Part shown: piece by piece, positions 1 to 64,000 of the stretch
Numbering within the stretch: position 1 is the first letter of the stretch
Layout of the letters: each line of letters opens with the position of its first letter
DNA from: Lutjanus erythropterus
Lineage: Eukaryota; Chordata; Actinopteri; Lutjaniformes; Lutjanidae
Reading direction: 5' to 3'
Assembly: GCA_020091685.1 (NCBI GenBank)
Contig: CM034607.1
Coordinates: 6,569,465-6,633,464 of the forward strand
DNA length: 64,000 nt
The notes under the pieces: model-generated
Seen by the model: only the letters and a program-made list of their open reading frames with translations
What the model was told of the DNA's origin: nothing
Database searches by the model: none
Position numbers and translations under genes: made by a program

Positions 1-630
1 TACATACATACATACATACATACATACATACATACATACATACATACATACATACGTACATACAGACATACCTACATACAGACACAGATGTCTATATGCA
101 TAGATACATACCTACCTACCTACCTACCTACAGACATACATACCTAACTCCTTACCTTCCTGCATACATACCTACAAAAATACATACATATGTACCTACC
201 TACCTAGCTACCTACCTACATACATACATAAATACAAACATACATACATATCTACTTACCTAACTATCTACCTTCCTGCATACCTACATACATACATACA
301 CACTGACATACATACATACATACATAGATACATACCTACATATGGACCTACATACATACATACATACAGACATACAGACATACCTACATACAGACACAGA
401 TGTCTACATGCATAGATACATACCTACCTACATACATACATACATACCTATATACATACATACATAAATAAATTATACATACTTCCCTACCTACATACAT
501 ACATACATACATACATAAATTATACATACCTACCTACCTAGCTACGTACCTACCTACATACATACACACATACCTACATACATACATACATACTTTTATA
601 CATACATACACACATACCTACCTATATACA
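1..630. repeat. TACA/TACC tetranucleotide microsatellite
   Basis: Almost uninterrupted TACATACA with patches of TACC, TACAGACA and TATG variants. The period is four bases throughout. Longer blocks, such as one containing ACAGACACAGATGTCTA, occur twice (about 80-100 and 390-405), so parts were copied as larger units. The tract runs off the left edge of the window and stops where a hAT-A fragment begins. Confidence 0.97.
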
Positions 631-822
631 TTTTGAATGCTTAAGAATTTTTTAAAAACTTGTACTTTTGAATACTTAAGTATTTTTAAAAGCAAGAACT
701 CTAGTACTTTAACTCAAGTAAAATTTTGACTGAGCAACTTTCACTTGTAGTTGAGTAATATTTGACCAGGAGTATCTATACTTTGACTCAAGTACTGGTG
801 TTGAGTACTTTGTCCACCACTG
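631..822 (-). mobile_element. hAT-A non-autonomous transposon, end fragment
   Basis: About 190 bp matching, in reverse, the first part of the full hAT-A copy at 13499-14313 (shared motifs include TTTGACTCAAGTACTGGTGT). It ends in a recognisable terminal inverted repeat, TTTGTCCACCACTG, at 809-822. The inner part of the element is missing. TACA repeats lie on both sides, so it either landed in the microsatellite or the repeat expanded around it. Confidence 0.85.
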
Positions 823-915
823 CATACATACATACCCACATACATACATACATACCTACAAACATACATGCATACCTACCTACCTAACTACCTACCTACC
901 TACATACATACATAC
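823..915. repeat. TACA/TACC microsatellite, right part
   Basis: Continuation of the tetranucleotide tract after the hAT-A fragment: TACATACA with TACC and TAACTACC patches. Same repeat class as 1-630. Confidence 0.95.
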
Positions 916-919
916 TGGA

Positions 920-1190
920 TCTAAAGTGTGCACAATGCTTATTAAGGATAATTAATCCTTTATTATGCACTTGTTAACAGTTACCAACCAAGTTTTTTTT
1001 GGAAGTGCTTATAAATGTCTTATAATCTAACAGTAAACATTTTATTCATGTTTATTCTATCAATAACACAGACTTACAGATATTACAAATATTAAGAGTA
1101 ATAAACATCTTATTAATATTCAGTAATGCTTTTTACAAGTATTAAGTATATATTAAGTGCAATTTTTTTTTTGTTATATTTTAAGCAGTT
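920..1190. repeat. Fragment of a CTTATTAACAGTTA-type fish repeat
   Basis: Contains CTTGTTAACAGTTACCAA, GTGCTTATAAATGTCTTAT and several TTATTAATAT/TTAAGTA motifs. The same words occur at 40580-40957, which ends in AATATGAAGTGTTATC, the usual end of a fish non-autonomous element. This copy looks like an internal piece without clear ends. Confidence 0.55.
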
Positions 1191-2285
1191 ACCTGTGTTG
1201 GCCCCTGAATGAGTCTCACCTGTCTGGTCACATGTATTAATTTACTTGTTCCTCTGTCTGTCTCAGTGATGTCACACTGTAGTCTTAATTATTGCAGTAT
1301 ATAATTTATCGTTAAATGAGCATTAAAGCTACCTTGGTGGGTTAAATTTTGGGGGTTTTGTTTGCTGTTTTTTGTTTGTTTTTTCTTTTTCTTTGTGATA
1401 AAAATGAAAAAAAAGAAAGTAGTGGTCCTTTCTTATATAAGCATGTATGCATGTTTTTTCAATAAAAAAATCAATATATATTTACAAAAATATTTAATTA
1501 CAGAATTATAGCTTCAAATTAAGAATTTGAAAATGAGTAAACAATTGCCCCAGAAGAAAATTTTATGATTTTCGTTTCTAACAAAATCAGAGAGATCACC
1601 TTTTAAGAAAGAATGACAAAACTATTATTTAAAGACTTTAAAAACATAATGCATCAACAAAAAAGTGACCTGTAGTGTTAATATTGACAGTTGGATTGAG
1701 AGATGGGCGGCTCCTCGCTGCTCCAAAATCAAAACATCCTTTCCCAAATCAACTGACTAGAGCAACCACCGGCAGGCCATGACAGAGGGAAGAGCATTTT
1801 GATTGTAGTTTTGGGCAAAAGGGAATATCACAGCCCCTTTTCTCTGTTTTCTCTGGTCATGGGGAGAGTTGCCCCCTTTTCACTCTTTTATTTTTTTTAC
1901 CAACATGTTTGATATCTTCAGGGAACCTACCTACATGTATTTCCTATGATAAACCACTTAAAAATTCAATAGAGAAAACAAGTCATGAGGAATTAAACTG
2001 AAGGTGGACGCTGTGCGCTGTTGCAACTGAACCGCATGTGAATCTCAATTTTAACAGTGTGAGCTACAGAATTCTCACAGACTGAATGCAGAGAAGACTT
2101 TTGACCAATAAAGCTTGTGCTTTTTGAGAAGGCCCCATGTAATAATGGAATATTGATGTGTTAGAAATGAACTGCTGGTCACGCACATGCTTACAGAGCA
2201 GACCTAGCATGCATGGCATTTCAAAACTATTCTCACTGATGAAGAACAGATACTGTGTGGATTTTACTCAACTTCTCTTTTTTCT
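1191..2285. other. No recognised feature
   Basis: AT-rich, with T- and A-runs around 1340-1420 and 1440-1500. I see no open reading frame of note, no RNA gene and no repeat I can name. The part 1690-2110 has ordinary base composition and could be unique sequence. Confidence 0.5.
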
Positions 2286-2330
2286 TTGATAGGGACAATG
2301 CAATTTAACATAGTTCCAATACAGATTATG
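2286..2330 (-). mobile_element. Possible L2-like LINE 3' tail fragment
   Basis: TTTGATAGGGACAATGCAAT followed by a fish-typical stretch resembles the reverse complement of the 3' untranslated tail of L2-like LINEs (compare TATAGGGACAAGTATG at 21534 in the clearer copy). It directly abuts the hAT-A copy on its right. The piece is short, so the assignment is tentative. Confidence 0.35.
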
Positions 2331-2805
2331 AAACTTTTTTAAGTATCTGTACTTTATTTGAGTATTTGTCTTTCACTCCACTACATTTCAAAGATTTATA
2401 TTGTACTTTTTACTCCACTACATTTCCAGGAAGGTTGTTGTTACTCATTACTTTTAGGCTAAGGAGCTGTCCTTTTTGTTTTTGATTGCATTTCTGTGCT
2501 GAAGTTTTTATAGGTGTTTCTATAGACTTTATGTAGAAGAGTGGTTCTACAAACAGGTCAGTGCATCATTAGATGGTTTCAGAGAGTTACAAGCTTCTGT
2601 AAATGCATCGTGAAAACAATACAGCAATGCACTGATATTAGAAAATGTACTCTGTAATTTGTACTTTTGAATACTTAAATATTTTTAAAAGCAAGTACTC
2701 TAGTACTTTAACTCGAGTAAAATTTTGACGGAGCAACTTTCACTTGTAATTGAGTAATATTTGACCAGGAGTATCTGTACTTTGACTCAAGTACTGAGGT
2801 TGATG
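2331..2805 (-). mobile_element. hAT-A non-autonomous transposon, copy 2
   Basis: Reverse-orientation copy sharing most of its length with 13499-14313: TACTTTTTACTCCACTACAT, GCTGTCCTTTTTGTTTTTGA, TATAGGTGTTTCTATAGACT and ACTTTCACTTGTAATTGAGT all have counterparts there. Neither terminal inverted repeat is intact; the right edge fades after AAGTACTGAGG near 2805. No target duplication was found. Confidence 0.85.
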
Positions 2806-3180
2806 ATGAGTTCATCAGTTTTTAGACCTGATCCCCGGCCCAGTCCTTTTAGTACACAAATACAAATACTACAAAGTGCCTCGTTCTACGCAAAGATAGT
2901 TACTCCAATTGGTATACACATGAGACTACATCGAGAGGCACTACTGGCAAGCCGAATGTCAGCCGCACCAGCTGATGCTCTCACCGGGCTCTTATAATAT
3001 TACTTCCCAGGCTGCATCCCAGTGATTGGTGGATTGGTAGGCTGGACAGGACGGGAACGGAGTAGGCCACCGCCCCACAGCTGGAGCAAACCACGAGTCA
3101 GGGTCCACACACTCTAATCTACATAGGCCGTAACATCTTTGAATAAATGTGGAAAGGGGCTCTGGAACAAGACTGATTTT
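2806..3180. other. GC-richer segment, unassigned
   Basis: Noticeably richer in G+C than its surroundings, especially 2820-2990 and 3005-3120. A plus-strand frame is open at 2761-2997 but begins inside the hAT-A copy, so it is not a credible gene. The segment might be part of a mobile element I do not recognise. Confidence 0.3.
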
Positions 3181-4562
3181 ATATTAAAAAAATATGGATC
3201 TTAATTTTTATTGATTGTATGCTAAGTCAATTTCCCAGCTGCATAGTGGACAAAACCTGCTGATGTTTCCCAGGAATGTTTAGTGCTACACTGGACACAT
3301 GCTGATCTGAAGAAACAATGATGACATTTATGAAGCAAGAGAATACGTGTGTGTGTGTGTGTTACATTTAAGGCAACTCTCCTCGTGGCACTGATTTTTA
3401 AAAAATGTTTGTGTCTTTCTACTGCATAGACAGCCCAGTTTTATGGAGAGACGATCCTTGTAGCAGTGAAATATCCCTTTAAGTTTACATAGTTAGAATA
3501 CAGTTGCTATTTTTTTACACATCCAGCAGTCATGGAGCAACATTAGCATTTATTTGTAGTTGTTTTCCTGGCAACCTGATGAATGAAAGTCAACTATTCA
3601 CTCTCTTCTAGCTCTGTTTTGGTCTCCACCACTGTTTGAGGGAAATATCTTGCTCTTTAGTATTCCATCAAGGCCAGTAATGAATGACTAATGAATGAAA
3701 TTAAAACTAAGTGACAAAGGATAGCTTGAATTAACTTTTGCTCAAGGCTTAAATTTAGCCTGGTCTAGTCAACGCTAACTCAACAAACTCCAATACAGGG
3801 GTCATCATGAAAAATGGCCAAAACTGCCACAATTAAGAAAGCAAGTGAGATGGCTTATTTAAAAAAAAAAGAAAAAAAATGTCCCATCTCATTCATCCTT
3901 TTCCTGTCTATCTTCAGCTGTACCATGTTACAAAAAAGGCTAAAAGACACACAAAATGTTTTTTGTTTTTGTTTTTAAAGTTATACAAGCCTACTTACTG
4001 TTTCATTTGTATTTGTTAATAAATGTCTGCATTCTATAAATGTTATATAACCATACACCTGCTGCAAGACACAAATCAGTAAGTTTTTCTTAGTGATATT
4101 TTTTTTACTAGATGTCCTTTTAATTTTCAAGCACCATCTGCTCATTAGCGTTGAAAATCAGAGACTGGACACAGAGGAGAAAAATATAAAAATTAAGAAG
4201 TTGAAGTTGGAGATAATGAAACTGGGGGAGTATATATTCAAACACAACAGGAGTTCATCTTTTGGACTTCATTCAATTTTTTGTCTTTGCAGCTTGAACA
4301 AAATAAGCAAATAAGTAACTTCAAAATAACTTTGGCAAACGTTTTTTTTCTCTAACTCTGTGCTCTCCAACGGACCCTGAACACTCCTGACATCTGTGTA
4401 GAGGAGCATGAAATGAAACTCAGCCCCAAGGAAATGTTAAGGTTTACATGTCACTAACATGAAACATGCACCAGTCCTGCCAACTCTCCCCACTGATCAA
4501 AGCATACTGGAAGTCTGTCCTGGGGGGTCATGGCCCAGGACAAGTCAGGTGGACCATATGCT
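3181..4562. other. No recognised feature; short GT repeat
   Basis: Includes a (GT)n run of about 14 bases near 3348-3361 and A/T runs at 3860-3880 and 3958-3976. An open frame at 4093-4314 is low-complexity and shows no known motif. Confidence 0.5.
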
Positions 4563-4790
4563 GAAGGAAACTTTACACTCTACGAGTACCTTGGTAGTGT
4601 GATTGACAATAAGGTGACATAGAGATGCTTTGCAAAAAGGGCCATCATCGATTATTCTTCCTTGGCAAAGTCTCAAGGTTCATTGTTGATAAGACCCTCA
4701 TGGCCATCTTCTATAAATTCTACACTGAGTGTATTCTAACATTTTCTTTTATCTGTTGCTTCAGGAATCTTAGTGTAAATGCTCTTTAGA
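4563..4790 (+). pseudogene. LINE reverse-transcriptase remnant (C-terminal part)
   Basis: One frame from 4563 reads EGNFTLYEYLGSVIDNKVT. After a frame change, a second frame from about 4649 reads RLFFLGKVSRFIVDKTLMAI followed by FYKFYTECILTFSFICCF and RNLSVNAL, then a stop. The order YLG-x-IDD/N, RLFFL-K, F-VD-T, FY-x-F-ES-LTF and C-GN is typical of the region after the catalytic core in fish non-LTR reverse transcriptases. The copy lacks the catalytic domain, has at least one frameshift and is truncated at both ends. Subfamily (L2, CR1 or Rex-like) is uncertain. Confidence 0.8.
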
Positions 4791-4807
4791 TAGCAAAGGT
4801 CAGCAGC

Positions 4808-4830
4808 GGGGGGGTTGGGGGGGGGGGGGG
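4808..4830 (+). repeat. G-run able to form a quadruplex
   Basis: Seven G, two T, fourteen G. The run contains enough G triplets for an intramolecular G-quadruplex on the plus strand. It lies just after the LINE remnant and has no clear partner feature. Confidence 0.7.
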
Positions 4831-5083
4831 TGATAGCAGTGATGGTGTTCCTCGCTGGTTACTGTTGTGGTATTCTTGACATTTAAGTTGATGATGAGGA
4901 TGATGATGGCAGCTTCTTTTTAGTTTTTGATGTGTTGTGACTGTGATGATGTAGGCGGTGGCCTAGTTTTCTTGGTTCTACCTGCTGTAACAATTTTATT
5001 TCACTGCACTGTTTGATTTACTGATCACAGCTTGAGAAGTGCAATGTAAAGCATTTTTGTATTTATGGTAGTATAATAGTGAT

Positions 5084-5713
5084 CAGGGGTGAAAATAACT
5101 AATTACAAATACTCAGGTTACTGTAATTAAGTCATTTTTTGGCATACTTGTACTTTTATGAGTAGATTTTCAAGTCTGTACTTTGACTTGTACTTAAATA
5201 TTTATTAAACCATGTAGTCTGCTTAGTTACTTTCATAATCAGAATTCAGTACTGAGTACAAACCTTTCATCTGCATTTTTGTAGTACCAATTTCATGAAG
5301 TTGATGCTAATTACAAAGCAACATATTTGAAATTTCTCTCGATTTACTCACAAATTCCACATAAATCTCATGGTAATTTGCAAGTGATTTTTCTAACTGC
5401 AAATTTAATATGTTATTTGGTAATTACCACCCATGACATGAAAATGATACTTGCTAATTATCATATAATTAATAATGAAATTTATGGGTGATTTCTAAGA
5501 AATTTCAAATATATTACTTATTTACAACCTATTTACCATGTAAATGCGGGACCAGAGCAACTAATACTCTGAGTAGTTATTAAGGTGAGTAATTTGTACT
5601 TTTACTTAAGTATTTTTCTAACACCAGTGCTTTTACTTGTAATTGAGTAATATTTTAGCAATGTCACAGTGCTTATACTTGTGGACAGATTTTCAGTACT
5701 CTTTCCACTACTG
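5084..5713 (+). mobile_element. hAT-C1 non-autonomous transposon with target duplication
   Basis: Starts CAGGGGTGAAAATAACTA and ends CTTTCCACTACTG, a diverged terminal inverted pair of the hAT CAG-GGTG type. It is flanked by 8-bp repeats ATAGTGAT (5076-5083) and GTAGTGAT (5714-5721), 7 of 8 matching. The 630-bp interior has no coding frame and is rich in TACTTTTACTTAAGTA words near both ends. A second copy, C2, lies at 25228-25824. No transposase is present, so it must have been moved in trans. Confidence 0.9.
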
Positions 5714-7271
5714 GTAGTGATATTTATTAATACAGATTTTGTTGATCATGATTGATTATTATTCTGAAATTCAGCACTTTATTGTAGTTTGTACTCTGGG
5801 GTTGTAAGGTCAACCTAGAACCTGAGCCTATGCTGGCTTTTTGTGTGTCTCTTGTTTTTATCTGTCTTGCTGCAAAACCAATTCCCCTTCAGTTCAAAGT
5901 TGAAAAGCTGAAAAGTTTAAGTTAATGAGTCCATAAAGACACTTGAAGGAACTGTCTTTTGGGGGTCTGTTTCTGCCCGACACACAGCTTAATTAAGCCT
6001 GACAGTTATCCCACCACAGAGCAGGCTAGTTCAGTGGTATAAATTACCATGATTAACTGAGCGGGGATTTCTATAAGCCACAGTCATGGAATGGATCCTT
6101 CACTTATTAGCCAGACTTATCAAAATAAGGCAGGCTTTTCCTTTATCCACTTTGATGGACTACTCCCCTGTGCATGTGGTGTATAGTTCATTAGAAACAC
6201 CTACCTGCTGCCACTGAAAAACTAGATGGCTGCAAATGGCGAGAGTGAAACAAAACTAAAGGTGTGTGTTGAAAGACTGTAGAGTTGAAGAGAAAAGCAC
6301 AGCCTAAAACTTTGCTCTAGCTAACCGTCACTAAGGCGACAAACTCCATGGCCGTGTCTCCAGATAACTTCCACTCATGCAGCCTCAAAGTAGAGAAAGG
6401 TGAGAGTCATGTCTTTGATCATGTTCTCTCCATTTATGCTGGTGGACTGAGGCTGGCAGTGCAACCGTGGTGCCCCGGGGCCGGCAGATGTTTATTATCC
6501 TTCCAGCACTTTGAGAGGCACCGGGGCTGCAACGTGCTGTCGGAGCTGGAGGTCCTATTTAAGTCAGTACTGGGACTGTTTGTCGCAATAAGGAAAGAAC
6601 TTTGAGTTTCTGTACAGTAATACATTGCTGCTTTTATCTGGACATTAATCATATAACTGAAGCGTCAGTTCAATAATCTTCAGTGCGAATGAATAATGTA
6701 ATGACTTCACCTGAGCTTTTATGAAGATAAAAGCATTCTGACCTTTGTAAGTTTGCTCACTTGTAATGCAGTTTTGCAGCTATAATTTTCTTTCCTGGAA
6801 TTAGCTTCATGCAACAACACTTATGCATGGTATTATATTGCAATTATTGATCAATCCTATTTGGTTGGTTGCTACTTTAGCCTGAAGGTGGAAAAGGAAT
6901 TATGTGCTATCAAAGAAAACATAAATCAACGGCACGTACTTTGTTCTTGGCTGAACGGTCACACCCTTTAACAGATATTCAGTACGTGTGTTCCTGTTTC
7001 CATTAAAGCCTGGAGCCCCTGAGTACATATCTCATCTTTAACAAAGGAGAAATGACAATTTCGAAAAACTTGGATTTTAATTTTTTTTATAAAATTATAC
7101 TTTCTGGATTTGGAACAAATGTACAGTTGTTTTAAGCAGGTTAGACAAACTCAAATGTAAGGGGAGACAATGGCAATAGAAGATAAAATGATCTCAGAAA
7201 TGATCATATAACCATCACTAGCTGCATCCCAATTCCATACTACATAGTATTTATAAGCAAGTAGTATTATT
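5714..7271. other. No recognised feature
   Basis: Mixed composition. An 85-codon plus-strand frame at 6348-6605 lies in a GC-richer patch (6440-6560), but its product matches nothing I know and the opposite strand is open as well. No promoter or splice pattern is convincing. Confidence 0.45.
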
Positions 7272-7560
7272 AGGCTTGGGCAGTATAAAGGTATTACCAG
7301 GGTATTAAGAAATCTTGACAGTATGATTTTCAATACTGTTAAAAATATAGATGCTTCTCTTTCGATGCAGAGATGCTGTATTGAGGTGATGCGCTGTAGT
7401 GCGCAGCATGTCTGTCTACTGATGGACGAGACAGCGCAGATAAACTGAGAAACATGATGTCTGGGGGGTCAAGTTACAGCACTACACAGTAAAAAAGACA
7501 AAACTTTCTCATCTCTTCAGTAAAGCTTGAGTGAGGTTCCAGTCATGTCCTTCATGTAGG
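7272..7560 (+). mobile_element. GGC(T)TGGGCAGTAT-type fish element, partial
   Basis: Begins AGGCTTGGGCAGTATAAAGG and continues with GGTATTAAGAAATCTTGACA and TTTCAATACTGTTAAAAATA, wording typical of a fish non-autonomous element related to the GGGCTGGGCGATAT type. The right end is not visible; the limit given is where the familiar sequence stops. Confidence 0.5.
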
Positions 7561-8139
7561 TCATGATTCATTTGATTTTTTTTGCCATTAATCTTTTATC
7601 ACATTTTAATACACCAGCTTTTCCAAATGTAGCCAAGTTTAAAAACTTTTTCAATGTCACGGTTTGCACATTAAAAAAAATTGGCACACAGATTCAGAAA
7701 AAATATATATACAGAGTTTATTCATTATATATTTTAAAAGTCAATTGACTCAAAAGGCTTCACACAATATTTTAAATTAAGGAATAATTAGTATGGAATT
7801 TTAAAATTGGTTTATATGAAGTTAATTCAATAAGTCTTTAAAAAGTCATCAATTCTTTAAAATGATGAAATGTTTACATCAAATTTATTTATTCAACAAT
7901 TTATTAAACAAAATATAAATGTGAATAGGCTACACCAAACGCTAGCAGCACTTTTATTGTCAAAATCTAAATTAATCTAGTGTGTTATCATGTTAAAATA
8001 AGCAGACATCTTTTATGTTTGGGGTAAAACTGACTTCAGCAAATTAACCTACAAAATATGACTGTCATTGAAAAAGTTAACCAAGTTTGCACTTCAGAAC
8101 ACAGCAAGGAACACAGCAGTCAGTCAGTGATGGAGACAA
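7561..8139. other. AT-rich stretch without recognised feature
   Basis: Strongly AT-rich, with many short A and T runs. A 61-codon frame at 7563-7748 is composed of AT-driven residues and is not credible. Confidence 0.5.
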
Positions 8140-8330
8140 CACCAATAAAATTAAAAAATAAAATAAAAATAATAAATAATATTAAAGAAATTAAAAATAA
8201 ATCAGTATAGAAAAATAATTAAATAAATTAGAAATTAAATAAAACAATTACATGAATAAATAATAATAGAGAATACAACAATTAAAAGTTGTTTTAAAAA
8301 AAAACCCAAAAAAAACAAAAACAAACTATG
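8140..8330. repeat. AAATAAAT-type low-complexity tract
   Basis: About 190 bp almost entirely of A and T in irregular AATAA/AAATT units, ending in runs of A with C. No period longer than about five bases. Confidence 0.8.
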
Positions 8331-9399
8331 TTTCTTATGTTTGGGCCCTACAGTATAACATAAGATGAAAAACTGCATGTGAAATGTCCCTGTTATCAGT
8401 TACAACAAAGAAAGAAAATGATTCTCAGGCAGCTGATGAAGCTCATAAAGGGTTAATCACTGCTACACTGCACTGTCCTCCTGCCTCACCTCCATCATTA
8501 AGACACATCATTACAATTCAGCATCAGTTTTATTCCTGAATGGAAATGAAACGACACAAACAGAGGAGGGAGAGACTGATGGTCGAATCTCCAGGACAAA
8601 TGTCAAGGCCCCTTTAAGACTGACTGAACAGCACAAGGGGGCAACTACCACACTCACCCAAAAACAACACCAAGACAACCAACTTCCACTACTGAGGTCA
8701 CGTGACTTCCTGTCAACTATGGAGGTGCTCTCTTGTGTGTCTGCAAAATGTGCATAAAAATAGGATGATAACACACTTAACAATAATCAATCAGTAACAT
8801 GGTGCAGATAATAAAACAATAATGACATGTAAGTTTAAAAAAGACAAGATTAAAACACTTCACAATCATGTTTTAGTTGGTAAATAACTGACAGGAATGT
8901 AAAAAATAACACTAAAATTAGGTAGTTTCCTACTCTACTGCATGGATGCTTTATTGACATATTGATTCAACTGTGACCCAGTGACTTTTAGTGTTTGAAG
9001 CCTCAGAGGAAACACTACCTGAGAGGCCACTTTCAGGGCTGCCCTGTCCCCATTGGCTGTTGACAATATTTTGTCTTCGCTCTGTGAAAAACAATGACAT
9101 AACCTGGCTCTGTGGGCGGCAGTTGTCACTTCTCTTCGTGTTCTCATCTGTCAGCCTGCATGTGTCACCTGTCTGGTATTTTGTTTAGCTCGGGGCTAAC
9201 GCTGCATCGGAGATAACATATGTAGGACATGACATGATTTGGTTTAAACAGGGTGTTTTTTTTCCTTTAGATGTTGAAAAGTCCTATTATTAATCCTACT
9301 AAACTATGAGACTGATTGAATTTTAAAGACTGTACTATTCTTCTTCTCATATAGATTGTGCACATTAAAAGGTGGCAGAATTTGAACTCATGCAGACAG
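8331..9399. other. No recognised feature
   Basis: A 90-codon minus-strand frame at 8511-8783 overlaps a part of normal composition, but has no domain, no splice context and no matching neighbour. The rest is ordinary AT-rich sequence. Confidence 0.45.
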
Positions 9400-9480
9400 T
9401 AAGACACTGTTTGTAGGATTTAGTGGCATAGTGGAGAACTTGCAAACTGCAAACATAAGGATGAGAATCTATGATGGACA
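9400..9480 (+). repeat. GTAGGATTTAGTGGCAT-type fish repeat fragment
   Basis: TTTGTAGGATTTAGTGGCAT followed by GAGAACTTGCAAACTGCAAA resembles the end of a common fish repeat (relative of those at 42935 and 59268). Only about 80 bp are recognisable. Confidence 0.5.
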
Positions 9481-9985
9481 TAAAAAAATGCTAAAGGCCC
9501 TCTCTAGAGCCAGTGCTTGCTTTGTCCATTCTGTGTTCTACTCCAGCCCAGCACATCTTTTCATGTGGCCCATGAGAATTTGCAAAGAATATAATTTGCA
9601 CGATACAATTCTATGCTGCGTTATGGAACATGTCCCAGAATGGATCCCTATTTTTTTGTTATTCACATGTCTAGCAGCAATATGTCTGCATGCTAGATAA
9701 CATCTTGATGTTATATAAGCAACCATCTACTTACCTAAATAGTTGTAACATTAGTAATATTAGTATCCACTGGATTTTGGATGTGACTTTTCTTGTAGGT
9801 TACACTAATTTAAACAACCTTTCTTATGATTTTAACATCAACAACATTTTTAAATAAATTGTATAATAGTTCAACACTTGAATGTCTGCTTGCAATTATT
9901 TTTCCTAGACTGCTTCTATTATTTAAGTGCAGAAGCAATTATGTAACATGATAACAAGTAGATATATTTATATAGACATAGTGAG

Positions 9986-10004
9986 TTGAGTTTGACACCC
10001 CTGT
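9986..10004 (-). repeat. Solitary hAT-type terminal repeat
   Basis: GAGTTTGACACCCCTG is the reverse complement of CAGGGGTGTCAAACTC, a well-known hAT end in vertebrates. The body would lie to the left. TGTGGCCCATGAGAATTTGC near 9565 may belong to it, but a left end was not found. Confidence 0.45.
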
Positions 10005-10379
10005 CCTCAGGTAACAAAACACAATTCTTATTTACAGGTGATTACACTATTAAAAACATACCTGTGAATATTATTAGGGCTGTAGTCAAATGCATTGATT
10101 GACTGAAAAAAAAAAAGTCTGCTCATTATCTCCAGATTATTTAAATCAGCCACAGGGCACTGAGCAAATCTATCTGGTTGCTTAAATGAGGGTTAATTAA
10201 AATTACACAATGCTGTCAAGCAAACTAATTCATGCAGTTTGACTTTTTCTTATTTATACACACCTATATTGTTATCTTTATGGCTTTTCTATCATGTCCA
10301 TTTACATATAATAGCAACACACACACAGGCCATGAGGGAACACTGGATTCCATACACAAACAAAGCTCTGACAGCTTTT

Positions 10380-10535
10380 GCTGTGGTATAAAAGCCTACA
10401 AAGAGCAACATGAACAAACAACTATCTGAGCTAATATTCTCATTATTTAGTTGGCTTCAAAGGAGGCTTAACAAACACATGGATTCTCTTGACTGCCCCT
10501 TAATATTACAACATTAGTCCAACATTTTCCTAGTC
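10380..10535 (+). repeat. Repeat E, copy 1, left half
   Basis: TTATTTAGTTGGCTTCAAA at 10443 and ATTACAACATTAGTCCAACA at about 10506 recur at 13072 and 13131. This copy is cut at its TCCTAGTC by the hAT-D element and resumes after 11221. Confidence 0.8.
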
Positions 10536-11213
10536 CAGGGGTGTGCAACCTGAGGCTCCAGAGCCACATGCAGCTATTCAGCTCCTCTCCAGTGGCTCCC
10601 TGTGACTTTGGCAAAAAATTATATGGAAATGAATAGCATTATATTTAAGAAATATATTTCATGTTTCATTGTTGTAGGTCTATGAAAAAGTTGAGACAGC
10701 TCAAAATTTCAAGCCAACATACTACATACATAGTAGATTATTAAAGCCCAAGTCAAATTCTTCAGTTTTGAAAACGTTTTACTGATCTTTTGTTGAGATA
10801 ATTTACTTTTCTGCTTTAGACAAATTTAAATATTTGCATTTTAGATTTTTTTTTTTTGATTTTCTTTAACTTTAACTTTTACTCTAAATTTATCTAAAGA
10901 AGAATAGTAAATTATCTCAACTAAAGGTCAGCAGAAAGTTTGTAAAAGTTTGAGTTGGGCACAAAACTCAAAAATCTATTGCAAATTTTAAAAAAGTGTT
11001 ATCAACTAAAATATGCATCAAAGACTGTGTCTATGGCTCGGTCTAAATTGTGATGGTGGCTCGTCTTCTTGAGTCTCCATAAGCTGTGGCTGCCAAAAAA
11101 AAAAGTCTTCAAGAAAAAGAGAGAATTCAATAGTTGTGGCTCCAGACAGATTTTTTTCTCCCCCTTTTTTGGCCACAAATAGCTCTTTTGATCGTAAAGG
11201 TTGCAGACCCCTG
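10536..11213 (+). mobile_element. hAT-D non-autonomous transposon with target duplication
   Basis: Ends are CAGGGGTGTGCAACCT and AGGTTGCAGACCCCTG, a near-perfect 16-bp inverted pair. Flanking 8-bp repeats are TCCTAGTC (10528-10535) and GCCTAGTC (11214-11221), 7 of 8 matching. Inner GGCTCCAGAGCCACATGCAG and ATAGCTCTTTTGATCGTAAA are typical of a vertebrate hAT family with this end. The 678-bp body has no transposase. The uninterrupted repeat E copy at 13 kb shows what the site looked like before insertion. Confidence 0.93.
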
Positions 11214-11221
11214 GCCTAGTC

Positions 11222-11300
11222 AGTTGGAGTAGCCACATGAGCAAAGATGTGCTAATGCCAAATTCAACAGGATAAACAGTGAAATAAACTCTAAAATAAA
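11222..11300 (+). repeat. Repeat E, copy 1, right half
   Basis: Begins AGTTGGAGTAGCCACATG and continues AACAGGATAAACAG, matching the continuation of copy 2 (TGTGGGAATAGCAACAAC, ATAGGATAAGC). It shows that the two parts of copy 1 were contiguous before hAT-D inserted. Confidence 0.7.
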
Positions 11301-11999
11301 ATTAACCATGGCAAAGCCTATGTCCCACCACTGGAAATAATGGATTATGAACCACTTTCCTATTTTCAAAAGTTCAATCAGGAGAGACATAGGAAACATA
11401 TTTAATTAACATGTGCACAATCTGGATGAGAAATGTCTTTGGCGATTAGACCCCATCATGACATCATCAAGTATAAGGAGGTAGTAAAGCTGCTATTAAT
11501 GTGGGAAACCCCCTGATGGAGTCTAGACACCAGTGGTGGTGAAGGGAAGGCAGAATGTAATGAGGAGTGGATTTCTGATGAGCTCAGCCTGGGCTCTGGA
11601 TCTGGATGAATGGGGTTTAGGACGGTCACAACAAATTTTAACGTCGACAGCGACAACATAATTGGCTGATGGAGATGATGGCTACATCTGGTTGTTTAAC
11701 TGAAAATTCAACACCCATAATCAGCTGATTGGGAATAAGCAGGAAAGAGAATGAGAGAGAGAGTTGTGAATGAATGAGGTATAAAGATAGTCTTCCTGAT
11801 TGAACTTATGCTAAGCTTCATTAACACCAGTGGCTGTCAGACCAATCACAATTTGTTTGAACAAGAACATAATGACCAACCAGTTCATTAACAGAGCAGG
11901 AAACATGTCCGCCCTAATTATTATGTTCTATTTCATATATTTAATTCCCTGTAAATCTTACATAGGGGATCTTTAAACTTGGTTGCTATGCATAAATGG
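11301..11999. other. No recognised feature
   Basis: Normal-complexity sequence. A minus-strand 67-codon frame at 11456-11659 has no known motif. A short GA-rich run lies at 11745-11765. Confidence 0.45.
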
Positions 12000-12460
12000 C
12001 TGCTCCATCTCTAGATCTGAATCTTAGTGATTTTTCCACTGCAGCATCTACCTGACAGTAAATATAGCCTAATTTGAATTGAGCCTCCCTTTTCAGAGAG
12101 CTTGGATATTTCAAGAGCTGAAAGCTACTCTGCTCCCCGTTCACAATGAAATGCAGATTTATCACATTTTGCTGATGATATGCGAAAACTTTTCTCTCCT
12201 CTCTTCACCATTTCACTCACTTTTCTCACTTTAATGAATGAAAAGCCTTCATTTGGGCGTAATTACCTTTGCAGACACTGGATCATTTCTGCTCATTTCC
12301 TATTCATGCTGTAATGTCAGCTTTTTATCTGCCAGGAAGCATCAGGCCCAATTTCCATATGCAGAGAAAATATCAGACTGTGGGATTGAAAAACCCCAAG
12401 CCCCAGGTCTTACTGTGCATCTTTAATTTTTAGAGCTCATTCGGATATACAGCTTCCCTC
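12000..12460. other. Possible conserved non-coding element
   Basis: Repeat-free, with the feel of a developmental enhancer: clusters of TAATT/ATTA and TTTGCAGA, TCATTTGGGCGTAATTACCT at 12249, TTCCTATTCATGCTGTAATG at 12297. No frame is credible. This is a judgement of texture only. Confidence 0.3.
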
Positions 12461-12604
12461 CAAACCATATAAGGTCTCATTATCACATTACACTAGATTG
12501 ACTGCCCAGAGCACAACTTTTTTTTTTTTTGATGATGCAACTTGACTTGATAAAGTTTAAGCAGTAACTTCTAAGAACTAAGGATTTCACATACAAATTA
12601 AAAG

Positions 12605-12765
12605 CTAGGACTTCTGGTTTTTCTGCCTATAGCTAAGCTAACCAGCTGACGGCTACAGCTTCAATATTTAACAGAGATATATGGCAGTGGTATTGATCTT
12701 CTCAGCTAACCTCGGCAAGAGAGCAAGTGCATTTCCCAAAATGCCCAACCATTGCATTAATGGTG
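12605..12765 (-). repeat. Repeat F (TTAGCTTAG type), minus copy
   Basis: GCTAAGCTAACCAGCTGACG, then ATATTTAACAGAGATATATG, GTGGTATTGATCTTCTCAGC and TTTCCCAAAATGCCCAACCA. This is the characteristic order of a very common fish repeat whose other strand appears at 36580-36745. Confidence 0.8.
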
Positions 12766-13019
12766 TATTAGGGGGTGTTGCAGCTTTGCCACCTAATGGA
12801 AAGTACCTGCTGAACTGATTGGGGTGACACTAAATCAAGGAAATGATGGCATAAAAGCATCGCTACATTGACTTGTATGGGCAGAAATTGCCATATGGAA
12901 ACAAAACCTTCAATATCAAATGAATAAAAAGACATTATGCATTAACCAGCTGACATTAGCCTCTGCCATTAACAGCGTCCCTTAACTTTGATGCCGAGTA
13001 AAAAACTTATGCTAACGCA

Positions 13020-13260
13020 GCCCGCAGTGCAGTATAAACATCCACAAAAGGTATCCAACCTACTACTCTTGTTATTTAGTTGGCTTCAAATGAGGCATAA
13101 CATTCACAGTTTTTCTCGACTGTCCCTAAATATTACAACATTAGTCCAACATTGTCCCAGCCTGTGGGAATAGCAACAACAACATGCAATTGGCAAATTA
13201 AATAGGATAAGCTACAACATAAACCCCTAAACAATGTAAAAATGGCAACATTTGAGTTTG
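13020..13260 (+). repeat. Repeat E, copy 2, uninterrupted
   Basis: Matches copy 1 on both sides of hAT-D: TTATTTAGTTGGCTTCAAA (13072), ATTAGTCCAACATTGTCCCA (13140) and AATAGCAACAAC (13169). Here TCCCAGCC stands where copy 1 has the TCCTAGTC target, so it is a local empty-site reference. Confidence 0.8.
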
Positions 13261-13498
13261 AAGTTGCGTCACAGACAGCAGGTATCAACCTATGATAAAA
13301 AATACATCAGGCCTGCCTATCCACATTATCATTTTACTGCAGAGGGAAAAAAACCTTTTTTTTTTTTTAACAATCACAATTGTCTTGGGCAGTAAAAAGC
13401 TCAGGATCTTTTGATGGTGGCCCTCCAGCCCTGGAATGAAAAAAGCTAAATCTCTGCAAAGGAGAAGGTGACAGCTTGTTCATGTTCATACTGTTAGC

Positions 13499-14313
13499 CT
13501 GTGGTGGACAAAGTACTCAACACCAGTACTTGAGTCAAAGTATAGATACTCCTGGTCAAATATTACTCAACTACAAGTGAAAGTTGCTCAGTCAAAATTT
13601 TACTTGAGTTAAAGTACTAGAGTACTTGTTTTTCAAAATACTTAAGTATTCAAAAGTACATGCTTTTATCTAATAATCTTTTATCTAATATCAATATCAA
13701 TAATAATATCATGATGCACTGACTGAGTAGAACCACTCTGCTACACAAAGTCTATAGAAACACCTATAAAAACTTCAGCATAGAAATACAATCAAAAACA
13801 AAAAGGACAGCTGTTGTCTACATGAATTATGTGGTATTTTTCACCCCGATAAAAACAATCCAACATTAAAAGCCTACCTGGAATTATTTCTCTTTTCTAA
13901 TCACAATAACATCTTGAGATTTAATTATGTCTCTCTCCTGCCGTCACCATTACCGAGTTTTGTTTGAATGACAGAGGGAGAGCTTGCTTGCTCTTGTTAC
14001 AAAATGCGCCTGGATGATGTATTGCTGCTTTTACATCAATCCCAGTTGAGAGCGGGTACTGTGATTGGTTTCCTTCTGTGAGGAACACAGCATGTGACCA
14101 ATTGCATTTTAGAAAAGAAAAACAGTAACAGCTGACTTTAAAGCTCTGCTTAGCCTAAAAGTAACAACGACCTTCTTAGAAATGTAGTGGAGTCAAAAGT
14201 ACAATATTTGTCTTTGAAGTGTAGGGGAGTGAAAGTCAGAAGTTTCCAAGAAAACAGATACTAAAAAAAAGTACAGTACTCAAGTAAATGTACTTCATTA
14301 CTGTCCACCACTG
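13499..14313 (+). mobile_element. hAT-A non-autonomous transposon, full copy
   Basis: Starts CTGTGGTGGACA and ends TGTCCACCACTG, an inverted pair with one mismatch. Flanking 8-mers CTGTTAGC (13491-13498) and CCATTAGT (14314-14321) differ only by three transitions. A sequence at 36855-36888 reads straight across with CCATTAGT, the expected pre-insertion state. The ends are packed with TACTTGAGTAAAAGTACT words. About 815 bp, no coding frame. Partial copies are at 631-822 and 2331-2805. Confidence 0.92.
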
Positions 14314-14321
14314 CCATTAGT

Positions 14322-15359
14322 GACCAGGTTAGGCTAACTTACAACATGGACGCTTCTAGCTGCCAGTAGTCCTTCCTGGGATGCTGATTGGCTGCACCAC
14401 TTTTGGTGCAGACACAAACAGATTACTTGAAACCTGGATAGATTTCCGTGTGATCTCACGATCCAGCTGCCCTGCAAGGAAAGCAGAACCTTTAATTAAT
14501 TGATTTTTAATAATGTGTTTATGTACATATTTTACACAATTTTTCAATCATATGAAACTTAACAAAATGTTCTGTTGCTCATTTTGTGCTGCTATACTAT
14601 TCTGTATAGAAAATGATGTCACGCTCGCCTCACTGGACTTGTTTCCAGTCCATCATGAGAGTTATATAACCAGCACAGTGTCATTTGACCGCCTCACCTG
14701 CTGCATTGTTAGGCTTGTTCCGTCCATGCGTTTCATTTCCGCTTTAACTGATTAGAATTACTGAGCCGTAATCCTATCTGTCATACTTTGACAGCGAACC
14801 AATTTCCACACCACGACACAACACGGCTTCATTGGCTGACACTGACAGAGACATGCTGATTGTTAGAGATAGTGATCCTCGTTAAAGCCTGTGACAGTGT
14901 CTGGATTCAAGTCAGGACAAGCTGTAATTTACACTTTATACCAAGGTGTTTCCACACTGTAAGTACAAGAGAGAACATGGCTCAAAAACTGGCCATCAGA
15001 AGGCTTTTGTCATTCAAACCAATAAACCCAAGCTTTGTACTGAAGCTGTTCTATAGAGTTGGTTCAAATTCGGTGTGTTAAACATCTTAAAATAAAATTG
15101 TCTCTCCCAGAACCAAACTACACATTTCCAGCAATTGTGCAGTTAATTCTTATTTTGTATTTTCAGACAATTTCAGAATATTTTTCCAAAACACAATAAT
15201 AAATATCAGGCTAATATTGACCTATTAAAATTTTGTTTACATCTGCATTGTAAAATAAAAAAAATAAAAAACACTTTTCACAGGTTAATTAAAAAAAATT
15301 ATAATTGTAACAAATTTTTAAGTGCAATTTTTGAGAATCATTGTACGCTGAATCCAGTT
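14322..15359. other. No recognised feature
   Basis: 14590-14860 is of normal complexity and may be single-copy. From 15100 to 15300 the sequence is AT-rich. Short frames at 14513, 14860 and on the minus strand at 14356 carry no motif. Confidence 0.45.
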
Positions 15360-16425
15360 TTTCTTTGTAAAGGGAATAAAATTGATCAGGACCTCACACC
15401 TTCACGCACCATCAGGATGTGTGACGGCTGTGACTATGTGGTGCTACAGATCACATTACAGTTCATGTTCCAGTATATGAAGTCACACTGTGAAAATTTC
15501 ATGAAAATCAAATGATGATGTCATATGAGGCTTACTTCCTGTTACCATTGGGTGGTTCTATGACTATGACTCCTAACTGGCATGTAGATGTCTTCAGGCT
15601 GAGGCTCTTATCAAATGTGAAGTTTGGGGCAGATTGGACTACATACACTGAAGTTACAGCAACTTCCGGTTTCATAGTGAAACATCCTTTCCATCGCGAC
15701 CGTTAAGAAAGCACACACTGATTGTGAAGCTGATCTGATTAATTCTCTAAGAGAAGTTTGTTCAAATAGATTGGCTAGAAAAACTAACCCAAGACTTTAT
15801 TTTAAACTTAATTTTTATGGTCAACTCTGCAATTGGGTTTTGGTTATAGCTCAAGAGGCCCTTTTGTACATCTGAACATGACAGACCTACTGATTTTTGT
15901 ACTTGTACATGAAACTTGCCATGGGGGCAGCTTTGTTGAAACTATGTAGGGGGCACCATCGAGCCATTTTGCCACATCGACTGAATATCGTCATGTAGAT
16001 GTGCTCAGGCCTGGATTCTTATCAAACAAGTGTGTTTTGGGGGAGGGGGCAATTTGAGTATGAAGCATCAAATTACAACAACTTCCTGTGCCATGGCAAA
16101 ACACGAGTTTGCCATGCCGTCAGGGCAACGCTGTTTGACGAACTATTATCACTTTTGCGACCACATTTATGTAAGCCCTGGTCAACCTTCTGGGAGGAGC
16201 ACATCACAGTATAAAGCACAATTCCCTGAGCTATTTTGCCACGTCCATGCAGGAGACCCATCAAATAACTGACTCATGCTTGTGCCCAGTTTTATGCATC
16301 GTTGAGAAAGTTTAGCCCTCATGAAAATGTGATTCTTTATTGGAGAAAAAAACAAAAGAAAGAAAGAATAATTCCTAGCAAAACAATAGGGTCCTTGCAC
16401 AAGTCGGTGCTTGGGCCATAATAAG
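15360..16425 (+). mobile_element. Repeat G, long fish-wide element with internal repeats
   Basis: Two related internal blocks: CATGTAGATGTCTTCAGGCT at 15581 and CATGTAGATGTGCTCAGGCC at 15992, each followed by ...TTCTTATCAAA... and, about 90 bp on, CAACTTCC. The element ends AAACAATAGGGTCCTTGCAC then AAGTCGGTGCTTGGGCC, a tail found on a very abundant fish repeat. No frame longer than about 80 codons is plausible. The copy is diverged; exact ends are uncertain. Confidence 0.75.
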
Positions 16426-17358
16426 AGGATCTGAGTGAAAATCTAACATTAACACATTTAAATGCTTTTTAAATTTGTCCTTTGGTTGTTGGACAGCAGT
16501 TTGGACCAATTCAGTACAATCGTCCATTGACCTCTGTTACCAGCTGTTAAGGCCATGGCCACTCTGACATGTGTACTTTCTCTCTACATGAAAATGGGCC
16601 ATGCCTTCCTCTGATTCGTTGCCAAAGCCAGCCCTCAGCAAGAGACCTCAATCTCCACAAAGCAGGAAAAGTAGAACATGATCTGCTGTGATGGCGCAGT
16701 CCAGATTCCAGTCCAGACATCCACAAAAAATATCTTTCAAGCCCAAAGACGGCTAAAAGTACTCTCTGTTGAGAGCTGATACACTGTGACTGCCTTTGAT
16801 TTTTAAGGGGCGTATTGACTGGAAAAAAGCTCTCAACTTTTTGCTGCTTGTGCTGTTTATAGTTCACATAACCCTGTGCAGAGGAGAGTTGAGGAGGCAG
16901 GCACAGCAGAGACTGCATTATTTAAAGCTCAGTGCACCACTTTTCATATTTCTAATGGACTTTCTGGGTGTACTATCCAGAGTTGTGTCAAAATGGACTC
17001 TGCATTCTGACAAATTGCAATCTTTAAAAACTGTTGATTGTGGACCTTTAGTGTGGTGTAAATTGCAGGCTTTCAAAGTCATTTTCCTTCCTGCAGAAGC
17101 ATTACCTCCATTCTGCTTTATCGTCACTGTAGTGGTGACTATGATCAGACAAACATACAGCATATACTCAAGGTCAGAAGCTTCCTGATTGGCTGTTGCC
17201 TGCACACACGGACACAGAAGGCTGTTACAATCTCAATCACATCCAACAAACCAAGTGACACATTGTTTTAATTATGTTTTCTGTGCTGTTTGTCTGTCAG
17301 CGGGATCATGGAAACATTTCTAGCCAGATTTACATGAAACTTATTTGAAAGGTATAGC
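16426..17358. other. Overlapping open frames on both strands, no recognised gene
   Basis: The two longest frames of the window lie here: plus 16796-17188 (130 codons, N-terminus with a hydrophobic stretch NFLLLVLFIVHITLC that looks like a signal anchor) and minus 16547-16918 (123 codons). They overlap each other and a third minus frame at 16918-17205. Neither has a known domain, a Kozak-like start or splice context, and overlap in three frames suggests chance. Confidence 0.35.
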
Positions 17359-17670
17359 CAGAGGTGGCAAAGGTATTCTTTATTCAAGTAAAAGTACAGA
17401 TACTTGTATATTTAAAAAAAATGGTTAAAGTTCTGATTCAACTTCTTTGCTCAAGGAAAAGTGAAAAAGTCATATTAAAATAAAAAGTAGTCCTCTGAAG
17501 GACATTTATATCAGTTCTCTCTGTGCAAAACTAACTGAACCTCCTTTTCTACAGGCAAATCTCCCTCTTTGTCTGTTTGAATTTGTTACGTCTTCTCATG
17601 TATTTTTTGTTGTATGCCTTTTTTTGTCTTTTATGTTATTTTTGTCTTGTTACATCTTCTGGTTTTGTCC
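17359..17670 (+). mobile_element. hAT-B1, 5' part with start of minisatellite
   Basis: Starts CAGAGGTGGCAAAGGTATTC and follows the order seen in B3 (46497-47570): GATTCAACTTCTTTGCTCAA, AAAAAGTAGTCCTCT, CTTTTCTACAGGCAAATCTC, then CTTTTATGTTATTTTTGTCT and TTGTTACATCTTCTGG, which are units of the family's 28-bp minisatellite. The right part of the element is missing. Confidence 0.82.
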
Positions 17671-18369
17671 ACGGGGGCTCCAAAATCAATATAATATGAT
17701 ATATAAGTTACTATATTAAAGTTACTATAAGTTCCTTATAGTAACTTTAACAATGGGTTTTAATTTTACACACCTCGTGACGGGAAACAACAACCACCTT
17801 TGAGCTACTGAGCTACACTCTGAAAATGGCATGTTAGCACCCGGGTCACTAAAGGTACAAATGTCAACGAGCTGGCAGCTATAATCTTTTGTTTTGCAGG
17901 GATTTAGCCACCAAAACCACCAAAACAAGTTCCCCTCTGACATGATTTAACAGAGGCTCTGTCGCTGCATCCTGGGCTTAGTGCCTCTGGTTGGTTGAAA
18001 GATACAAATAACGCAGAGTGCTTAAATTTCTTCGCAGCAGAATGATGATGTGTAGACCCAGACCTGGCTATTCATGACTAACAAAACACAAACATGGGTC
18101 GCATTAGGTATTTAAACATGCAACTAATGCTACTGATTTTCTTCGGAGGATGGTGTCTTTGAGCCAGTTGCCATGATGTATTCTTCTAGTGGACTATTTG
18201 ATGCTTTCTGTGAGAAGTCACCAAAAAAAGCAATGACTCAATTAGAACTGACCTGTAAGGTAGTAGCTGCCAGAGGGAAAAATGGGGAAAAATGGTACGT
18301 TTTCACCCACTTTGTCACATGACCTTAGCACTTCTTATTTCATGTTTTATTCTAAAACAAGCAGGACAA
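17671..18369. other. No recognised feature
   Basis: 17690-17745 contains a short palindromic AT stretch (TTACTATAAGTTCCTTATAGTAA around 17727-17749). The remainder is of normal complexity; 17760-18070 has the texture of a dispersed repeat but I cannot name it. Confidence 0.4.
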
Positions 18370-18760
18370 AAGACTTAATCAGATTGACCAGGGTCATGGG
18401 AGGACACGCAGGGAGCTGAAACACTTCTAAACTGAACAACTAATTAAATCTAACACAGTTATCAAGTGACTACAGATGAGCATTTTAACGTTTGATCAAA
18501 GTCAGTCATCCTGAAAATATGAGGCTTTTACCCACATAGAGTCATTCATCACTTTCTTGATACGCAAACAAAGCTGGACGCCCTGTTTAGTCTCATTTGA
18601 TAACGAGCAGAGGTAGCTCAATTAAGGCAGCGCACGCTACAGGATCCATCATTAGAGACAAGCCTTATCATTCCTCGACATGCACTTGTTATTTTTGTGA
18701 CAGTGAATAAATTCAGACAGCGGATGAGTCAGGTTTGGAAAAGTTTTACAGCATAATTGC
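18370..18760. other. Possible conserved non-coding element
   Basis: Repeat-free, with AGGTAGCTCAATTAAGGCAG at 18611, AACTAATTAAATC at 18438 and GCATTTTAACGTTTGATCAA at 18480. No plausible frame. Assignment rests on texture only. Confidence 0.3.
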
Positions 18761-20149
18761 AGCTGAAAGAAGGTGCAGACAATTGCATCAGGTTGAAATT
18801 GAAATGTAAGAAAAATCATTTAACTACTTTAACAACAACAACAAAAAAACTATTTTCCTCCACAAGATAATGTGTGAGGGTTTTTCACAATCAGCTGCTG
18901 TTTTCATAAAATTAAGATTATTTGTTGCTTTTTATTTGACCAGTTCTTCACATCACACATAAAGGCTGCTATAATTGATATTTTCATATCAACAGTGCTG
19001 CCCTACAAAGGAAAAAGGCAACGAGTTCATGTTTTTGTCAAAAAATGATTTTAACTATGATTTCTGGAACATTAAAGACATCCTTTGTTATGTGGGTATT
19101 TAACTTGTAAAATATCTGCAAGAAAATGAAGAAATATGTCAACTATGCATGATACTACTAGATATAACAACAGTACAGAAACATACTAAAATAAGACCAC
19201 ACACTCACACTCACAGATTCACCACTATAATAATTATGATCCCAGGTGCATTAAAATTAAGCTATCAGTGTCAGGTTCCATATTAAATACAGTACAGTAG
19301 TAATAATAATGATGTTCCCAGTAGTGTAAAGAATAACAGTATAAAAGGTGCAATTTCATTTTACATCAGACGAAAGATTTTTATATTTGTCACTTTACTG
19401 TTTTTTAAAGTTAAAGTGATTGGATAAAATGCTTTGTTTTGTATGACCCACTATTTTTTGATAAGCACTGCAAGGGCAGAGTACAGGAACTTCCAAATAA
19501 GGTCAAAGGTAAAATCTCAGGTCAGGATTAATGTGTAGAAAGAATAACTGAATATAAGACTATAAAACTGCCACATATCCAAATATTTGACTGCAGCTTT
19601 TTTGGCTTGATAACAAGAAAACTTCAGTCAGTTTTCTCCGTTCAGCACTTTGAGAAGTTACTGCCTTTTTCTTTTGGATGGCAGAATGGATCATATCACT
19701 ACATGTAATATAATATGATATAAAATATATATAATTGAATTAGCGTATCGATCGAGTCTGCAGTTCCTCTGAACTCTGGAGTGTTTTAGCATCTTTCAGC
19801 TCATTAGGCCTCCTTCACTAACATATGCAGAAATGTTCTGTGTGCACAAAATAAGTTCCTACATAAGTTTACCATCTGATTCATCAAACACATACACCGG
19901 CCAAGTTTGTTCTTACCACCGTGTGTATGTTAGTGAATAAGAATAATTTTAAAGTGACAGGCTCGTGTTCTGCAATCTGCAATCTGCATACTGACCCGCC
20001 CCCACTTCTCTATATAAAGAAATACGTTTGTATAGAAAAGTATCACGAAAAAAATGGAGTTGTTGTAACGTCACAGTCAGACAGAATCAGGTGTTGCTGC
20101 TGTGTGTGGAGGTGTTTGTGTTTAGATCATAATGATCATCATGACTCAC
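18761..20149. other. No recognised feature
   Basis: AT-rich, with scattered short ACA and TAA runs (18830-18850, 19170-19310). The stretch 19690-19745 is TATA-rich. No gene or clear repeat. Confidence 0.45.
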
Positions 20150-20215
20150 CAGCTTTCTACCAGCGCTGAGCACCGCCTCTCCCCATTCAGTCTTTACCGT
20201 GGACACACAGCTGCG
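20150..20215 (-). other. Candidate 66-bp exon with splice sites
   Basis: On the minus strand the segment is preceded by CCTTTTCTTGCAG, a good acceptor, and followed by GTGAGTCATGA, a good donor. It is 66 bp, so it would add 22 codons without changing frame, and its frame is open: RSCVSTVKTEWGEAVLSAGR then KL. G+C is above the surroundings. No family is recognised and no neighbouring exon was found, so chance or a non-coding exon remains possible. Confidence 0.25.
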
Positions 20216-21119
20216 CTGCAAGAAAAGGCAAACTTTGTGAGTCATAACAATAATTTCTTGGGCTGCAATAACTGAGACGGTGCGTGTTGTGTTCCTGGAG
20301 AGATTAACTTTGTCATAGCTGAAAAAGAAAGGGTTTGACATTAAAGTTTTGCTGATTTTTTAAAATATTTCAATTTCAAATTTTTCCTTTTCATGAACAA
20401 ACAGCACAACTACAAAGAATTCCCTCCCATGCAGCGCAAGAAAAAACTGAAGCAAACAAAAACAACATATAAGGATGAAATAGAAACCGTAAGTATGTAA
20501 AAATATGTACAAAAATATATGCATTATACCACTATATACAACAATATAGAAAAAATTAAAACAAGATGTGCAAAAATTAAAATATGTTAAGAACAAAATA
20601 TACAACATATACAACAGTGGTACACACAGTGTACAACAACAACAATGCTGAAGATGGGAGATAGGTGTGTTAGGATGCAAGTATTAAAAATAAGAGTATA
20701 GGTTGGTCTAAATGCACAGAATGAATAAAGAAATGCAGTGACGATGCATGCTACATTTGACCATGAAAAACAAATAAAGTACATATAACCACATACTCTG
20801 TCTGCACACCTATATGCTCACACACACATACACAAACACTCCAGGACATTCTCAATAGATGAGACAAAAATCGGTTGCCATATGTTTTCAAAGACGGCAG
20901 AACTAAGAGAAAGATTGCAGTGGCTCCTCTCTACACGTAACAAATCTATTAGCCATAACTTAAAGACACACCATCACTTTCCCAAAGGCTTAAAATATTC
21001 CTTTTTGCAATTACCATGCCATTTTATATTGTTTTATGTTGCAAGTGAAGTAGGTTTGGCGTTAATGGTAATGCGGGTAACAGGAAATGACATGTTTTAG
21101 GCTCTGGTGCACTCCTAGC
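20216..21119. other. No recognised feature; A-rich patches
   Basis: 20340-20620 is A-rich with dispersed ACAA and ATATA words. 20815-20840 is a short CA-rich run. Minus-strand frames at 20360-20784 are driven by the A-richness and are not credible. Confidence 0.45.
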
Positions 21120-21330
21120 AGAAATAAAAACAGTTCCTACATGAAACTGGAGAAAGAGACATTACTGTTTAACTTATTTTTTACGACAAATTGAGTGTCA
21201 TTTAGTTCCATTATATTTGAGAGAAGACAGACAATTTCAAAACTCTGCAACTCGCCAAACTGTCCAAACAGATAAACAGATTAGAGGAAGAAAATCAGAT
21301 TTAGGGATAAATGTCTCTCTAAACACCAGC
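21120..21330 (+). repeat. Repeat H, single arm, diverged
   Basis: CAGTTCCTACATGAAACTG, GAGTGTCATTTAGTTCCATT, AGAAGACAGACAATTTCAAA, ACTCTGCAACTC and GATTTAGGGATAAA follow the order of the right arm of the foldback element at 44997-46159. The opposite arm is not present. Confidence 0.65.
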
Positions 21331-21439
21331 AGTTTGACTATTTTCAGTACATTTCTGTAGATGTTTGGAGATGAAGAGAATATTTAGGTTCTCTGTGCGA
21401 GTGGTGTCTTTAAAAAGAGTGCTAAATGTTTGATGACCA

Positions 21440-21511
21440 CAGCCACACATGCTAACAGCTATGCTAACACCAACCCATCTAACAGTCATGCCAACACCCA
21501 CCCATCTAATA
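21440..21511 (+). repeat. 28-bp CTAACAGC minisatellite, left part
   Basis: ACAGCCACACATGCTAACAG followed by diverged units (TCATGCCAACACCCACCC). It is the left edge of the array that resumes at 21925 beyond the LINE fragment. Confidence 0.8.
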
Positions 21512-21924
21512 TTTATTTATTTAATATTTATTTGTATAGGGACAAGTATGTAGCATAAATCAATGCCACACACTATAGCATTTATAGCCTAAGCTAATTT
21601 GCAGCACCTGTCCCTAGCTTGGTCTTAAGACACAAAAGACTCAGCAACAAAAACACAAGTAACAGTGCAAAGTACAAACAATGAAAAATACAGAACAATA
21701 CAAGATACAAACTACAAAACAATGAGCACCATAGATTAGGAAACATCAAATTATTCATGACTACATGACTGATTCCTCTTCAAAACCTTTTTTAATTTGA
21801 ATTTAAAGTGATCTAAATCAGGATCTAGTTTGAGTAAAGAATTCCACATGTTAATTCCACGGACAGAAAAAACTGTCTAAATGAGGATTTACACAGGGGA
21901 ACCTTACAATTCCCATTGGATGCT
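21512..21924 (-). mobile_element. L2-like LINE 3' end, 5'-truncated, reverse orientation
   Basis: Read on the minus strand, the start encodes GNCKVPLCKSSFRQ and, after a frameshift, SVRGINMWNSLLKLDPDLDH and FKFKLKKVLKRNQS, the usual C-terminus of L2-like reverse transcriptases (SVRG-x-WNSL ... F-K-KK). Then follows an untranslated part and a TTTATTTATTTAA-type tail at 21512-21533, as expected for a LINE 3' end. Flanks CCATCTAATA (21502-21511) and CCATGTAATA (21925-21934) match 9 of 10 and may be the target duplication. Confidence 0.82.
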
Positions 21925-22095
21925 CCATGTAATAGCAATGCTAACAGCCACACATGCCAACAGCAATGCTAACAGCCACACATGCTAACAACAATGCTAA
22001 CAGCCACACATGCTAACAGCTATACTAACAGCCACACATGCTAACAGCAATGCTAACAGCCACACATGCTAACAGCTCTGCTAACAGCCATTCAC
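21925..22095 (+). repeat. 28-bp CTAACAGC minisatellite, right part
   Basis: About six units of the form AATGCTAACAGC + CACACATGCTAACAGC, 28 bp in total, each half containing the core ATGCTAACAGC. The units are nearly identical, unlike the left part, so this side expanded more recently. Confidence 0.92.
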
Positions 22096-23846
22096 ATTCA
22101 CCTGCACAGGTTCATTTCATCTGTAGTCAACCACACCCAAATAATTCACATGATAGACTTTGTTTGATGTAAATCTTGTTAATTTGCTCACATTCTCACA
22201 CTGTGGGGTTAAACAATTCCATCACAGTAACCAGGTGTTTCTCTGTCTTTGACTTTGGTTGTTGGGGGCGGTTCCCTCCCTGGTTGGGCAAAAGGTGTGT
22301 CTGAGGGCTGAGGACTCTTAAATCTGAAAGCCAGCTCATTGGACCAAACCATGTGCTTCCAAGTCAGAGGGGGGTTCAGCATATGGTTAGTAGTGTGTAG
22401 TAGTAGTGTATTAGTTGCAGTTGGTGTCCATCTTGTTTTCCCCTGGTGTGTTATTTGGTTTGACGTGGTAACTATAAATGTTCACTGCTGCCTCCACAAC
22501 AGTTTTTTTTTCCGTCCTTGGCCACAGAGACAGCTGCTCCATGAAAAAAGCTTTTTATGGACTCACAGGTATATTCCAGACAAACTTCATCATACTCTAA
22601 TGTCTAGTGTTATTTACTTTATTTGACGTGTAGTTTTAAGTGTCTCATGTTCTTTGCTGTATCTCAGCAATATAAAATTACATGTTCCACCATTTCCTGT
22701 AGTCCACCTGTAGCAGGTTTCCTGTTGAAACCAGTGTGACAAAATGTCCTCCTTTCTTCTTCTACTGATTTCTCTGGTTTCTCCTACTTTCCTTTGAATG
22801 CTGTAGTAACTTAGGTAGACTTCACTTTAACTTCACTTGAGTCTTGAATCATGTATAATCAAATGAAGTGAAAAAAAAAACAGATTCAAAGCCATCTGTA
22901 ATCAAAATTATTTGCATAAGTGTCTCCTTCCTAACTGGAAGCGATGTGAAAGAGCGAGTGAACAGCTGAACATCATAGTTTCAGTTTTTCCCCAATGAAA
23001 ACTTGTTTTTTGAAATTTTTGCAAATTTGTGTTTGCATTCCCAACCTATTTTCTCAGCTCAAATGAGAGGTCTTGAGGTCCTTGATGTGTCTATTTCCCT
23101 AGGTCCAGCAGTCAACATGACCGTGACCATGACATACGAGAAACAAATTTATGAGGTTTGAGAAGCGGCACATCTTATATGACCGGCAGCAGCTTTTTTA
23201 TTAGGATGTGTTCAAGAAAGGACAAGGTCTGGAAAGAAAGGAGGGAGCTGCTCAGATTTAAAAGCAAGTAAACTGTCCTCCAACTATACAGAAACAGGGC
23301 TGACTTGAGAAAATTGTTAGTTTTGAAAAAATATAGTAATTTTAACACTTAATATTTTTGTTTACAGTCCCTCAGTGATCACTCTTGGCAGATTATTCAG
23401 CCCCCGCTGTGTTTCTGCAGTCAGTGTACTTAAATGAGACACTTTCAACTAATTTTCACTCAGCAGGAATTTATTTCATCCGTTGCAGTTACGCCAGCCT
23501 TCAGAAACTTCTATAGGCTTAAATGGGCTTTCTAAACACTTGAAAATGTTTTATGATAGGGTTGGGCGATATATTGGAAATTTCCAACTGTCCACTGTCA
23601 GACCAACAACTGTTTAGTTTCACCCAAGTTTCAGCTGTATATAAGCTGTGTGTCCAATACATAAGCAAAATAACCAACAAGATGTAAAGAAATAGAAATT
23701 ATTCTTGCACCTATTTTCTTTTTTAAAGTCTTTGTTAAGGAAAAAAAAAATCTTCTTAAGACATTATACAGATTGCTGAACACATGAAAAGACCGAGAAC
23801 TATCCAGTACTGAATAATGGAGTTGGACAGTTAAATTGTTTGGGTG
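22096..23846. other. No recognised feature except a short repeat end
   Basis: Mostly ordinary sequence. At about 23559-23580 GGGTTGGGCGATATATTGG matches the first bases of the GGGCTGGGCGATAT element, but the following sequence does not continue it. Poly-A runs are at 22870 and 23741. Confidence 0.45.
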
Positions 23847-24122
23847 GACCTGAAACATGGCTCTGTGATGTGCCGTGAGCCATCGTCCCCCAACACTATG
23901 AGCGACCCTGCCTCACCCTCTCCAATGGTTAGTTACAAACATACCTTCAGCGACTCTCTGTCTAAATCAGCCCAGCAGTTCACTTCAGCTCACTTCAGTT
24001 CCAACGACCTGACACAGGAGAAAAAAAAATACCATCCTGTCACTGTCCCCTGGCTCTGGTGGCTCAAACACGTCTGGACATGTCCAATAAAGCTGCTAGG
24101 TTGAGCATCCATGTTTCAGGTC
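23847..24122. mobile_element. 276-bp element bounded by perfect 14-bp inverted repeats
   Basis: GACCTGAAACATGG at 23847-23860 and its exact reverse complement CCATGTTTCAGGTC at 24109-24122. The match stops sharply on both sides, as at the ends of a miniature inverted-repeat transposon. Flanks show no clear target duplication. The interior is GC-richer than its surroundings, with an 86-codon frame starting at 23844 that contains nothing recognisable. Confidence 0.55.
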
Positions 24123-25136
24123 GTAGCGGCGTTTGACACTGAGACAGGTGATTGGACACACTTCCAGCATTTCAGAGAAAATTGCTAATTTTCTTCTGAA
24201 TTTTGAGGCCTAATTTTATATACTTCATGATTTTATACATACACCATCTAAATTCAAGGTTCTCTTTTTTACCAGACACAGAGCATTGCCTTGTTAACTC
24301 ATTATAGAACACATGTCACACAGTCTTGACAGGAACAACATCACATTAAAACTTCCCCAAATTGTTTTGGTTAGTCTATCCACTCCTCCAACAATCCCCA
24401 AGTCTGGTTTGGTCAAAATAAATCCTTAAATCACCAAGTTAGATGTAAAAATATTCTGGCTCCACAGGCTGTTTTCCTCCCACTCGTTGTTCGGAAGCAG
24501 AGCATTAAATCAGGGAAATAAAATTATAAAAACTTGCCCCAAAAAATAAGTGGAGATGGACTAAAGCAGAGGCAGATCTTGACCAAATACAGACTCACAG
24601 TCGAGCCGTAAGAGAGGACGATACAAGGAGTCCTGGCTGCCAGCAGAGGAAAGAGTCTGTGGTCACTGCAAGAAATTTAACTGATTAATCCCTAATTTCA
24701 GAGAAGTAGAAGAAGTAGATAATGCACTTTAATCCTGAATTAAAACTGCTTTCTTGGCAGTGCAAATCTAAAGCACATTTAGCTGCATACACTTGTTTAA
24801 ACCCATTTTTTGTGCTTTTTCTTTATATATTTATCTTATTTTACTTACTAAATCATATGTTTTTTTATTAATTGTGTTTTTCAGTAATGTCATTATTGAA
24901 TATAATAATTTGTACTACCCCCTTTTTTATTGTATCATTAATGCTTTGGCAATATTGTTTCTAAAACATTCATGCCAGTAAAGCATATCGAACTGAAAAC
25001 TGACTCAGCTAATAGCAGATAGCTGGTATATTCATCCAATCACCAAACCCTACAATAAAACTACAAACAACCCATAATGCAACACTCTTTGTAAAATATA
25101 CTCCTTTCACATCCAACAAGTATCTGATGTTATGAA
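24123..25136. other. No recognised feature
   Basis: Ordinary AT-rich sequence; 24790-24965 is very T-rich. No frame is credible and no repeat recognised. Confidence 0.45.
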
Positions 25137-25227
25137 GGGGGGCTGGGCAATATATCGATATTATCTTGTATTGTGATATGAGACTAGATGTTGGATATCA
25201 TTATATTGAAACGTAGCATAAGTCTTT
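25137..25227 (+). mobile_element. GGGCTGGGCAATAT element, left part
   Basis: GGGGCTGGGCAATATATCGA, then TTGTATTGTGATATGAGACT and GCATAAGTCTTT: the start of a very common fish non-autonomous transposon. The body is interrupted at 25228 by hAT-C2 and continues at 25825. Confidence 0.88.
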
Positions 25228-25824
25228 CTGAGGTGGAGGTAACTAATTACAAATACTCAAATTACTGTAATTAAGTAGATTTTTGTTACTTGTACTTTTG
25301 AGTAGATTTTCAAATCTGTACTTTTAGTCATACTTAAGTATGCATTACAAGGTGTAATCTACTTAGTTACTTTTAAAATCATAGTAGAGAACTGAGTATA
25401 ATTTGAGTTAATATCCAAATCTTTCATCTGCATTTTAGGAGCCAATCAGGTGATCTGATCACAAACGGGCCAATGAAAACCAGGATATATAAACAAAAAG
25501 TGCTACAGCAGCGCATGTTTGTTGCTTTAAGTTTGGAGTAAGGCTGTTAATGATTAATTGTTGAAGTTGAGAATTTAACCAATTAAAAATGTATTCATAG
25601 ATATTTAATCAATACCTCACTTGACACTGTTTTGTCTGGTGGAGCCATGTGATGAATAAGGAAAATTAAACTTTTAAACTTTAAAAAGAGGAAAAAAAAT
25701 TACATCAGCAGGTAAAAGTAACTAATACTAATACTTTTTTGCGAGAAATTCCTTGTACTTTTACTTAAGTGTATTTCTAACACCAGTACTAACTGGTGAG
25801 TAACTGAGTAATATTTCAGCAATG
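25228..25824 (+). mobile_element. hAT-C2 non-autonomous transposon, nested
   Basis: Starts CTGAGGTGG and shares AACTAATTACAAATACTCAA, TACTGTAATTAAGTAGA, CTTACTTAG-type words and TTTCTAACACCAGTACT with hAT-C1 (5084-5713). The last 60 or so bases of C1, including its right terminal repeat, have no counterpart. It sits inside the GGGCTGGGC element and is therefore the younger of the two. Confidence 0.85.
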
Positions 25825-26024
25825 CTTAACAGACTGTTACTAGCTGTTACTATTTACCTTTACCTGCTTAGTCATTATCTCCACATTACTGATGATTTTT
25901 TATCAAAGAATCTCATTGATTTAATATTTTGTGAAAGCACCAATAGTCATTCCTATATTATTGCTGCAATACTGAGGTATGTGGTCAAAAATATAGTTAC
26001 TTTTACTCATTTTATCATGTCAGC
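25825..26024 (+). mobile_element. GGGCTGGGCAATAT element, right part
   Basis: AACAGACTGTTACTAGCTGT, CTTAGTCATTATCTCCACAT, TACTGATGATTTTTTATCAA and GTGAAAGCACCAATAGTCAT are the characteristic 3' part of the same fish element; the end near TATGTGGTCAAAAATATAG to about 26024 is diverged, without a clean terminal repeat. Confidence 0.85.
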
Positions 26025-27309
26025 CTCTTCGACCCCTTACAGTACACAACATGTCATCAGTCATGACCTTCATGAATAATTATCCATATTGACTGACGTG
26101 AAACTTCACTATCATGACAGGTATGTCAGCTGTATCACCCAGACATAGTTATGAATGATATGTAATTGTTTAGGCACTGAATATAATACAACACTCACTT
26201 TTTCAAACGTTATTTTGTGACTGTTTTTGATCACGTTTGACGTAGCTGTTCATCTGTGTCCAGATAAAACACAGGAAAATATGCTACTGTTCGGTGACTC
26301 TGTGGCACATCAGATATCAGGGAGCCTTCCTTATTTCAGTCTCGGCTCAGTTGTGTTTTCACTCTGTTTTGCTCCGACAAGGTTACAGGCAGCAGGCTGC
26401 TCGATAATGGGGCCGCCTTCCCACTTATTCACAACACGGCCTGAAGAATACCTTCCATTTCTGTCTCCCTGAGCGGCTTGTTTCTGCCTGAGATAGAGTG
26501 ACCACTATAGAGTCCACAAAGAGAAACACTTGAAGACTAAAGTAACCGATCATCAGGGAATTCATTCTAAGACAAATAGGAGGGGATATTGAGGATGAAA
26601 ATGTGCTAGCTGGGGAAAATTACATGGAAGACAATGGCTGAGGAGAACAAAGGTAGAAAGGCTGCTTTAACAACAAGGAAAAACAAAGATGAGGAGGTGG
26701 AAAGAAAGCCTAAAGCAGAGAGGAGGAAATTGCCAAAGGAAAGAAAGCTGCATCAAGAATGAATTAAGGTTATTATGGGAGGAAGAGTGAGTGGACACGC
26801 TGGAAAATCTGGCCTGGAACTCTTTCCAGTGGTGAAGAAAAAGTGATTTAAAGAGAAAAAAAGAGAACGCTGAGAGTTATGGTTGCAGATAAACATCTTA
26901 AGGCAGCGGCCCGCTTGTTCTCGGTTCAATAAATCAGTCCTGTGGAACACTCAGGAGGGAGACGCAGCGTGACAGCTCATTCACACCATGTCTCCTCGGC
27001 CCATGATCCTCCTCTGGTGATTTCTTATCATCCTTTAATGGAGTGGTTATTACATGATCAAACAGGAGAAAGAGCTGGATATTTCACATGTAGTGATCAA
27101 AGTTATCACAAAGATTGCTTTGAGAAGACAAGAGCCATGTTTACCATCAGTGTGAACTTCAGCCCTTCTAGTGTCATGGACAGTGGTGGACATTACAATT
27201 TCTGGCTTAGATTAAAATGATCACAACTACAACTCTGTAATAAAAACACACAAGAAAGTATTTAAAGGCACGTAAGGAACATATATTTTTTTAGTATGTA
27301 GGGCAGCCC
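26025..27309. other. No recognised feature
   Basis: 26227-26510 and 26940-27200 are of normal complexity and repeat-free and might hold regulatory sequence; 26580-26770 is rich in AGGA/GAAAG. Frames of 65-92 codons here show no motif. Confidence 0.4.
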
Positions 27310-27905
27310 AAATGGAATTTTCTTCAACAGCACCTGAGTAGGCATTTTATCATGTTTTGTCCACTGGGAGGGCACAGTAGAAGGCATTTTACCACATTTT
27401 ATCTCATAGAACGGGATCCCAGAGGACATTTTGTCATGTAAGAAGAGCACCTTAGAGGGCACGTTATCATATTTTGTCCACGAAAAGCACATTTAAGAGG
27501 GCATATCATCATGTTTCATCCATAGGAGACATTCAGGGACCCTTTATCACATTTTGTCAACTAGAAGGGGACCCCAGGGGACATTTTGTCATGTTATATC
27601 CTCTAGAAGGGCACCTTGGAGGGTGCATTATCACATTTTGTCAAGTAGATGGGCATCCCAGAGGGCAGTCTGTCATGTTTTGGTCTCTAGAAGGACACTA
27701 GAGGGTACTTTACACTTTGTCAACTAGACGGGGATCTCGGGACATTTTGTCATATTATGTCCTCTAGAAGGGCACCTTGGAGGGTGCATTATCACATTTT
27801 GTCTAGCAGACAGGCTTCCCAGAGAGTATTCTATCATGTTTTGTCCACTGAAAAGGCACCTTAGACGGCACTTTACCACACTTTGTCCACTAGATGGGTA
27901 CTTCA
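27310..27905. repeat. 42-bp minisatellite with higher-order structure
   Basis: About 14 diverged units near the consensus TTATCACATTTTGTC + CACTAGAAGGGCACC + CCAGAGGGCACT. Two unit types alternate. A longer block (CAACTAGA-GGGG ... GGCACCTTGGAGGGTGC ... CACATTTTGTC) at 27558-27640 recurs at 27721-27803, so groups of four units were copied together. The unit is a multiple of three, which explains open frames at 27474-27701 (plus) and 27262-27492 (minus); these are not genes. Confidence 0.92.
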
Positions 27906-27934
27906 GCCATAGGGGTATTCAAGAGGGAACGTCA

Positions 27935-28245
27935 TTTTTAGAACATGGTTGCCCCCCTAAATTTGGTACAGACATTCATGCTTCCCAGATGATGAGTCCT
28001 AATGACTTTGGTGTTCCCTTGGCTTTTCCACTTGCGTAGCAGGTTGATATTTTCATTTAAGCAAAATGTCTCAACTCTTTATTGGATAGATTGCATTGAA
28101 ATTTTGTTTAGACATTCATGGTCCCCAGAGGATGAATTCTACTGAATTTAGTGATACTCAGACTTTTCATCTCATGCTACCATGGTGCTGATGTTTTGTG
28201 GGTCATAGTAAAATATCTCGATGATAGATTCCTTAACTTACTACA
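27935..28245 (+). repeat. Repeat I, two 140-bp units
   Basis: ACATTCATGCTTCCCAGATG + ATGAGTCCTAATGACTTTGG (27972) and ACATTCATGGTCCCCAGAGG + ATGAATTCTACTGAATTTAG (28112) are 140 bp apart, each followed by ...ACTTTTC..., a tandem unit very common in fish genomes. Related single pieces follow at 28315 and 29045. Confidence 0.85.
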
Positions 28246-28314
28246 CTACGCAAATGAACAAATAAATAAATAAATCACCTATTCAGTGAAACAGTTTGAC
28301 ATCTAATAGCCGGA

Positions 28315-28395
28315 TTAGGGTGGACTAGCACAAACTTTGGTACAGCCATTTATGGTTCCCTGATGGTGAATCCTAATGACAGTGATGAGATGGAA
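28315..28395 (+). repeat. Repeat I, single partial unit
   Basis: AACTTTGGTACAGCCATTTA, then TGGTTCCCTGATGGTGAATC and CTAATGAC match repeat I. Confidence 0.75.
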
Positions 28396-28469
28396 CAAAG
28401 CTGGGCATCCTATATCCTCACTAAGTTGCACTGGGGAACAAAAAAAAAAAAAAAGAAAGAAAAAACACC

Positions 28470-28745
28470 AGGAGAGTGAATTTTGGGAACAACAATCAAG
28501 TACACTTTCCAAGTTTGATGCCAGCTAGTAACAGTTATGTTAGCTCGATGTGTTAGCCTGCAGTGCAGCTGTCTCTAGTCTGTCTGTCTTGTTAACCTAA
28601 CGCTAGCTGGGCAGGGCATCTCTGAATTTGGGGAACAAAAATCAGATATACATGTTCTCTCCTGTCCAAGTTTGATGCCAGCTAATAACAGTAATGTTAA
28701 GATGTTTTGCTAACCTAACGTTAGCCAGGCAGTGCACCTCCTCGT
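28470..28745 (+). repeat. Two-copy tandem repeat, period about 157 bp
   Basis: CCAAGTTTGATGCCAGCT occurs at 28509 and 28666. Around it GAATTT-GGGAACAA (28481 and 28623), TAACCTAACG(C/T)TAGC(T/C) and GTCTGTCTTGTT are also shared. The copies are considerably diverged, hence old. Confidence 0.85.
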
Positions 28746-29039
28746 CGGTCTGTCTTGTTTGCTTGCCAGCCACTTCCAGGGCTGTTCTGTGACTTTCTAG
28801 CTGACAAAAGTGGGAGTCAAATACAACTATTCATAGTGTTTGATAAATGCAAATGGGCAACAGTGTTTAAAAAGAGCAGCTGGGAAAAGATAATAGTTGT
28901 CCATGACCATACATTCATATGTGTGTGCACAGAATGAAAATTGTGCTTTTCAGCAGCAATTTCTGTAGGGACCACAACCAGTATTTTTTAAACTAGACAA
29001 TGATTGTCTTGTCCTGGTTAGCAGGGCCTCAGGGGGATC

Positions 29040-29130
29040 AAGGTGGGCTCAGGGATGGATTGCAGTAAAATCTGATACAGACATTATGTTCCCCTCAGGA
29101 AGAGCTGTCATGATTTTTGTGAGCCCCAAG
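29040..29130 (+). repeat. Repeat I, diverged partial unit
   Basis: ATGGATTGCAGTAAAATCTG + ATACAGACATTATGTTCCCC resembles the repeat I consensus (GGATTG-x-AAAT-TG-TACAGACATTCATG). Only one unit is visible. Confidence 0.55.
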
Positions 29131-29726
29131 ATATTAGGATCATATTCAGGATCCCTTGAGAATTACTTCCAGTTCTTCTTTGGTGACTAGTCATATAGCG
29201 CCATCATCAGGTCAAACTTCAAATGAGTCCAATACTTTGGTTTATGACCAGCATGCTAATGGGCCAAACTAAGATAAACCTAGTAAATGTTTTTGGGAGC
29301 CCCTTGAAAATATGATGATATATCTCAAGGGGTTTATCCTGAGATGATAAATTTACACTATTGACTGCTAAACATAAGCATGTTAGGGTTGTCATGGTGG
29401 CTTACTGCTTGCACAACTTGCAGATACTGGAAATGGGATTTGTTGAGTGTGTTATATTTGTCCTGCAGAAGGTCATGAGCAAGCTGTTACTGAAAAGATA
29501 CACAGACTGGTTATTTCTCTCCTTCTCTGCTGTGGAAATAAAGTGGTTTTGGCTGGCAAGAAAAAAAAAAGTAGAGCTGGAGGTGATATTGAGGGGTTGT
29601 GATTGAAGATGTCATTCGATTTCTGCTAGTTTATCAGTGTTGTGTTGTGTTTTGTTGTACTTAACTTAAATCACATACTGTATATAATTTAACTTAACTT
29701 ATGTAACAAACATTCATATTTTAACC
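29131..29726. other. No recognised feature
   Basis: Ordinary sequence. An 81-codon frame at 29361-29606 has no known motif and ends in a lysine-rich stretch caused by an A-run. Confidence 0.45.
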
Positions 29727-30207
29727 CAGTCATTCCCAAAGACTGGGTCGGGACCCACAGGTGGGTCACAGGAGATTTTATTTGGGTCCCCAGAATAAAC
29801 TACTAGGAAATTCTGCAAATTTAAGATTTATATCTGCAGTACACCTTTTATAAAGCACTTAAAATATGAGAGGAAAAAGCAAGAGCCTGTTAATTCCATC
29901 TAAATGTGAATATTCTGTTCCATTTAAGAAGTAGGCTAATAAGTGGAAATAAAAACAATGAAATGGCCTGTTAACTCATCTTAAATGAATGTATTTATCA
30001 TTTATAAAGTTTTAGTATGTGTATATGTTTTCAATAAAGCGTAAAGATAACATAAGGTGATGTGAAAATGGCATTATAAAATTGACAAACATTTATTTAT
30101 GCGCAAATGAACTTGAACAATGAACAGTAAGGCTTCTTGTGACTTGGGTTGCCATGTGTTATTTAAAAAAAATTGGGTCACCAGGAAAAAAAGTTTGGGA
30201 AACATTG
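29727..30207 (+). mobile_element. hAT-J non-autonomous transposon (CAGTNNTTCCCAAA end)
   Basis: Starts CAGTCATTCCCAAAGACTGG, then GTCGGGACCCACAGGTGGGT, and ends GTCACCAGGAAAAAAAGTTT + GGGAAACATTG. TTTGGGAAACATTG is an imperfect reverse complement of the start. The GGGTCGGGACCCACAGGTGGGTC opening is a well-known vertebrate hAT signature. Flanking 8-mers match only weakly. The interior has no transposase. Confidence 0.75.
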
Positions 30208-30409
30208 TTTCTTTTCTTTTCTGAAATCTAACCAAGTAATTTTGGTGCCTACATGCTGGGACTCTCCTATGGCCATGTATGTTGTTTTGGGAACCACTGG
30301 CAAGAAACCTATTGTTTTGTTTAGGTATGGACATATGTTGGAAGGGTTAGGTTTAATGTGTAGATTTTTGGTTACTTATGACTGTTGTGGTTAAACCATT
30401 GTCTGGAAA

Positions 30410-30580
30410 AGCTATTAAAAAAAACAAACAACAACAACAACAACAAAAAAAAAAAAAACAGAAAAAACAACAACCAAAAATAAAAAAATAATAATAATAA
30501 AATAGAGGGATTAGGGAACATTAATTTTTGTCCAAAACAGCAGTAAAAGATAATAATAATAAAAAAATAAATAAAAAATT
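30410..30580. repeat. A-rich low-complexity tract
   Basis: AAAACAAACAACAACAACAA, a long A-run, then AATAATAATAATAA: simple sequence between two parts of the local duplication. Confidence 0.9.
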
Positions 30581-30584
30581 AAGC

Positions 30585-30762
30585 GATAAAATTTCAACAT
30601 TCTCACATGTAATTCGTTGATACTTTGATGTACCGTATTTTCTAATTTTTAACCTTCAAAAAGCCTTAAGACCTTACAAAAAAAAAGCATGAGTTAACAT
30701 ATTATCTTTACCCAATCCAAGAGATATCTGGATATGTTTAGCAGGTTTTTGTTGAAGGAGAA
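30585..30762 (+). repeat. Local duplication, copy 1, segment B
   Basis: AACATTCTCACATGTAATTC through CTGGATATGTTTAGCAGG aligns with 35543-35724 (AATATTCTCACATGCAATTC ... CTGGATATGTCTAGCGAG). Similarity is obvious at the ends and weaker in the middle. Confidence 0.8.
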
Positions 30763-31445
30763 ATCTGCAATATATTTACCGTAATAAATCATAATATGAA
30801 CACCATGTGTCATCAGAGATTGAGGAAACATTTGGAAATCCTTGCTTCACCTGACATGATCTCTATGGCCCTGGTGTCCCCCTTATGAAATTTGAATAAT
30901 TTTTGTTTGGCTGTTTCACATTACTCAGATAATCAGATGATCAGATTAACGCTGAATTTTTGCCGAATGAGTGAATGTGTGTTTATGAGTCGTAAGAATT
31001 AATTAATAATCTTGTAGAAGGTGCAGATGTTTATAACTGTTAAATTGAGAAAAATGTTAATGGAGTTTGGCAGGCACCACTTAACTCATTTTCCTGAGTG
31101 TGGGCTTTTGTTTTCAGGATAACAGGTTTAACTTTACATAGATATAAAAACTGACAGTTATAAATGGCTGATCAGCTTACAGTAGAGGACTCACTGTCAC
31201 TTGTTATCAATTAATGAGATTGTGTTCATTCCTGCAGAGCTCCTGCAGAGCTCCTGCAGCCTGCCTGAGCTTCTGCATGTCTACGGAGGAGCTGGTGGGG
31301 GGAAACAACTTGCTTCAACTACAGATCGTATATTAAACAGGATTACAACATGTTTAATAAACAGTTTATGGCTCCAGCTTTGCCTTTTGCAATGCTGTAC
31401 TGATTTTTGCAGATGCAATGGCTACATATTGCTTGTTTAAATGAA
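30763..31445. other. Extra 680 bp present only in copy 1 of the duplication
   Basis: Lies between segments B and C, which are adjacent in copy 2. Contains GCAGAGCTCCTGCAGAGCTC, a short tandem repeat at 31236, and no clear terminal repeats. It is either an insertion here or a deletion in copy 2. Confidence 0.55.
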
Positions 31446-31780
31446 AAAGTAGCTGGCTTCATGGCTTTACAGTGAGACCCATTAAAGGTAATTGAGAAAA
31501 TGATTATGTCAGCCTCTACATTCTACATTGTTATGTCCGCTGGTTCACTTTGCAGAATTGTATTGTCTTGGAGTCAAATGGCAAGGTGCAGCACAGCAGT
31601 AAACTGCTCAATACTAAAGTGATATGTGAAGTTGCATTTGCTGTCTGTACTTGTGTTAGACTACATGGGCTGCACATAATGCTTTTCTAGCCTTAGACAC
31701 AAATCACATACCGGTGTGACAGTCATCGGGGTGGCTTAGGGATCAGTAACCCAAGGAGTTGGGACACTCTCCACCGATCA
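31446..31780 (+). repeat. Local duplication, copy 1, segments C and D
   Basis: GTAGCTGGCTT, ACAGTGAGACCCATTAA, TTATGTCAGCCTCTACAT, GAATTGTATTGTCTTGGAGT and GTAAACTGCTCAATACTAAA + GTGATATGTGAAGTT correspond in order to 35728-35955. The following part (GGTGTGACAGTCATCGGGG) aligns loosely with the fish repeat at 35960-36190, so that repeat was present before the duplication and has decayed here. Confidence 0.82.
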
Positions 31781-32148
31781 TTTATGTCATTTTGGGAGCC
31801 ACTGGGAAACAACCAGCGACATATTGTGTAGATTTTTCATTATTGATGACTGTTATTGTTTAACCATTGTCTGATAAACTGTAACTTAATGGCTTGGAAA
31901 TAACTATTCTGAGAGATTTAGGGTTTCACAGTGGTGAATTTGATTCTTGGTTTCTTGCCGTTACAGTAAAATGTAAAGACTGCAGAGGAGAGACGTGTGT
32001 CATGGAAAATAAATGGACATTTTTGAGTCATCAGCAGCAGTTAAAACCCTACAGAACAGCCTGCTGTACCTGAACCAGTGAAGGAAATATTCATTTAAGT
32101 GAAAACTCAATAATAACACAATTTCCCTTAAACACTACGGCACACTAC
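31781..32148. other. No recognised feature; possible third piece of the duplication
   Basis: TTTTGGGAGCCACTGGGAA and TGTGTAGATTTTT + GATGACTGTTATTGTTTAAC + CATTGTCTG resemble 30284-30412, suggesting the start of a second tandem unit. The rest is ordinary. Confidence 0.45.
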
Positions 32149-32511
32149 ATGCGAGTATTTTGCCGTTCCGCCTCCACGCTCTTTGTCCAGGCTGCCGTCG
32201 CTATCAAATCATCGCCCCTTCAATCGATCTTTTCATTTTTCTGCTCAACTTCACCCAACACTGTTTGCCTTCGTGCGGTCAGGCCAGCAGCGCCTGCTGG
32301 AGGGTTCTCAATCGATCCCCGCAGACCCCTTCCACACTACATTTCACCCACATCATCACTGTGACAGTGAGGATGCTCTCTCAGCACCTGACTCTGAGAC
32401 TTTTAACTCCACTGGGCCTCCTGTATTGTGCCGTAAAACCCTCACAAATCCAGATTTATTGACTTATCTCAGAGCACAAGCTCCACAGCTCAGTACTTCA
32501 GTAAACTAAGC
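32149..32511 (+). other. GC-richer segment open in three plus frames
   Basis: Richer in C than the surroundings, open for 71, 100 and 108 codons in three frames (32149-32364, 32160-32462, 32183-32509). The 108-codon product contains DSEDALSAPDSETFNSTGPP and ends at a stop near 32507. No family is recognised. Openness in every frame argues for composition rather than selection; a fragment of an unknown element or an old processed gene is possible. Confidence 0.25.
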
Positions 32512-33244
32512 CGTTGATCACTTTTATGCAAACCTACTGCTGGAGATCATCAGGAGAAAAATCAGCCGTAACTCTATTTCATACTCTGTCCCTAACTAGT
32601 AAAAGGAAGGTAAATGAATGAAAGTTTTGGGAGACTGGACTATTGATCAACTATCAAGTGTTTATATTCTTTGAAACAAGCATGACCTTTACCACTCAGA
32701 ACTCATGAAGGATATTGATCATTGGGCTCTGTTACCCTTATCTCTGTAGGTACAAGATGAAAATATTGCTCATACGTTTCAATGTATACATACCAGTCCT
32801 CCAAACAAACATATTCTTCCTTCCCCAAGACATAAAGCTCATTTCTTTCATTTGGTATAAAAAGAATCCATGTTTAAGTATGTATAGCTATACTATAGAG
32901 ACCTCATCAGTAGGGACGGCTTGGATTGCCAGCTACTACTAGACAGCAAACATTGAAATTACGTCCTGCAAGATGGAAAGACGTATAATAAAACCTCATT
33001 ACCTGCTTTATAATGTATTAATAATTTTCAGAGCATATTATCAACTATAAGAGGTCACTCAGTAAAGTACAGATCCCCACCAAACAACAGATGGTGAAGC
33101 ATCTACTGCAATGTTACCACAACCAAAGGTTCTGCCAACATGACCTCCACATTTGTTGTCCCAAGCTGATGCAAGATTTCAAACCAAAGCGGCTGTTGAT
33201 CACTTGCAGCCCCTACTGGTCGGGTAAGAAGAGTGACCATTTTC
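32512..33244. other. No recognised feature
   Basis: Ordinary AT-rich sequence without credible frames. The last bases lead directly into the foldback element K. Confidence 0.45.
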
Positions 33245-33848
33245 AAAGGGGTAGTTCGCCCAAAAGTGAAAATTCAGTCATTATCTGCTCACCTTCGTGC
33301 TGATTGAAGGTCAGGTTTAGTTTCTTTTAGTCCACAAAATGCTGCTGGAGTTTCACATTAAAACAGTGTTACAGAATCTCCCAAACAATGGAAGTGAATG
33401 GTGACCAGTTTTCAAACAAAAAAAGACAACTGAAAAAAGCAAAAAATGCCCCCATGCTGCTCTTCTGATGTAATCCAAGTCTTCTACAGCCCTTACATCA
33501 TTTTCACCGTGTTCTTAGGCTAAATCTTCACTGTAGATCCTTAAGTTGGAGCCATGTGTGTGTGCACATCTAAACATCATCTAAACTGGGAGTGTGTGTG
33601 GTGTGACTGTGTGTGAGCGTGAGTGACTTGGATTATGCCAGACGAGCAGTATTGAGGCATTTTATGGTTATTGTCAGTTGTTTTTTTCCATTTGAAAGCT
33701 GGTCGCCATTCGCACATTGCATTATTTGGGAGATTCTGCAACACTGTTTTCCAGCAGTGTTTTGTGGACTAAAAAAAACTAAACCTGACCTTCAGTCGGC
33801 ATGAGGGTGAGTAGATAACTTAATTTTCATGGGTGAACTATCCCTTTA
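33245..33848. mobile_element. Foldback element K with arms of about 230 bp
   Basis: Left end AAAGGGGTAGTTCGCCCAAA and right end GGGTGAACTATCCCTTTA are inverted. The inverse match continues far inward: GAAGGTCAGGTTTAGTTTCT / ACTAAACCTGACCTTCAGTC, CAGAATCTCCCAAACAATG / CATTATTTGGGAGATTCTG, and TAATCCAAGTC / GACTTGGATTA, so arms span about 33245-33485 and 33622-33848. The end sequence is the hallmark of an abundant fish non-autonomous transposon. The central 130 bp is GT-rich. Confidence 0.9.
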
Positions 33849-34834
33849 GGCCTGGAACCAAGCCAAGCAAATATTAAATGACTCGTGACCATTTTGATTT
33901 GGAGCAAAGAAAAAAAAAACTTTGCCTGTAGTCAAGTTTTCACTGTGAAAAAATATGACCGTATCATAAAACAGCTGACATTTGATATTACAGTGGTGTT
34001 TGGTTTGACAGTCTCTCTAATCAAAAGGCCACTGGGAGCAGAGGGTATTTTAACATTAATAATGCACAGAAATTGATCTGACTTGCGTTCTAATAGTACA
34101 TCTTGTAAACAGGATTAAGTAATGTAGGAAGTGAAGTTAAAACCGACAAGGTTTCAACAGTAGTAAAAGGTCGTCTAATGGGCACCAGATCAAAATCAAT
34201 CAAGATAGAGAAAGTGGTTCCACATTGCTACAGCTATGTAAATTAATTCACAGTAAGGACAGACTGTAAGAACAGCAAAATAAAGTGTCTTAATGGCAAA
34301 AAAGTGACAGATGTCAGAAATACATTATTAGAGGTTTCAGTATGCAGATTTGTCCATAATTGTTTACCTGACTGGCCATAAAATTTGGGCTTCTATAGCT
34401 GAAAAGCAATACTGTAGGATATTCTTATTTTATTCTATCAAACTGACAAAGACCGCAGAATTTGATTTCACCCAAAAAGTGGCAGAGCATAACACAAGTG
34501 CCAGGATGAGCTGCTGTTATCTATGAAGATGAACCGATGAGTTTGAGGAAATTAAATGATATCTTGGGTAACAAGTCCCTAAACGTAGCCTAAATTGTAA
34601 TATAGTGGCATCTTTTCTTTCACACAGTTGATGTGTCAGTCCTGGAGGGTTTTATTTAGCTACACTACACTCTTTGGGTTTTGGAATCAATGCTACTGTC
34701 AATAGTTAGCTGGGCATGCTAACTTTTGCAGTTTGGGAAGTTGAGTTTTAGTGAAGGTGTTAAAAGAAACAGACAGACTATCTTGGATGCAGATCGCCAA
34801 GTTGCTAAGCTATGACTTGACAATTGGCGTAGTA
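33849..34834. other. No recognised feature
   Basis: Normal-complexity sequence. A-run at 33909. No frame or repeat recognised. Confidence 0.45.
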
Positions 34835-35156
34835 GAAAAGAAAGTAGTTCTCATAGATTCTCCTACAGAAAGAAAGTAGTTCTTATATGAAACTGCTCAC
34901 AACAAGGCCTGCTAATTATCTTGAGTGACTTTGTCATGATTTTTGGAAAAAGACATTGGTTTTCAACATGTACTTTTTGGGGTCTTTGCACACCACAAGC
35001 CAAGTGCCATTTGTCCCATTATACTGGAGAGACGGCAAATATCTGTGGAGCCAATATCTCCAAAACTTTGCAACTCATGCCAAAAAAATCTAGATGGAAA
35101 AACAGCACTATAGTAAAAAAGGTGTATTTTTGATTTAGGGGTGAACTAAGCTTTAA
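34835..35156 (+). repeat. Repeat H, single right arm
   Basis: GAAAGTAGTTCTTATATGAA + ACTGCTCACAACAAGG, AAGTGCCATTTGTCCCATTA, GGAGAGACGGCAAATATCTG, TCTAGATGGAAAAACAGCAC and TTAGGGGTGAACTAAGC match the right arm at 45850-46159 in order. There is no left arm and no 21-bp array. A short direct repeat, GAAAGTAGTTCT(C/T)AT, at 34840 and 34870 is at the truncated end. Confidence 0.85.
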
Positions 35157-35542
35157 AATACCCCAACACAGACTTAACTTTTAATAGCATAAAGTGAACA
35201 GCATTTTCATTATAGTATGAAATAAGCACAGATGAAACCTGAACAGTAACACATTAGTGTTCATAGTCAGTTAGCAGTTATACGTAAACATGTAATGTAA
35301 AGTGACCTACTAAATCCCTTCTGTGCCAGAAATATAAATGATTATATTCTCATTATTATCAACACAAAAAGATATTCTCAAAAGAGATAAAGAGGACCAA
35401 ACACAACTACTGTCTGGTCTAATGCTCATCAGTTCAGGCCATCTTATCTTATGTCCCATCATGAAGGTTTGGCACTGCAATGCCCAGGAAAAATATATCT
35501 GTAAAAATGAAAAAAAACTTAATAAAAAGTTATTTTAACCAT
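35157..35542. other. No recognised feature
   Basis: AT-rich; a 66-codon frame at 35338-35538 shows no motif. Confidence 0.45.
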
Positions 35543-36190
35543 AGATAAAATGTCAATATTCTCACATGCAATTCTTTGATGCTTTGCTGCTATGTCTTTG
35601 ATGTTAAACTTTAAGGGAAAACCTAAAAATAAAAAGGTTATGAAATCTGAAACAGAATATCTTTGCTTGATCCAAGGCTGTCAACACATTTCTGGATATG
35701 TCTAGCGAGGTTTTGTTAATGGAAATAGTAGCTGGCTTTTAAAGTTTTGCAGTGAGACCCATTAAGTGTAAGTGATAAAATTGTTATGTCAGCCTCTACA
35801 TGTCAGAGCAGAAAGCTTTTAGTTTTAGAAACAGCACATCATTTAGCCGATATAGCCTGTCTGGCTCACTCTCCAGCATTGTATTGTGCTAGAGTCAGTT
35901 GGCAAGTTGGTGCACAATGGTAAACTGCTCAATACTGAAGTGATATGTGAAGTTATAGCCTGGACCTGTAATGGACTGCATTTTATATATAGCGCTTTGC
36001 TATCGACCATTCAAAACACTTTACAACTATATGTCACATTCACCCACTGGCACACACAATCACACACTGATGGGACAGCCATCGGGGGCAACTTGGAGTT
36101 CGGTACCTTGCCCAAGGACAGTTCGACATGTGGGCTGGAGGAGACGGGGTTGAACTGCCAATCTTTCCATTACTGGATGATCTGCTCTAC
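35543..36190 (+). repeat. Local duplication, copy 2, with fish repeat L
   Basis: 35543-35956 aligns with 30585-30762 plus 31446-31636 without the 680-bp gap. From 35980 it contains a familiar fish repeat: GCGCTTTGCTATCGACCATT, CACTTTACAACTATATGTCA, CATTCACCCACTGGCACACA, TTGCCCAAGGACAGTTCGAC and CTCTACTTCCTGAGCCATAG. This better-preserved copy reveals what the decayed segment D in copy 1 was. Confidence 0.82.
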
Positions 36191-36579
36191 TTCCTGAGCC
36201 ATAGACACCCACATAAATCAAATAATAATAATAAAAAAAATCAACAGTGGCTGAATTTTATACAGGCTTTTCTTAGCTCTCTCCAATCACTAAATCCTGA
36301 TGTTGTACCTTGTCTGTAGGATATTGTAGGATAAAATCAAGCTCTTGTCATAGGCCTAGTATAAGAAACACTGCATAAATATGAATGCAGTAACTATCAC
36401 TGCTAGACAAACAGCATTTTCATACCAGTCCAAAAGGAATTCATCAAATTACTGCACTTAAAACAAGCTAATCCTGTAAGTTTGATGCTGGGTACTGTTG
36501 TTTCCACATGAGATGGGGCAAACTGTGATGCCATGCAGTGTTTAACATCCTTTTCTCAATGGAATTGAACATTTTTTTC
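36191..36579. other. No recognised feature
   Basis: Starts with a short AATAATAATAAA run (36220-36240); otherwise ordinary sequence. Confidence 0.45.
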
Positions 36580-36745
36580 TAATAACTTAACATTTGAGAA
36601 AAGCATTCACTCTCTTTTGCTTATTAGATCAGAAAAATGTTGAGATTCTCTCATCTCTATGGTATGAAGCAACAGCCAGAGAGTTAGCTTAGTTTAGCGG
36701 AAAAAGTGGAAGCAGGAGGAAACAGCTAGCTTGTCCTGTTTGTTT
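36580..36745 (+). repeat. Repeat F (TTAGCTTAG type), plus copy
   Basis: AACATTTGAGAAAAGCATTC, GTTGAGATTCTCTCATCTCT, AGAGAGTTAGCTTAGTTTAG and GGAGGAAACAGCTAGCTTGT are the opposite strand of the words in 12605-12765. Confidence 0.82.
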
Positions 36746-36930
36746 CTGTACATGGTCTTTCATATCCAAACCTTTCTCAATACTTGCTTAGCGCTGAGAA
36801 AGTTCTGGCTCCACATGTGATCATTTTGCTACAAAACAAAGAGAAACAGCTGCTAGCTTGTTTACATTCATACCATTAGTGACCCAGGTGCTAAATAGCT
36901 ATTTTCCAGCTTGGAGGCTTATACCCACAG
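36746..36930 (+). repeat. Repeat holding the hAT-A empty site
   Basis: AGCTTGTTTACATTCATACC + ATTAGTGACCCAGG (36855-36888) aligns with the two flanks of hAT-A at 13473-13498 and 14314-14330, joined without the element. It follows repeat F directly and may be its continuation. Confidence 0.65.
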
Positions 36931-37261
36931 TCTACAACTGATGAGCCCAACTAATTTGTACAAATAACCAAGTGCAAATTACCAGTTGGAGTTTTACGGG
37001 GGGTTATGTGTTAGATTCTCAGTGTAACCTTACTTAGGCCTGCCCGTTTTCACTCTCTGTACCAATAGTAGTCAGTACTTGAGCAAGCTTGGTACCCAGT
37101 ATAACCTGGGTCAGGTCATCAACATCCATCATTAATTAGCTATTTACATATGATAGCTAATTTTAGTAAAATACTAGCTAGTCTACATCAATTGTTAGCT
37201 TGCTAGCGAACCAGCTCATTAGCTAGCATTTTGCTAACATTAGCTAATTTAAGTGAGAGAA
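36931..37261. other. Sequence rich in GCTAGC / TTAGCTA words
   Basis: Between 37138 and 37252 the words TTAGCTA, GCTAGC and CTAGCTAG recur at least ten times. They are irregularly spaced, so it is not a clean tandem array. Confidence 0.6.
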
Positions 37262-37640
37262 TAGGGGTGTAAGAAAATATCAAGTTGTTGTGATTTTTTA
37301 ATACTCTGCTGATTCTCAAAACACTTTATTGTGATATTGTGATACATGCGGCAATTTGTTGCAGTGGTTTATTTTGTGTTTAGTGTTTAAATCCCCAAAC
37401 GGGAGCAGTGCTGCTACCTATGTTCAATGTTCTGATTGCATAAAAAGTGAACCTCTCTGACTCATATGTTATACTTATGACGGTGTATTCTTAATACAAT
37501 GATCGTTTTCCTAAACTTAGATTTACAAAATTAGCAATAACCCCTCTTGTTTACAGTATTGTAATATATCTAAATATTGAATTATAACCCATGTATCATG
37601 ATATGTCGTATCAACAGATTCTTGCCAATACACAGTCCTA
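37262..37640 (+). mobile_element. hAT-M non-autonomous transposon (TAGGGGTGTAAGAAAATAT)
   Basis: Begins TAGGGGTGTAAGAAAATATC and ends CAACAGATTCTTGCCAATAC + ACAGTCCTA, ends I recognise from a very common fish hAT-like family with GATACA-rich interior (TATTGTGATATTGTGATACA). Flanking 8-mers TGAGAGAA and AAAGACAA match 5 of 8, so the target duplication is uncertain. No coding capacity. Confidence 0.82.
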
Positions 37641-38684
37641 AAAGACAATCTGTAAGTTGCTTTTATGGGTCCCAGAAACATCTTTTAACCATCTTCAAAA
37701 ATGTTTTCTATTCAACATGGACAAACCTAGCATATAGCCTACAGGATACAGGAAAGAAGAAAGCTGACTGAGGTTCCGTGAGGTACCAAGCCTGCTCAAC
37801 TGTTACTGAAACACAAAGAAAAAAGGGGCATGACATAGGAAGTGTCAGTTGACAGGGAGTAGTAACTTCCTGGTTAGCTGTTTTTCCCGCTTATTTTCAA
37901 CTGTTAAACTAACTAGATCCCGGCTGTAGCTTCATGTAATGGACAGACATGACAGACTGAAAACATTATCATTCATTTGGAGTTGTGTTTTCGGCCAACG
38001 GGTAATTTCAGTCCAGTATTCTCACTCTTTTACAGTAGCTAAGCTTTTAGACTCCTGAGGATAATATCCGTCTCATTAGCTGCTACATGTTTCACTGTGT
38101 TTAGCAGTTAGCTCTAACTGTGTTTGCTGTTTGGTGCTGAGTGGGCAGTGTAGTGGGTTTTTAGAGCTTTTTTGCTGAAAATAGCTGCCTGCTGAAGGAC
38201 AGTGTAAGCAAACCCAAACAGTAAATTTGCAGGTCAGACAGCTAAGCATGAGCTGAAAGTCCCATTAAAGCTCATTGAAGCAGAGGGGAGCTGCAGAGTT
38301 GGGAGGTAATAAACTCTGTAGGTTCAACTTATTATAACATTTACTTTTTTTTACTGAAATGACAAGTGATATGAATGCAGCTGGAGAGGCTTGTTACAGC
38401 GCAAAACCCCTGAGAACTACCTGGCTTGTCAATTTACTGTATGACTGAGTCTCATAGCTCTCAATGTGTGTTCAAACTACATGCAGGGTTCACACAGGTT
38501 CATACAGTCTATTCAGTCCAGCCCATTCTCAGGAGAAAAACATGCATGTTGGTCACAAGTGCAAGCAGATTATTCTGACTGATATGTCTGTTTATTGCTA
38601 GGCTACGCCTCCTAGTGGACGTAGTAAGTATGACAAGTGAGAACGTCTGCATGTGGAGGAGGCAGGGTGGATTGATGACTCAAA
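37641..38684. other. No recognised feature
   Basis: Ordinary sequence with many TAGCT words at 38030-38120. No credible frame. Confidence 0.45.
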
Positions 38685-38840
38685 CAAGGTTTCACCTAGG
38701 AGACCGGGATTTGAGTCCTGTGTGAAACCAAAAGTAAATGTAGTTTAAGTTCAAGTTTTGAGTAACTTAAAACGTTATTTTGGTCGTGATGTATGTTGCA
38801 TTACTTTTGTGGTGTGAGTTTTATCACTTCCATCACATGA
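38685..38840 (-). repeat. Repeat N, minus copy, first part
   Basis: CACCTAGGAGACCGGGATTT + GAGTCCTGTGTG and TTTGAGTAACTT are the reverse complement of 60060-60125 (AAGTTACTCAAAAG, CACACAGGACTCAAACCCCG). The copy is interrupted after about 38840 and resumes at 39206. Confidence 0.75.
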
Positions 38841-39205
38841 CATACATAATTTAGTTATTAACAGAGGAGAGAAACTACATTTCCGAACATAAAGATTATG
38901 TTAGAAACTACAAATGTACTGACAGCTGAACATAAAGACACTTTATGAAACGTCTTTCTCTCTGCTCTCCTGTGCACCCATGAGCTGAGTATCATGACGC
39001 TTGCCTCAAAGGCAGCTTGTGACGGGTTTGCCACGGCCGGCAAGACATCACCACCGCTCACTTAGAGGAAGGTCGGGCTCGCTTTGGCCCCACTCCAGAG
39101 TAGGTCCATCCTGGGCATGGCACGGTGCGGCACACTGAAAGTGATAATGGAAACGCAGTTGGGTGTGATACGGTTTGGCTTGGCACAGCCAAAAGCCCAA
39201 TAGTT
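38841..39205. other. Segment splitting repeat N
   Basis: GC-richer than its neighbours. Ends with CACGGTGCGGCACACTGAAA, GTGATAATGGAAACGCAGTT and CGGTTTGGCTTGGCACAGCC, words typical of a fish repeat with GGCACGG motifs. The 67-codon minus frame at 38858-39061 shows no motif. Part may be a repeat N variant and part an insertion. Confidence 0.5.
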
Positions 39206-39300
39206 ATTTTAACACAATCCATGATCTTCTCCTAACCCTAATCAAGTAGTTTTTGTGCCTCAATTTATCCAAGCTGTGACTGTTTTGCAACATAAACACG
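39206..39300 (-). repeat. Repeat N, minus copy, second part
   Basis: ATAGTTATTTTAACACAATC + CATGATCTTCTCCTAACCCT + AATCAAGTAGTTTTTGTGCC is the reverse complement of the 59945-60025 order (TACTTGGTTAGGTTAGG ... AAAGATCATGGTTTGGGTTA). AGCTGTGACTG extends the match outward. Confidence 0.75.
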
Positions 39301-39639
39301 CGTGTAATGTCACGTGAGTTATGTCACGTTAGACCTGTCGCTGACGGTTCTCTCCAACACTAATATATGCCATGTTGCATGTTTTCCACTATAGACAGAC
39401 TGCGCAAACAGGTTATTGAACATACCTCCACAGATCCCTTTGATAAACCAGTAGGGAGCCATCTCTAGCAACGAGACTACCCAATAGCAAATGACAGACT
39501 AAATAAAAAAAAGTCATTTCTGAGGAAAAGTTGAACAGTTCGTTATCAGCAGTTCATAAAGTTGAGTTAGATGTAAAATGTGCATGGTAAGGCATCTCTG
39601 AGAATGGAATTTGAATGAAACAGTGTTGTGGGCCAGTAA
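39301..39639. other. No recognised feature
   Basis: Ordinary sequence, locally rich in CACGT-like words (39300-39330). Confidence 0.45.
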
Positions 39640-40020
39640 TTATCCTGCTGGCTTGACAGGCAGCTCCGTATTGGATGCCAGAACCTAATAATTATTGAAA
39701 AACTATTAAAAAGAGGGGGAATGCCATCTATTAAAACTTTTCATACACAAGCAAAGCAGTAAAAAACTTTTGATGGGTTGTTTAGAGAGCAACTATTTTA
39801 CCACCTGTGCTCTTGGGCAGATTCCTCTTATTCCTCCTCTCAAGGTCCTTTATTTTTTTTCTCCGCCAATGTAATTAGGAGTTTTAAAGAAATATCTTCT
39901 TTAATCCTCTTAAAAATGATTCTGATGGTTCTGGCATAAATTTTAAATGTAGCTTATTGAGCCCAAATTTATTAAATAGCACATGAATTCATGATTGTTT
40001 CTAGATTGCTTTTTTTTACC
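39640..40020. other. Possible conserved non-coding element
   Basis: Repeat-free, AT-rich but complex: GGCCAGTAATTATCCTGCTG at 39631, CCTAATAATTATTGAAAAAC at 39685, CGCCAATGTAATTAGGAGTT at 39863 and GTAGCTTATTGAGCCC at 39949. Several TAAT/ATTA cores would suit homeodomain binding. Texture only. Confidence 0.35.
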
Positions 40021-40399
40021 TGTCATTTCATCATTCATCCTTTGACCAATCAAATCTGAGAATCCACCTACTCATACAGCACATAAAAGGCCTATTGTTC
40101 AGATATGCCTCTAAACACCAGCACAAGATGGTCTCCACAAAGGACTCAAACTCTGACAGGTTAGGACTTCGATTACAGCATGACTTTAATATTTTCATAA
40201 GAAAAGTGTGCTTCTAATGCTGAATACAACTGTTTGTATTTCTCAGGTAATATTTAACTAAAAAAATTAATAAAGAAAACAAATATTGTGTGAGAGAATC
40301 TGTCCACCTTGTTTAACAAAAACAAGCATATAGTGATGGAATTGATGCTTCTTCACAGTTAATAAAACTGATTAATAATAAGAGATTAATGAGATTAAT
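40021..40399. other. No recognised feature
   Basis: Ordinary sequence; 40370-40405 has AATAAGAGATTAATGAGATT repeats marking the approach of the next element. Confidence 0.45.
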
Positions 40400-40957
40400 A
40401 AGAGGATACTAAACATTTTTATTGTGAGTTGATAAGAAACTTCTTAACAGTTTATAGACTGCATAAGAAAGGCTTATGAGTTTCTTGTAATTCTTTATAA
40501 AAGCATTACAAACACATCTGAGTTTAACTAACTTGACTATTATGACATTATTACATCTTTACTGAGCTTTTGATGTTGCTTTATTAAGATTTCTACATAC
40601 TTTGTTATGCACTTATTAACAGTTAACTAAGCATTTTGGCTCTAATTGCTGATACATGCATAATAAATTATGCTTAAATCTTAATAAAGCGACAACAAAA
40701 GCTTAGGAAAGGGTTAAGAATTTAACAAAATTGTTTGTAATGCTGTTATAAACAAGTTTAACGCTTTTATTAACATTCTTAAGCAGGCTATGAACTGTTG
40801 GTGCTTATAAATGTCTTATTTCACAATAAAAATGCTTATTATGCTATTCGTAGTAGTTAACATTACACATTTCACATAACACATTTTAATGTTAATAAGC
40901 ATCTTGTAAAGATGTTATTTCCCATTGACTAACGCTCCTTAATATGAAGTGTTATCA
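40400..40957 (+). mobile_element. TAATATGAAGTGTTATC-ended fish element
   Basis: Ends CTCCTTAATATGAAGTGTTA + TC, the typical end (TTAATATAAAGTGTTACC) of a fish non-autonomous family. The interior is built of related 60-100 bp blocks with CTTATTAACA, TTATAAATGTCTTAT, AATTATGCTTAAATCTTAAT and GTTATAAACAAGTTTAACGC. The left end is not defined. The fragment at 920-1190 is a relative. Confidence 0.7.
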
Positions 40958-41422
40958 GTACTTTTAGAGGCTCAGCACGTACACAGAGGGATATTGCAGG
41001 GCAGGATCAACATATACATGGGGGGTTTAGGCAAAAAAAATCCTTGGAGAGGAGAATTTACAGCTACAGTAGATGCGCAAAGGAGGGTGTGAGCAAAAGC
41101 AAGGTCAGTGGGTAAACTTGAAAAGAAACAGCTGGATGCAGCAGCAAGATTAGATTCATTCAGTTGCAGCCCATGATGTGCTTCCAGCTCATCGGAGGAA
41201 AAAAATACTATTGTGGCTGCGTTCAGGAATAGTTTTGCGAATTTAATTTATTTCTTTGACTATGTGTTATGTTCAGTTTTGGTGGAAATTGGATTTGAAA
41301 ATAGTCTGCTATTGTTGATAGTCTCCTGCTGTGGATACTGAACTGACGATCAACTTTTGTTTTGAAATTTCAGCTTGGCTCTTTGTCATATCCTGGAGTG
41401 TAAATGTGTTCTTTTGTGCAGG

Positions 41423-41423
<1 letters not shown>
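40958..41423. other. No recognised feature
   Basis: Ordinary sequence leading into the TG repeat. Confidence 0.45.

Positions 41424-41499
<76 letters not shown>
41424..41499. repeat. (TG)38 microsatellite
   Basis: Uninterrupted TG dinucleotide run of 76 bases. Open frames of 126 and 74 codons pass through it (poly-TH and poly-CV) and are artefacts. Confidence 0.98.
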
Positions 41500-41503
<4 letters not shown>

Positions 41504-41851
41504 GGCAAGACAATTATCAGACATGCCGTATTTGATTAGTAATGCTGTAGAGTAATGCATACATTTGTGGAACATCTCAAAATAAAACTTTTGGTCACTG
41601 TTGTCAAGTAATATATCTACTAGGACTTTAAAAGAGCAGCAATACATTTTTTGTGTATTCATAGATAATGCACTCTGAACCAAAAACATCCAAATTTTTG
41701 CAGTAATATTTACCCCCCACTGCTGTTTTTATACTTAATTCAGGCAGTTTTTCTTTTTCTTTTCTTTCCTTTTTTTGAAAGTGGGATTCAAATACAAATT
41801 GTGTCTTATTATTTGATTAATTCTAATACATGGTCAAAATATTGTAAGAAG
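41500..41851. other. No recognised feature
   Basis: AT-rich sequence with a CTTTT-rich run at 41750-41776. Confidence 0.5.
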
Positions 41852-42524
41852 CAGAGGTGGAAAGTAACTAAGAACAAATACTTTGTTACTGTGCTGTACT
41901 TCTGCCATCTGTACTTTAATTAAGTGTAAGTAATGCATTTTTGGAGAATTATTATTTTTATTTTTGCATCATTGCTGCTGCCTTCCAAATATCAAGACTT
42001 CAACCTAAATGGATGAGACAATGAGACAGAAACCATGATTTCTTGGTGTATCCACCAGTGCAAATCATACATGACAGATGTAACAAGACAAAACACAACA
42101 TAAAAAAAATAAAATAAAAAGGAAAAAAAGATGTAACAAAATAAAAAATTACATAACAAGATAAAAAAGACACAACAAGACAAAATTGTAATCAAAAATG
42201 AAGTAACAAGAAGAAAAAGACAAAAAACATGTAACAAGATGATAATTGAGTAACAAGAAAAAAAAGGTGTGAGACAATGAGACAAAATGGCGTAAATGTT
42301 GTAACAAAACGAAACAGACTGTTCATTTTGGTGAGGAAAGGTGACCTTTAAGGCAACTTTTTACTTTTATACTTTGAGTACATTTCAGGGCCTGTACTTT
42401 TAAAAACTTTTTTTTTACTTGCTTGAGTAAAGAAGTTGAATCAGTACTTCTACTTTTATTGAAGTCTTCTTTACAGAAGTACCTGTACCTGTACTTGCAT
42501 AAAGCGTATGTGTTGTTACCTCTG
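41852..42524 (-). mobile_element. hAT-B2, minisatellite-bearing, reverse orientation
   Basis: Left end CAGAGGTGGAAAGTAACTAA, right end GTTGTTACCTCTG, an inverted pair. In reverse it follows B3: CACCAGTGC..., ATGATTTCTTGGTGTATCCA, then the minisatellite (42070-42310, units near GACAAAAATGACATAAAAG + ATGTAACAA), then GTGACCTTTAAGGCAACTTT, and CTTGAGTAAAGAAGTTGAAT + CAGTACTTCTAC. Flanking 8-mers do not match clearly. No transposase. Confidence 0.85.
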
Positions 42525-42934
42525 AAGAGTATCAATTGCATTAAAAACATTTTAACTTATAAAATGAAGCAGACTAGACAGTTTCTATCAACTTTGTGTA
42601 GGTATGACATAAATACTCCTGTGAAATATGCAGATACATATAGTAGCTTTGTGTCACACCTTTAATATATCCACTATAAGCCTACTAGTTAGTAGTAGTC
42701 AGTAACTTACTTGGACCAAACCAGGAAACTGTCACTGTCACTCATCAGCCACTAAGACTCATGACCTCAGTAATGATGTATATTGCTGTTGCCACCATAG
42801 CAGCAAATGATCCTGAGTAAAATCTTTCATTAAATCAGGTCTCACCTTTAACTCTGTGTTCTGTTTGACAAAAGATTATCCAAACTCCCCAGAGTGTCTG
42901 GCAGAGAAGATCAGACTATGTCCCTTGATCACTG
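42525..42934. other. No recognised feature
   Basis: Ordinary sequence. An 80-codon frame at 42423-42665 overlaps the hAT-B2 end and is not a gene. Confidence 0.45.
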
Positions 42935-43910
42935 TAAAGGTCTAGTGTGTAAGATTTACAGAGGTTTATTGGCACAATATGGCAGACGTGCAGTGCAATA
43001 TTCATAAGCGCATATTCATATGTTTTTAATTTAAAATTTAATTTTTTTGAGGAGGGTCAGATAGAGAGTCACAGCTTTTTATTTAAGGGCACTCTAAAAT
43101 TCTCTCGGATTCTATTTAATGTACAGTTATATAGAATCGGAGGGTTTTATGCCTCCAGAGTTGAAGTTGGGGGTGCAACAGTCCCCGGTCTTGTGGCGAA
43201 GCAGGAAAAAATGCAGTTGTAAATCTCTGAAATCAGAGAATCTTGACTTTTTTCTTAAAAAAATGACTCAAACCAATAAATCACTATTAAAATAGTTGGC
43301 AATTGATAGAATAATCGGCTGTGAATAGTCTTTCGATCCTACTTGGCAATGGGTTAATTTGGTCAGAACCTTAAAGGGTATTGAGTACTGATACCTAACC
43401 CTAATTACAGCTAAACAGTCACTAAAATATGTTTCTGAAAACATTTCAAGCAGACAGAGGTGATGTAGAAACAGAATATTGAGCCATTTCTGATCAACAC
43501 TGCCTAATTTGACAGTTTGATCTGAATTCAGGAGTCTTAGTTGGTTGTGTCTAGAGGGAAACCCTAGAATTGTTAAACTCGCACACTGTACAAACTAATT
43601 ATGTTTTCTGAAGTTTCAACACTTTCTTTAAGGTCTGAGTATGGGTTGGGAAAGCTCATAGTTTGGATAAATGATCGCCGTCTTTCTGGTTTTACCACAA
43701 AACAGTCACTAAATATGTTTCTGAAAACATTTTCAGTGAGAAATAGGTGATGCAGTAACAATCTTGGTCCATATTTGATCAGCACTGCCCGGTTTGACAG
43801 TTTGATCACTTTTCCCCCCAATTTTATTGATAAAATGAAGCGTGCATTTGAGATTCTAGTGCTCTGGTACAGCGACCTCTAGGGTAAATGTCATATACAG
43901 CACCTTCAAG
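42935..43910 (+). repeat. Composite fish repeat O with 280-bp direct repeat
   Basis: Opens with AAAGGTCTAGTGTGTAAGAT + TTACAGAGGTTTATTGGCA, the familiar start of a fish element. Within it AACAGTCACTAAAATATGTTT (43413) and AACAGTCACTAAATATGTTTC (43700), each followed by TGAAAACATTT, GGTGATG-AG-AACA, and TGATCA-CACTGCC, form two copies about 287 bp apart. It ends with GTGCTCTGGTACAGCGACCT + CTAGGG. Confidence 0.78.
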
Positions 43911-44219
43911 TAAAGAATCTAAATATTTCCTCTGCTATTCCTCACAGACATAAACAGGACAGATTGACTGATTAAGATGGTTGATGCTCTTGCGTTGTCT
44001 GTTAAAACACTTTGTAAACTCTCTTTTTAAAGGTGCTGCATAAATATAAAGTTGATTCATTGATGCTAATCTATCTGTCCACAGACATGATTTAAGATGT
44101 TGTTATTCACCATGTCAAAAGCTGAGCTATGATCAAAACCTGGCATAGCAGAACACAATCTATCATAAGTAACCTTGACCAGGGCAGTTTCTTTTCGATG
44201 AAAAATACAGGCTAGACTG
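43911..44219. other. No recognised feature
   Basis: Ordinary sequence between repeat O and a possible conserved stretch. Confidence 0.45.
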
Positions 44220-44850
44220 GAATTTCTAATAGAAGACATGCATTAAGAATGATTTAGGCAGACTTGATGAGAATAACATTTGGACACAGAGCAGAATATA
44301 TGTGGCGATGCAGGATTCAAAGTTTTCTCTCGCAGATTAGCCAGGTCAAGAGAGTGGAAATGATACTGTGGTCCCTTGACTCAGAAATAAATAAATTTGA
44401 ATGCATTAACAGGAGTGGGGAAGCTGTACTGAGTGGTACTGGATAGATCAGAGAGTTAATAGTCTTGAAAAGGACTCTTGTGTCCCTGGAAGATGCCATG
44501 GATAGGATTTTTTTTTACCCCATTAGCCACGGATTGACAAGCAGACATCTGGCTCTTACAACGCAGCAAGATCATCTTTTTGTTCCTTTTGAGACTCTGA
44601 TGTCATCATTAAGTAAGGGCAGGGGCAAAGCTTTCAGCCTTTTATATCTAAAGGTGAAACAGATGCTCAAACTCTCCGCGAGCACTGCTTGAATCTCTCA
44701 AATGGTCGTGCAAAGCGAGTGCTTCCAGGAACTCTCCGAGAATCAATGGACAGAAGCTTCTGAAATGGATTTTATGCAACATGACTGTCTTATGCCCTCT
44801 GCAAATTCTCGTTATCTGCATAAAAGCCATAAAAAGTACAAGGTCATGGA
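44220..44850. other. Possible conserved non-coding element
   Basis: 630 bp without repeats and with balanced composition, including CCCATTAGCCACGGATTGAC at 44519, CATCATTAAGTAAGGGCAGG at 44604 and GAAATGGATTTTATGCAACA at 44761. Open frames of 60-75 codons overlap on both strands and none stands out. Regulatory DNA is only a guess. Confidence 0.3.
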
Positions 44851-44996
44851 TGTGGCTCTTAGAGGGTCTTTTTTTTAGATTAAATTTAATAGCAGCATTA
44901 ACATAAAAGGAGTAATATTTGCATCACATAGATATTAAACACCAAGAATAAGAACTGTGTGTCTACTGATTAGCCTGAAAATCCCTGAATGAGGAA
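44851..44996. other. No recognised feature
   Basis: Short AT-rich spacer with a T-run at 44870. Confidence 0.5.
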
Positions 44997-46159
44997 GGCT
45001 TTACAGTTAACATCAAAATCAAAATACAGATTTTTCCTGTAGTGCTATTTATCTATCAGAACTGTCTCAGTGTGAGCTGCCTAATTTTGGAGATAGTGGC
45101 TATAGAGATGTTTGCTTCATCTCCATTGTGAAGGGACTAGATGGCGCTAGTCCTGTGGTGCACAAAGTGGCCAAAAAATAAATTTGAAAAACTCAACAAC
45201 AATGTCTTTTTTCCAGAAATCATGACCTGGTTACTCAACATAATCCACAGACCTTTTTGTGAGCAGTTTCTATGGAGGAAATACTTTCTTTCTGCAGTAA
45301 AATCTACTGGAGCTACTTCAGAATCTACTTGAACCATGTCAGAATCTGACTTTGGAATCTACCAGAGCCACTTTAGAATCTACGGGAACCAATTTAGAAT
45401 CTACCAGAACTACTTTAGAATCTACTGGAACTATTTTTGAATCTATTGGAACTACATTAGAATCTACCTGAACCATTTTAGAATCTAGCTGACTTTGGAA
45501 TCTACTGGAATTACTTAAAATCTATCAGAATCCATCGGAATCTACCCAGATCATTATAGAATGTACCAGAGCTACTTCAGGATCTATCAGAACTACTTAA
45601 CAATCTTCCCAAATCACTTTAGGATCTACTGGAACCACTTTAGAATCTACTTGAACCAGTTTAGAATCTACCAGAACTACTTTACAATTTATTGGAACTA
45701 CTTTGGAATCTAACAGAACCACCATGGAATCTACTGGAACTACTTTAAAATTTCTCTGAACCACTTTAGAATCTAACGGAACCCCTTTGGGATCTACTTG
45801 AACCAATTTAGAATCTACTGGAACTACTTTAGAATCCACTGAACTACTTTCTGTCTTTCTTTCTAATAGAAAGAAAATGGTTCCTACATGAAACTGCTCC
45901 TAACAAGGTGTGTAGGTTATGTTGAGCAACAAAGTCATAAGACATTGCTGCTGAGTTTTTCAGATGCATTTTTTAACTCTTTGAGCAGCACAAGCTGAGT
46001 GCCATTTGATCCTATTTTACTGGAGAGAAGGCAGACATCTCGACACCTGATATCTCCAAAGCTCTGCAACTCACACCGTAAGAATCTAGATGGATAAACA
46101 GCACTACAGGCCAGAGGGAAAATATGCATTTTTGATTTTAGAGTAAGCTGTCCCTTTAA
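44997..46159. mobile_element. Foldback element H with 21-bp minisatellite core
   Basis: Two inverted arms of about 300 bp (44997-45300 and 45849-46159). In order from the outside the pairs are: CAAAATACAG / TGCATTTTTG-side, TGTAGTGCTATTTATC / GATAAACAGCACTACA, TTGGAGATAGTGGCTATAGA / TCTCGACACCTGATATCTCC..., GAAAAACTCAACAACAATGT / ACATTGCTGCTGAGTTTTTC, and GAGCAGTTTCTATGGAGGAA / TTCCTACATGAAACTGCTCC. The outer right end AGCTGTCCCTTTAA is the usual end of this fish family. Where other copies would join the arms, this one has about 545 bp of 21-bp repeats. Arms without the array are at 21120 and 34835. Confidence 0.88.
45300..45848. repeat. 21-bp minisatellite inside element H
   Basis: About 26 diverged units near the consensus AATCTACTGGAACTACTTTAG (plus strand). 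Variants differ mainly by CTACC/CTACT and AACCAC/AACTAC. Because 21 is a multiple of three, an 80-codon minus frame (45597-45839) reads as a 7-residue repeat, DSKVVPV-like. It starts and ends inside the array, so it is not a gene. Confidence 0.95.
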
Positions 46160-46496
46160 GGCCAGTAAATTAAAATTTGCCCTTGAAATTTATAGACAGA
46201 TTGAAATCATTTTAATGGTGAGAAACCAACCAAGTGAGACAGAGGAGCAGATGTCTCAGTAAACAACGAGAGCACGTAAACACCGGCAGGCAGCTGACAT
46301 TTATAGCCAAGCTGCAAGATAGCTGCATTGGATCTTGATACTTGAACATCTTTGTAATCCAAACGCACAGCCTTACAGCTGTCACATCTCCTCTTTTCAT
46401 CAACAACATCTGGTGAAAGAGCACTCAGACCAGAGTATGTGGCAAAATATTGCAAATGGCATGACAGGAAGATTTTTTTATATAGAGACATGCAGA
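46160..46496. other. No recognised feature
   Basis: Spacer between element H and hAT-B3. Two overlapping minus frames (103 and 70 codons) show no known motif. Confidence 0.4.
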
Positions 46497-47570
46497 AAGA
46501 GTTGGTAAAAGTACACACAGTACAGATACTTGTTTAAAAAAAAGACTCTGGTAGAAGTAGAAGTACTGATTCAACTTCTTTACTCAAGTAAAAGTGAAAA
46601 AGTTCAGGGTCTGAAGTGTACTCAAAGTATAAAAGTAAAAAGTAGTCCTCTCTGGGACATTTCTACCAGCTGTCTCAGTGCAAAGCTCACTAAACGTCAC
46701 CTTTTCTCTACGGTCAATTCTCCCTGGCTGTCTGTTTCGTCTTGTTATCTTGTTTTTGTCTTCAAACGTCTTTTACATAGATTTTGTCTTGTTACATCTT
46801 TTTGTGTTCTTACTGTACATCTTTTACGATGTTTTATTGTCACATCTTGTTTGTCTCGTTACATCTTTTACATAGGTTTTGTCTTGTTTTGTCTTTTTTG
46901 TGTTCTTACATCTTTTATGATGTTTTATCATGTCACTTCCTTTTTTTTCTTGTTATCTTTAACATAGTTTTCATTTATTTTGTGTTGTTACGTTGTTAAC
47001 ATCATTTCTGTCTTATGTCTTTTATACTATTTTCATCTTGCTGCATCTTTTTGTCTCAAGTCTTTTTAAAATCTTTTCTGTCTTGTTACATCTTTTTTGT
47101 CTTATTACACCTTTTATGTCATTTTTATCTTGTTACCTTTTCTTGTTGTTGTTTTGTTGCATCTTTAATGTCATTTTTGTCTCTAGCCAATGTTTAAAAC
47201 TTATGTCTTTTATGTTATTTTCATCTTGTTTCACATTGTTACATGGTTTTGTGATGTTACATATCATTTTGTGTTCATCTTAAGTCTATTTGTCTATTTG
47301 AATGTTTGGTCTCATTACATCTTGTTGTTTTCTTTGTTTACACTAATGGATACACCAAAGAATCGTCTTGTCTATGAATTATTGTCCCCTCCATTTAGGT
47401 TGAAATCAGTTGCAATGATGCAAAATAAAAAAATAAAACTCCCCTGCATTAAAACTGAAGTAACATGCCTGTTATGAAAATGTAAGATGTAGAAAGTACA
47501 GATATTTTTGCACAAGTACAGATGCCTAAAAAATCTACTTAACTACAGTAACAAAGTATTTACACCTCTG
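46497..47570 (+). mobile_element. hAT-B3, full copy with expanded minisatellite
   Basis: Ends AAGAGTTGGTAAAAGTAC (canonical CAGAGGTGG-like) and GTAACAAAGTATTTACACCT + CTG form an inverted pair. Flanking 8-mers CATGCAGA (46489-46496) and CACACAGA (47571-47578) match 6 of 8, both differences being transitions. The middle 46740-47340 is a degenerate array of about 20 units near TTGTTACATC + TTTTATGTCATTTTTGTC (28 bp). The T-rich array gives several hydrophobic open frames (up to 145 codons) that are artefacts. The longest member of family B in the window. Confidence 0.9.
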
Positions 47571-48599
47571 CACACAGACAATGGCAAAAATAGCTTATAT
47601 GTATTTTAAAAGTGTTTTACCAATTCTATTATCGCTATAACTCCAAGTAATTCAGATTCAGGTTCTATTCAGAATGTGAGGTAACAGTTAATATCCAGGT
47701 CACGGTGCAGTGGAATCAGATGGAGGCCGACTTTAATTAGAAAGACGTGTGATCTAGCTAAAGTGACGGAAAACTTAATATGACACAGATTAGAAAACAC
47801 ACATCACTAGTTTTTACCATAATCAGCAGACCTCAGCTGACATTAAATACATATTTTGAGACTGATTTGAGATAAAAAAAAAAAAAAAAAAAGAAGTATG
47901 ATGTCTGATTTACTCCTGCAGTCTATTTGAAGTGCTTCCACCTGTTACCTCATCCAGCTCTGAACCAGGTTGGAAAGCTTTGATGATAAAGGAAACAGCT
48001 GCAGCTGATAAATTCAACTATTTTCTTCAGCTCTAGCATTTGAGGAGTCTTAAAGGCTCAGTTGGGAAGTTTTATGAAAGTTGTCATATTTGCTGAAACT
48101 GTCATCACAGTATATCTGACTACATGAAACAAATAATTTTTTTAAACTAAAATTACCTCCTCATGATTTTATGCCTCAAGTTGGAGTTTACATCCATGTC
48201 TGTCCAAACACATACGTAGCTACCAACCTGGAAAATGAGCTAAGAAGCTTGCCAGCCTTTGCTGACATAAATTTCACTCATCTAGAGTAGTGCAGACATC
48301 TTAACTTACTTGCCAAAAGATTGTCTGCTTTCAGGTTTCATTAATAAGTGATGAAAGTGGAAATTATTCAACTTTAGGGGAGTGCTACACTTCCAGGCTG
48401 GATATGACTGACAGTTTTTTGGACAAATAGAAGAGATTTCCTTGCATTTTTTAGCTGCCTTAAGCTGTTGGTCATACCAGGAAAAGTAAGGCTGGAGCAG
48501 TGTTACCCGTTCATTACAAATTACTGTTTTTATTTAAAAGAGTATTAGTGTTAATGTCACTCTCTTGAAGCAGTATCAGCACATTAACAACACACATGT
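47571..48599. other. No recognised feature
   Basis: Ordinary sequence; A-run of 20 at 47874-47891. No credible frame. Confidence 0.45.
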
Positions 48600-48990
48600 C
48601 TCCCCATACTGCATCAAACATACAACTGCAGCCTTTCTGTCTCTCTGCAAGAAAAATGTTTAATTGCCTAAATTAAAACACGGTAATTAAAATAAAGTTT
48701 TATTCATGATTTTTCATTTAATTTTGCCACAGTGCATGCATACATTAAATGGATATACATATGCCACTGTGTATTATCCCTGACATTTGCATACATTCCA
48801 GCAAACTTCATGTTGGCACCTAGAGAGCAAACCATAAAAGCATAAACGTGTTAAATGCTGCCTCCTAAGCCCTGTAAGTCAATTTTTTATTACACATGTA
48901 CATGTTTATGTATGTACTGATGTTAAAATGAATAAATGAATATATCAGTTAAATCCCACATGCCAGTGCCAAAGACAGATTTCCATTTTA
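48600..48990. other. Possible conserved non-coding element
   Basis: Repeat-free, with dense TAATT, ATTTGCAT and TTTATTCATGATTTTTCATT words: AACACGGTAATTAAAATAAA (48677), TGACATTTGCATACATTCCA (48781). Reads like an AT-rich developmental enhancer. Judgement by texture only. Confidence 0.35.
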
Positions 48991-50094
48991 TGTACATGTA
49001 ATGGAGAGTAAAGTAATCTGAATCTTAATCCGAGTCTGAATAATAGCAAATTTTACACTTAACAGTGATAATGGTGTCAATTTGGACATATTTGTTGAAA
49101 GACAGAGAATTAAACAAAGGCAGCTTCTTATTTCTAGGTGATGACTGTGGATTTTGTTGGATAAAATGAAAACTTGGCAGATTTCAAGTGTAGCTAGCTA
49201 ATTTAAGCTAATGCTAATGCTTACACTTCTTGAGTCAGCCAAGAAGAGCGTCTCCAGGAGGTTTGTTAATGTTTCAATCTGATGCATTTTAAAACAAGAA
49301 CTCATATGTATGTATGTACTTAATAGCGGCGTACATGACATTATGGTAATGCTAACAGACTTAGGCTAAAGCTAGTGTACATCCCAGCAAACACTGGTCA
49401 GATAGTGAAAAAATACATATGCTAGATGATACATATACAGTTATTAACATGGAACAGGGAAGCACAGGGAATAGATAAGAGAGCTGGGATAAGAGCAAAG
49501 CTAACTCAGCTCAGAGCTAAAGAGAGTGAGCCAGGGAAATGCATCGCTGTTGGCCCATTTTAATTCTCCTCAAATCCTCCCCCTCAAACCACCCACATAA
49601 CAAATCCCCATGTAACCCCCTGAGAAGACATGATTTTTTAATTTTTTTTTTACATACGTTATCTAACCCAAGTTTGTCTGGAGGTAACGTTACTGCAGGT
49701 AGCATGCTAGTGTTAGTTAGCCAGACCTGCTAAGTTTTGCAGACGAAGTTTAATCCATTCCTCACATGTATGCTCAAACTGTCCAAACTCATGAGACAAC
49801 AAGTATGACTCGTTTTTTTTAACTTCATGGACATAGATTCAACACGTAGAGAAATACAAAGCTTGAGAGGCCTGCAGCGCCCTAGTTATGGCTCCTAATC
49901 TATGAACGCACAGTTGCTGTTCACAGGAGGGGCTTAGAATTTTAAGTGGTAACATGCAGCTGCAGCAACAGACTGAAGCCCTGTGGTCCTGGCACTGTAC
50001 ATTCTCTGAATTCAGCTTTTTTCTGCCAGCAAACTGATGAGTTTTTATCATGTATACAAAATGTTTTCAGCTGGTTGACATGCTCAATTCTATA
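48991..50094. other. No recognised feature
   Basis: Two parts, 49530-49740 and 49850-50050, are GC-richer and may belong to dispersed repeats I cannot name. Short overlapping frames on both strands are not convincing. Confidence 0.4.
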
Positions 50095-50740
50095 GCTACC
50101 TCTTCTCACTGACCACTCTCCAACCAACACCCAATTGGTTCAATACGCTTGTCTCATTAATCACCAAATTCTACTGGAAAAACAAATATATTACTGAACT
50201 AATCAATAGCAATACATCATGAAATGGATTCACTCAAATGTTCAACAAGACCCATGCTTAGAAATCGAACAGTAACACTACAGCAAACTCAAAGATTTAC
50301 CATTTCTCTCAACAACAATGAAAAACATAATTGCTACAAGAATGCAGTCATTGCTACAACTCTGGAAGCTTGGTGGAAAATCAATAAGATTGATGTCAAT
50401 TTGGAACAACCTGGACTTTGTAATCAACAAGCACATCTCCTCTTTTAATTAATGGGAAATCAAAGGAATAACTCAACCAGAACATTTTTTGGAAGACAAT
50501 ACCACACTAATGCTCTGAATTAACCCAGAAGTTTTATTGTACTTAAGAACATTTTCCACAAAATCCACAGCTCAAGAACGCCTTCAGGACAAAAATGGAT
50601 ATCACACATAATAACTTACAACCATCACCTTTAGATCAGACTTCACAATTAATATAGATTCAACCTGCTGGAAACAAATTTGGTATAACATTTTATTGAT
50701 GAAATATAATCTATTTAGTTTATTAAATTAAAGACCTCAC
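50095..50740 (+). pseudogene. L1/Tx1-like LINE ORF2 C-terminal remnant
   Basis: In pieces of several frames: LINKFYWKN-like sequence at about 50155-50180 (tctactggaaaaacaaa), then around 50353-50447 TLEAWWKINKIDVNLEQPGL, the WWK-N motif and following region seen downstream of the reverse transcriptase in L1/Tx1-type elements. Later stretches resemble the C-terminal part (a WYNILL-like piece near 50682). Many stops and frame changes; both ends are truncated. The family is named from motif order only. Confidence 0.55.
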
Positions 50741-50769
50741 ACAGAACCCTCAAATCTCAACACAGAATG

Positions 50770-51557
50770 TTGTACTAGAGACCAGTCTTGGTCTCAAGAA
50801 CCCTTTTTGAAGGTCTTGTTTCAGTCTCAAATGCATTTTGAATGAGTCCTGTCTTGATCTCAGAAGAAGAGGACTCTGGATTTCCATGCAAGACCGGTCA
50901 AGACCACAACTTTGGGGATCTCACTAAATTGCCTGTGCATTGTCTGATTGATTTGATTGGAAGTTAATCTTCCTACTTCAAATACAACCAATAACTTGAA
51001 TCATTTCTAACTTGGATCTTTTGTTACTGCTGTTGGCTTTCACGCCTTGCCGCCCCCCTTCACACGCACTCCTAGAAAGTGAATTCAGGAGACAGGAGAA
51101 GACTATGTCCAGCTTGAGCTCTTGACATTCAGTCCCAAACCAGAAGATCAGTTTGATTGGCTTACCCTGATATTCTTACCCTAACCCTAAGCAATTACAC
51201 TTCTTGGCAGGAGCCTCAGAAGATCCAGAGAACTGGAGCTGGACTAGGTCATTTTTGGCTCTGCTGCTAACACTACTTGGAATAAGCGATGTAGCTTATG
51301 TATGTGTGTAAGTTAGGTTACAACAGTGTGACAGCACATGATCTTGACTTGGTCTGAGCATGCCTCGGTCTTGGTGTTGACTTGATCTCAACTCCTCAAA
51401 GTCATGGTCTTGTTTCATTCTTGATACACTCTGATCTTGGTGTTAACTTGATCTCAACTCCTCAAAGTCTTGGTCTTGTCATGTTTTAGTTACACTCTGA
51501 TGTGGGTGCTGACTTGGTCTCAGTTTAATTGGTCTTGACTCAAACACTGCCTAATGG
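50770..51557 (+). mobile_element. Repeat P (TCTTGGTCTC type) with internal tandem units
   Basis: Starts TGTTGTACTAGAGACCAGTC + TTGGTCTCAAG and ends TTGGTCTTGACTCAAACACT + GCC. In between, TTGACTTGATCTCAACTCCT + CAAAGTCATGGTCTTG is repeated at 51379 and 51443 and more weakly at 51508 (about 64 bp apart). This wording belongs to an abundant fish repeat. A normal-complexity centre (50940-51330) separates the two repetitive ends. Confidence 0.78.
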
Positions 51558-52220
51558 TTTCCACAGACATATTTCCCACATGTCTTCTCAACACCACAGG
51601 CAACTACATTCACTCAGTATTGCTTAATAAACCAATCAAAACTTTTAGTATTACATAATAATTATCATATCTCAAAAACTGGATCACAACATTCCACTTC
51701 TATGAATTGTTAAATATAAAACAATTTGCCATTGGTCTGGCTCACCACTGGGATCCATCATAACTGCTGTGAATTCAATTTGATTAAAGCTGCTGACAAG
51801 CTGCAAACTTTTCAAAGCCATCTTAGTGTAAGAAAACTTTGGAAAAACAGAGTGGAAAATAGAATGAGTACTTGTGCAGACACCCCTGTTGTTCTATTTA
51901 ACTTAATGAATTACAGTCTGACAGAGCCTTCCTCATGTAGACTTTTTCTGAGCCCCAAAATGAATGTAACTCAGTTAACATGAAAGTGAGTTGTTTACTC
52001 TGGCAATTCTCATTCCACAGCAGCTGATCTTATGCTCCAACTTCTGAGAAGTGAGGGTTCCCAGGAGGTGTGGTTTATTCATTTAAAAATGCTCTGAGAA
52101 ATTTAACTTTAAACTTCATTTGAACTGCATTTTACCGCTTTTGAAGTGTCTAAACACAGTGTTTGAACTTCAAATTTTGGCATTCTGATTTTAATAACAC
52201 ATACTGTTACATTAGATATA
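51558..52220. other. No recognised feature
   Basis: Ordinary sequence. An 85-codon frame at 51726-51983 has no known motif. Confidence 0.45.
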
Positions 52221-53313
52221 CTGATCAGCTACAACATTCAAACCAATGATGGCTGAAGTGAATAACATTGATTACTTTGTTGCAATGGTAACTACCAAGG
52301 GAGTGGATATATTAGGCAACAAGCTGATATGTTGGAAGCAGGAAAATGGGCAAGCGTTAAGGATCTGAGTGACTTTGTGAAGGGCAAATGTGATAGCTAG
52401 ACGACTGGGTCACATTATCTCCAAAATGGCAGGTCACGTGGGGTGTTTCTGGTGTCCAGTGGTTAGTACCTACCAAAAGTATTCTGGAAGGACAACTGGT
52501 GAACCAGAGACAACGGTCATGGGTACCCAAGGCTCACTGATGCTAGTGGGCAGGGTGGGCTAGCCCTTCTGGTCCGATCCCACAAAAGAGCTACTATATC
52601 ACAAACCTCTGAAAAGGCTAAGATGTCAGAAAAACAGTGGCTCACAGCTTGCTGTGTAGTCGCAGACTGGTCAGAGTGCCCATGTTGACACCCATCCCCC
52701 GCCGAAAGCACCTACAGTGGGCATGTGAGCATCAGAACAGGACACTGGAGCAACAAGAAGGTGGCCTAGTGTTGACAAGGTGCTGACTTTGCCTCCAAAT
52801 TCCCAAGATCTCAATCCGATTGAACATCTGTGGGACATGCTGTAAAACAAGTCCGATCCATGGAGGCCTCACCTCATAAGTTTCAGGACTTAAAGTATCT
52901 TCTGCAAATGTCTTGGCACCAGATACCACAGGACACATTAAGCCTTTTTCCTCCAAAGTAGCTCTGGTTCTAAAACTGGTTGCATTCCAGCTTGGAACTT
53001 TGGTGCTATCTAGTTATGATCTGAACCTGAACCTGGATGTCATCAACAGAGGGCATTTGCACAACAACGTGTAGAATATGGCATGCCCATATTGCTTCCC
53101 ATGGGAAACCTGCAATTTTTGGATTCTAGCTTGGAACAAACTTTTTGTTTATATTTATTAGAAATGCTCACAGTTCAGAAATAAGTGCTTGAACAGTCAT
53201 GATGAAAAGGAGGTCTTGTGGAGTCCATGCCTCGATGGGTCAGAACTGTTTTGGTGCCATGAGTGGGACCTACTCAATATTAGACAGGTGGTTTAAATAT
53301 TGTGGCTGAAATT
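52221..53313 (+). pseudogene. Tc1-like transposon with decayed transposase gene
   Basis: Ends CTGATCAGCTACAACATTCA and GTGGTTTAAATATTGTGGCT + GA are inverted, beside TA. The reading frame begins near 52346 (MGKR, then a frameshift) and can be followed in pieces: DLSDFVKG, a paired-like DNA-binding part, LVRSHKRATISQ, and R..PVRVPMLTPIPRRKHLQW. Then most of the catalytic domain, including both expected aspartates, is missing in one internal deletion near 52770. The C-terminal PPNSQDLNPIEHLWDML keeps the expected E. About 265 bp of unrelated sequence is inserted at 52942. Dead copy with several frameshifts. Confidence 0.93.
52942..53208. mobile_element. Insertion within the Tc1-like element
   Basis: Separates the transposase segment CACAGGACACATTAAG from AGGTCTTGTGGAGTCCATGC, which are nearly adjacent in intact relatives. 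It starts CCTTTTTCCTCC and ends GATGAAAAGG, a short inverted pair. AGTAGCTCTGGTTCTAAAAC and GAACCTGAACCTGG are typical of a fish non-autonomous element. Younger than its host. Confidence 0.7.
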
Positions 53314-53996
53314 ACAAATATAGACAATCTGCTACAAGCTGATCACTGAGTTTCTGTCAACATATTGCTGTCACAACATCTGGTTCAGAAAACTTTCTTG
53401 TTTTTTCGTGTTGCTTCCATCAGTATCTTGTCGTGTCTGTGTAACACTTGGTGACAGCTCCAATGACTCAAAGCAGCCAAATAAATCTTGGAAAACAGCA
53501 ATAAAAAACCTCATTAAGCCTCGTAATTCAACCTCAGTTCGGTCTTTCCGTCTGTCTGCACCCTGCTGTGTGTGGATGGGTCTATTCTGATCAGGATAGA
53601 TGACTCATGGATGTTGCCATAAATTTGGGCATGACGTGTGCAAGAGTGCATTGCCTTGGAACAGATAACGGCTTCAGCCTGCATTCTCCTGTTTGCATAG
53701 GCGTGATGACGCAATCTGCCATCACCTCGTGGATGTCAACCAGTTGAAAAATTTTGTAGACACGAGGAAAACTCATCAGTTTGTTGGCAGAAAAGCTGGA
53801 TTCAGAACATGTACAGTGCCAGGACCATGGGGCTTCAGTCCCTTGGTGCAGCTGCATGTTACCACTTAGAAATCATATTTTGCAACAAATAGAATAGGAA
53901 CAACCTCAACAATCCATCCCATAAGCCACAAATGGATTCAAGACAGAGAGTAGTGTGGGGGCATTGTCTGGGGCAGGTTTCACATGGCAGGAATTA
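53314..53996. other. No recognised feature; GC-richer patch
   Basis: 53590-53870 is of balanced composition with overlapping minus frames of 66 and 88 codons. Neither shows a known motif. It could be unique sequence or an unknown element. Confidence 0.4.
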
Positions 53997-54240
53997 ATCA
54001 GATAACTTTGCTGCTAAAATCCAGAATCACATTAAATGTTTAAGCCAACAGAAAAACATTATTTTACTCAGTGCAGCTACCCTGACAGGCCTGTGGTGTA
54101 AAGAGACATCTGCTGTAATGAGATCAGGGACTATATCTAATGATCCACAAACAAATGAGTAATTATATGAATTAATAGTGCTCTGAAAATTAATTATTGT
54201 TGAGCTAACATAATAAATAATAAATGCCACGGCCAATAAA
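53997..54240 (+). repeat. Duplicated 245-bp block, copy 1
   Basis: TTTGCTGCTAAAATCCAGAA, GACAGGCCTGTGGTGTAAA, GACATCTGCTGTAATGAGAT + CAGGGACTATA, GAATTAATAGTGCTCTGA and AATGCCACGGCCA recur in the same order at 55222-55462. Confidence 0.9.
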
Positions 54241-54480
54241 GATTATGGATTCTGAGGAAGGAAGTAAGGAGGGAAGGAAGAAAGGAGAGGATACAGTATA
54301 ACCAGCCACTTATGATGCATATGTATGGAAAACAGCTGTTTTTATATCAGTGCTGCAATTAAGCAATATCACACACAAGGGTGCATCATTATTAGTAATG
54401 CTTATTTGCATCCATGCAAGTGCTTCTGTCCTGACCACATCACTGTTTTGCTAATAATGATGGTAAGGCAATGTTGCAAT
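54241..54480. other. Possible conserved non-coding element
   Basis: After a GGAAGGAA-rich start (54255-54290) the sequence is complex: GCAATTAAGCAATATCAC at 54355, TAATGCTTATTTGCATCCAT at 54396 (contains the octamer ATTTGCAT) and TGCTAATAATGATGG at 54449. No frame. Texture only. Confidence 0.35.
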
Positions 54481-55221
54481 TATACAACGGTTACAGACTA
54501 AATGATATCAAATTAAAATGTATTAATATTGCAGGGCAATTCTCTTTCAGAATAAAAAAGGTTTTGTTATCGCTGTTTCCTGAGAAACACACGCTGACTG
54601 AGAACTGGAAAACAATCAGTCATGTCACTAGACTTCTATGTAATGAAACTGAGGTCTTTACTCCAGAAAGTAGGCCGGCCCTCAGTAATGACCAGCAGCA
54701 TAGACGATTTGTAGTCCCTGTTGAGTCAGTTAATGCTTTCCAGAGATTGTGAGATTTCACAAACTGAATAAATACCACACATGCAAATAGGGTGAGGAAC
54801 CAGTGCAGGAGGGCACAGAAGACCAGGGGAGAAATAACGAGTGAAACAAAGTTGAATGAATATGTTTGCTGAGTCTATCCTGCCAACCTTTATTTCACTA
54901 AAATTCTACTTTTGATTTTTTTTTTATCAGTTCCATCACCAATTTGTGTTAACTGATAAAACTTGTGGGATGGGGGGAGGTTCAAGAACCACCTGTGCTA
55001 CTTGTAACATAGTATGAAAGTGTTGTAAAGTTCAAAAATCAAAGTGTGTAGAAAAAGATTTCCAAAATCCACAAGATGTTTTTATAAATTACAAAATATT
55101 TTGCAGTGATTTTAATTATACAATGAATGTCACTTCAACGGCTGCAAGAAGTTGCAAAACAGGAGGTCGTGGTCCACAGGCCCACTGTTGTCTGTGATCT
55201 GTCAGTCTGGGGCAAAGGGCA
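54481..55221. other. No recognised feature
   Basis: A 93-codon frame at 54471-54752 has no known motif. T-run at 54919. Otherwise ordinary. Confidence 0.45.
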
Positions 55222-55462
55222 AGAAGTTAGTCTGATAATTTTGCTGCTAAAATCCAGAATCCCATGGAATTTGAAAAACTAACAGAAAACCATTGTTTCA
55301 CTCTGCTAGAGACAGGCCTGTGGTGTAAATAGACATCTGCTACAATGAGATCAGGGACTGTAGCTAATGATCCACTAACAGCTGAATAATCACATGAATT
55401 AATAGTGCTGTGATCATTAATTATTGTTGAGATAACAGAATTCATAATACCTTATGCCACGG
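55222..55462 (+). repeat. Duplicated 245-bp block, copy 2
   Basis: Same order of words as 53997-54240 in the same orientation about 1.2 kb away: TTTGCTGCTAAAATCCAGAA, GACAGGCCTGTGGTGTAAA, GAGATCAGGGACTGTAGCTA, GAATTAATAGTGCTGTGATC, TATGCCACGGCCA. Similarity stops sharply outside. Confidence 0.9.
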
Positions 55463-55597
55463 CCACTGAACATCAGGATTCTGATTGACTGGAGGGCAAG
55501 GATTCATTTTCAAGTACACTAAAAATAAACTGTTTGCCTTTAAAGTAACATGTTTGTGTCCAGACTGCCTTAAAATTTTAAGTTGAATGAATTTGAA

Positions 55598-55620
55598 CAT
55601 ATATGTATATATATATATAC

Positions 55621-55654
<34 letters not shown>
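55598..55654. repeat. (AT)n microsatellite
   Basis: ATATGTATATATATATATAC followed by a pure AT run of about 30 bases. An open frame through it (minus, 55442-55804) is an artefact. Confidence 0.95.
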
Positions 55655-55655
<1 letters not shown>

Positions 55656-56213
55656 TGCACATTATAACCAGATGACAGGATGGACGACAGCATCAGTGTT
55701 CCAATAAATATTGATGCCTTGTCATCCAACACAATCATGAAACATACAACTTGTTTTGTATTAAGCCTTACATACATCATGCATGAAGTCATTACATGTG
55801 ACACATTAATTATTAATAACTCTATTAATAATAACTATTCATACATCACTCCACCGCTGCCTCCTCTCACCTCATCCTCCCACCTCCATCTCAGCTACCA
55901 GAGCAGCAGAATATGTTTTGGTTGTTGTGCCTTCATGTCTTCAGGGCCCTCGGTCGACTCTGTCTACCTGGGAGCCTGAATGTTAATTTGTACTTGAATA
56001 TATAACCAACTGATATGAACAAGCAGAGCCGATGTTCCCCATGGTGGGCAGTGACTGTAAAACTAAATTCACTGCACAGCTGGATGAACACATGGACGCT
56101 CGTGTTTATGATCATAAGCCGACTAACAGTGCAGTCTGCTAAAAGTTTCATATATTCATGTGCTGAAAGCTTGTAGAACTGAGAGCTGATTACATACAGC
56201 ATGTATGTAATGT
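55655..56213. other. No recognised feature
   Basis: Ordinary sequence; 55850-55905 is C-rich (CTCCTCTCACCTCATCCTCC). Frames of 89-99 codons on both strands carry no motif. Confidence 0.45.
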
Positions 56214-56742
56214 CAGTTTACATGTAGAATTTACTTGACAAAGACATTATCGTCCTGATTATGTAACATTGTCATAACAAAGACATTATCAGCTTGATTA
56301 ATGTCATATTGAAATAACAAAGCTATTACTGGATTGATTAATGTCAAGTTGTTCTAACAAAGACATTATTAGCTTGATTAATGTCAAGTTGTCATAACAA
56401 AGACATCATTGGCTTAATTATTGTCAAGCTGTCATAACAGACAATATTGACTGTCATAACAAAGACATTATTGTCTTGAGGCTTAATTGTAAATTAATGT
56501 CAAGTTGTCATAAAAAAGACATTCTTAGCTGATTAATGTCAAGTTGTCTTAACAAAGACATTAGTGATTTGATTAATATATATTTGTCATTCCAAAAACA
56601 TCTCAAATAATGTCAACTTTGCATTAAAAATGACATGACTGACTGCATGACACTTAATGGCAACAGTCAGACAAGGTGTAATGTCATGGTTATGACGGTG
56701 TTATGTCAATCTTATGCACATCGCTTCATATAAAGTATTACC
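56214..56742 (-). mobile_element. GACATTA minisatellite element with TAAAGTATTACC end
   Basis: About nine degenerate units (56237-56600) of 37-40 bp near AACAAAGACATTATTGGCTT + GATTAATGTCAAGTTGTCAT. The right side, TGACACTTAATGGCAACAGT + CAGACAAGGTGTAATGTCAT, and the end CTTCATATAAAGTATTACC are those of a common fish non-autonomous element (GGTAATACTTTATATGAAG in reverse). No left terminal repeat was found. Confidence 0.85.
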
Positions 56743-58124
56743 TGCGATTGTTTGAAGAAGGTGGTGATAATTGACAGTAGAGTCTCATGTTGGATGCTTT
56801 ATTTCCACAGCAGTTTTTGAATATTGGATTTCTTTTTTCTTTTTTTCTTTTTTTGACTCAACCAAACACTCGCCACACAAACAGCACCAAGAAAACTAGT
56901 GGAAGAAGTAATGCCAGCAAAAACACAGTCAGTCCCTTATTGATCTGAGCTGTGCTCTCACAGCTTTTTCATTTCCTCGCCTTTTAAGAAGTATCAGTTG
57001 TTATTATAATAATTGATCAGGATGGTGGAGGGGTCTCCAGGCCAAATGCAGCTTAGCTGCTCTGCTTCCACTGATGTGGCTCTTGATCTTCTAATCTGCC
57101 TCAGAAGTTTACGTGTAATAAAACTGCCCTTCACAGTTTCAAATCAATGATTAATTTCCTGTAATAAGTGGTGCAACATTAACAAGCACTGGAAGGGGGG
57201 ATGCTGGAAGTAAAATAAATAATAGAAAGTGTTTCTAATACATTAGCAAGCTCACTCCAGCAAACACTCACATATGATTATTCATATTATTGTTTTCATT
57301 CATTGCAGCCCAATTTAAATCCCCCAAATTTATTCAAACTGCTTATTTATTCAAAATCTGTAAGAAAAGTATCATTACAAAAAACAGACCTTTATTAATA
57401 ATTAGGATGTTTGCTCTTCTTTAAGTGGAGTCTTTTCAAACAAAGGGCAGTCAGATCCAGTCACATTAAAGGGTATTGGATTATTTTGTGTCCCATATTT
57501 TTGTGTCCCAATATACTTACGTAATAGTCCCTTTAAAAGCTATTACATTATGCATGCCTTTTGTAGACACAGACAGGGTCTCATATTTCCCAACAGACAC
57601 TGACCTTTTCATCAAGAATGAGCAAGGAGGCTTCAGAGAGCGGGCCGCTCAAATTAGGCGGGACCAATCCTGTCTAACCAAATGCTAACATTCGGTGCCT
57701 TTGAACATGTTAATTATTTTGGCATTTACTTAACTCTTCTCAACCTTTCATTCATCTTCATCTCTTATTCTCTTTGTGCTTCCTCACCTTGCTCCAAAGC
57801 TTTTCCTTCAGAGAATAAACTTTTTTTTTTTTTCCGGTTTGGAAGTCGTATACAGTTGAAGTTGAAATATGGTGCTTTTCTTAAGATCACATCAGGGGAG
57901 GCAGAGTGGCCCAGATTCATGCAACTCACTGGCAGCATCATTTTCATTTTGTGGTAACTTTAGCTGATTGAGAAATAGTTGGGGTGGTGAAAAAGCCATG
58001 TAATCATGTAACTATTGCATCACTAGTAAAAGTGAAGGATATCATCCTCTCATTATTCTCAGCAGGTTGTCATTTCATTTGCTAAGATCAATGCTAAGAG
58101 CTCAGTGTTGAATGCTAAATTGTT
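56743..58124. other. No recognised feature
   Basis: 57200-57400 is repeat-free and AT-rich with TATGATTATTCATATTATTG and may hold regulatory sequence. A 91-codon frame at 57682-57957 has no known motif. T-run at 57820. Confidence 0.4.
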
Positions 58125-58330
58125 AAGCTATAATATGTAACATCTCCACATTAAAAAGTCTAAAAATGCTAGATCAGTGTTATATGATTTGCGGAGGTGT
58201 GTAGTATCCCAAATGTTTCCAACAATCTTAAAAAGCAGAGAAATCCACGCTAATGTTGTGGTTCTTGCTAGCTGGTTGCTATAACTTCCAGGAAAAGACA
58301 GGATACGCTGGATGTGTCAGAGAGTGTGGA
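58125..58330 (+). repeat. TATGTAACATCTCCACATTAA-type fish repeat
   Basis: ATATGTAACATCTCCACATT, GTCTAAAAATGCTAGATCAG, ATCCCAAATGTTTCCAACAA and GCAGAGAAATCCACGCTAAT are successive words of a repeat common in fish introns. Ends not defined. Confidence 0.65.
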
Positions 58331-58429
58331 AGGAAGTTGACTAAATGTAATGTGAACAAAACTGTAAAACATAACTTCATACAATACAATTTCTCACTGA
58401 GTCATGTCAGATTTTCATGGTGATTGTCT

Positions 58430-58640
58430 AAAAGTGAAGACAACAACTCCCATGATCCCATGCTCGTTCACGACATCATCAAACTACACTTCTGTCATTG
58501 TTTAACGTGAGAGACCCCTAACAGCCGAATTAGCATATTATCTCATTTGAAACTAAGACAAAGTAGCCTAACTTTGTTAATACACAGCCATATATTAAAC
58601 ACATACAATTAAATAATATTATTTTTGCAAATCAAAAGTT
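58430..58640 (+). repeat. AACTCCCATGATCCC-type fish repeat
   Basis: CAACTCCCATGATCCCATGC, CGACATCATCAAACTACACT, GTGAGAGACCCCTAACAGCC and AGTAGCCTAACTTTGTTAAT form the usual order of a dispersed fish repeat. It may be a continuation of the repeat at 58125. Confidence 0.6.
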
Positions 58641-59250
58641 GAAAAGCAGTAAAATTCGCCCTTGCTCAATTCAACACAGACAGTCTTACAGAGGGAATGT
58701 TAGCTAACATTAGCAAACTTTAAAGAGACATAGGTTGGTAACTTCTTATACTGACACAGATTACTCAGTTTGTTCTATGACCCTACTTGTTCTAGTGTTG
58801 CACTATATTTCTCATAGATAAATCTTAGCACAGATCAATATTTGAAATGTTTAATCACATTTTTCTTTTTCCAGAATAAAAATACATCTGAAAATACACA
58901 TTAACATGAATCCAACATATTCAGAGGAAATACATATTAGACATATTAGACAACATATTAGAGTAAATAAATCAGCCTGAAAACCCAAAATATTTGGTAT
59001 ACAACATTATACATACAACAGCTAGCACCTATTCAAAATGGCTATCTACTATTGAAACATATTGGCCAATTAGCTTGTTTCATTTCAGAGACTGAGGCTA
59101 AAAACATTAACCATGCTGCTGATCTAGCAGCATAAATTAGAAAAGACCCCAAAACACTAGAATATATGTAACATGGGTCCCTGCTCCGTCTCTCTAACAG
59201 CTGAGGGCTCAAAATGATGTGAAAAGCATCGAAATCCCTGTTTTAAAGAA
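58641..59250. other. No further recognised feature
   Basis: Possibly the diverged remainder of the flanking repeats (TAGCTAACATTAGCAAACT at 58701). No gene. Confidence 0.4.
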
Positions 59251-59267
59251 TCCTGGGGAGTTAAACA

Positions 59268-59380
59268 ACCATGTTTGGAAGATTTACAAGGATTTATTGG
59301 CAGAATGTGGCAAAAATGGATTATATTATTCTTAAATACATTTTAATTTGCGCAATTTAAAATAGACATTTAGCCACTGA
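59268..59380 (+). repeat. Fragment related to repeat O
   Basis: GAAGATTTACAAGGATTTAT + TGGCAGAATGTGGCA resembles the start of repeat O (GATTTACAGAGGTTTATTGG + CACAATATGGCA at 42953). Continues with ATTTTAATTTGCGCAATTTA. Confidence 0.6.
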
Positions 59381-59483
59381 GCCACTTTTCGGAGTGTGAA
59401 GACATGCAAGTAAGGTGAAATGGAAACTGACAGCTTAAGTATGACTGTGCTCTTGTTGTGTTATCTGTGTTACTGTCATGGAT

Positions 59484-59504
59484 GCCCCCCCACCCCCCAC
59501 CCCC
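59484..59504 (-). repeat. C-run able to form a quadruplex on the minus strand
   Basis: Runs of seven, six and five C separated by single A bases. On the minus strand the seven-G run can supply two triplets, giving four tracts. Confidence 0.7.
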
Positions 59505-59937
59505 TGTGATCCTGCCAGATAAACAAGATTTATAATAGTTCATTTTTAATCCCCTCACAATAACAAGGAAAGCAATAACAGCAATAACATTTTTCTGATT
59601 TACTTAAATCAGTGACCTTTATTTTAATGAACCAAGTTGATACAGAACATGAAGTGCCTTGAATACTGAACTTGAGCTGGAGTGCTTGAAATGATGTTTT
59701 GCTTAATCCTCTCCAGCAGTGGTTCTCAGTCGCTTAGTATACACATCCTCATACCTAAACACCAGAAGGTCGATCCCAGAGGCCCGCTGGGTTGGGTGCT
59801 GGATCAAAAAATATCAAAGCATAAAAAGAGAAAACAAGCAATCTGAGGAAGAGCGTTCAGCTCAAAATTTCACGCTAATAAATTTTCATACGGGAGCTCT
59901 TTTGGTGTGCAGATCTTGTTTTCTCTTTTTACGGTGT
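59505..59937. other. No recognised feature
   Basis: GCAGTGGTTCTCAGTC at 59716 resembles the start of a hAT element (CAGTGGTTCTCA) but no matching end was seen. A 90-codon frame at 59719-59991 runs into repeat N and is not credible. Confidence 0.4.
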
Positions 59938-60140
59938 GAAACCGTCACAGTTTGGTTAGGTTTAGACAATAAAAATACTTGGTTAGGTTAGGAAAAGATC
60001 ATGGTTTGGGTTAAAATAACTTAATATTATTATGACACTGGACCATTGCACAGGGTATGTCATGTCCATAAGAAAAGTTACTCAAAAGACCACACAGGAC
60101 TCAAACCCCGATCTTTTGAGTCTAAGTCCTTTGCTTTATG
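59938..60140 (+). repeat. Repeat N, plus copy
   Basis: AACCGTCACAGTTTGGTTAG, AATACTTGGTTAGGTTAGGA + AAAGATCATGGTTTGGGTTA, AAGTTACTCAAAAG and CACACAGGACTCAAACCCCG + ATCTTTTGAG: the order of a common fish repeat. It serves as an unsplit reference for the minus copy at 38685-39300. Confidence 0.8.
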
Positions 60141-60154
60141 TTTTTATGGCATCA

Positions 60155-60440
60155 TCCCACTCTCGCGGATGTCATATCTCAAGAACACATTGGGGGAATT
60201 TCTTCAAACGTGGTTCAAACATCCACTTGGACTCAAATATGAACTGATTCAGTTCTGGTGGTTAATGGTCACAGTGACCTCACGGAAAACAAAAAAAAGT
60301 TTTGGCCATAATTCAAGAATTTATACGCTAATTATGACAAAATTACACACAAATATCTAAGAAGATAAAATGGTGAGGTGATGACATTTTATATCCAAAA
60401 GGCTAACTTCAGTGTCCTCTGTAAAAATAGTCTCTAAGTG
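60155..60440 (+). repeat. Repeat Q (CTCAAGAACACATTG type)
   Basis: TATCTCAAGAACACATTGGG, TTTCTTCAAACGTGGTTCAA + ACATCCACTTGGACTCAAA, GGTCACAGTGACCTCAC, TTTTGGCCATAATTCAAGAA and GATGACATTTTATATCCAAA are successive words of an abundant fish repeat. The overlapping 71- and 104-codon frames here belong to the repeat. Confidence 0.85.
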
Positions 60441-61039
60441 AAGACGGCATGTTTCTCACTGGAAATTATTCACTGGAATCACACATTATTTCGTTTCAAT
60501 CCTTTCATTAAATTCCGTTTCAATCCTTTCATTAAATTCCTTCAAAGTCTTCAAAGTCACTACAGACAAACAACTGTGAGGCAGTAATTCTATTTTTTGA
60601 GTGCTCTGTTTTATATATGACCATCGACAGCTGACTTCTCACTCCCCTTAACCGACCACTACGGGGCGCAAGTGATCAACAACTGCTTCAGTCTGAAATC
60701 TTGTTTCAGCTCAGGACAACGTATGTGGTTGTCATGTTGAAGTTGGCAGAACTTAACAAATCTCCACTGGTTGCATCTTGTAATTGTGGTGGCATTGCAG
60801 TAGGTGCTTCACTTTTGTTGCTTGGTGAGGATCGGCACTCTACCTGCAAATTTAGGGGTTAATTTTGAATTACTTGTATACCTAAAATTAAACAGGACTG
60901 TATATTTCATTACGACATATTTTATTATGTTTACAAATAGAATCCGATCTTTTTAAACTATATAATTAATTATTTCTCTGTTGAGAGGGGAGTGGAGGTG
61001 CGACCTCATCCTTTCAAACTCAAACCTACTGTCTAGCTG
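60441..61039. other. No recognised feature; 22-bp perfect tandem pair
   Basis: TTCCGTTTCAATCCTTTCAT is immediately repeated (about 60490-60540), giving two copies of a 26-bp unit. The rest is ordinary. Confidence 0.5.
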
Positions 61040-61510
61040 TTTATCCAGGTTAGGATCATAGAGTGCGTACAGGGCAGCACAGCAACCAACTCCAGCAACT
61101 TCTTCCAACTTTTCCAAACACATGCAGCCTGTCGGAGATTTCTAACCCTCCCTCTCATCTTTACACCGAGCTCCTCCATGATTGCCGAGCTCCTCACCCC
61201 GTCACATCTCCAGCGTGCCCTGGAGATGTGTGCAGCTCAGTGTAACACAGTCAGAATGAGGATCAGCACTTGTAGGTCTGAGGCTGTGGTCCAATGTTGT
61301 CAATAAGCCGTGGCTGCCAGCTCTGGCCCTCGAGTAACTAATCACCAGCCGGCTGCTTTTGGACAGTTTCCCGTCGAAAGTGGAGAAAACTCGGGCTGCA
61401 GTCAGACATTTGTAGAATCGCTCCAAGTGAACGGAGCCTCCTGTGATCACGGCACGCACGTGTGCACAGCAGAGCGTTTGTTTATCCAGAGCGACAGGTG
61501 AGCGAGCAGC
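61040..61510. other. GC-richer segment, possibly a transcribed or regulatory region
   Basis: Most GC-rich few hundred bases of the right third. A 63-codon plus frame (61310-61501) ends in CAG + GTGAGC, which resembles a splice donor at 61499. A 103-codon minus frame overlaps it. No domain or acceptor pair is convincing. Confidence 0.25.
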
Positions 61511-61721
61511 CACTGACTCCAGCTGGAGCAGTACAGAGCCATAAACGTAGGATGGAATAATGCTGGCATGTGTGTAATGACAGATTTATGCAGAGAGGCA
61601 GATATGTGGACGATGTGAACAACAACAGCTTGTTGTGTTGTATGTCAGTGTTTTATGATGCTAAAACTGTGAGATCAGTGTATTCATTTTATCACACTAA
61701 TGCAGTTGTTCTTTTCCCTTG

Positions 61722-62340
61722 ATGGGAGGTAACTATGTAAAAGTACTTTACTATACTTAAATGGATTTCTCAGGTATCTGTACTTCACTTGAATATTTGT
61801 TTTCCTGACATCTTCTTCAACAAATATCTGTACTTTCTACTCCTTACATTTTCAAAACAGGCTCATTACGTAGTTTTAAAGCAAGAGAAAAATCTAAATA
61901 ATGAGTAATGAATAATAATGAATAATGTAAAAGGACGAAAATTAATTAACAAGACATAAGACGAAAACAATGAAAAGACATGACAAGATAAAATTGACTA
62001 AAAAGATGTTTTGAGATGTAAAAAGTCAAAAATGACATAAAAGATGTAACAAGAAGAATATGATGTGAGAAGACAAAAATTACATAAAAGATGTAAACAA
62101 GACAAAAATTATGTAAAAGACGAAATGAGACAAAAATGATTTAACAAGACGTAACATAAGAAAAACGACTAAAAGAGGTAACAAGACAAAAATGACTAAA
62201 AGACTAGTTGAATATGACGTGACAAAAATTAGAAAACAAAACAAGATGAAAATGACATGACACTATGAAGAAGACATAATAGTACATGGCAAGACAAAAA
62301 TTATGTAAAAGATGTAAACAAGAAAAATTACTTCAAATAT
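61722..62340 (-). mobile_element. hAT-like element B4 with minisatellite
   Basis: Starts TGGGAGGTAACTATGTAAAA + GTACTTTACTATAC and contains GTATCTGTACTTCACTTGAA and TCTGTACTTTCTACTCCTTA, typical hAT-type end words. From about 61945 it is an array near GACAAAAATGACATAAAAG + ATGTAACAA, the same unit as in B1-B3. The left flank is not the same as B3, so B4 is a relative rather than a direct copy. The right end is not recognised. Confidence 0.75.
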
Positions 62341-62555
62341 AGAACAGGACTCAACATAACACAAAATGGAAATAGAACAATACAGTGAAAATCAAGGACA
62401 ACAAAGCTGACAAAGACAGGTAAACATAAACACAGAAAATGTATGTACATATGGGAGGTGAAAATAGATGCTTTTATAAATACAAAAAACAAAAATGAGC
62501 AATGTAGAATGTATGTATATGGTGTACAAATCACTGTAAAGTGCCTTAAGTCCAA

Positions 62556-62700
62556 CTGGTAGGAGACTCTGAGGTAGACCCAGAACATGCTGGACAGTTA
62601 TATGTCTCATCTGACTTGGCAACGCCTCAGGATCCTCCAGGATAAGCAGGGAAAGATTGCTGATGAGAGGGACGTCTGTGCGATGGCATGTCAAGCCATG
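62556..62700 (+). pseudogene. LINE ORF 3'-terminal remnant (RPRTxW motif)
   Basis: GGTAGACCCAGAACATGCTG reads RPRTCW; after a frame change the sequence gives YMSHLTWQRLRILQDKQGKI + ADERDVC, matching the common fish LINE C-terminus of the form RPR-R-W-DY-S-LAWERLG-P-EEL-E-ERDVW. It is only the last 45 or so codons; there is at least one frameshift. Family uncertain. Confidence 0.75.
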
Positions 62701-64000
62701 TTAGAAACCCGGGTTGATGATGCACAAACCAGAATTGCTCTTTGGCTGCTCATAATAGCAAATTCTGCTGAAAGAGGGTCGAAATAATAAGAGGTCTGAC
62801 TTGAGCTTCATGAACAGTCTCTGAATCAGATACCATGTAACATGCTATTATGGTCTGTAATTATTTATAGTTATCAGTGTCAGCCAGGATTTTCCACTCT
62901 GTCCATCCCCACACGGTGCAAAATACAGAAAAAGCACCAAATTGGATTCCTGTGCAAGAAGTCTGGAGCCCATTGAGTGGCTACTTTTTTTCAATTAACT
63001 GGCTACAAAACTCAGAACATTACACCCCTGTTCCTCAGAACAAAGGTGGCCCGAAGGCTCAAGCTGCTGCCCCATTTGTAAGAGTTCAGGCATCTCTGTG
63101 CTCCTGGACTATCAGATTAACTCTATAGGTGGTGCACCTGAGGAGAATTGGTAAGAACTCCAGAAGCCAAATCGCAGAGGTTAGTTCAGCCTGTTAAAAA
63201 AAGAGCAAAAAGTTGACTTCAGACAGTGGAGCAAACAACAAACCAAAGCCAGTAGCTGGAGGGTGTAGTTATTTATTTCATATAGCATTTTCCAATACAT
63301 CTGCTGCTGTATGTGACATTTTCAAAGCACCGTGTGTGTTTATTGTAGTTATTCAAACCTATTCTATATTTTTTTCCCCATGCAAATTCACATGAAGTGT
63401 TCTTTCTCAGTTAATAAAGAAAAGATGAACATGATTACACCCACCTGGCCCACTTTCACTAATGTTCAAACAGAGCAATTTCAACAGATTATACACTCAA
63501 ATTGAGGTACAAGAGCAACCCAGTTTTTACAGATGTACCTTAACAGCCACATAATGAGCCCTCATGTGTTCATTCTGAAGGAATAAAGTAGTTGCTGATA
63601 GCTGAAAGCACAATTTTGTGCTAATGTGGCAACAACTACGGGTGCAGTAAGCCTTTTTTTCTGTATGCAGAAGGTTTGTGTTGACAATGATAGAGACAGT
63701 AATAACAGTCTTTACCACGCAATATTTTTTTTTAAAATACCTCCACCAGACATCCCATAAATTTATTGCAAACAAACAAAACTGAACATTCACAGCCAAT
63801 GTAGCCTAAAGAAAATCAACACTGACCTTTATTATGTCTTCCTATTTCCTTCTTTTCTACAGAATCACATTTTTAACTGTTTTTTTTTTTTTTTTGGGAG
63901 GTTGTGTTGTAACACGTGCAAAACCCTCATTTAAATACTGCTGTATCCACAGTGTTTGCACCTGTTGTCATTTATGCAACTGACCCTTTGCTAAGTCCCG
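62701..64000. other. No recognised feature; poly-T run
   Basis: Ordinary sequence with a T-run at 63881-63895. Frames of 60-90 codons at 62877-63395 and 63527-63799 have no known motif. Confidence 0.45.

Follow-up and report, generated by a model that had tools for sequence, protein, structure and literature searches.

The emergence of tandem repeats inside transposons is already in print, in passages of papers on several systems (PMC6004289, PMC9659126, PMC4079207, PMC12628747). T2-MITEs target TTAA, carry terminal AGGRR and, as the passages that introduce them have it, are presumed to be non-autonomous Kolobok elements (PMC6004289). Element H, the foldback that is the subject of this report, resembles the Xmix T2-MITE/Xstir system of Xenopus, which is described as a non-autonomous inverted-repeat element with a TTAA target, terminal AGGRR and an amplified internal segment (PMC6004289, PMC12628747, PMC9659126); in H it is the right end that reads TTAA and AGGRR. 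H differs in having a 21-bp unit that most likely comes from the arm tip and an array seen at one locus, and the two are likened by description, not by sequence.

Tetris/TIR-220 of Drosophila virilis is likewise a foldback, with tandem repeats that probably began as an arm duplication, and unequal crossing-over was proposed for its changes in length (PMC4079207). Its repeats, however, are ~220 bp long and lie within the arms, number three versus four in two alleles, and have formed long satellite arrays, as the text on this element reports (PMC4079207). The repeats of H, in contrast, are 21 bp long, stand on one side and give no sign of recent change. Angel of zebrafish is, like H, a short inverted-repeat element of a teleost, and its single strands can self-pair in vitro; the passages on Angel do not mention a tandem array (PMC12628747). 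The BrickBuilt MITE of Porphyromonas gingivalis, like H, has a minisatellite inside a MITE, in this case of 23 bp; unlike H it is bacterial and has small inverted-repeat ends, and forms of it were found 19 times in the genome of one strain (PMC4596501).

Anatomy and affinities of the foldback element

H spans ~44998-46159 of the window, the 64-kb stretch of DNA that we analysed. It is a short non-coding element with inverted repeats (length ~1.16 kb, arms ~290 bp), and a long reading frame at its array is absent. The left arm (45003..45293, plus strand) was delimited by BLAST against the reverse-complemented right arm and against an arm of the same family near 34.8 kb; its outer end is degenerate (~44998-45010). 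The right arm (45868..46159, minus strand) was delimited by BLAST together with its end motif, and reads TTAAAGGGACAG inward from 46159. A BLAST alignment of 287 columns between the left arm and the reverse-complemented right arm has 69.3% identity (E 1.2e-29), and a laxer scoring gave 68.9% over 299 columns (E 1.5e-38), pairing 45003-45293 with 46151-45868. Such figures vary with the handling of gaps: when gaps are counted, as in BLAST, arm identities are 69.3% and 71.4-72.5%; over aligned bases, in permissive global alignments of six pairs, they span 73.5-84.6%, with 81.7% between the H arms and 79.6% between the H left arm and the 34.8-kb arm. The description of this locus in an earlier note as inverted arms flanking ~26 copies of a 21-bp unit was thereby confirmed, the arms by BLAST and the array (551 bp) by TRF and wraparound alignment.

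The window contains two further arms of this family, which we take to be a repeat common in spiny-rayed fish. A sister solo arm (34842..35158, minus strand), recovered by BLAST, a motif scan and a unit scan (18/21 at 34841), matched the H left arm at 72.5% over 295 columns (BLAST, E 6.8e-39); the nhmmer value for this arm comes from a model that includes it. A third, partial arm (21120..21310, minus strand) was found in pieces by BLAST and by nhmmer with a model built without that arm (E 4.9e-11), and its match is weaker and gapped. Both of the additional arms named in the earlier note therefore exist, but the statement that they have no such array needs amending, as the 34.8-kb copy has the arm-tip motif twice, at 34882 and 34850, 32 bp apart. 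We found no second array of the 21-bp unit within the 64-kb window; of the family's copies there, H alone has the array, with the 34.8-kb copy in a two-copy state.

The ends and the anatomy of H resemble those of T2/Kolobok-type MITEs. TTAA is present at the right end of H and at the one end that the 34.8-kb copy has, and not at the left end of H or at the 21.1-kb end. We stop short of a Kolobok assignment because terminal AGGRR occurs at only one of the four H-family ends (AGGGA, at the right end of H). An 18-bp end motif, derived from the right end of H and the 34.8-kb end and searched with at most three mismatches, had three matches in the window where 0.05 would be expected. They lie at the right end of H (a match partly built into the motif), at an end of the foldback near 33.2 kb, and at 3482. 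A 12-bp core of the motif, with at most two mismatches, was not enriched in the window (9 versus 7.3 expected), and the literature yielded no match to the arm sequence as text or to TTAAAGGRR with MITE. Clearer than its membership is what H works like: a MITE or foldback that has had part of itself multiplied in tandem, in the manner of Xmix/Xstir and Tetris/TIR-220. As in Tetris, the repeat unit in H most likely derives from the arm, judged from one sister copy, with no support from the third arm.

Several other repeats were observed in the window. The second foldback (33241-33850) has arms at 33245-33481 and 33625-33847 that are 78% identical by BLAST and 86% over aligned bases; its ends read AAAGGGG and AAAGGGA, like the right end of H, and its interior is 143 bp long, in which TRF reports no tandem array. 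At 3465-3482 stands an isolated copy of the end motif TTAAAGGGA. A tight inverted repeat lies at 40540-40728, with 86-bp arms that are 76% complementary and separated by 17 bp, and a tandem array of ~84-bp units, for which a 161-bp period was reported as well, at 27341-27898. Positions 653-820 and 13501-13668 (inverted) are 97% identical, and 657-804 and 2656-2803 are 94% identical; since the next dispersed pair in the same self-comparison stands at 87%, this element may be recently active.

The array and the likely source of its unit

The minisatellite of H (45300..45850, plus strand) consists of ~26 units of 21 bp with the consensus GAATCTACTGGAACTACTTTA, as determined by TRF and wraparound alignment. 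TRF reported 45349-45850 with a period of 21 and 24.2 copies, and a further 2.2 copies at 45301-45347; the wraparound alignment covered 45300-45850, that is 551 bp or 26.2 unit lengths. Laid out in rows, the array holds 27 units, 25 of them with at most two gaps, and two partial edge rows, all in a single orientation. The mean pairwise identity of units is 74%, and their identity to the consensus 83%, both calculated from the 25 of 29 rows with at most two gaps. TRF also gave a 63-bp higher-order period a better score than the 21-bp period (398 versus 339); we rejected it, similarity at lag 3 being as high in 1224 of 2000 permutations.

Columns 9-10 of the unit read TG in 8 of the 29 rows, CA in 8 and CG in 1, as would a methylated CpG that had decayed separately in many units; of the remaining 12 rows, 4 read TT, GG, CT and CC occur once each, and 5 are gapped. 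The window as a whole has a CpG observed/expected ratio of 0.28 and a TpG ratio of 1.34, as in a methylated animal genome. All four TT rows have C at column 15, which indicates that unit subtypes exist too; the TT rows look like one such subtype and not like separate decay, and count against the CpG-decay picture. The array itself has no evident function. Folding of its first 120 bp is on a par with that of shuffled sequence (z -0.13), and the search for RNA genes returned no Rfam matches at gathering score and no tRNA or tmRNA genes (ARAGORN, bacterial code).

The tip of the left arm and the putative founder repeat occupy 45278..45318 (plus strand), where the motif scan and the alignment with the 34.8-kb arm place the tip motif at 45278 and again at 45310, 32 bp apart. 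This spacing is identical to that between 34882 and 34850 in the 34.8-kb copy. The array had been thought to begin exactly at the arm boundary; it does not, as the BLAST alignment of the H left arm with the 34.8-kb arm passes that boundary, takes in the whole first unit and ends at 45318. Inclusion of the first unit raises the score against the 34.8-kb copy from 151 bits, when the query is the arm, to 162 bits, when it is the whole element. Compared with the 34.8-kb copy, the inner 32 bp of H outscored 3992 of 4000 random 32-mers from the window and 2000 of 2000 shuffles. A founder unit in the 21.1-kb arm as well was plausible by eye and was dropped as not significant: 596 of 4000 random 32-mers were as good as its tip against the 34.8-kb repeat, and 1728 of 4000 against that of H.

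A sliding scan of the whole window with all 21 rotations of the unit, on both strands, identified the 34.8-kb tip as the best match outside the H array (18/21). When the sequence outside H was scored as 1767 non-overlapping 71-bp stretches, just one held an 18/21 match, which the sliding scan identifies as the 34.8-kb tip; a scan of this design can miss matches that span boundaries, whereas the sliding scan cannot. The remainder of the three arms, on both strands, matched the unit at best at 14/21, and apart from the H array and the 34.8-kb tip no match in the window exceeded 16/21, which is the chance level. As 2 of 60 simulated windows also held an 18/21 match somewhere, the argument for the unit rests on the position of the match at the arm tip. 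We conclude that the array unit is most likely arm-tip sequence, on the basis of one sister copy and without support from the third arm. We infer that the 34.8-kb copy represents the older, two-copy state and H the expanded state; the 34.8-kb copy could also have shrunk from a longer array.

At the right edge of the array, a last tip-like motif (45841) and a stem together mark the probable ancestral hairpin turn (45841..45876, plus strand), as indicated by the motif and by a DNA fold of 45835-45900. The stem (45856-45876) has 9 bp and a 3-nt loop, is formed with the right arm tip and is of low complexity; its z is -2.68, and 2 of 200 shuffles fold as well. Because this short stem lies at the array's right edge, the array seems to be seated to the left of the hairpin axis rather than on it. 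The earlier proposal of growth within the element, perhaps through slippage, gains support and precision from the 32-bp tandem duplication of the left arm tip, the likely seed, which H has in common with the 34.8-kb copy; its placing of that growth at the hairpin turn holds only approximately, as the stem stands at the array's right edge.

History of the array and competing explanations

We consider it probable that H is a fossil, non-autonomous, MITE-like foldback in which a duplication of the arm tip expanded to ~26 units, and then froze and decayed. The inner tip of the left arm would have been duplicated in tandem at a spacing of 32 bp, as found in H and in the sister copy. In H the spacing is mostly 21 after the first 32-bp step, which suggests that 11 bp of the founder were lost to give the 21-bp unit, a step from 32 to 21 bp that is read from spacing alone. 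Slipped-strand replication or unequal exchange between direct repeats may then have raised the number to ~26 copies, perhaps aided by a polymerase that stalled at the hairpin turn next to them. The expansion probably preceded, or soon followed, insertion of the element, after which the array would have frozen and then eroded through point mutations, in part at a CpG, and through small indels.

Divergence estimates bear on the age of the array. The units differ by 0.32 (JC), by 0.26 without columns 9-10 and by 0.24 when column 15 is also left out; the corresponding values for the arms are 0.21 between those of H and 0.17 to 0.33 over six pairs of four arms. The array thus appears to have been decaying for about as long as the element itself, and H looks long inactive because its arms and units have diverged about equally. 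Adjacent units resemble each other no more than units in shuffled order do: at lag 1, 1512 of 2000 permutations were at least as high as the observed value, and over lags 1, 2, 3, 4, 6 and 9, each with 2000 permutations, this number ranged from 691 to 1711. Recent local duplication has thus left no trace. From its letters, H looks like an old, decayed fossil, with no sign in this one sequence of continuing change in array length.

The array might instead belong to the normal interior of an entire subfamily and have moved with the element, H being one of many array-bearing copies of differing length. We regard this as a serious contender, though somewhat short of an even chance, and it is compatible with an origin from the arm tip. 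The two-copy tip repeat is common to H and the 34.8-kb copy and is therefore probably older than at least one insertion; the roughly equal divergence of units and arms means that array and insertion may be of the same age; and a different family in the window has arrays of unequal length in several copies. This other family begins 350 bp to the right of H, and its minisatellite of TTTTGTCTTGTTACATCTTTT-like units occurs at four places. Two copies with both flanks, at 41996-42496 and 46509-47407, hold arrays of ~240 and ~600 bp (by eye); a third, at 17393-17669, has the left flank in common and a short array; the fourth array, at 61883-62327, has no recognised flanks. Since the first two copies have the same flanks and unequal arrays, the array seems to have travelled with its carrier or to have regrown in several copies, which is near what was proposed for H. 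Against a standard subfamily array stands the lack of a second array of the H unit anywhere in the 64-kb window. Exact matching of arm and unit patterns also gave no matches in viral_contigs and none in genome_contigs, a result that weighs little because these collections are viral and prokaryotic.

It is quite improbable that the two arms inserted independently, as solo copies in opposite orientation on either side of an unrelated minisatellite. Such a history is in keeping with the BLAST identity between the H arms (69.3%), which is no higher than that between the left arm and the 34.8-kb arm (72.5%), and with a left end of H that has no clean TTAA. The tip-like motifs that border the array on either side (45278 and 45841), however, and the ability of the right arm tip to pair with the array's right edge argue against it, as does the identity over aligned bases, 81.7% between the H arms versus 79.6% between the left arm and the 34.8-kb arm.

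We give only a slim chance to a pre-existing minisatellite caught between two arms. Capture of this kind has been proposed, in the passages that treat it, for the miDNA4 MITE of Xenopus (PMC12628747), but the H unit matches the arm tip of a sister copy in homologous position, and the captured array of the earlier note finds no support in a window where unit matches outside the H array and the 34.8-kb tip reach at most 16/21. A protein-coding repeat of 7 residues, which a unit length that is a multiple of 3 and one stop-free frame in the consensus unit might suggest, was rejected as having next to no probability, as indels not divisible by three break the array and the longest of 12 stop-to-stop frames (at least 30 aa, overlapping 45270-45870) is 100 aa.

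A minisatellite probably derived from a transposon arm

Because the general route is already in print, the gain from an arm-tip origin of the H array is one clean example together with a precise prediction, and not a new principle. In this case the likely founding repeat is still visible in a nearby sister copy. The inherited 32-bp tip duplication could further be a preset seed, such that a tip near the hairpin turn can expand wherever a copy lands. We hold this extension to be rather unlikely; were it true, the genome would contain a graded series from two copies (as at 34.8 kb) to tens (as in H), with constant phase and on a constant side of the axis. A genome-wide look is worthwhile, as the likely seed and its product can be compared in sister copies. 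H and its sister provide a legible intermediate stage in how a transposon arm may give rise to a minisatellite, with apparent two-copy and 26-copy states of one sequence at the same place in sister elements.
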